IMG/VR virus record: IMGVR_UViG_3300042556_001118
Location: 1 to 27,382 of that record
DNA: 27,382 nucleotides
From: a virus
Strand: one strand, 5' to 3'
Shown here in pieces: positions 1 to 27,382 of the stretch. The number at the start of each line of letters is the position of its first letter. The first letter of the stretch is position 1. Position numbers and translations under genes: made by a program. The notes beneath the pieces are model-generated. The model was not told the DNA's origin. It saw only the letters and a program-made list of their open reading frames with translations, and did not search any database.

Positions 1-894
1 TGTGGGGTAGAGACTAGTAAGGCCCCTAAGACAGCAAAATATAAAGTTTTGTTTGTTAATTTTTCTGATCAACCTAAGTTAGATAGTTCTTATGGGGTGG
101 GGTTGGTTGATGCTATTGAGCCTATTGTTGACTATTATGAGACTGTTTCTTATGGTAAGACTAAGATTGTTTTGGATCCTTATAAGCAGTGGGTTGATCT
201 TCCTAATGTGACTTCTGCATATAATTTGCAAGGCAGGGTTGATGTGACTTCTTTTGCTAATGATGTAATCGGCAGGGTAGATGGAAATATTGATTTCTCT
301 AAATATAAAGGTGTTATTATTCTTGCTAATCCTATGGCATATGAATTGAATGCCAATGTTGCTTTCAATGTTAATTTTGATGGTAAAGCACTTGGTGGTT
401 TCTTTATGGGTTCTGATTTGTTTATGAAAGGTTTGTATTCTTATTTTATTGCAGCACATGAAATGGGTCACTCTTTTGGGCTGGTTGATCTTTATGGTGG
501 CAATGGTGCTTCTTTTGAATTTATTGAAGATTACACAATTATGTCTCATGCTATGAGAGGTGCTGGTTTCTTGGGCTATGAACGCCTCAGAACGGGCTGG
601 ATTGGGGCTAAAGACATTAAGTGTATATCTGGTGATACCTCTATTAAATTGTCTGCATTAGATGCCAAGAAGGGGCTAAAAATGGGGGTAGTAAATTTTG
701 GCCAAGAAAAACTTTTCATTGAATATAGACCTAAAAGAGGATTAGATTCTAATATTGCCAATCCTGGCTTATTAATTTATTCTGTTAATAATGGTCATGT
801 TCAAAAAATTGGGGTATTAACCAAAAATGGTTCTTTATCTTATAAAAATGTTTATATTAAATATAATAAGAATGTGACCATAAAAATAGGATAG
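1..894 (+). CDS. M6-like zinc metallopeptidase, 5' end missing
   Basis: The frame is open from base 1, so the N terminus lies outside the window; 297 residues are visible, ending at TAG 892-894. A TTG at 49 is only an internal leucine. The motif HEMGHSFGLVDLYGG (bases 457-501) matches the HExxHxxGxxD zinc site of M6 (immune inhibitor A-like) peptidases, which usually read HExGHxxGLxDLY. The two His and the Asp would bind zinc and the Glu is the catalytic base. The upstream segment KYKVLFVNFSDQP is the expected first strand of such a catalytic domain. A beta-rich part follows the metal site. No membrane segment is visible, and a signal peptide, if any, would be in the missing part. In a phage tail locus it could be a virion-associated or secreted protease that clears host surface protein; that role is inferred. 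The motif is seen; the substrate is unknown. Confidence 0.8.
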   Translation, partial: CGVETSKAPKTAKYKVLFVNFSDQPKLDSSYGVGLVDAIEPIVDYYETVSYGKTKIVLDPYKQWVDLPNVTSAYNLQGRVDVTSFANDVIGRVDGNIDFSKYKGVIILANPMAYELNANVAFNVNFDGKALGGFFMGSDLFMKGLYSYFIAAHEMGHSFGLVDLYGGNGASFEFIEDYTIMSHAMRGAGFLGYERLRTGWIGAKDIKCISGDTSIKLSALDAKKGLKMGVVNFGQEKLFIEYRPKRGLDSNIANPGLLIYSVNNGHVQKIGVLTKNGSLSYKNVYIKYNKNVTIKIG

Positions 895-924
895 TCGAAT
901 ACTTTTTATACCCCCAAAAATGTT

Positions 925-997
925 GCAAAGGAGACGATAGTCTCAAAAGTGCAAAGGGGGGTGGGGTGTTATACTAATATCGCCGACCTAAAAGGAA
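925..997 (+). promoter_or_regulatory. Leader of halogenase 1: hairpin in direct repeats, -10 box, RBS
   Basis: The 107-base gap before the halogenase holds a 5-bp hairpin GAGAC-GATA-GTCTC (931-944) between two copies of GCAAAGG (925-931 and 951-957). A -10-like TATACT lies at 970-975 with no recognisable -35 box, and an AAAGGA ribosome site at 991-996 precedes ATG 1002. A CCCCC run (911-915) could also pair with the G run at 956-960. The repeats around a hairpin could be an operator; this is a pattern only. Confidence 0.4.
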
Positions 998-1001
998 CAT
1001 T

Positions 1002-2453
1002 ATGAGCATAAATAAAATTATTATTGTGGGCGGCGGATCTGCAGGATGGATGACCGCTTCTACTCTTATAAAATTTTTTCCACATAAACAGATAAGTGTC
1101 ATAGAGTCTATTGACATACCTACTGTAGGAGTTGGAGAAAGCACCATCGCCGAAATGAAGAACTGGATCAAAGCATTAGGCATACAAGACAAAGACTTCA
1201 TGAAGGAATGTGACGCCTCTTACAAGATGTCTATCAAATTTACCGACTTTTATAAAAAAGACTTTGGATATTTCTTCTACCCAATCGGCGGACCTTACTT
1301 AGGGAATACTGAAAAAGGAGTTTTAGACTGGCACGTACTTAAAAAAAATAATTCAGATTTAGACCTAAAAGACTATGTTAGATCATATTACTCTGCCGCT
1401 GCCTTATTCGAACAAAACAAAATATCAGAAAAAGATAACTTTGATAACTTTAACTTTTACGAACATGTTGTATACCATTTTGATGCTGCCAAATTTGGAA
1501 ACTGGTTAAAAGAAAAATATGCCAAACCCAAAGGAATAAATCATATTATAGGAAATGTTAAAGATGTTGTAGTAGAAGATGGTATTAAAGAATTAATTAT
1601 GGAAGATGGATCTATACATACCGCCGATCTTTACATAGACTGCACAGGATTTAAAAGCCTACTATTAGGTCAAGCACTAGGTGAAGAGTTTGTATCTAAA
1701 AACAATGTGTTACCAAATAACCGTGCCTGGGCTGTAAGACTACCTTACAAAGATAAAGAAAAAGAACTAGAGCCATTCACAAATTGCACAGCAATAGAAA
1801 ATGGTTGGTGTTGGAACATACCATTATGGTCAAGACTAGGAACTGGATACGTATACAGCGACAAGTATGTTAGCCCAGAAGAAGCACTTGTTCAATTTAA
1901 AAACTATTTAACATCAGACAAGATGATAGTTAAAAGAAGATTAGAAGATTTAGAAGGATTACAATTTAATGATGTCAGAATGCGTGTTGGAATACATAAA
2001 AGAACTTGGGTAAAAAATGTTGCAGCAATAGGATTGGCTGCTGGATTTATTGAACCACTTGAAAGCAATGGGCTATTCACAGTTTATGAGTTCTTATTTA
2101 AAATGATAGAAACAATTGATACTCTGGACATAGATAAGTACAATAAAGAAACTAGATCTATATATGATGACTTTCTTAACTTTATATCATTACATTATTC
2201 TTTAAGTCAAAGAGAAGATACGGGGTATTGGAAAGATATGTCCAATAATCCAGAAATAACAAATATAAAAAATAAATACAATTATTCAAATAATGGAATG
2301 ATGTGCATGCTATCTGGAATGAATTACACATATGATGTAGATGGAGATATTGATAGTATTAGTAAGAATTTAAATGATAATAAAGATAGATGGTCTACCC
2401 TGGCTAAATCAGAGCCAAGCCTTTACCAGTATTTGCAAGATAACATATATTAA
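1002..2453 (+). CDS. Flavin-dependent halogenase (tryptophan halogenase family), copy 1
   Basis: 483 residues, within the usual size of the family. It should use FADH2, oxygen and halide to form hypohalous acid and halogenate an electron-rich aromatic substrate in the cytoplasm. The FAD-binding GxGxxG motif is at residues 10-15 (GGGSAGW), VGVGEST at 42-48, the catalytic lysine at K79 (SIKF), the diagnostic WxWxIP motif at 269-274 (WCWNIP), and a GFIEPLESNG segment at 348-357 that carries the family's catalytic glutamate. All key residues are present, so it looks active. No flavin reductase is in the window, so reduced flavin would come from the host or another phage gene. Halogenases of this family are known from marine phages, for example VirX1 of a cyanophage, which prefers iodide. 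Substrate and halide cannot be read from the sequence. Start chosen at ATG 1002 with AAAGGA upstream. A paralogue lies at 19652-21250 on the other strand. Confidence 0.93.
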   Translation: MSINKIIIVGGGSAGWMTASTLIKFFPHKQISVIESIDIPTVGVGESTIAEMKNWIKALGIQDKDFMKECDASYKMSIKFTDFYKKDFGYFFYPIGGPYLGNTEKGVLDWHVLKKNNSDLDLKDYVRSYYSAAALFEQNKISEKDNFDNFNFYEHVVYHFDAAKFGNWLKEKYAKPKGINHIIGNVKDVVVEDGIKELIMEDGSIHTADLYIDCTGFKSLLLGQALGEEFVSKNNVLPNNRAWAVRLPYKDKEKELEPFTNCTAIENGWCWNIPLWSRLGTGYVYSDKYVSPEEALVQFKNYLTSDKMIVKRRLEDLEGLQFNDVRMRVGIHKRTWVKNVAAIGLAAGFIEPLESNGLFTVYEFLFKMIETIDTLDIDKYNKETRSIYDDFLNFISLHYSLSQREDTGYWKDMSNNPEITNIKNKYNYSNNGMMCMLSGMNYTYDVDGDIDSISKNLNDNKDRWSTLAKSEPSLYQYLQDNIY

Positions 2454-2458
2454 AAGGA

Positions 2459-2500
2459 GAGAGCCGATCCATGGTGGTTGGTGGTGTAGGATCGGCCCTC
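2459..2500 (+). other. RNA hairpin with G-rich (two-tier quadruplex-like) loop
   Basis: GCCGATCC (2463-2470) pairs perfectly with GGATCGGC (2489-2496), extended by GAG/CTC after one mismatch. The 18-base loop contains GGTGGTTGGTGG, four GG tracts in a two-quartet quadruplex pattern. It begins six bases after the halogenase stop codon. No T tract follows, so it is not a standard terminator. The ATG of a candidate small gene (2471) is the first codon of the loop. Confidence 0.7.
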
Positions 2501-2551
2501 AGTATATCGCCAGGAAAAGTTTTTAAAGACTTAATTCCTAACAAGACTTAA
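2471..2551 (+). CDS. Candidate small protein, 26 residues
   Basis: ATG 2471 to TAA 2549-2551 encodes a 26-residue peptide starting MVVGGVGSALSISPG and ending KVFKDLIPNKT. It is preceded by a good AGGAG (2455-2459) just after the halogenase stop. The spacing of 11 bases is long, but a stem starting at 2463 would be one way to change the effective distance. The segment is richer in G and C than its surroundings. I do not recognise the peptide. It has a Gly-rich hydrophobic start and a basic end. It could instead be a chance frame across a structured RNA element. The RBS and codon content favour translation only weakly. Confidence 0.4.
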   Translation: MVVGGVGSALSISPGKVFKDLIPNKT

Positions 2552-2562
2552 TAATTATACCA

Positions 2563-2799
2563 TTAATTGGCTGAACCTTGCAACCTGTTTTCTTCTAGTC
2601 TGAATCTTTCATCGACTATTTCAAAGGCCCATTCTTTAATAGTATTCTCTATTTTATTGTAATGATGAGAGCAAAATAGTAATTCTCCATTTACCCCGTT
2701 TGCTTTTACCCAAGCCTGGGCTGAGCAACGATCACAACGATCTAATGCTGTAAGAACATACTTAATTTCTTCTTTTTCTTTAACTTTGGACTTTGCCAT
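2563..2799 (-). CDS. DUF7455-type actinobacterial small zinc-ribbon-like protein
   Basis: 78 residues when started at ATG 2797-2799 (MAKSKVKEKEE). That start sits 8 bases after AGGAG, whereas the GTG codons just upstream lie almost on top of the ribosome site. The core LTALDRCDRCSAQAWVKA then GELLFCSHHYNK matches the pattern typical of DUF7455, LTAxDRCDRCGAQAYVR...GGELLFCxHH, which is widespread in Actinobacteria and their phages. The CxxC plus CxHH residues look like a metal site. A charged helix follows (EIVDERFRLEENR), as in the family. The function is unknown; a small regulatory or nucleic-acid-binding role is plausible. It is one of three leftward genes and has a textbook promoter, so it may be expressed at a different time from the structural genes. 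It is the best host marker in the window. Confidence 0.85.
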   Translation of the reverse strand: MAKSKVKEKEEIKYVLTALDRCDRCSAQAWVKANGVNGELLFCSHHYNKIENTIKEWAFEIVDERFRLEENRLQGSAN

Positions 2800-2821
2800 T
2801 TTCACCACTCCTTATATATCA

Positions 2822-2850
2822 ATTATAGTGGTTAATATACAGCAAGTCAA
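2822..2850 (-). promoter_or_regulatory. Leftward sigma70-type promoter for the DUF7455 gene
   Basis: Read on the minus strand: TTGACT (2845-2850), a 17-base spacer, and TATAAT (2822-2827), about 23 bases before the chosen ATG. Both boxes and the spacer fit the vegetative-sigma consensus. It lies back to back with the -10 box of the rightward gene at 2869. Confidence 0.75.
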
Positions 2851-2859
2851 TGTTATAAT
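2851..2859 (+). promoter_or_regulatory. Extended -10 box before the 2869 gene
   Basis: TGTTATAAT fits an extended -10 (TGnTATAAT). Its predicted RNA start is at 2866-2869, that is at or within a few bases of ATG 2869. A second TATAAT (2865-2870) overlaps the start. No -35 box is seen at the right distance. The transcript would be leaderless or nearly so. Confidence 0.55.
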
Positions 2860-2868
2860 TTTATTATA

Positions 2869-3180
2869 ATGGAAATGAACTTTCTTGCTACCCTTGCCAA
2901 TACCTGGCAAATGCTAACAGTTATAGGTGTAGCACTTAGTGTGGGATATGCAATGGCTAGAAGATTTGAAGGACTATTGGGCAAAAATAAAAAAGGCGAC
3001 ACATTATTAGAACGACTAGAAAAAATTGAAAGACAAATAATGCCAAATGGTGGATCAAGCATGTCAGATAAAATTGACTATATCCGTAGAGATCAAAATA
3101 AAATGAAAAATGAACTTTCCCAAATTTCAGGGGAACTAGAAGTAATTAAAGACATAGTAATCTCAATAGTAGATAAATAA
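2869..3180 (+). CDS. Small membrane protein with coiled-coil tail (holin-like candidate)
   Basis: 103 residues. One hydrophobic segment spans about residues 9-30 and is followed by RR, so the basic C-terminal part probably stays in the cytoplasm. Residues 44-57 and 67-101 have heptad-like hydrophobic spacing (LLERLEKIERQI, then ELSQISGELEVIKDIVISIV), suggesting a coiled coil. The shape, one N-terminal membrane helix plus a coiled coil, is that of small membrane proteins often placed near lysis or tail genes in actinobacteriophages (holin-like or DUF2746-like). No lysin is adjacent, so lysis is only a guess; a membrane anchor is equally possible. ATG 2875 is an alternative start two codons later. 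There is no Shine-Dalgarno sequence, in keeping with a leaderless message. Confidence 0.7.
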   Translation: MEMNFLATLANTWQMLTVIGVALSVGYAMARRFEGLLGKNKKGDTLLERLEKIERQIMPNGGSSMSDKIDYIRRDQNKMKNELSQISGELEVIKDIVISIVDK

Positions 3181-3182
3181 TT

Positions 3183-3219
3183 TGGTATAATGAAGTTGAG
3201 GCTTCCGCCTCTTTAGGAG
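3183..3219 (+). promoter_or_regulatory. Extended -10, 5'-end hairpin and RBS before 3227
   Basis: TGGTATAAT (3183-3191) is an extended -10. The predicted RNA start is close to 3198, where a small hairpin GAGGC-TTCC-GCCTC (3198-3211) begins, so the message would carry a stem at its very 5' end. AGGAG at 3215-3219 lies 7 bases before ATG 3227. No -35 box was recognised. Confidence 0.6.
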
Positions 3220-3226
3220 TACCCTC

Positions 3227-3571
3227 ATGACCCCAGGGAGATTAAATTTTACTTGCCCTCAAGGCAGTACATTTCGTAGAACACTTACTTATCAAATAGA
3301 TAATACACCAGTAAATTTAACTGGATACTCAGCACGACTACAAGTTAGAGAAACTCATGATTCAACAGACTATATTGTATTCTTAGAAAATGGAAGTGGA
3401 ATAACTTTAGGTGCAAGTGCGGGAACAATAGATATATTAATATCAGATACAATAACAAAAGATTTCATCACTGGGGACCACGTTTATGATTTAGAAGTAG
3501 AGTCAAGTGGCGGAATTACAGATAGACTTATCGAAGGTCGATTTAATGTAACCCCAGAGGTGACCAGATAG
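3227..3571 (+). CDS. Small Ig-like baseplate/tail protein (BppU N-terminal-like)
   Basis: 114 residues of beta-strand character. The order of motifs is FTCPQGSTFRRTLTY (8-22), LTGYSARLQVRE (31-42), GITLGASAGTIDILIS (58-73), VYDLEV (86-91) and a closing NVTPEVTR. This pattern, in which the chain starts with a PxGxxF segment, has a LTGYxAxxQVR strand and ends with PEVTR, is common to small phage proteins resembling the N-terminal domain of the baseplate upper protein family (BppU/DUF2479). It probably forms part of a tail or baseplate attachment for fibres. Its stop overlaps the next GTG start by one base, so the two are likely translated together. A paralogue is at 22932-23282, in front of the same two gene types. 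Confidence 0.7.
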   Translation: MTPGRLNFTCPQGSTFRRTLTYQIDNTPVNLTGYSARLQVRETHDSTDYIVFLENGSGITLGASAGTIDILISDTITKDFITGDHVYDLEVESSGGITDRLIEGRFNVTPEVTR

Positions 3572-4044
3572 TGGCAGATGTAACTGTATCAGTTGTAGAA
3601 AATCCAGTAACTGTAGTTTCTGCTGAACAAAATGTAGACATTTCTGTAAATGAACAAACAGTTGTTATTGCACTAGGAACTTCGGGACCTCAAGGACCAA
3701 GAGGTGCAGGTATATTAAGTGGTAACGGTGCACCTAATTCTTTATTTGGTGAAATTGGCGATCATTACATAGACAAACTTACACAAGAAATTTACGGACC
3801 AAAAACATCTAGTGGTTGGGGAACACCAGTAGATTTAGTTACAAACCAAGAGTTAGGATATGTTCATGTTCAAAATGCACCAAGCACTACATGGACTATT
3901 AATCACGGATTAGGGTTTATACCTAATATAACAGTAGTAGATTCAGCAGGAACAGTTATTGAGGGGTCATATAACTATGCTAGTGAAACTACTGTAGTAC
4001 TAACCTTTGCTGGAGCATTTTCAGGAAAGGCATATCTTTCATAA
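3571..4044 (+). CDS. Tail fibre adaptor with short collagen-like motif
   Basis: 157 residues from GTG 3571, which overlaps the previous stop. Residues 1-36 are Val-rich strands. GPQGPRGAG (39-47) is a minimal collagen-like turn of the kind that starts trimeric fibres. GDHYIDKLTQEIYGPK (63-78) is a motif seen at the N-terminal side of many phage fibres. The C-terminal part (WTINHGLGFIPNITVVDS onward, about 105-157) looks like a small beta-sandwich head domain. It probably links the baseplate-like protein upstream to the long fibre downstream. The gene at 23283-23858 occupies the same position in the second module and carries GPEGDRG. Exact placement in the virion is inferred. Confidence 0.7.
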   Translation: MADVTVSVVENPVTVVSAEQNVDISVNEQTVVIALGTSGPQGPRGAGILSGNGAPNSLFGEIGDHYIDKLTQEIYGPKTSSGWGTPVDLVTNQELGYVHVQNAPSTTWTINHGLGFIPNITVVDSAGTVIEGSYNYASETTVVLTFAGAFSGKAYLS

Positions 4045-4063
4045 AAAGGGCAGGTGAAAAAAA

Positions 4064-5473
4064 ATGAGTAGAAAATTTTTAACGAATCTTGATTTAAACA
4101 CCAATGAATTACTTAATGGTGTTATTCAAAATCTTGGCACTGATCCAGTATCTGGAAAGGCTGGTCAAGTTTACTATAACACTAGTGATCAAAAGTTAAA
4201 ATACTATAACGGTGGAGCATCCGCATGGCAGTATGTTGGAAATTCAAACGAAGAAATTGAAGATCTAATTGCTGACTTAATTGATGCTGGAACTGGTATA
4301 TCTGTAAATTACAATGATGGCTCAAGTAGTTTAGTTATTGCAAATACTGGTGTAGTAAGTGTTGCTGGAACTGTAAACGAAGTTGACGTATCTGCATCTG
4401 CAGGTAACGTGACAATTAGTTTACCTTCAACAATTAACGCTAACACAACAGGTAATGCTACAACAGCAACCGCACTAGAGACAGCAAGAACAATTTCTTT
4501 AGGTGGAGATTTAAGTGGCAGTGCAAGTTTCAATGGTACTTCTGATATCACTATCAGTGCAACTGTTCAGCCAAATTCTGTCGCATTAGGAACAGATACA
4601 ACTGGTGACTATGTTGCATCTGCATCAGCAGGAAATGGTATTAATATTAGTGGAAGTGGCGAAGGTGCTGCTTTAACAATTACTAATACAGGTGTTCTTA
4701 GTGTTGCAGGAACTAACAACGAAATCACAGTATCTGCATCTGTAGGAAACGTAACAATTGGATTGCCAGATAACGTAACAGTATCTGGAGATTTAGTTGT
4801 AGACGGAAACCTTACAGTTTCAGGAAGCACAACATACTTAAATACAGCAACATTAACTGTTGAAGACAACATTGTTGTTCTTAACAGTAATGCTACAGGA
4901 AGTCCTGTTGCAGACGCTGGTATTGAAGTAGAACGTGGAGATGATCCAAATGCTTCATTCTTTTGGGATGAATCAGAAGATAAGTGGACAGCAAACAATG
5001 GAACAACATCCACTGCTGTATCACTAGAAGGTCACACACACAGTGCTTCTGCTATTACTGACTTTACAGAGGCAGTACAAGACGCAGTAGGAACTTTTGT
5101 TGCAGATTCTGGAACAATTGATTTTACATACAGTGATGCAGGCGATAGCCTATCAGCATCTGTAATTCTTGCTACCTCTAACAGTTACCTATCTACAGCA
5201 AGTGGTCTTGCAGTAGACAAAGGTGCATTAGAAACAGTATTAGTAACAGATGGTTTTACAAAGAAAGCATCTGCTAACGTAGGTAATGGTTCGGCTACAT
5301 CTTTTGCAATTACTCATAATCTAAACAGCAGAGATGTTGTTGTAAATGTTTATGACAATGCTACTTATGACACAGTTGAAACTGATGTTGTAAGAACAGA
5401 CGCAAACACAGTAACCGTTTCATTTACCGTAGCACCAACAAACAACGCATACCGTGTTGTTATAATTGGTTAA
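4064..5473 (+). CDS. Long tail fibre protein
   Basis: 469 residues, preceded by AGGTGA. The N-terminal part has the common fibre motif AGQVYYNTSDQKLKYYNG (about 33-50). A unit VSVAGTxNEVxVSASxGNVTI occurs twice (about 99-119 and 213-233), and LVVDGNLTVSGSTTYLNT leads into a VEDNIVVLNS / AGIEVERG block. This block recurs at 13021-14952 and partly at 23878-24867. The C-terminal region (AITHNLNSRDVVVNVYD to the end) is a distinct small beta domain. Composition is rich in Ser, Thr, Ala, Asn and Val, typical of a trimeric beta-structured fibre. There is no catalytic motif. It is probably the shaft of a fibre whose tips come from the glycine-rich genes downstream; that pairing is inferred. Confidence 0.85.
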   Translation: MSRKFLTNLDLNTNELLNGVIQNLGTDPVSGKAGQVYYNTSDQKLKYYNGGASAWQYVGNSNEEIEDLIADLIDAGTGISVNYNDGSSSLVIANTGVVSVAGTVNEVDVSASAGNVTISLPSTINANTTGNATTATALETARTISLGGDLSGSASFNGTSDITISATVQPNSVALGTDTTGDYVASASAGNGINISGSGEGAALTITNTGVLSVAGTNNEITVSASVGNVTIGLPDNVTVSGDLVVDGNLTVSGSTTYLNTATLTVEDNIVVLNSNATGSPVADAGIEVERGDDPNASFFWDESEDKWTANNGTTSTAVSLEGHTHSASAITDFTEAVQDAVGTFVADSGTIDFTYSDAGDSLSASVILATSNSYLSTASGLAVDKGALETVLVTDGFTKKASANVGNGSATSFAITHNLNSRDVVVNVYDNATYDTVETDVVRTDANTVTVSFTVAPTNNAYRVVIIG

Positions 5474-5482
5474 GACAAAATT

Positions 5483-5510
5483 GAGGGGGTAGTGAAATAT
5501 CTACCCTCTC
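5483..5510 (+). other. Intergenic RNA hairpin
   Basis: GAGGGGGTAG (5483-5492) pairs with CTACCCTCTC (5501-5510) over 10 bp with one G-U pair and an 8-base loop. It lies in the 52-base gap between two fibre genes. No T run follows, so it is more likely an RNA stability, processing or attenuation element than a full terminator. An extended -10 (TGTTATAAT, 5458-5466), at the end of the preceding gene, could start an RNA just before it. Confidence 0.65.
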
Positions 5511-5525
5511 TAACTAAGGATTAAA

Positions 5526-6329
5526 ATGGCAAAAAAGTTTTTAACACCGATAGGCTTAGTTAGCCTACCTTCAGATCCAGCAACTGGGTCAGAGGGTCAA
5601 CTATATTTTAATACAACAACTGATGTTGTAAAGATTTACTCTAATGGAGCATGGTCTGAATTAAGTGGTGGTGGGGGTTCTGTAATTTATTCTGCAGAAC
5701 AACCAGATATTAGCACTTTAGATGTTGGAACAATTTGGATGGATAGCAATGCAGAAATAGCAGACATTGGAACTGTAGTAAATTTAGATAGTTATTTAAC
5801 TATTATTAGTGCTTCAGGCACATATGCAACTAAAGCAGAATTAAACAATATTAATTTATCATCTGCTATCAATACCGCCTCGGCTGCGGCTTATTCAAGT
5901 GCAAGTGCATACACAAATCAACAAATTTCAAACATAAATTTATCTTCAGCAATACAAACAGCAAGTGCTGCAGCAGTAAACTATCTAGTAGATGGTGCAC
6001 CAGAGGCCTTAAACACTTTAAACGAACTTGCAGCAGCATTAGATGACAATGCAGATATTCTTGATAGTCTTCTCACAATTTCTAGTGCATCAGCAGTATA
6101 TGGTAGAAAAAATACTAGATGGAGAAAAACATATTCTGCATCAGCAACACTAATTCAAGGGGTAGATGATAATTCAAATACTTTATTATACAATCCAGGT
6201 TATGAATTATTACACATAAATGGAATCTTACTAGCAACAAATGAATATACAACAACAAGTAGTTCTTTAATAACTTTAAATGAGGCTGTATCTATAAACG
6301 ATGTTGTAGATATAGTAATAGGAGGATAA
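5526..6329 (+). CDS. Ala/Ser-rich tail fibre protein with C-terminal 'NGI' beta domain
   Basis: 267 residues. The N-terminal GSEGQLYFNTTTDVVKIY is a fibre-attachment-type motif, followed by a Gly spacer and LDVGTIWMDSNAEI. The middle is built of repeats such as INLSSAINTASAAAYSSAS and IQTASAAAVNYLVDGAP, low-complexity helical or coiled segments, ending with LNTLNELAAALDDNADI. The last 70 residues (RWRKTYSASATLIQG ... YELLHINGILLATNEY) form a small beta domain that recurs in 7323-8366, 13021-14952 and 17601-18200 and is common in phage fibres. It is a type A gene of the array. The gene ends GGAGGATAA, whose GGAGG serves as RBS for the next gene, starting 2 bases after the stop. Confidence 0.8.
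   Translation: MAKKFLTPIGLVSLPSDPATGSEGQLYFNTTTDVVKIYSNGAWSELSGGGGSVIYSAEQPDISTLDVGTIWMDSNAEIADIGTVVNLDSYLTIISASGTYATKAELNNINLSSAINTASAAAYSSASAYTNQQISNINLSSAIQTASAAAVNYLVDGAPEALNTLNELAAALDDNADILDSLLTISSASAVYGRKNTRWRKTYSASATLIQGVDDNSNTLLYNPGYELLHINGILLATNEYTTTSSSLITLNEAVSINDVVDIVIGG
5871..5894 (+). repeat. GC-rich direct repeat encoding NTASAAAY (copy 1)
   Basis: A 24-base stretch containing ACCGCCTCGGCTGCGGCT is identical to 7980-8003 and shares its first 17 bases with 13471-13487. It encodes I-N-T-A-S-A-A-A-Y in three fibre genes using GC-rich codons unlike the AT-rich neighbours, which use GCA/GCT/AGT for the same residues elsewhere. Confidence 0.85.
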
Positions 6330-6330
6330 T

Positions 6331-7305
6331 ATGGGAAGAACAAGAGATACAAGTAAAATTTTTACAACTACCGCAAATAGTATTGCCAATATAGATTTAA
6401 CTTCTGCTATTGTTACCGCTTCAACTGCATCTGTAAATGAATTAAATAAAAGAATTTATATAGGAAGTGCTTCTCCAACTATTACTCAAGATGGACAAAT
6501 TTGGATTGATATAACAACTGCAAGTCAACCAAATGTATCAATAAGAGGATCTCAAGATTTTAGATTTCCAACTTTTGGAAGAAGTGCTACTGGAGGAACA
6601 ATTTTAGACTCTGGTGGATATAGAACTCATACCTTTACATCTAGTGGAACATTTAATTTACCAGATACAAAATCTATTGAATATTTAATTGTTGGTGGAG
6701 GTGCGTCTGGATCAAAAGGAACTCCTGGTGTTTGTTATGGGGCAGGAGGTGGTGCTGGAGGAGTTAGGACTTCAACATCAACCATAAGTGCTGGAACATA
6801 CTCAATAATTATTGGTGCTGGTGGCCCTGGGTCACCTTCTCAAAACACAAAATCTAACGGAAACGACAGTTCTGCATTTTCTTTAACTGCGGGTGCAGGT
6901 CAAGGTGGAAACTCTGGATCTGGATCAGGTTTTGGTGGAACATCTGGATCTCCTCAATCAAATGCTGGTGGCGGTACTGGAATCAATCCTTCTGGTGGAG
7001 GTGGCGGTGCTGGTGGCACAGGTTTTGCTGGAAATGCTGCTGGAAATCAAGCAAGAGGAGGTGCTGGAATTTCTAGTTCAATAAGTGGAACTGGATTATT
7101 TTACGCAGGTGGTGGTGGTGGAGGTGGAGATGGAGTATCTGGTTCAGGTGGAAGTGGTGTAGGAGGAAATGGTGCTGGTAATGGTGCAACTCCAACAAGT
7201 GGTACTGTAAATACAGGTTCTGGTGGTGGAGGTATGCGTGGAGATGACGCATTTACTGCTGGTAGCGGCGGTAGTGGAATAGTTATAATTAGGTATTTAA
7301 TTTAG
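6331..7305 (+). CDS. Fused Ala/Ser fibre plus glycine-rich adhesin
   Basis: 324 residues. Residues 1-75 are of the array's fibre type: MGRTRDTSK (compare MSRPRELSK at 10867 and MSRAREVSK at 16155), IDLTSAIVTASTASVNELN, then DGQIWIDITTAS. From about 98 the glycine-rich domain begins with THTFTSSGTFNL, SIEYLIVGGG, then long runs of Gly with Ser, Ala and Asn, and closes with GSGIVIIRYL. The same opening (VHxFTxSGxF...EYLIVAGGG) and closing (GSGIVIxRY) mark all seven glycine-rich genes here. Such domains are known at phage fibre tips; the gp38-type adhesins of T-even-like phages are a structural analogue, binding receptors through loops between polyglycine helices. This gene joins in one chain the parts that are separate genes elsewhere in the window. 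21631-22893 has the same fusion. Confidence 0.82.
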   Translation: MGRTRDTSKIFTTTANSIANIDLTSAIVTASTASVNELNKRIYIGSASPTITQDGQIWIDITTASQPNVSIRGSQDFRFPTFGRSATGGTILDSGGYRTHTFTSSGTFNLPDTKSIEYLIVGGGASGSKGTPGVCYGAGGGAGGVRTSTSTISAGTYSIIIGAGGPGSPSQNTKSNGNDSSAFSLTAGAGQGGNSGSGSGFGGTSGSPQSNAGGGTGINPSGGGGGAGGTGFAGNAAGNQARGGAGISSSISGTGLFYAGGGGGGGDGVSGSGGSGVGGNGAGNGATPTSGTVNTGSGGGGMRGDDAFTAGSGGSGIVIIRYLI

Positions 7306-7310
7306 GAGAG

Positions 7311-7316
7311 TATAAT
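7311..7316 (+). promoter_or_regulatory. TATAAT box placed for a leaderless message
   Basis: TATAAT at 7311-7316 has exactly 6 bases between it and ATG 7323, so the expected RNA start is the A of the start codon. No -35 box is seen. The only RBS-like sequence (AGGAGAG) lies upstream of the box and would not be in the RNA started here; it could serve read-through transcripts. Confidence 0.5.
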
Positions 7317-7322
7317 TAAATA

Positions 7323-8366
7323 ATGGCTTCAGCACAAATATCAACAACAATTAGACCAGCATACATCTGGACAGGATCCGAATGGGTTCAAATTGGTGAT
7401 GGTGGCTCTGGTGCAGCAGAAGCAGGATCTAGTATCAGTGTTTCCGCAAGTGCACCAGCATCTGCTGTAGAAGGTAGTGCTTGGTTTGATAACACTGATG
7501 GAAAATTTTATGTTTACGATGGAACTTTTTGGGTAGAATCAGCACCAACAGACGCCGCATACTCTTCTTACAATCGTTGGACAAAAGTACTCTCAGGATC
7601 TGCAAGCATCATTACAGGCCTTGATGAAAATGGCATGACTCTAGACTATAACCCAGGGCAAGAAAGCCTTTACATTAACGGTATTTTTATTGATAGGGAC
7701 TCTTATACAGCCACTAGTGGATCTTCTATTATCCTTGATGAAATATCTTTTTCGGGGGATGTAATAGAAATAGTTTGGTTAGATAATATTGCTATAGCAG
7801 ATATTGCAAACATATATTTAAAAACTGAGCAAGATAATTTATTCCTTACCCAAGTTTCTGCATCAAATACTTATTTAACAAAAAATAGTGCTTCTTCTAC
7901 ATATTTAACTATCAATAATGCTTCTTCTACATATACCACTTTGACTCAGTTTAATAATATTGATTTGACTTCTACTATAAATACCGCCTCGGCTGCGGCT
8001 TATGCAAGTGCTAGTACGTACACAAATCAACAAATTGCTGCTTTGGTAGATAGTGCTCCATCTACTCTTAATACTCTTAATGAAATTGCTGAAGCATTAA
8101 ATGATAATGCCGATGTACTAGATCTATTTTTAACTCAATCAAATGCCTCTTCAACATATTTAACAATTACAAATGCTAGTGCTGCCTATGAACCTAACAT
8201 TCCTTATGTTTCAGGTTCTCCTTCTACTCCTGCTGCTGGAACCCTTTGGATTGACTCAACTAATAACCTTAAGCCTGCATTAAAAGTGTATAATGGTAGT
8301 GAGTGGATTGCAGTTTCAGGTGCAGCATCTGAGTCTGGATTTCATCCATTTTTTGGAGCATACTAA
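7323..8366 (+). CDS. Type A tail fibre protein of cassette 1
   Basis: 347 residues. The order is: IWTGSEWVQIGDGG near the N terminus; GSAWFDNTDGKFYVYDG; the 'NGI' beta domain (RWTKVLSGSASIITG ... LYINGIFIDRD, about 86-158); four NASSTYLT/SASNTYLT-type repeats; INTASAAAYASAS; TLNTLNEIAEALNDNADV; and a closing AAGTLWIDST plus ALKVYNGSEWIAVSGA segment. The closing segment recurs in 10867, 13021, 16155 and 17601. No catalytic residues are visible. It probably forms a fibre segment that carries the next two gene products. Its stop and the next ATG share one base (TAATG). Long stretches are nucleotide-level repeats of 5526-6329, including an identical 24-base GC-rich block. Confidence 0.8.
   Translation: MASAQISTTIRPAYIWTGSEWVQIGDGGSGAAEAGSSISVSASAPASAVEGSAWFDNTDGKFYVYDGTFWVESAPTDAAYSSYNRWTKVLSGSASIITGLDENGMTLDYNPGQESLYINGIFIDRDSYTATSGSSIILDEISFSGDVIEIVWLDNIAIADIANIYLKTEQDNLFLTQVSASNTYLTKNSASSTYLTINNASSTYTTLTQFNNIDLTSTINTASAAAYASASTYTNQQIAALVDSAPSTLNTLNEIAEALNDNADVLDLFLTQSNASSTYLTITNASAAYEPNIPYVSGSPSTPAAGTLWIDSTNNLKPALKVYNGSEWIAVSGAASESGFHPFFGAY
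7980..8003 (+). repeat. GC-rich direct repeat encoding NTASAAAY (copy 2)
   Basis: Identical over 24 bases to 5871-5894. Downstream, a further 17-base match (ACACAAATCAACAAATT) is shared by both genes. Such islands are good substrates for recombination between fibre genes. Confidence 0.85.
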
Positions 8367-8698
8367 TGGCAAATGTTTATAAATCACCAGCACAACTTGT
8401 GCCTGCGGCAAATACTCTTTCAACGCTTTATACAGTTCCATCAAACACTCAAGTTGTAACCTCAAACATTCACGTATGTAACTCTGGTAGTTCTATTGCA
8501 ACAGTAAGAATAGCAGTAAGACCAGATGGTGAAGCAATTGCACTTAAACATTATTTATTTTTTGGATTAACAGTTTCTGCAAACGATACTATCCAACTCG
8601 GAGATGGTATAACAATGGATGCTTCTGACATATTATCAGTTTGGGCATCAACTGCCAGTGTTTCCTTTAATTTATCATACGCCGAGGTAACAGAATAG
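8366..8698 (+). CDS. Type B small beta protein of cassette 1
   Basis: 110 residues: YKSPAQLVPAANTLSTLYTVPS, then VVTSNIHVCNSG, AVRPDGEAI, and a C-terminal LSVWASTASVSFNLSYAEVT. Two close paralogues of the same length (14953-15285 and 18201-18533) keep PAANTLxTLYTVPxxTQ, the INVCNTAS-like strand, a MDASDILSVxASTASV strand and an E(V/I)T/S end. 12616-12963 may be a distant relative. The fold is probably a single beta sandwich. The family is common among aquatic phage tail proteins but its exact position is not known to me. It always lies between a type A fibre and a glycine-rich adhesin, so it may join them or chaperone assembly. One-base overlaps on both sides suggest coupled translation. Confidence 0.75.
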   Translation: MANVYKSPAQLVPAANTLSTLYTVPSNTQVVTSNIHVCNSGSSIATVRIAVRPDGEAIALKHYLFFGLTVSANDTIQLGDGITMDASDILSVWASTASVSFNLSYAEVTE

Positions 8699-9585
8699 TG
8701 CCAATTAGTTCTTTAAACTCTACAAATAAAACAACTCCACAAACTAATTATATAAATGCTAATGGTGGAGAAGTATCAGAATATTCTAGTGGTGGAGTAA
8801 ATTATAAAGTTCATATTTTTAGATCATCTCAAAATTTTGTAGTAAACTCTGGAAGCAATAATGTTGATTATTTAATTGTTGCTGGTGGTGGTGCAGGTGG
8901 CGGAAATGGTCACGTTGGTGGTGGCGGTGGTGGTGCAGGTGGTTATCTAGAAGGACAGTCTGCTGTGTCTGCTGGAACATATGCAATAGTTGTTGGTGCT
9001 GGTGGTGTTTGTCCAGCAGGACAAGGTGGAACACCTTTGCGGGGATTTAATTCAAGTTTTAATGGCATTACTTCTACTGGTGGCGGCGGTGGTGGTAATC
9101 ATCAATACTCTGCTGCATCAACTGGAGGTTCTGGTGGTGGAGGTATGCACTCTAGTAGTCCAGGTGGGGCAGGAACAGCAGGACAAGGTAATGCTGGTGG
9201 AAATGGTGTTGGTGGTTCTCATCATTCTGGTGCTGGTGGTGGTGGTGCTGGAGGTGTTGGTTCTAATGCTATAGAAATAAATGGTGGGCAAAATTCTGGT
9301 GCTGGTGGTGCAGGAAAAATGAGCGGAATAACTGGAACAAATTATTATTATGCTGGTGGTGGCGGTGGTGGTGCAGGACATAACTCTTCTCAACAAGGTG
9401 GGGGAAATGGTGGCGTAGGTGGCGGTGGAAAAGGTGGCATGCATGATGCACGTCCTGGAGAATTAGGTGGAACAAACACAGGTGGTGGCGGTGGAGGCCG
9501 TGGTGGATCAAATGATGGTACAAATAATAGAAGTGGTGCAAATGGTGGTAGTGGTGTAGTAATTTTAAGGTATGTGGTTGAATAA
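8698..9585 (+). CDS. Glycine-rich adhesin of cassette 1, first tandem copy
   Basis: 295 residues from GTG 8698, which overlaps the previous stop (TAGTG). The same MPISSLNS start is used with ATG by the next gene, which supports the GTG. A head of about 55 residues (YKVHIFRSSQNFVVNS) is followed by VDYLIVAGGGAGGGNGHVGG and then about 220 residues dominated by Gly, with His, Asn, Ser and aromatic residues in the gaps, ending GSGVVILRYVVE. The pattern YAIVVGAGGVCPAGQGG is conserved in its neighbour. It is interpreted as a fibre-tip, receptor-binding domain of polyglycine-helix type. It is a tandem duplicate of 9585-10469: an 86-base stretch (8861-8946) differs from 9748-9833 at one position. Confidence 0.85.
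   Translation: MPISSLNSTNKTTPQTNYINANGGEVSEYSSGGVNYKVHIFRSSQNFVVNSGSNNVDYLIVAGGGAGGGNGHVGGGGGGAGGYLEGQSAVSAGTYAIVVGAGGVCPAGQGGTPLRGFNSSFNGITSTGGGGGGNHQYSAASTGGSGGGGMHSSSPGGAGTAGQGNAGGNGVGGSHHSGAGGGGAGGVGSNAIEINGGQNSGAGGAGKMSGITGTNYYYAGGGGGGAGHNSSQQGGGNGGVGGGGKGGMHDARPGELGGTNTGGGGGGRGGSNDGTNNRSGANGGSGVVILRYVVE
8861..8946 (+). repeat. 86-base direct repeat shared by tandem adhesin genes
   Basis: Matches 9748-9833 with a single C/T difference, covering the end of the head domain and the first Gly blocks. A second shared stretch lies near the 3' ends (about 9481-9532 and 10366-10417). The match at synonymous positions points to a recent duplication or gene conversion. Confidence 0.85.
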
Positions 9586-10469
9586 TGCCAATTAGTTCAT
9601 TAAACTCTGTAAACAAAACAAATGGTTCTGGTAGTTTTATAAATGCTGTTGGTGGAACAGTGACATCTTTTACATCTGGTGGGGCAACTTATCGGGTTCA
9701 TACATATACATCTAGTGGAAGTTTTGATATAGAATTTGGAAGTGGGTATGTTGATTATTTAATTGTTGCTGGTGGTGGTGCAGGTGGCGGAAATGGTCAC
9801 GTTGGTGGCGGCGGTGGTGGTGCAGGTGGTTATTTAGAAGGAACTTTTAAAATGGTTGCTGGAACTTATCCAGTTGTTGTTGGGGCTGGTGGTGTTTGTC
9901 CACCAGGTCAAAATGGTGGAAATGGTCAAAATTCAACTTTTTATACTTTAGTATCATACGGTGGCGGCGGTGGTGGTAATCACCAATATGACGATATTGG
10001 AAGGCCTGGTGGTTCTGGTGGTGGTGGATGCTACTATCACGGATGGGGAGGATCTGGAATATACGGACAAGGAAATAAAGGAGGAAATGGAAGTCGTGGT
10101 GACTATCATACTGGTGCAGGTGGTGGTGGTGCGGGAACTGCTGGAAGTAATAACTCAGAATACAGTGGTGGAACAGCAAATGGTTCTGGTGGTGCAGGAA
10201 AAGCAACTTCTATAAACAATTCATCAACACATTATGCTGGTGGTGGCGGCGGTGGTGCTGGACATAATAGTAGTAGTCAAGTTGGTGCACCAGGTGGAAC
10301 TGGTGGTGGAGGAAAAGGTGGAAACCATGACGCTGGTACTGGAACAGCAGGAACAGCAAACACAGGTGGTGGCGGTGGAGGCCGTGGTGGATCAAATAAT
10401 GGTACAAATAATAGAGATGGTGCTTCTGGCGGTAGTGGAATAGTAATTTTAAAATACAGAAGTTTATAA
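9585..10469 (+). CDS. Glycine-rich adhesin of cassette 1, second tandem copy
   Basis: 294 residues, ATG sharing one base with the previous stop. Same plan as its neighbour: MPISSLNSVNKT, a head with YRVHTYTSSGSFDI, VDYLIVAGGGAGGGNGHVGG, YPVVVGAGGVCPPGQNGG, about 200 residues of Gly-rich loops and GSGIVILKYRSL at the end. Framework motifs are conserved while the inter-Gly segments differ (for example GRPGGSGGGGCYYHGWGG here against STGGSGGGGMHSSSPGG next door). This is the expected pattern if loops choose the receptor. It is probably an alternative or partner tip of the same fibre. There is no sign of decay. Confidence 0.85.
   Translation: MPISSLNSVNKTNGSGSFINAVGGTVTSFTSGGATYRVHTYTSSGSFDIEFGSGYVDYLIVAGGGAGGGNGHVGGGGGGAGGYLEGTFKMVAGTYPVVVGAGGVCPPGQNGGNGQNSTFYTLVSYGGGGGGNHQYDDIGRPGGSGGGGCYYHGWGGSGIYGQGNKGGNGSRGDYHTGAGGGGAGTAGSNNSEYSGGTANGSGGAGKATSINNSSTHYAGGGGGGAGHNSSSQVGAPGGTGGGGKGGNHDAGTGTAGTANTGGGGGGRGGSNNGTNNRDGASGGSGIVILKYRSL
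9748..9833 (+). repeat. 86-base direct repeat, second copy
   Basis: Partner of 8861-8946 (one mismatch). Recombination between the two copies would delete or add one adhesin gene and make a chimeric tip. Confidence 0.85.
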
Positions 10470-10471
10470 GA

Positions 10472-10488
10472 TATAATATAAAAGGAGG
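10472..10488 (+). promoter_or_regulatory. TATAAT box and strong RBS before 10497
   Basis: TATAAT at 10472-10477, then AAAGGAGGT (10480-10488), the strongest Shine-Dalgarno sequence in the window, 8 bases before ATG 10497. No -35 box is recognised. Confidence 0.55.
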
Positions 10489-10496
10489 TAATAAAC

Positions 10497-10865
10497 ATGG
10501 CACATTTTGCAGAAATAAATTCAGACAAAATTGTTCAAAGAGTAATTGTTGTTGATAACAACGATTGCAAAGATGCAGAAGGAAATGAGTCAGAGGCAGT
10601 AGGTGCTGCGTTCTGTTCAAATCTTTTAGGCGGTATATGGAAACAAACTTCATACAATGGTAATTTTAGAAAAAACTATGCTGGTATTGGATACACATAT
10701 AATGAAGAATTAGATGCCTTTATACCAACAAAACCATTTAGTAAATGGGTTTTAAATGAAATTACTTGTCAATGGGAAGCACCAGTTGCTTATCCAACTG
10801 ATGAGAAGATGTACACTTGGAATGACAATAAAGGGGAATGGGAAGAAATAGAACTTCCTGCTTAA
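10497..10865 (+). CDS. Conserved aquatic-phage tail-region protein
   Basis: 122 residues. It starts MAHFAEINSDKIVQRVIVVD and contains WKQTSYNGNFRKNYAGIGYTY (about 58-78), DAFIPTKPFSKW, LNEITCQWEAPVAYPTD and a closing YTWNDNKGEWEEI. This string of motifs is highly characteristic of a short protein found in many cyanophages and other marine phages near fibre genes. Its biochemical role is not established; a fibre-associated structural or assembly protein is a common suggestion. It is one of the few non-repetitive genes in the array and is likely strongly translated, judging from its ribosome site. It separates cassette 1 from a partial cassette (10867-12272). Confidence 0.8.
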   Translation: MAHFAEINSDKIVQRVIVVDNNDCKDAEGNESEAVGAAFCSNLLGGIWKQTSYNGNFRKNYAGIGYTYNEELDAFIPTKPFSKWVLNEITCQWEAPVAYPTDEKMYTWNDNKGEWEEIELPA

Positions 10866-10866
10866 A

Positions 10867-11430
10867 TTGAGTAGACCAAGAGAGTTATCAAAACTTTTAA
10901 GTATAAGCACTGACATTGCAACAGACAGTGAGTTAATTTCTAGCGTTGCTGGTGCTTCTGCTCAAACATTATCTCAAGCCAATGCATATACAAACTCTGC
11001 TTCTTCTTCTTTAGTTAGTTATACAAATCAAAGAATTTCTGTTATAGATTTATCTTCTACAATTCAAACAGCAAGTGCTGCAGCAGTTAATTATTTAATA
11101 GATTCTGCACCAGGTACTTTAGATACCCTTAATGAATTATCAGCGGCATTAAACGATGATCCTAATTTTTATTCAACTATACAATCAGTATATTTAACAC
11201 AAAATAATGCTAGTGCTAATTATTTAACACAAGTAAGTGCTTCTACTCAATATGAAAAGTTAATACCTTATTCTACTTCTACCCCCACAAGTCCAGTAAC
11301 TGGAGATATGTGGTTAGATTCAAATAGCACACCACCCGCATTAAAGGTTTATGATGGAAGTAATTGGGTTCAATTAGGTGCTGCTGTTGATGACAATCAA
11401 GCAATAATTGCAGGGAGGATGTTCACATAA
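10867..11430 (+). CDS. Short Ala/Ser-rich fibre protein (partial cassette)
   Basis: 187 residues from TTG 10867, one base after the previous stop. The start is supported by the N terminus MSRPRELSKLL, matching MSRAREVSKS (16155) and MGRTRDTSKI (6331). Repeats include ASAQTLSQANAYTNSASSS, IQTASAAAVNYLIDSAPG, TLDTLNELSAALNDD and NNASANYLT. The chain closes with GDMWLDSNS and ALKVYDGSNWVQLG. It lacks the NGI beta domain of the longer type A proteins. It is followed directly (one-base overlap) by a glycine-rich adhesin with no type B gene between, so this is a reduced A-C cassette. Confidence 0.78.
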   Translation: MSRPRELSKLLSISTDIATDSELISSVAGASAQTLSQANAYTNSASSSLVSYTNQRISVIDLSSTIQTASAAAVNYLIDSAPGTLDTLNELSAALNDDPNFYSTIQSVYLTQNNASANYLTQVSASTQYEKLIPYSTSTPTSPVTGDMWLDSNSTPPALKVYDGSNWVQLGAAVDDNQAIIAGRMFT

Positions 11431-12272
11431 TGAGCGGTATTCAAAGATTTGTTGTTTCTAAAAGAGTTTCTAATATAAATGAAAATCTTGTACAATATGC
11501 TGATGCTAATGGTGGAAATAGTATTAGTTCATCAAATGGATATCGGGTTCATATTTTTACTGCTAACGGAACATTTAATCTTACAAGAGGACCAGGAAAT
11601 AACTATCCATTAATTGAGTACTTAGTTGTTGGAGGTGGCGGTGGTGGTGGAAACACTATGGGTGGTGGAGGTGGTGCTGGAGGATATTTAACTGGAAGTA
11701 GTACTTTAGCAATTGGAAGTTATTCAATAGTTGTTGGCGGTGGCGGTGGTGGTGCTGGAAATAGAAACGTACCTGGAAATGCTGGAAGTAATTCAAGTTT
11801 TTCAACAGCAAATGCAATAGGTGGTGGACCTGGTCAAAGTTGGGCAGGACATATTGGTGGAACATATGGATCTGGTGGAGGTGGTTCTCCTAACCATGGT
11901 CCAAACGCTGGAACCACTGGACAAGGAAATAGTGGTATTTCTGCTCATGGTTCGCATGGAGGATATAGCGTAGCAGGTGGTGGAGGTGGAGTTGGTGGAC
12001 AAACTGGAGATCTAAGAAATGGAATGCTTGGTGCACTAAATTCAATTAGTAGTACAGCAACACATTATGCTGCAGGTGGTGGAGGTGGTTCTACTGGATT
12101 GACAAGTATTGGTGGATCTGGAATTGGTGGTGCTGGAACAAGCAATGGTGCAACTGGAGGAAATGGTGTAACAAACTCAGGTGCAGGTGGTGGAGGCGGA
12201 GGACACTCTGGTGACGGTGCTGGTGGAACTGGTGGTACAGGAATAGTAATAGTTAGATATCTTTATGCCTAG
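11430..12272 (+). CDS. Glycine-rich adhesin (partial cassette)
   Basis: 280 residues. The head contains YRVHIFTANGTFNLTRG, followed by IEYLVVGGGGGGG, YSIVVGGGGGG, and Gly-rich loops with unique segments such as HGSHGGYSVAGGGGG, ending TGTGGTGIVIVRYLYA-like. The framework is as in the other six adhesin genes and the variable parts differ, including INENLVQYADANGGN near the start. It is inferred to be a fibre-tip receptor-binding protein. Its last 8 bases overlap the next gene's start, suggesting that the next protein is made together with it. Confidence 0.83.
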   Translation: MSGIQRFVVSKRVSNINENLVQYADANGGNSISSSNGYRVHIFTANGTFNLTRGPGNNYPLIEYLVVGGGGGGGNTMGGGGGAGGYLTGSSTLAIGSYSIVVGGGGGGAGNRNVPGNAGSNSSFSTANAIGGGPGQSWAGHIGGTYGSGGGGSPNHGPNAGTTGQGNSGISAHGSHGGYSVAGGGGGVGGQTGDLRNGMLGALNSISSTATHYAAGGGGGSTGLTSIGGSGIGGAGTSNGATGGNGVTNSGAGGGGGGHSGDGAGGTGGTGIVIVRYLYA

Positions 12273-12612
12273 ATTTAAATCTACACAAAATATTTTTATA
12301 GATAATAAGGAAGTATATGAAGAAAATTGGTTTGATAAACCTTTTTTAAGTTTACCCCCAAATCCTAAATGGGATAACTCAAGACCATTACAAGTAGAAG
12401 ATGTTGATATTTGGGAAGTTATATCTGAACATGGTGGGGTATCTGGAGTATATGCAGCATGGTGTCCATATGCTGAATTTTATATGCTAGTTTTAAAAGG
12501 AAATATAGATTCCACATATTATGGTTTAGATAGTGATAAACATCTTGCTAAAAGGTTAGATGAGTTAAATATTTTATACCCTAGAAAAAATGATACAATG
12601 GGAGTGAGGTAA
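12265..12612 (+). CDS. Unrecognised small protein inside the adhesin array
   Basis: 115 residues starting at ATG 12265, overlapping the adhesin gene by 8 bases. Unlike its neighbours it has no Gly or Ser repeats. It is rich in Trp, Tyr, Pro and charged residues (ENWFDKPFLSLPPNPKWD, DIWEVISEHGG, VYAAWCPYAEFYML, then LAKRLDELNILYPRKND). It looks like a compact soluble alpha/beta protein. I do not recognise the family. Position and overlap suggest a function tied to the upstream adhesin, such as a fold-specific chaperone or assembly factor, by analogy with fibre-assembly genes that follow tip genes in other phages. That is inference. Confidence 0.65.
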   Translation: MPRFKSTQNIFIDNKEVYEENWFDKPFLSLPPNPKWDNSRPLQVEDVDIWEVISEHGGVSGVYAAWCPYAEFYMLVLKGNIDSTYYGLDSDKHLAKRLDELNILYPRKNDTMGVR

Positions 12613-12615
12613 ATA

Positions 12616-12963
12616 ATGGCTACTTTTTCAAAAACTATACTTTCAGGATCTGCTAATGGTGCATCTATATTAGTATCTGCATCGGCAACTCCAGGAACAG
12701 TTATTCATACAGCACAATCTGGAACATCTGGATTAGATGAAATTTGGTTATACGCTGACAACTCAGGTTCAACAACAGTTAAATTAACAGTAGAATTTGG
12801 TGGCACTGCCGAAAAGGATCAAATAGAATTAAGTATTCCTGGAGAATCAGGACTAGTCTTAGTAGTACCAGGACTAGTATTAAATAACTCTCTTGTAACT
12901 AGGGCTTTTGCTGGTACAGCAAATGTTATATCAATTTCAGGATATGTAAATAGAATTTCATAA
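12616..12963 (+). CDS. Small beta-rich tail protein, possible distant type B relative
   Basis: 115 residues, 3 bases after the previous stop. It opens TFSKTILSGSANGASILVSAS, then TPGTVIHTAQSGTSGLDEIWLY and the strands TTVKLTVEFGGT, QIELSIPGESGLVLVVPG, and ends VISISGYVNRIS. The alternation of beta strands and length resemble the type B proteins at 8366, 14953 and 18201, but the diagnostic PAANTLxTLYTVP start is absent, so homology is uncertain. It occupies the place just before a long type A fibre. It is likely a virion structural protein; no enzymatic motif is visible. Confidence 0.6.
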   Translation: MATFSKTILSGSANGASILVSASATPGTVIHTAQSGTSGLDEIWLYADNSGSTTVKLTVEFGGTAEKDQIELSIPGESGLVLVVPGLVLNNSLVTRAFAGTANVISISGYVNRIS

Positions 12964-12984
12964 CATTATTAAGCATAATTATGC

Positions 12985-13014
12985 AACTTCATAATGTATA
13001 ATAAAGTAAGGTGA
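12985..13014 (+). promoter_or_regulatory. Promoter/RBS module before 13021
   Basis: AACTTCATAATG precedes TATAAT (12997-13002), then AAGTAAGGTGAT with the ribosome site AAGGTGA (13008-13014) before TTG 13021. Nearly the same series of elements occurs at 22892-22926. A second TATAAT (13015-13020) touches the start codon. Confidence 0.55.
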
Positions 13015-13020
13015 TATAAT

Positions 13021-14952
13021 TTGGCTTCAATTTTTCCCAGTACCCCCACTTTAGGTGAAATATTTACATCTAATGGAACATCTTGGCAATGGAACGGTGA
13101 AGCATGGACAGTAGTTACTACTGATTCTGGTACTTTTACAACAATTTCAACATCTCCTCCAACTCAAAACGTAGTAGTAGATTCTAGAAATGATACATTA
13201 ACTTTTGTATCTGGAAATAATATATCTATAACAGCAAGTGCTTCAAACGATAGCATTACAATAGCAGCACTCCCAGGAGTGCCTTCTGGTGGTAGTGCTG
13301 GACAAATTCTTGCAAAATTAACAAATACAAACTATGATGCTGGATGGATAGATGGTGGATCTATTGGGCAATCTCAAGATGTTGAATTTAGTACATTATT
13401 AGATGGCGATCTTTTTGTTTACAACTCTGCTTCTTCAGCGTGGACAAATAGTCCTAAACAAAATATTATAAATACCGCCTCGGCTGCTGCTTTTTCTTCA
13501 GCAAGTGCTAATACTTTATCTCAAATAAATGGTTTAACTACATTTGATATTGAAGAAGGAAGCAATTTATATTTTACAGACGCAAGAGTAGATGCTGCAG
13601 CATCTTCTTTATTTATTCATGAAAATCATACAAATGTAACTGCAACATATAATTCGGCAAGTGGTCAGATTGTTCTTAATACATCTGGTGGAACCCCAGA
13701 ATATGGGTTTGACGCTCCATCAGGACAGGGTAGCGAAGGACAAGTGTATTATCAAATAAATTCTGCATCTACACAAATATTAAACTATTTTCAATATGTT
13801 GATGGAGACTGGATAGACTTAGGAGTAGATTATAATAATTGGAATTATTTATTAGATGGTAATTGGCAGTTTGTTTTAGATGAGGCTACTGGTGGATGGA
13901 TTGCTGTTTCTAATGGAACTGCTTTTGCTTCTACGGCATCGGTAGATTTTAATTATAGATATATTCCTCATTTAGTTGGAGAAATATTATTCTTAAGTAA
14001 AACTGCAGCATCCTCTACATACCTTTCATTTTCTTCTGCATCTACTTTATATTTAAGTAAAAATGGTGGAACTGTAAATGGAAATGTAATTGTTGATGGA
14101 AACTTTACTGTTGCTGGATCGGTTGCTTACTTTAATACAGAACATGTTCATATAGAAAATAATTTTATTACATTAAATACTGGTGCAAGTGGTGCCTATC
14201 TAAATTCTGGTATTGAAGTCTATCGTGGTGCATCTCCAACTGTAAAAATTATATTTGATGAAAACACTGATGCTTGGAGTTTTACAAATGATGGTGTAAA
14301 TTATAGTGAGTTAGGCTCTGGTGGAGGAGCATTATTATTTCAAGACTCACAACCAGACACCTCAGAACTAGATCCTGGCACGGTATGGATAGATAGTAAT
14401 GAAGATGTAGGATCAGGATTTGATATTACTTCATTTTTAAGATGGCAAAAAATATTATCTGCTTCTGCTACTACTATTAGTGGATTAGATGATAATGGTT
14501 TATTTTTACTCTATACCCCCGAATTTGAAAATGTTTATGTAAATGGAACCTTGCTTGCAAGAGGAGAAGACTATATTGGTTCAAGTGGTAGTGCAATAGT
14601 TTTGACAGAAGCGGCGGTATCTGGAGATATAATTGAAATTCATATTTTTGAATCTTTTTTAATAGCAGACGCATATACAAAAACACAATCTGATGCAAAA
14701 TATGCTACACAAAATGATTTAGATAATATTGATCTAAGTCCATACTTAACTATTTCTAGTGCTTCATCAACATATGAACCAAATATTGCATATATTTCTG
14801 CATCTCCATCAGGACCGTCTGCTGGAACACTTTGGATTGATTCTAGTGCATCAGCAACACCATCATTAAAAGTGTATAATGGAAGTACTTGGATTGCTGT
14901 ATCTGGAGCATTAGACGCAGGACTCCATCCATTTTTTACAGCGGGGATATAA
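13021..14952 (+). CDS. Long type A tail fibre protein of cassette 2
   Basis: 643 residues, the longest fibre in the window, from TTG 13021 after AAGGTGA. The N terminus FPSTPTLGEIFTSNGTSWQW is a familiar fibre start. It then mosaics modules found separately elsewhere: INTASAAAFSSAS (with the GC-rich repeat DNA), a YVDGDWIDLG/LLDGNWQFVLDE pair, a NVIVDGNFTVAGSVAYFNT ... AGIEVxRG-like block as in 4064-5473, ALLFQDSQPDTSELDPGTVW, the NGI beta domain (RWQKILSASATTISG ... VYVNGTLLARGED), and the AGTLWIDSS / LKVYNGSTWIAVSGA end. It is the clearest sign that fibre genes here are built by shuffling modules. The next gene starts on the base after its stop. Confidence 0.82.
   Translation: MASIFPSTPTLGEIFTSNGTSWQWNGEAWTVVTTDSGTFTTISTSPPTQNVVVDSRNDTLTFVSGNNISITASASNDSITIAALPGVPSGGSAGQILAKLTNTNYDAGWIDGGSIGQSQDVEFSTLLDGDLFVYNSASSAWTNSPKQNIINTASAAAFSSASANTLSQINGLTTFDIEEGSNLYFTDARVDAAASSLFIHENHTNVTATYNSASGQIVLNTSGGTPEYGFDAPSGQGSEGQVYYQINSASTQILNYFQYVDGDWIDLGVDYNNWNYLLDGNWQFVLDEATGGWIAVSNGTAFASTASVDFNYRYIPHLVGEILFLSKTAASSTYLSFSSASTLYLSKNGGTVNGNVIVDGNFTVAGSVAYFNTEHVHIENNFITLNTGASGAYLNSGIEVYRGASPTVKIIFDENTDAWSFTNDGVNYSELGSGGGALLFQDSQPDTSELDPGTVWIDSNEDVGSGFDITSFLRWQKILSASATTISGLDDNGLFLLYTPEFENVYVNGTLLARGEDYIGSSGSAIVLTEAAVSGDIIEIHIFESFLIADAYTKTQSDAKYATQNDLDNIDLSPYLTISSASSTYEPNIAYISASPSGPSAGTLWIDSSASATPSLKVYNGSTWIAVSGALDAGLHPFFTAGI
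13471..13487 (+). repeat. GC-rich direct repeat (copy 3, partial)
   Basis: AATACCGCCTCGGCTGC matches the first 17 bases of the repeats at 5871 and 7980. The following bases diverge (TGC instead of GGC). Confidence 0.8.
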
Positions 14953-15285
14953 ATGCCAAATACTTATAAATCACCAGTTCAGGTTGAACCAGCAGCCAAT
15001 ACTTTAACTACTCTTTATACAGTTCCAGCAGGAACTCAAGCAATATTTTCTGCTATTAATGTTTGTAATACAGCATCAGTAGATGCTACGTTTAGAATTG
15101 CTTTTAGACCAAGTGGTGCTGCAATAGAAGACAAGCATCACATTATTTATGATGCAACAATTGCTGGTAATGATACCTATATGATTAATCAAGGTATGTC
15201 TATGGGTGCTACAGATGTTTTATCAGTTCGTGCTTCCACCGCCAGCGTATGCTTTGTAGGTTTTTACGCTGAGGTGACACCATAA
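14953..15285 (+). CDS. Type B small beta protein of cassette 2
   Basis: 110 residues, identical in length to 8366-8698 and 18201-18533. It starts MPNTYKSPVQVEPAANTLTT with LYTVPAGTQAIFSAINVCNTAS next, then RPSGAAIEDKHHI, GMSMGATDVLSVRASTASV and a final YAEVTP. The C-terminal third has diverged more than the first half. It abuts its neighbours without gaps. It is presumed a tail component connecting fibre and adhesin, on the same grounds as its paralogues. Confidence 0.75.
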   Translation: MPNTYKSPVQVEPAANTLTTLYTVPAGTQAIFSAINVCNTASVDATFRIAFRPSGAAIEDKHHIIYDATIAGNDTYMINQGMSMGATDVLSVRASTASVCFVGFYAEVTP

Positions 15286-16134
15286 ATGGGAATTAGTTCA
15301 ATAAGAGAAACATCTTTTAATAGTAATTCACTTGCTCCTAATATAAATGCAACTGGTGGTAGTACAAGTTCTTATACATTAAATAATATAACATACCGTG
15401 TTCATTCTTTTACATCAAGTGGTAATTTTATTGTTTCTTCAGGAAGAGGTGATGTTGAATATATTATAGTTGCTGGAGGTGGTGGTGGTGGAGAAACTCA
15501 TGGTGGTGGAGGTGGTGCTGGTGGAGTAGTACAATCAACTGCAACTGTTTTTCCCAATCAAACTTATTCAGTAGTTGTAGGAGGTGGTGGTAATCCTGCT
15601 GCTAATGGTTCAAATTCTTCTATTTTTAATAATACAGCAGTTGGTGGAGGTTATGGTGGAAATCATTCTCCACAACAGAGTGCTGGAAGTGGTGGTTCTG
15701 GTGGAGGAACACCAAGAGACGTAAACGGTATTCAAGGAGCAGGAACTTCTGGTCAAGGACATGCTGGTGGAGGAGGATATACTGGTGGACACGGTGGCGG
15801 TGGAGGTGGTGGAGGTGCTGGTGCAGTTGGAGGAAATGGTTTTGGAAACGGAACTAACGGAGCGGAAACAACAGGAAACGGTGGGATTGGAATATCATCT
15901 TCTATAACTGGAGTTGCAACATTTTATGCTGGTGGTGGTGGAGGTTGTAATGGATCAAGTAGTAATGGTGGAGGTGGTGCTGGCGGTTCTGGTGGTGGTG
16001 GTGATGGTGCAAGTTTTGCACGATCTTCTACAAATGGAACTGCAAACACAGGTGGTGGCGGTGGTGCAAGAAGATCTGGTGGAAATGGTTCTGGCGGTAG
16101 TGGAATAGTAATTTTAAGATATAGAATTGCATAA
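15286..16134 (+). CDS. Glycine-rich adhesin of cassette 2
   Basis: 282 residues, starting on the base after the previous stop. The head includes YRVHSFTSSGNFIVSSGRG, then VEYIIVAGGGGGG, YSVVVGGGG, and Gly-rich loops with the unusual clusters YTGGHGGGGGGGGAG and GGGGGCNGSSSNGG, closing GSGIVILRYRIA. It has the framework shared by all seven adhesins and loops of its own. It is a putative fibre tip. It is followed after 20 bases by an adhesin of a different architecture (16155). Confidence 0.84.
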   Translation: MGISSIRETSFNSNSLAPNINATGGSTSSYTLNNITYRVHSFTSSGNFIVSSGRGDVEYIIVAGGGGGGETHGGGGGAGGVVQSTATVFPNQTYSVVVGGGGNPAANGSNSSIFNNTAVGGGYGGNHSPQQSAGSGGSGGGTPRDVNGIQGAGTSGQGHAGGGGYTGGHGGGGGGGGAGAVGGNGFGNGTNGAETTGNGGIGISSSITGVATFYAGGGGGCNGSSSNGGGGAGGSGGGGDGASFARSSTNGTANTGGGGGARRSGGNGSGGSGIVILRYRIA

Positions 16135-16154
16135 AAAGGGGTATATAAAAATAA

Positions 16155-17585
16155 ATGTCTAGAGCAAGAGAAGTATCAAAATCACCACTAATAATTACTA
16201 GTTTAACTAGTAGTATTGAAGAATTTGATGCTGTTGCATATTCAAGTGCTTCACCAACTGGTGCACAAACTGGAGATTTATGGGTAGATACAAGCACAGC
16301 AAATCCTCTTATAAAAGCATATGATGGAACAACTTGGGATACTTTAGGAAGTGCTCCTATGCCTTTAATATCAGAAATAGATCCAGAAAATATTAGCGGG
16401 GTATCTGGTTCAACAATACATATAAGTGGTCAAAATTTTGATAATGGTTCATTAGTTTACTTTATAGGAACAGACAATATTGAAACACAATCATCTTTAG
16501 TTACATATCAAAATTCTTCATTGATAACAGCATTAACCCCAACACTTTCTGCATCAGCGGCACCATATAGTATAAAGGTAAGAAATTTAGATAATTCTAT
16601 TTCAACTTTGTCAAGATCTTTAGATATAGGAACTTTTCCTTTGTGGCAAACATCATCAGGAAATCTTAATACTATTAACGATATTTTTTCTGGAAATGTT
16701 GCAACTTTGACAGCAGTTGATCCAAATCAACTTTCTGTTTCTTATGAATCAAATTCAATACCTTCTGGATTGTCTTTAAATACTGGAACAGGAATAATAT
16801 CTGGAAATCCAGCAGATGTTGCAAGCAATACAACTTACTCATTTGACGTAACAGCAAGGAATTCAAGTGGATTATTTAATACAAGAAATTTTAATATTAT
16901 AGTTAATAAAACAGATGATGGAAGTAGTAGTTCTAGGGCAGCAATTTCTGGTACTGCTTTATATAATTTAGGGTTACGGACTAGCGGAATATATTGGATA
17001 ACGGCACATGGAAGAAGAAGTGCTTTCCAGGCTTATATTGCTTTAGATAACGTTTGGAAAGGCTCAGTATTAACAATTAAGCAGGCTGGAAGAACTTTAG
17101 GAACTGGAGCATCTTCTGTTGGAAATGGTGATATTACAAGTTTAGCAACACAGTTAGGAGAAGTTAATGCAGGAGAAGGTACAAAATTTGATGATGCAGT
17201 AATTCAAGATATTGCAAATCGGACAACTGCAACAGTTGGGGTTCTTTCTTATAGAGATGCAAGTTTTAGTACTACAGGTGCAAGCAATAACTCAACAGGA
17301 CTTTTTAGGCTTTCAGATGGTGCTTGTTGGCTTACTTGGAACTTTTCTTCATTTGCTTACACAGACAGAATGAATCCAGGTACTGTATATACTACGGTAG
17401 ATTTAGCAAATCCTTATACAATTGCTGGAAGCACAACTAGTAGTCATGTTGGATGGAACACTTATATAGGTGATTCAGCATATAGTTTTATAACTAATCA
17501 TACTAGTGGATATGGATTTCAAAATCATACAATGAATTATTCATCGGATGATGCTTGTGCTATCTTTATAAGGTCATCAACGTAG
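16155..17585 (+). CDS. Modular adhesin: fibre start, IPT/TIG, He_PIG-like and fibrinogen-like C-terminal domains
   Basis: 476 residues. It starts MSRAREVSKSP with the array's DLWVDTST / IKAYDGTTWDTLG segment (41-65). Residues 68-158 resemble an IPT/TIG domain (ISEIDPENISGVSGSTIHIS, GQNFDNGSLVYF, then PYSIKVRNLDNS). Residues 160-251 resemble a He_PIG-type Ig domain (VSYESNSIPSGLSLNTGTG, IISGNPADV, TYSFDVTARN). The last 210 residues begin GLRTSGIYWITAHG and RSAFQAYIALDN and end NYSSDDACAIFIRSS, reminiscent of fibrinogen-related or lectin-like domains, where a segment of the type SGxYWI and a late SDD... element frame a carbohydrate- or protein-binding site. It replaces a polyglycine tip with a globular one. 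Domain names are pattern-based. It is followed by TATAAT for cassette 3. Confidence 0.72.
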   Translation: MSRAREVSKSPLIITSLTSSIEEFDAVAYSSASPTGAQTGDLWVDTSTANPLIKAYDGTTWDTLGSAPMPLISEIDPENISGVSGSTIHISGQNFDNGSLVYFIGTDNIETQSSLVTYQNSSLITALTPTLSASAAPYSIKVRNLDNSISTLSRSLDIGTFPLWQTSSGNLNTINDIFSGNVATLTAVDPNQLSVSYESNSIPSGLSLNTGTGIISGNPADVASNTTYSFDVTARNSSGLFNTRNFNIIVNKTDDGSSSSRAAISGTALYNLGLRTSGIYWITAHGRRSAFQAYIALDNVWKGSVLTIKQAGRTLGTGASSVGNGDITSLATQLGEVNAGEGTKFDDAVIQDIANRTTATVGVLSYRDASFSTTGASNNSTGLFRLSDGACWLTWNFSSFAYTDRMNPGTVYTTVDLANPYTIAGSTTSSHVGWNTYIGDSAYSFITNHTSGYGFQNHTMNYSSDDACAIFIRSST

Positions 17586-17596
17586 TATAATAGGAG
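17586..17596 (+). promoter_or_regulatory. TATAAT box overlapping RBS region before 17601
   Basis: TATAAT at 17586-17591 directly follows the previous stop, and AGGAG at 17592-17596 lies 4 bases before ATG 17601. An RNA from this box would start near 17598 and lose the ribosome site, so the site probably serves read-through and the box a nearly leaderless RNA. Confidence 0.45.
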
Positions 17597-17600
17597 AATA

Positions 17601-18200
17601 ATGGCATCAGCATCAATATTAAACACAGGCAAAGCAATGTATGCATGGAATGGCACTAATTGGGTACCTTTAAATTCTTTGAATACCGTTGTTAATTCAA
17701 CACGTTGGCAGAAAGTTGCGGTAGGAAATGAAACTACCCTTTCTGGTTTAGATGATAACAATAACACATTAAGTTATTCCCCAGGGTATGAACAAGTATT
17801 TTTGAATGGAATTTTATTAGTAAGAGGCACTGATTATACTGCTTCAAATGGTGTTTCTATTACAGGTCTTGAACCAATTTCTGCGGGTGCAAATATAGAA
17901 ATAATTGCTTTAAAACAAATTAATCTTGCAAATGTTTACACAAAAGAACAAACCGATAGTATGATAAATAATATTGATTTGACACCTTATTTGACTCAAA
18001 TTAGTGCTAGTGTTACATATGAACCTAATATTAGTTATTCTTCTTCTACCCCCGCTGCTCCAGTTGCTGGAACTTTATGGGTTGATGACACAGATCCTTT
18101 GGCCCCAGTATTAAAAGTGTATAATGGTAGTGAGTGGATTACAATGTCTGGTGCAGGTGGTGGAGGACTAAAAACTCACTTCTTGCTTATGGGGGCTTAA
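17601..18200 (+). CDS. Short type A tail fibre protein of cassette 3
   Basis: 199 residues, a condensed version of the longer fibres: MYAWNGTNWVPLNS near the start, the NGI beta domain (RWQKVAVGNETTLSG ... VFLNGILLVRGTDY, about 34-104), VYTKEQTDSMINNIDL, YLTQISASVTYEPNISY, and AGTLWVDDTD / LKVYNGSEWITMSGAG at the end. The Ala/Ser coil is nearly absent. The 3' end shares a run of about 30 bases with 7323-8366 (around 8281-8309 and 18112-18141). It starts a compact A-B-C cassette whose genes abut or overlap. Confidence 0.8.
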   Translation: MASASILNTGKAMYAWNGTNWVPLNSLNTVVNSTRWQKVAVGNETTLSGLDDNNNTLSYSPGYEQVFLNGILLVRGTDYTASNGVSITGLEPISAGANIEIIALKQINLANVYTKEQTDSMINNIDLTPYLTQISASVTYEPNISYSSSTPAAPVAGTLWVDDTDPLAPVLKVYNGSEWITMSGAGGGGLKTHFLLMGA

Positions 18201-18533
18201 ATGGCTACAGAAACGATTAAATCTGCTTCTTACTTATTGCCAGCAGCAAATACGCTGAGCACTCTTTACACTGTTCCTAGTTCAACACAAGCAGTTGTTT
18301 CAACTATCAATGTTTGCAATACAGCATCTGCTGACGCAACATATCGGATTGCAATAGTACCAAACGGTGTCTCAATTACAAATGCTAACTATATTGTTTT
18401 TAATGCAACAATTTCAGGTAATGAAACTATAGCATTTACTCAGGGTATCACAATGGATTCAGGAGATTTATTAAGAGTGTTTGCAAGTAGTGCATCAGTT
18501 GCATTTAATGCTTTTAAAATGGAGATTTCATAA
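18201..18533 (+). CDS. Type B small beta protein of cassette 3
   Basis: 110 residues, ATG immediately after the previous stop. LLPAANTLSTLYTVPSSTQAV is followed by STINVCNTASADATYRIAI, GITMDSGDLLRVFASSASV and a final FKMEIS. It is the third member of the family that always precedes a glycine-rich adhesin here. Its stop overlaps the adhesin start (TAATG). No enzymatic motif is present; a structural or assembly role is inferred. Confidence 0.75.
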   Translation: MATETIKSASYLLPAANTLSTLYTVPSSTQAVVSTINVCNTASADATYRIAIVPNGVSITNANYIVFNATISGNETIAFTQGITMDSGDLLRVFASSASVAFNAFKMEIS

Positions 18534-19531
18534 TGGCAATAAATAGTTCTAAAGCATCTATTGTAAATAGTTCTTTATTTACTAGATCTGAAATGCAAAT
18601 ATTGTTTCCTTCTAACTCTTCCCCCGCTTTATTTAACTATGTTGCCAATGGTATTGCAACTGGATTAACAAAAAATCAAATTTTAAGTGCTGCAAGATAT
18701 TTAACATATGTACAAAATCAAGGTTTTACAATTGAAACTATTAGTGGAACAACTTATGCTAAAAGAGAATTTTTAACTAGTGGAAATTTTGATCCTGGAG
18801 TATTTAGTGGATCTAGTGCAAGAGTTTTAGTTGTTGGAGGTGGTGGTTCTGGTGGTGCTGCTCATGGTGGTGGTGGTGGTGCTGGAGGTGTTGTTGTTCA
18901 TGATTCTTTTGTTACAACTGGAACAAGTGTAGTAACTGTTGGTGCTGGTGGTGCTGCAAGACCAGCGTCAAGTAATGTTAATGGTCTTAATGGTGGAAAT
19001 TCTTCTATTTATACTTTAACTGGAGTAGGTGGTGGTGCTGGTGGAACTCATCATAATCCAGGTCCTGGTACTGCTGGTGGTTCTGGTGGTGGTGGTGGTA
19101 TCGGTAATGCTGACGGAGATCAGCCAAGTGGTGGGTCAAGTATTCAAACTTCTTTTGCTGGTGCAACAGTTTATGGTCATGCTGGAGGGGTTGGAAGATA
19201 TAACAGTTCAAATAGTTATCCTGGTGCTGGTGGCGGTGGTGCTGGAGGTCGTGGACTTAATCATAATGAAAGCAGAGAAGGTGGACCTGGAACATTGTAT
19301 TTAGGAAGTTATTATGGTGGTGGAGGTGGTGGTGGTGCTGCATCTGGTGGTGCTGGAGGAATTGGTGGTGGTGGTGCTGGTGGATCAAGTGGCATAGGTG
19401 GTGCTGGACAAGATGGTACTGGTGGAGGTTCGGGTGGTGCAGGTGGTGGAGTTTTTGGAAGTCGGGTTGGTGGTTCAGGAATAGTTATAGTTAGATATGC
19501 ACTAACAGTTCCATCGGTGTTTGGAGCATAG
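18533..19531 (+). CDS. Glycine-rich adhesin of cassette 3, with atypical head
   Basis: 332 residues. The first 75 residues differ from the other adhesins: SEMQILFPSNSSPALFNYVA and GLTKNQILSAARYLTYVQNQ look partly helical. The usual elements return with KREFLTSGNFDPGV and ARVLVVGGGGSGG. A Gly-rich region of about 220 residues with VVTVGAGGAARPAS follows, closing GSGIVIVRYALTVPSVFGA, a longer tail than its paralogues. The distinct head suggests attachment to a different fibre or a recombinant origin. It is presumed a receptor-binding tip. The tiny Cys-rich gene starts one base after its stop. Confidence 0.83.
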   Translation: MAINSSKASIVNSSLFTRSEMQILFPSNSSPALFNYVANGIATGLTKNQILSAARYLTYVQNQGFTIETISGTTYAKREFLTSGNFDPGVFSGSSARVLVVGGGGSGGAAHGGGGGAGGVVVHDSFVTTGTSVVTVGAGGAARPASSNVNGLNGGNSSIYTLTGVGGGAGGTHHNPGPGTAGGSGGGGGIGNADGDQPSGGSSIQTSFAGATVYGHAGGVGRYNSSNSYPGAGGGGAGGRGLNHNESREGGPGTLYLGSYYGGGGGGGAASGGAGGIGGGGAGGSSGIGGAGQDGTGGGSGGAGGGVFGSRVGGSGIVIVRYALTVPSVFGA

Positions 19532-19532
19532 T

Positions 19533-19634
19533 ATGGATAATATTTGTGAAATAGAAGATTGTCTTTGTAAAAAAAATATTCAACAATTACCACAAGAATG
19601 CACAATTGAAGATTGTCTTTGTAAACAGTCTTAA
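19533..19634 (+). CDS. Tiny Cys-rich peptide with a duplicated CxIEDCLCK unit
   Basis: 33 residues, ATG 19533 to TAA 19632-19634, with GGAG (19523-19526) six bases before the start. It holds two copies of the unit C-x-I-E-D-C-L-C-K (residues 5-13 and 23-31), giving six cysteines in a C-x4-C-x-C spacing. The DNA units (19551-19571 and 19605-19625) differ at one base in 21, so the peptide arose by a recent internal duplication. The cysteines could bind metal (one or two small zinc or iron sites) or form disulfides. I do not recognise it. It is the last rightward gene before the convergent halogenase operon and is likely co-transcribed with the adhesin upstream. Confidence 0.6.
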   Translation: MDNICEIEDCLCKKNIQQLPQECTIEDCLCKQS

Positions 19635-19651
19635 TTTATATTAATTAAAAT

Positions 19652-21250
19652 CTAATCTTTATAAATATTTTTCTTTAAATATTCGTACATTGTTAATTCT
19701 TTTTCTGCAGCCTTTTTCCATTTAGCCTGTCTTGCTTCAAATCTTTCTTTCATTTCTTTTGCCATAGCATCATAGTTTTGATCGGGGTAGTATAATTCTT
19801 TAATCTTTATAATATAATCATCTACTAATTGATACCCCATTCCTGTTGATATATAGTTTATTCCACCGATTGGGTTTTGAAAATCATATTGGAACATAAA
19901 TATGTCTTCAAAGTTTAGATACCCTGATTGAAAATTACCTTTTCCTAGGATCATATCTTTGCTAAATTCTTTGTTTGATATTTCTTTCCAATATTCTGTA
20001 TCTGTTCTATTGGTCAAAGCATAATGTAAACCAACAAATTCAGAAAAGTTTTTAACTAGTTGTCTAGTAGCAGTATTAAACATATCTTTGTCGTATTGGT
20101 TAATTTTTGGGGTTAATAATACTCTTACTAGTTTGAATAGGAATTCGTGAACACTATATAGTCCATTGCTTTCTAATGGCTCAATAAAGCCTGCAGATAA
20201 TCCTATACCCACAACATTTTTTACCCATACCCTTGAATGTATGCCAGTTTTCATAAATACTTTTCTGAATTGTAGAGCGTCTACTTCTTCTTTGGTTCTG
20301 GGGACTACCATTTTGTCTGACATTAAATATTGTTTAAATTCTTCTAGGGCTTCTTCTTCTGTTGTATGTTTTGTACTAAATACATACCCTGTTCCTATTC
20401 TAGAATACAGTGGAGTATTCCATACCCATCCATTTCCTAGGGCTGTACAGTTTGTGAAAGGTTGCATCTCTGCATCTTTGTCTTTATATTCTAATGGGGT
20501 TGCCCACGCACGATTATTGATTAGATTATCTTCAAATGATTCAAATGGTTCATTCAAAGCACCTTCTAATAACATACTCTTGAATCCACTGCAGTCAACA
20601 AATAGATCTGCTGTTATTGTTTTGTTATTGGCTAATACTAATTCAGTAATACCAGATTCATCTGTGTTAACTTTTTCAATAGTTTCTACAATATGCTTTA
20701 CACCTTTTGGTTTAGCATATTTTTCTTTTAGCCATCTTCCGAATTTGATAGCATCAAAGTGATATGCTAGATCTAAATCAAAGTTAAAGTTTTCAAATTG
20801 TTTATCTTTATTTTTAGATATTTTGTTGGATTCGTAAAGTGCTGCTGATGGAAAGTATGATCTTGCAAAGTCTTCAACATGTGTTTCTGGGTATTTGTGT
20901 TTTACTAAATGCCAATCCCAAAGATTCCAACCTGTTCCTTCTGTATATGGGCTACCAAATGGGTAATGGTATCCACCATCTCCTACATGACCAAAGTCGT
21001 TAAACTTAATACTTAGTTTGTATGTAGCGTCACAGTCTTTCATAAAGTCTTCATCTTTAATGCCTAAAATTTTAAGCCAGTTGTTTATAAAAGCAGTTGT
21101 ACTTTCTCCTACCCCGATAACTGGAACATCTGCTGATTCAATTAAAGTGATATGTTTTTGTGGAAAAAACTTTATAAGGGTTGCGGCAGCCATCCATCCA
21201 GATGTGCCTCCACCAACAATAACAATGTTATTAATATTTTCTGACTTCAT
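19652..21250 (-). CDS. Flavin-dependent halogenase (tryptophan halogenase family), copy 2
   Basis: 532 residues from ATG 21248-21250 (MKSENINNIVIVGGG). A TTG further upstream would only add residues overlapping the previous gene. GxGxxG is at 13-18 (GGGTSGW), IGVGEST at 45-51, the catalytic lysine in SIKF at K82, WVWNTP at 275-280 in place of WxWxIP, and GFIEPLESNG further on. It is clearly homologous to copy 1 over most of its length. It is about 50 residues longer, with insertions near 85-110 (GHVGDGGYHYPFGSPYTEG) and in the C-terminal third. The Ile-to-Thr change in the signature motif could alter the substrate pocket or reflect a subfamily. Its ATG overlaps the stop of the membrane protein gene, so the two are translated together from the TTGACA/TAGAAT promoter at 21580-21608. 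Confidence 0.92.
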   Translation of the reverse strand: MKSENINNIVIVGGGTSGWMAAATLIKFFPQKHITLIESADVPVIGVGESTTAFINNWLKILGIKDEDFMKDCDATYKLSIKFNDFGHVGDGGYHYPFGSPYTEGTGWNLWDWHLVKHKYPETHVEDFARSYFPSAALYESNKISKNKDKQFENFNFDLDLAYHFDAIKFGRWLKEKYAKPKGVKHIVETIEKVNTDESGITELVLANNKTITADLFVDCSGFKSMLLEGALNEPFESFEDNLINNRAWATPLEYKDKDAEMQPFTNCTALGNGWVWNTPLYSRIGTGYVFSTKHTTEEEALEEFKQYLMSDKMVVPRTKEEVDALQFRKVFMKTGIHSRVWVKNVVGIGLSAGFIEPLESNGLYSVHEFLFKLVRVLLTPKINQYDKDMFNTATRQLVKNFSEFVGLHYALTNRTDTEYWKEISNKEFSKDMILGKGNFQSGYLNFEDIFMFQYDFQNPIGGINYISTGMGYQLVDDYIIKIKELYYPDQNYDAMAKEMKERFEARQAKWKKAAEKELTMYEYLKKNIYKD

Positions 21251-21555
21251 TATGCTCCTAGAAAGTGTTTTGCTATTGCAATAATTGCGAGGGTAGTCCA
21301 AAGAATGTTAAACCATATCAAAGTAGGAATAGTCTTTTTAGTAGAAGACCAAATTAAACCAACACTTGAAATAGCAGCAAAAATATAAAACCACCATATT
21401 TGAATACCAAATAATAAACCTGGAATAATGATCATACCTTTTGCTACAAAAGCAAAGAATTCTACTGTATTAGGCTTATTCCAATACTTTTTATATCTCA
21501 TGGTTTTAAGGGCTTCTAGCCATTCCATGTGACGAGCAACTTTTTTCTTTGACAT
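21250..21555 (-). CDS. Small multi-pass membrane protein coupled to halogenase 2
   Basis: 101 residues. A charged N-terminal part (MSKKKVARHMEWLEALKTMR, 1-20) is followed by two or three hydrophobic segments, about 33-50, 52-70 and 77-97 (the last LIWFNILWTTLAIIAIAKHF). AGAAAGG lies 5 bases before the ATG. Its TAA shares one base with the halogenase ATG. I do not recognise the family. A membrane protein stoichiometrically coupled to a halogenase could place the enzyme at the membrane, move halide or substrate, or simply share a promoter; none of these can be decided here. It is first gene of the only two-gene leftward operon in the window. Confidence 0.72.
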   Translation of the reverse strand: MSKKKVARHMEWLEALKTMRYKKYWNKPNTVEFFAFVAKGMIIIPGLLFGIQIWWFYIFAAISSVGLIWSSTKKTIPTLIWFNILWTTLAIIAIAKHFLGA

Positions 21556-21579
21556 ATAAACCTTTCTATTTACCCCTTA

Positions 21580-21608
21580 ATTCTATCAGAAAAGCCAGGG
21601 GGTGTCAA
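21580..21608 (-). promoter_or_regulatory. Leftward sigma70-type promoter of the membrane protein/halogenase operon
   Basis: On the minus strand TTGACA (21603-21608), a 17-base spacer and TAGAAT (21580-21585), with the start codon about 25 bases further on. The -35 is perfect and the -10 differs at one position. It is the best full promoter in the window. Confidence 0.78.
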
Positions 21609-21618
21609 GAAAATAAGT

Positions 21619-21624
21619 TATAAT
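21619..21624 (+). promoter_or_regulatory. TATAAT box placed for a leaderless message
   Basis: TATAAT ends 6 bases before ATG 21631, so the expected RNA start is the start codon itself. There is no RBS in the gap, which supports a leaderless message. It overlaps no -35 box and lies next to the divergent leftward promoter. Confidence 0.55.
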
Positions 21625-21630
21625 GAATAT

Positions 21631-22893
21631 ATGAGTTCAAATGCCAGAAATTTTGCCAATCAAGTATCAAATTTAATAACTATATCTACTGGGGGAAGTA
21701 ATTTTGTTACCCCCCAAGTTTTAAGTGCATCTATTGCAAACATTGATTTAAGCCTATATGCTACTAATGCACAGTTAAGTGCTAGTGTTGGAAATATTAA
21801 TATGAGTAGTGCAATTGTTACGGCTTCTAGTGCTGCTGTTGCCGAGTTAAATAATAGAATTATAATATCAAGTGCATCACCATCAACTGGTATTAATGGT
21901 CAAATTTGGATTGATCCAACAACAGCAAGTACGCCAGTATTATCAATATTAGGAAGTTCTACATGGACAACTCCAAGAGTCGGAAGAGTAAAAGCAATAG
22001 GAGGAACTGTAACTTATTCTGGAGCATATACTGTACATACATTTTTAGGAAGTTCTACATTTACATCATTTCAACCTTTATCTGTTGAATACTTAGTTGT
22101 AGCAGGTGGAGGTGGTGGAGGAACCTGGGGTGGAGGTGGTGGAGGTGGTGGTGGAGTTAGGTCTTCTATAGCAGGTCAACCATCTGGAGGTGGTTCGTCT
22201 GCCGAATCTACTGGAATAATATCTAGTGGAACATATCAAGTTGTAGTTGGTGCAGGTGGTACTGGATCAACATTATCTCCAGGAGAGAATTCTTCATTTA
22301 ACAATATAACTTCACTTGGTGGAGGTGGAGGTGGTGGAACTATTACTGGATCTGTTTGGCTTAATGCTGATGCTGGAGGATGTGGTGGTGGTGCTACTTG
22401 GGTTTATAATGGATCAAATGGTGTTGGAGGACTCGGAACGTCAGGTCAAGGATTTGCTGGTGGAACTTGTACATGGGTTAACACTGGATTTCATGCTTCT
22501 GCAGGAGGTGGTGGTTCTGGTCAGGTTGGTCAAAGTCCAGCAAATTCAGACGCACCATCTGGAAATGGTGGAAATGGTACTCAAATAAATGCTAATGGAA
22601 TTAGTTATTATTTTGGTGGTGGCGGTGGCGGTGGAATGCATGATTATGGAGGAACTCAAATATCTGGAAATGGTGGGCTTGGTGGTGGTGGAGGTGGTTC
22701 TGGAGGAGAAGTTTTTGGAACTGGTGGAGGATCTGCACTTAATGCTGGTCAAAATGGTCAAGTAGGTAGTTCAAAACTTGGTGGAAATGGTGGAGGAAAT
22801 ACTGGTGGAGGTGGAGGATCTGGTTCAGCAGGTCAGGCTGCAAATGGTGGTAACGGCGGTAGCGGTATAGTAATAATTAGATATCTAACATAA
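21631..22893 (+). CDS. Fused Ala/Ser fibre plus glycine-rich adhesin
   Basis: 420 residues, the longest adhesin. Residues 1-110 are fibre type (SLYATNAQLSASVGNINMSS, AIVTASSAAVAELNNRI, NGQIWIDPTTAS), closely like the start of 6331-7305. Then come YTVHTFLGSSTFTSFQPLS and VEYLVVAGGGGGG, and a Gly-rich region of about 240 residues with several aromatic and Cys-containing inserts (GCGGGATWVYNGSNG, GTCTWVNTGFHASAGG), closing GSGIVIIRYLT. It is separated from the main array by the leftward halogenase operon and carries its own promoter. It probably forms a fibre with both stalk and tip in one chain. Confidence 0.84.
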   Translation: MSSNARNFANQVSNLITISTGGSNFVTPQVLSASIANIDLSLYATNAQLSASVGNINMSSAIVTASSAAVAELNNRIIISSASPSTGINGQIWIDPTTASTPVLSILGSSTWTTPRVGRVKAIGGTVTYSGAYTVHTFLGSSTFTSFQPLSVEYLVVAGGGGGGTWGGGGGGGGGVRSSIAGQPSGGGSSAESTGIISSGTYQVVVGAGGTGSTLSPGENSSFNNITSLGGGGGGGTITGSVWLNADAGGCGGGATWVYNGSNGVGGLGTSGQGFAGGTCTWVNTGFHASAGGGGSGQVGQSPANSDAPSGNGGNGTQINANGISYYFGGGGGGGMHDYGGTQISGNGGLGGGGGGSGGEVFGTGGGSALNAGQNGQVGSSKLGGNGGGNTGGGGGSGSAGQAANGGNGGSGIVIIRYLT

Positions 22894-22926
22894 CTTTCAT
22901 AATGATATAATAAATAAAGGTGATTA
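22892..22926 (+). promoter_or_regulatory. Promoter/RBS module before 22932
   Basis: AACTTTCATAATGA, TATAAT (22906-22911, with TG one base upstream as in an extended -10), then AAGGTGAT (about 22917-22924) before ATG 22932. It closely matches the module at 12985-13014, which suggests a shared, copied regulatory unit. Confidence 0.58.
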
Positions 22927-22931
22927 AATAA

Positions 22932-23282
22932 ATGGCATTTCCAGCAACATATAACTTTAACTACTATCGAGGTGATAGTTATGAATTTGTTATATACCCC
23001 AAAAATGCAAATGGTACAGCATTTGATTTAACATCTTATAATTCAAATTTATTTACAGTTGCTACCGCCCGTGGTTCATCAGGAACTCTGATAGGAACAG
23101 GAACAGTAGTTACTGGTTCAACAAGTCTTACATGCAAGATTACTCCAGCACTTGGAGATTTAATGTCTGCAAACAATTATGTTTATGATGTTCAAATTAA
23201 TAACACATCTGCTTCAACAAAATACACACTTCTAACTGGTGCAATTACAGTGGTTCAGGATGTAACAGGAAGGGCAGTATAA
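22932..23282 (+). CDS. Small Ig-like baseplate/tail protein, second module
   Basis: 116 residues: FNYYRGDSYEFVIYPKN at the start, FDLTSYNSNLFTVATARG in the middle, NNYVYDVQINN near 80-90 and GAITVVQDVTGRAV at the end. The order, a charged start strand, then LTSYxxxL, then VYDxxI and a final V-x-DVT, follows the gene at 3227-3571, although identity is low. It begins a second copy of the three-gene order (small Ig protein, collagen-motif linker, long fibre). It is probably a fibre adaptor at the baseplate. The stop directly precedes the next GTG. Confidence 0.65.
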   Translation: MAFPATYNFNYYRGDSYEFVIYPKNANGTAFDLTSYNSNLFTVATARGSSGTLIGTGTVVTGSTSLTCKITPALGDLMSANNYVYDVQINNTSASTKYTLLTGAITVVQDVTGRAV

Positions 23283-23858
23283 GTGGCTATAAACTCTGTG
23301 CTACAGACTGACTCTATTACAGTATTTGGACCGCCAGAAAGCATCGAAATAGGCCTAGATATAGGTCCCGAAGGTGATCGTGGCAGTTTAATTTATTCTG
23401 GCTCTGGAGACCCAAATAGCAACGCAGGAGCCTTCGTAAACGAAGCCCCACAAATAAGTGACCTATATGTTAGAACTGATGCTGGTGGTGACTATGGTGT
23501 TGTTTATCAATACAACACAGTTCCAGGCGGTAATGAATGGCAATCTATATTAAAATTTCAACCAATATTATATACAACAATAGAAGAATTAACATTTTCT
23601 GGGGGTAGTGCAAGTGTATCTATTCCTATTAGTGATTTTTATCAAGATGCCCCTATAACATTATTATCAGATAATATATCTATTCAACTTACCCCCGAAC
23701 ATTCTGAGGCTATCGCATATTCCATATCAAATAAAGGTATAATTACATCAGGAAGTAGACAGTTATTTTTTGTAGTAAAGGCTAAACAAATAGCAGGTAG
23801 CACAACTGATCTAACTGGGAATATTGACTTCAATATCTCTCTTAGTATTGTGTTATAA
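23283..23858 (+). CDS. Tail fibre adaptor with short collagen-like motif, second module
   Basis: 191 residues from GTG 23283, immediately after the previous stop. LDIGPEGDRGSLIYSGSGDP (25-44) parallels GPQGPRGAGILSGNGAPN of the gene at 3571, and ISDLYVRTDAGGDYGVVYQY (58-77) parallels its GDHYIDKL segment. The C-terminal part (SFTG-like FSGGSASVSIPISDFY, then FNISLSIVL) is a different beta domain. It is inferred to connect an attachment protein with the long fibre downstream. Codon use at its 5' end is richer in C and G than in the adhesins. Confidence 0.68.
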   Translation: MAINSVLQTDSITVFGPPESIEIGLDIGPEGDRGSLIYSGSGDPNSNAGAFVNEAPQISDLYVRTDAGGDYGVVYQYNTVPGGNEWQSILKFQPILYTTIEELTFSGGSASVSIPISDFYQDAPITLLSDNISIQLTPEHSEAIAYSISNKGIITSGSRQLFFVVKAKQIAGSTTDLTGNIDFNISLSIVL

Positions 23859-23871
23859 TTTAAAGTAGGTG
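23851..23871 (+). promoter_or_regulatory. Extended -10 and RBS before 23878
   Basis: TGTTATAAT (23851-23859) overlaps the end of the previous gene and is followed by TTTAAAGTAGGTGA, with AGGTGA six bases before ATG 23878. The spacing and sequence resemble the modules at 12985 and 22892. Confidence 0.55.
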
Positions 23872-23877
23872 AACTAA

Positions 23878-24867
23878 ATGGCAGGTCAATTAGTAAGCGA
23901 TGCATCGGGGTATAATGCCACCGAATTCGATACAAAGATTCCCTCATTAAACGATCAAGCAAATATCGTTGAGGCTTTTAAACTTTATCATTATGGAATT
24001 GATGATTATGATGGCACAGAGCCACCAGCAGCAGACAGTGTTCACGCACACCTTGCTGATATTAACAATAGATTAGAATTAGTAGAAATAGAAGATTATG
24101 TTAATACAATTACAGGAACTGCAAATGAAGTAAATGTTTCTGCTTCAACAGGATCAATTACAATTGGACTTCCAGATAGTGTTGCAATTACAACAAATTT
24201 AACTGTTGGAAGTAATTTATCTGTTACTGGAAATTTAAATGTATCTGGATCAACAACTTTTGTTAACACTCAATCTGTTTCAGTGACTGATCCAATAATT
24301 TTATTGGCATCAAATAATAATGCAAATCTAGTAGATATTGGTCTTTCTGGAAAATATGTAGAAAGTGCAAGCACTAGATATACAGGATTTGTTAGAGATG
24401 ATACTGATTCAGTTTGGAAATTATTCTCTAACATAAGTGCTTCTCCATCAACTCAAGTAGACTTTACTGGAGCAACATATGATTCATTAAAAATTGGATC
24501 TCTTGAAGCAGTTGGAAATATTTCTGCTATTAACATTACAGGAACAGGAGTATCTGATATTAGAATCCCAGCAAATGCTCGATCAGCCTCTTATGAATTA
24601 GCACTAACAGATGTTGGTAAAGTCGTAGAAATGAATGTTGCATCAGGAAATAATTTAACAGTTCCAGCAAACTCAACAGTTGCTTGGCCTATAGGTTCTC
24701 AAGTTACAATTTTACAAACTGGTTCTGGACAAACAACAATTGTTGCAGGTGCTGGAGTTACCGTTAATGGCACTCCTGGATTAAAACTAAGAGCACAATG
24801 GTCTGCTGCTACTCTAGTAAAAAGAGCAACAGACACATGGGTTGTTCTTGGGGATTTGGCGGCTTAA
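23878..24867 (+). CDS. Long tail fibre protein, second module
   Basis: 329 residues. A non-repetitive N-terminal part (IPSLNDQANIVEAFKLYHYG, then DSVHAHLADINNRLELVEIE) looks like a helical attachment region. It is followed by GTANEVNVSASTGSITIGLP and LSVTGNLNVSGSTTFVNTQS, matching the shaft block of 4064-5473 (GTNNEITVSASVGNVTIGLP, LTVSGSTTYLNT). The C-terminal part (AYELALTDVGKVVEMNVAS-like, then NSTVAWPIGSQVTILQTGSG) resembles a domain widespread in phage fibres. It probably forms the shaft of a second fibre type. The next gene begins 4 bases after its stop. Confidence 0.82.
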   Translation: MAGQLVSDASGYNATEFDTKIPSLNDQANIVEAFKLYHYGIDDYDGTEPPAADSVHAHLADINNRLELVEIEDYVNTITGTANEVNVSASTGSITIGLPDSVAITTNLTVGSNLSVTGNLNVSGSTTFVNTQSVSVTDPIILLASNNNANLVDIGLSGKYVESASTRYTGFVRDDTDSVWKLFSNISASPSTQVDFTGATYDSLKIGSLEAVGNISAINITGTGVSDIRIPANARSASYELALTDVGKVVEMNVASGNNLTVPANSTVAWPIGSQVTILQTGSGQTTIVAGAGVTVNGTPGLKLRAQWSAATLVKRATDTWVVLGDLAA

Positions 24868-24870
24868 TAA

Positions 24871-25770
24871 ATGCCTTTAATTCTTGGATTAGGTGCTGGT
24901 GGAATACAGCCAGGAACTCCTACAATAGGTGTAGCAAATGCTGGAAATGCACAGTGTACCGTATCTTTTACTGCACCAACCTATCTAGGAAAACCAGTAG
25001 GAACAACTTATACAGCAACATCAAACCCTAGTGGAATTACTGGAACAAGTTCAACATCTCCAATCACTGTTAGTGGATTATCTAATGGAACTGCTTATAC
25101 ATTTACAGTTACATTAGGAAATGGAGTTTCAACATCAACACCTTCTGCAGCAAGTAATTCTGCTACTCCAGTAGCACCACCATTCTTCCCACCGTTCTTT
25201 CCACCATTCTTCCCACCGTTCTTCCCACCAAGTTTTGGACCTTGGTTCCCATGGATACCTCCAAGATTTATGGGGTGTATAGACTCACAAACTTTAATAT
25301 CGGTAGTTGGAGAAAATGACACAATTATAACCAAAAAAGCAGAAGATCTTTTAGTTGGTGACATAATTTGGGCACCAACATATACTGAGTATACAGATGA
25401 AAGTGTACAAAGCCCAGAAGAGTGGGAAGCAGAAATGTTAACAAATATGTCTAGAATAAAAACAACTGTTGTAAGTGCAGTTCCTAGTGTAAAACAAACT
25501 TTGTATTTTAATAATGACTCAGGAACTAGGATGTCATTTAATCAATTAATGTTATTAAAGCCTAGTGGTGAAAACTGGCAGTATTTAGAAACAAACCAAA
25601 CTGCGATAGGTGATTATATTATAAAATATAACCCAATGTCTGATTCTTTTGAAGAAACTGAAATAACTAATATAACAATAGATGAAGGCGGACCTAGGAC
25701 CGTATATGCAATATCCGTAGAAGATACAGACTTGTTTATTGCTGGAAATATGCTAGTTCATAATAAATAG
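24871..25770 (+). CDS. FN3 domain - PPFF repeat - C-terminal Hint domain protein
   Basis: 299 residues in three parts. Residues 14-103 look like a fibronectin type III domain (QCTVSFTAPTYLGKPVGTTY, then VSGLSNGTAYTFTVTLGNG). Residues 103-131 are four PPFF units and an aromatic-rich end (SFGPWFPWIPP). Residues 136-299 resemble a Hint (hedgehog/intein) domain: Cys136 in GCIDSQTLISV at the splice-type N terminus, AEDLLVGDIIW after it, TVYAISVEDTDLFIAGN and a terminal LVHNK with the His-Asn pair. The block B segment reads MSFNQLMLLK, with Asn/Gln where the conserved His is expected, so self-cleavage may be lost or altered. Ending one residue after HN means there is no C-extein. Such domains can end phage fibre-like proteins. 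Cys136 could cleave or cross-link the FN3-Pro arm; this is inference. Confidence 0.75.
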   Translation: MPLILGLGAGGIQPGTPTIGVANAGNAQCTVSFTAPTYLGKPVGTTYTATSNPSGITGTSSTSPITVSGLSNGTAYTFTVTLGNGVSTSTPSAASNSATPVAPPFFPPFFPPFFPPFFPPSFGPWFPWIPPRFMGCIDSQTLISVVGENDTIITKKAEDLLVGDIIWAPTYTEYTDESVQSPEEWEAEMLTNMSRIKTTVVSAVPSVKQTLYFNNDSGTRMSFNQLMLLKPSGENWQYLETNQTAIGDYIIKYNPMSDSFEETEITNITIDEGGPRTVYAISVEDTDLFIAGNMLVHNK

Positions 25771-25813
25771 TTGCTTTTTCTTAAGTTTCCTGTATAATAT
25801 TTATGTCGAAAGG
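25771..25813 (+). promoter_or_regulatory. Promoter and RBS before the oxygenase gene
   Basis: TTGCTT (25771-25776), a 16-base spacer and TATAAT (25793-25798), then AAAGG (about 25809-25813) before ATG 25819. It is the only rightward promoter here with a plausible -35. Confidence 0.55.
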
Positions 25814-25818
25814 TTATT

Positions 25819-26499
25819 ATGAAGGCTGCTGATTTAGTATCTCAAAATTTAGGTCAAACATGGTCTAGTTTTGAAGATTTAGGGTCTGGTATATATGTTT
25901 ATAGAGATGTTTTACCAGAATCTTTAGATATTATTAATAGAATTGAAAATGTTATGAAAGATAATAACCCATATAATTGGCAACAAGCCATGGTGGGATA
26001 TAGTCAAGTAATGAAAGATTATAGAGATTGCGTAGATTTTAAATATAAAAAATCTGATCTTTATAATGATGGAAGTAAGGCATATGAAGAATTAGCAAGT
26101 TTGTGGCAAGATTGTTTTGATAGACAATTCCCAGTAGTAGAGCACTATAGATCAATTTTTAAAATTGGTGAATTAAGATATTGGGAGTCATTTAACTTTA
26201 TTAGATATGGTGAAGGCCAACATTTTATGGAGCATCATGATCATGGGTTTTCATATAACTGCACAGTTTCTTTAGTTGCATATCCAAACGATACTTATGA
26301 AGGTGGAGAACTTTCCTTTAGACTTCAGGGGTTGAAAGTAAAGCCTAGGGCTGGAGACGTATATGTATTTCCATCAAATTATATGTATCCACATATTGCA
26401 GAAAAGGTAACTTCTGGATTAAAATATTCTATAGTGACAATGCTTGATTATAGTGAAAAATTTCACCTTCCACAGTTTTATTCAGAAACTGGAAATTAA
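25819..26499 (+). CDS. 2-oxoglutarate/Fe(II) oxygenase, prolyl 4-hydroxylase-like
   Basis: 226 residues, the usual size for stand-alone phage members. The iron triad is visible: H139 and D141 (EHHDHG, HxD) and H192 (YPHIAEKVTSG), with K202 in GLKYSIVTML at the place of the 2-oxoglutarate carboxylate ligand. Flanking motifs NFIRYGEGQ, YEGGELSFRL and PRAGDVYVFPS are typical of the P4Hc fold. It should hydroxylate a substrate with 2-oxoglutarate and oxygen, releasing succinate and CO2. Candidate substrates include proline in virion proteins; a PPFF-repeat protein is encoded just upstream. Such genes are common in marine phages and their targets are mostly unknown. Its stop overlaps the next ATG by one base. 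Confidence 0.88.
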   Translation: MKAADLVSQNLGQTWSSFEDLGSGIYVYRDVLPESLDIINRIENVMKDNNPYNWQQAMVGYSQVMKDYRDCVDFKYKKSDLYNDGSKAYEELASLWQDCFDRQFPVVEHYRSIFKIGELRYWESFNFIRYGEGQHFMEHHDHGFSYNCTVSLVAYPNDTYEGGELSFRLQGLKVKPRAGDVYVFPSNYMYPHIAEKVTSGLKYSIVTMLDYSEKFHLPQFYSETGN

Positions 26500-27209
26500 T
26501 GTCAGTAATTAATGCATATCTAACTAAAGATGCGTTAAGCATTAAACAAACAAGAGTTAAAAGAAATTGGATGGATAATACATACGATGCACATGCGTAT
26601 CATTGTTTTCCAATAAGTCTTGCTAACTCTATTGGATACGAGTTATCTGCACCCGAAGATATAACATTTATATGGGATGGTGTGGATAATTCATCTGCTG
26701 ATCATGTTAAGATTTTAAATGGAAACAGATGGTGTTATGCAGAAAGAGCAAATGCCTCACTAAGTTTTAATTCTGGAATTATTTTTAAAACAGAAAAAAA
26801 TATAAGTATGTTGCACATGCCTGTACCCAATTATTTTAGCAATTCGTATCAAGCCTTTACTAGTATAATATCTACTTCTTTTTATGATTCATTTTTTCCA
26901 GTTGCTATAAAGATAACTAAAGCAAATGAAGAGATAACAATAAAAGCAGGGGACCCAATTGTAACATTATTACCTATATCTTTAACAGATATGTCTAATG
27001 TTGAATTAGAATTAAACAATTATGAATTACCTCAATCATATTTTGACTACCATAATAAAAGAAATGAAGTAAGTGCAGAAATAATTAAAGGTGGAAATTG
27101 GACAGATTGGTATAGGGATGCTATAGATTATGATGGTAAATCTATTGGAAATCATGAAGTAAAGTCTTTAAAGTTAAAAATAAAAGACAATAGGAATATT
27201 GATGGATAA
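26499..27209 (+). CDS. DUF6065-like protein
   Basis: 236 residues. The segment AHAYHCFPISLANSIGYELS (31-50), then EDITFIWDG, FNSGIIFK and late AGDPIVTLLPIS follow the order seen in DUF6065 proteins (CxPxxxANxxGW, WxGG, FGxGIxT, GEPIxxxxP). Members occur in bacteria and in phages, often beside oxygenases. The function is unknown. The compact beta-rich body is followed by a polar C-terminal tail (YFDYHNKRNEVSAEIIKGGN, then a Lys-rich end). Coupled to the oxygenase by a one-base overlap and to the next gene by an 8-base overlap, it may act in the same modification pathway; this is inferred. Confidence 0.6.
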   Translation: MSVINAYLTKDALSIKQTRVKRNWMDNTYDAHAYHCFPISLANSIGYELSAPEDITFIWDGVDNSSADHVKILNGNRWCYAERANASLSFNSGIIFKTEKNISMLHMPVPNYFSNSYQAFTSIISTSFYDSFFPVAIKITKANEEITIKAGDPIVTLLPISLTDMSNVELELNNYELPQSYFDYHNKRNEVSAEIIKGGNWTDWYRDAIDYDGKSIGNHEVKSLKLKIKDNRNIDG

Positions 27210-27382
27210 AAAAAATATAAAATTTATTAGTAATAGAAGTTGGTTAACTAAAGAGAGTATTTCTACTCCAGTTGCTGCAAATAAGGTTATGCCAGATTGG
27301 TATAAGAAAGCAGATAGATTTGTAAAAAATCCACATACTGAAGAATTTGTTATTGGACAAGACGGTGGCAAGATGCCTACCT
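27202..27382 (+). CDS. Start of an unidentified gene (3' end outside the window)
   Basis: ATG 27202 overlaps the end of the previous gene by 8 bases (ATGGATAA) and the frame is open to the window end, giving 60 residues. It starts MDKKNIKFISNRSW and has TPVAANKVMPDWYKKADRF, resembling marine-phage proteins whose N-terminal part reads P-A-x-K-x-x-P-x-W-Y-K-K, found next to oxygenase and DUF6065-like genes. No function can be given. The overlap suggests a three-gene unit with 25819 and 26499. Confidence 0.65.
   Translation, partial: MDKKNIKFISNRSWLTKESISTPVAANKVMPDWYKKADRFVKNPHTEEFVIGQDGGKMPT

Follow-up and report, generated by a model that had tools for sequence, protein, structure and literature searches.

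What is encoded in the short gap between a Gly-rich tail gene and a convergent tryptophan halogenase gene of this virus, and does the small Cys-rich ORF in that gap specify a protein? We addressed these questions in a virus record of 27,382 bases, the whole of which we call the window; it contains a tail-fibre gene array, Gly-rich genes and two tryptophan halogenase genes (Table 1). The region from 17601 to 21601 finds its best DNA match in Synechococcus phages, via the halogenase, and one gene of the array matches, at the protein level, phages listed for Gammaproteobacteria, Pelagibacter, Synechococcus and others. The gene directly upstream of the small ORF matches both PHROG 2295 (unknown function) and PHROG 863 (tail fiber assembly). 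We refer to its product as an adhesin, a putative assignment by likeness to Gly-rich gp38 tips; an excerpt of one published report describes the gp38 tip proteins of T2-type phages as marked by Gly-rich motifs (PMC12892980). The halogenase gene on the other side has an ambiguous start site, with an alternative ORF start at 21301. Tryptophan halogenase genes, both this one and those in L079 and L012, are convergent to, and nearly flush with, the end of a tail gene that differs from phage to phage, as if they had moved as a cassette.

Table 1. Positions of the small ORF, its internal units and its neighbors in the window.
Feature	Position	Strand	Remarks
33-aa Cys-rich ORF, MDNICEIEDCLCKKNIQQLPQECTIEDCLCKQS	19533..19634	+	ATG at 19533; stop TAA at 19632-19634
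Unit 1, CEIEDCLCK	19545..19571	+	nine codons
Unit 2, CTIEDCLCK	19599..19625	+	nine codons; 23 of 27 bases shared with unit 1
Start region, GGAGCATAGTATG	19523..19535	+	ribosome-binding site within the 3'-terminal codons of the upstream gene, the stop of that gene and the peptide start
Gly-rich tail gene ("adhesin"), 332 aa	18533..19531	+	Pfam Gly_rich_2
Tryptophan halogenase, convergent	19652..21247	-	Pfam Trp_halogenase
Second tryptophan halogenase	1002-2453	+	

The initial annotation of the ORF had described six Cys in two nearly identical 9-residue units, a good ribosome-binding site and tight linkage to an adhesin gene. We confirmed all three: the six Cys of the 33-aa peptide are arranged as two C-x-I-E-D-C-L-C-K units, GGAG (19523-19526) lies 6 nt 5' of the ATG, and the ATG is located one base beyond the adhesin stop. 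Downstream, 17 bases separate the end of the ORF from the stop of the halogenase gene. The peptide contains no Trp, and we therefore ruled it out as a substrate for the neighboring halogenase. The two units are in the same frame, at an offset of 54 nt, and contain an exact 18-base repeat core, GAAGATTGTCTTTGTAAA, at 19554-19571 and 19608-19625; the nearest other match to this core in the window has 4 mismatches, and the flanks of the repeated block are unrelated. The earlier statement that the units differ at one base in 21 is correct for the last seven codons only; the full unit of nine codons has 4 differences in 27 bases. Nor does a recent duplication follow from the repeat: under the codon usage of the window, the chance that both units use the same codon at all six EDCLCK positions is about 0.03, and thus two units under protein-level constraint need not have been copied recently to be this similar.

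We compared the 120 bases from 19532 to 19651 with dinucleotide shuffles of the same stretch, reading one strand. An ORF of at least 25 aa with six Cys appeared in none of 20,000 shuffles; ORFs of at least 33 aa appeared in 1.2%. The longest direct repeat is 18 bases in the observed stretch versus a maximum of 13 in 500 shuffles, and the probability of at least six Cys in 33 residues is 8e-5 at the base composition of the stretch. In the genes of the window (25 listed genes, Gly-rich ones excluded), Cys accounts for 27 of 6,155 residues. Both the Cys content and the 18-base repeat of the ORF are beyond chance for this stretch. Across the whole window, read on both strands, 4 ORFs in the 25-60 aa range have a Cys content of 16% or more, and shuffled windows (n = 30) contained a mean of 1.2 such ORFs, with a maximum of 5. 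Short Cys-rich ORFs are thus not rare across the window, and Cys content alone proves little; the peptide ORF is singled out by its place, its start site and its repeat rather than by Cys content alone. We also considered an RNA element as the cause of the repeat and rejected it, because the repeat is explained neither by an RNA fold (z -0.80) nor by a terminator or an Rfam family.

Codon usage was then scored in two ways. The synonymous codon log-odds of the ORF is 8.6 bits, which equals or exceeds the score of 66% of 176 pieces of real genes and is attained by 11% of 80 wrong-frame pieces. The full codon log-odds, in which residue content is included, is -11.1; this value is below all 176 real gene pieces and is equalled or exceeded by 61% of the wrong-frame pieces. 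From these results, we conclude that the synonymous codons of the ORF are gene-like and that its residue composition is unlike that of the other proteins of the window.

The genes that follow orthologous adhesins bear on whether the ORF could be translated. Five distinct adhesins have a C-terminus of this type (counting L004-L007 once; L010 and L011 are identical here); behind them, we found genes of 70, 191 and 119 aa in three cases, the 33-aa peptide in one and a 36-aa ORF in one. The start site GGAGCATARTATG is present in L010 too, where the orthologous adhesin ends in GGAGCATAATATG and the ATG opens the 119-aa gene; similarly, one adhesin of L009 carries GGAGCATAA, followed three bases later by the ATG of the 191-aa gene. 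The last codons of the adhesin seem to carry the start signal for whatever gene comes next. This signal supports translation of the downstream ORF, not selection on the peptide, and suggests that the 3' end of the adhesin gene provides a start usable by different downstream genes. The proposal that the tiny ORF is coding, with a good ribosome-binding site, is thus favored by the repeat, the synonymous codons and the presence of the start site in another phage; what fails to favor it is conservation.

No homologue of the 33-aa peptide was found in any search, and so we saw no sign of selection; these searches may leave out very near records. A search for the C-x-I-E-D-C-L-C-K unit, of the kind proposed in the initial annotation, revealed no relative. 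The strict unit pattern gave 0 stretches in viral contigs; a relaxed pattern gave 7, all lacking a second unit in their frames of 27-204 aa; and a two-unit pattern gave a single match, within a repeat array on another phage contig (L133), opposite the strand of its main ORFs. Genome contigs yielded 5 stretches, each without a second unit in the frame read. With tblastn, the peptide had one match in phages (E 5) and one in plasmids (E 10), and PHROGs, NCBIfam, PADLOC and the PDB contained no relative. A whole-record search of 50 of the 125 loci L004-L128 found a peptide relative in 0 of 50, an empty result that carries no weight unless a known positive is present, although the same search did pick up the 36-aa ORF in 4 of 30 records. 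Scanning with the adhesin N-terminus confirmed no relative and is insensitive, since L007 and others hold orthologues, and scanning with the C-terminus gave 6 stretches, none of them the end of a Gly-rich ORF as printed. By title, none of the papers listed in literature searches on small Cys or zinc phage proteins deals with such a peptide.

In L004-L007, an adhesin orthologous to that of the window (50% identity) is followed by the 36-aa CxxC...CxxC ORF, MIEFIKCGTCHPELKYRNIHEVEECDICKNKEYIKE (L004:4049-4159 and four more contigs). This ORF is like the peptide in position, directly behind an orthologous adhesin, as well as in size and Cys pairs, and the two have in common the stretch NI-x-E-[IV]-E-[DE]-C...C-K. 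Unlike the peptide, it has CxxC spacing rather than CxxxxCxC, four Cys rather than six and no internal repeat, and it overlaps the adhesin stop by 4 nt (ATGA) instead of following a 1-nt gap. L156 is the same as L004-L007 across the 572 bases compared, and the 36-aa ORF is thus confined to one lineage. The best local alignment pairs NICEIEDC-LCKKN of the peptide with NIHEVEECDIC-KN; 31-40 of 1000 shuffles attained this protein score, the 36-aa ORF being one of ten proteins tried, and a 53-aa ORF of L181 that has no positional link scored better (4-24 of 1000). The best DNA alignment to the region of the 36-aa ORF begins immediately past the adhesin stop, at a score reached by 147-470 of 2000 shuffles, and BLASTP returned no match. 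We regard this weak sequence similarity as only a lead. Another type of phage contig (L152, L153, L159, L164, L166, L169 and L171) also contains tiny CxxC...CDICK ORFs, which carry a DLF motif close to their N-terminus, and the L152 ORF has sub-cutoff matches to DnaJ and anti-TRAP models. Kinship of the peptide with CxxCxGxG mini-proteins is not claimed, as the search pattern itself imposed E-[DE]-C-D-I-C-K.

We next compared the peptide with other small Cys proteins. FmdB-type zinc-ribbon ORFs of phages (Pfam Zn_ribbon_8; e.g., L024:5616-5813) resemble it as small Cys proteins adjoining a Gly-rich tail gene, but they are larger and have two CxxC pairs; the Zn_ribbon_8 matches of L024 (19.6 bits) and L072 (33.8 bits) fall under the curated cutoff of 34.4, and alignment to the peptide is not above shuffles. 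A 63-aa "...CPIGKW" ORF of cyanophages (e.g., Synechococcus phage S-IOM18) and related records is likewise small and Cys-rich, with CxxCxC, and 973-997 of 1000 shuffles align to the peptide as well as it does. Metallothioneins (Pfam Metallothio_11) share dense Cys and CxC motifs, of which the peptide has only two. The idea of a metallothionein-like effector has a single hint, a Metallothio_11 match at E 0.038 whose 14.6 bits lie below the cutoff of 27. Tested as a zinc ribbon or knuckle, the peptide lacks the two CxxC pairs, and no zinc family was listed for it at E up to 1 in any of Pfam, PHROGs and NCBIfam. In the related group, tiny zinc-knuckle-like ORFs are ordinary: reading eight related records whole (G001, G004, G005, G006, G007, G009, G013 and G027), a scan that includes chance ORFs, we found 20 non-overlapping two-CxxC ORFs of 36-83 aa in 6 of the 8. 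Of these, 9 lie in G006, and the 36-aa ORF is counted twice, in G001 and in G004. None occurred in G005, in G009 or in the window. Small Cys ORFs with a Shine-Dalgarno sequence follow 2 of 95 Gly-rich ORF ends (those of the window and L024) versus 4 of 1191 others, a count whose filter excludes the 36-aa ORF; we claim no enrichment from numbers this small.

In a reducing cytosol, a six-Cys peptide of about 33 residues most likely binds metal via thiolates. A metal-binding role, suggested earlier, is plausible by analogy with the tiny CxxC ORFs of relatives, and because of this analogy zinc is the default metal. Stabilization by disulfides, offered as its alternative, gained no backing: we saw no signal sequence by eye, and the single-sequence AlphaFold2 model is of low confidence (mean pLDDT 67.8, pTM 0.30); in it, each CLC stretch forms a short strand (residues 10-12 and 28-30). 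Our preferred but tentative reading, which we place somewhat short of an even chance, is that the ORF is a translated orphan phage microprotein, cytosolic, probably zinc-binding and coupled to translation of the adhesin; its translation, metal binding and place of action we infer. The peptide gene would be the last of the tail-adhesin segment, ahead of the convergent halogenase gene. Ribosomes leaving the adhesin would restart at the ATG, one base past the stop, with the aid of GGAG, and the peptide would remain in the reducing cytosol. There, the Cys of both C-x4-C-x-C units may jointly coordinate metal, most likely zinc, as one or two ions, giving a minimal knuckle-like scaffold that perhaps mediates contact between proteins during infection. 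If real, the peptide would add an orphan to the numerous small phage proteins liable to be overlooked by gene callers, and would be a simple natural example of a metal site built by half-site duplication.

It is also quite possible, and only slightly less likely, that the 120-base gap between adhesin and halogenase is a remnant of mosaic recombination, in which a short dispersed repeat is open by accident and any peptide is translated noise. The tail region is indeed highly mosaic, with pieces common to relatives in differing order and halogenase genes adjoining different tail genes; the unrelated flanks of the repeated block, the lack of a homologue in our searches, the full codon score and the short Cys-rich ORFs of shuffled windows all fit such filler. 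Filler does not readily explain why six Cys never arose in 20,000 shuffles of the stretch, why the repeat is in frame, why the synonymous codon choice is gene-like, or why the ORF is preceded by a start site common to another phage.

An unlikely alternative, which is compatible with the microprotein reading, is that the peptide is a degenerate relative of the 36-aa ORF of L004-L007 that lost the N-terminal knuckle, duplicated the C-terminal one (NIHEVEECDICKN) and lost one residue between Cys. The shared place behind an orthologous adhesin, the aligned NI-x-E stretch and a DNA alignment starting right after the adhesin stop argue for this descent, but a fraction of the shuffles reaches both scores, BLASTP finds nothing, an unlinked ORF scores better and the 36-aa ORF is known from one lineage only. 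That such knuckle loss and duplication yielded a 33-residue metal binder from two C-x4-C-x-C half-sites, a new mini-fold near its origin, is quite improbable. We consider very improbable a peptide associated with the virion or with adhesin assembly and disulfide-stabilized outside the cell. Its close linkage to the adhesin gene would suit such a role, but no secretion signal is evident by eye, and the orthologous adhesins of L009 and L010 directly precede other genes. The adhesin thus seems not to need the peptide next door, and the adhesin-folding role initially suggested gained no backing.

The window has several other features. A GC-rich hairpin (2459-2500, + strand) lies right behind the first halogenase gene, with an unexceptional energy (z -1.23 versus shuffles). 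An 81-aa ORF (2563-2808, - strand) has a DUF7455 match and Cys pairs. A tail-array protein (24871-25770, + strand) has an FN3 domain and a PPFF repeat, followed by an intein/Hint-like C-terminal part whose Pfam Intein_splicing match (E 1.4e-6, 28.6 bits) is under the cutoff of 35.8; this part begins near GCIDSQTLI and ends with LVHNK.
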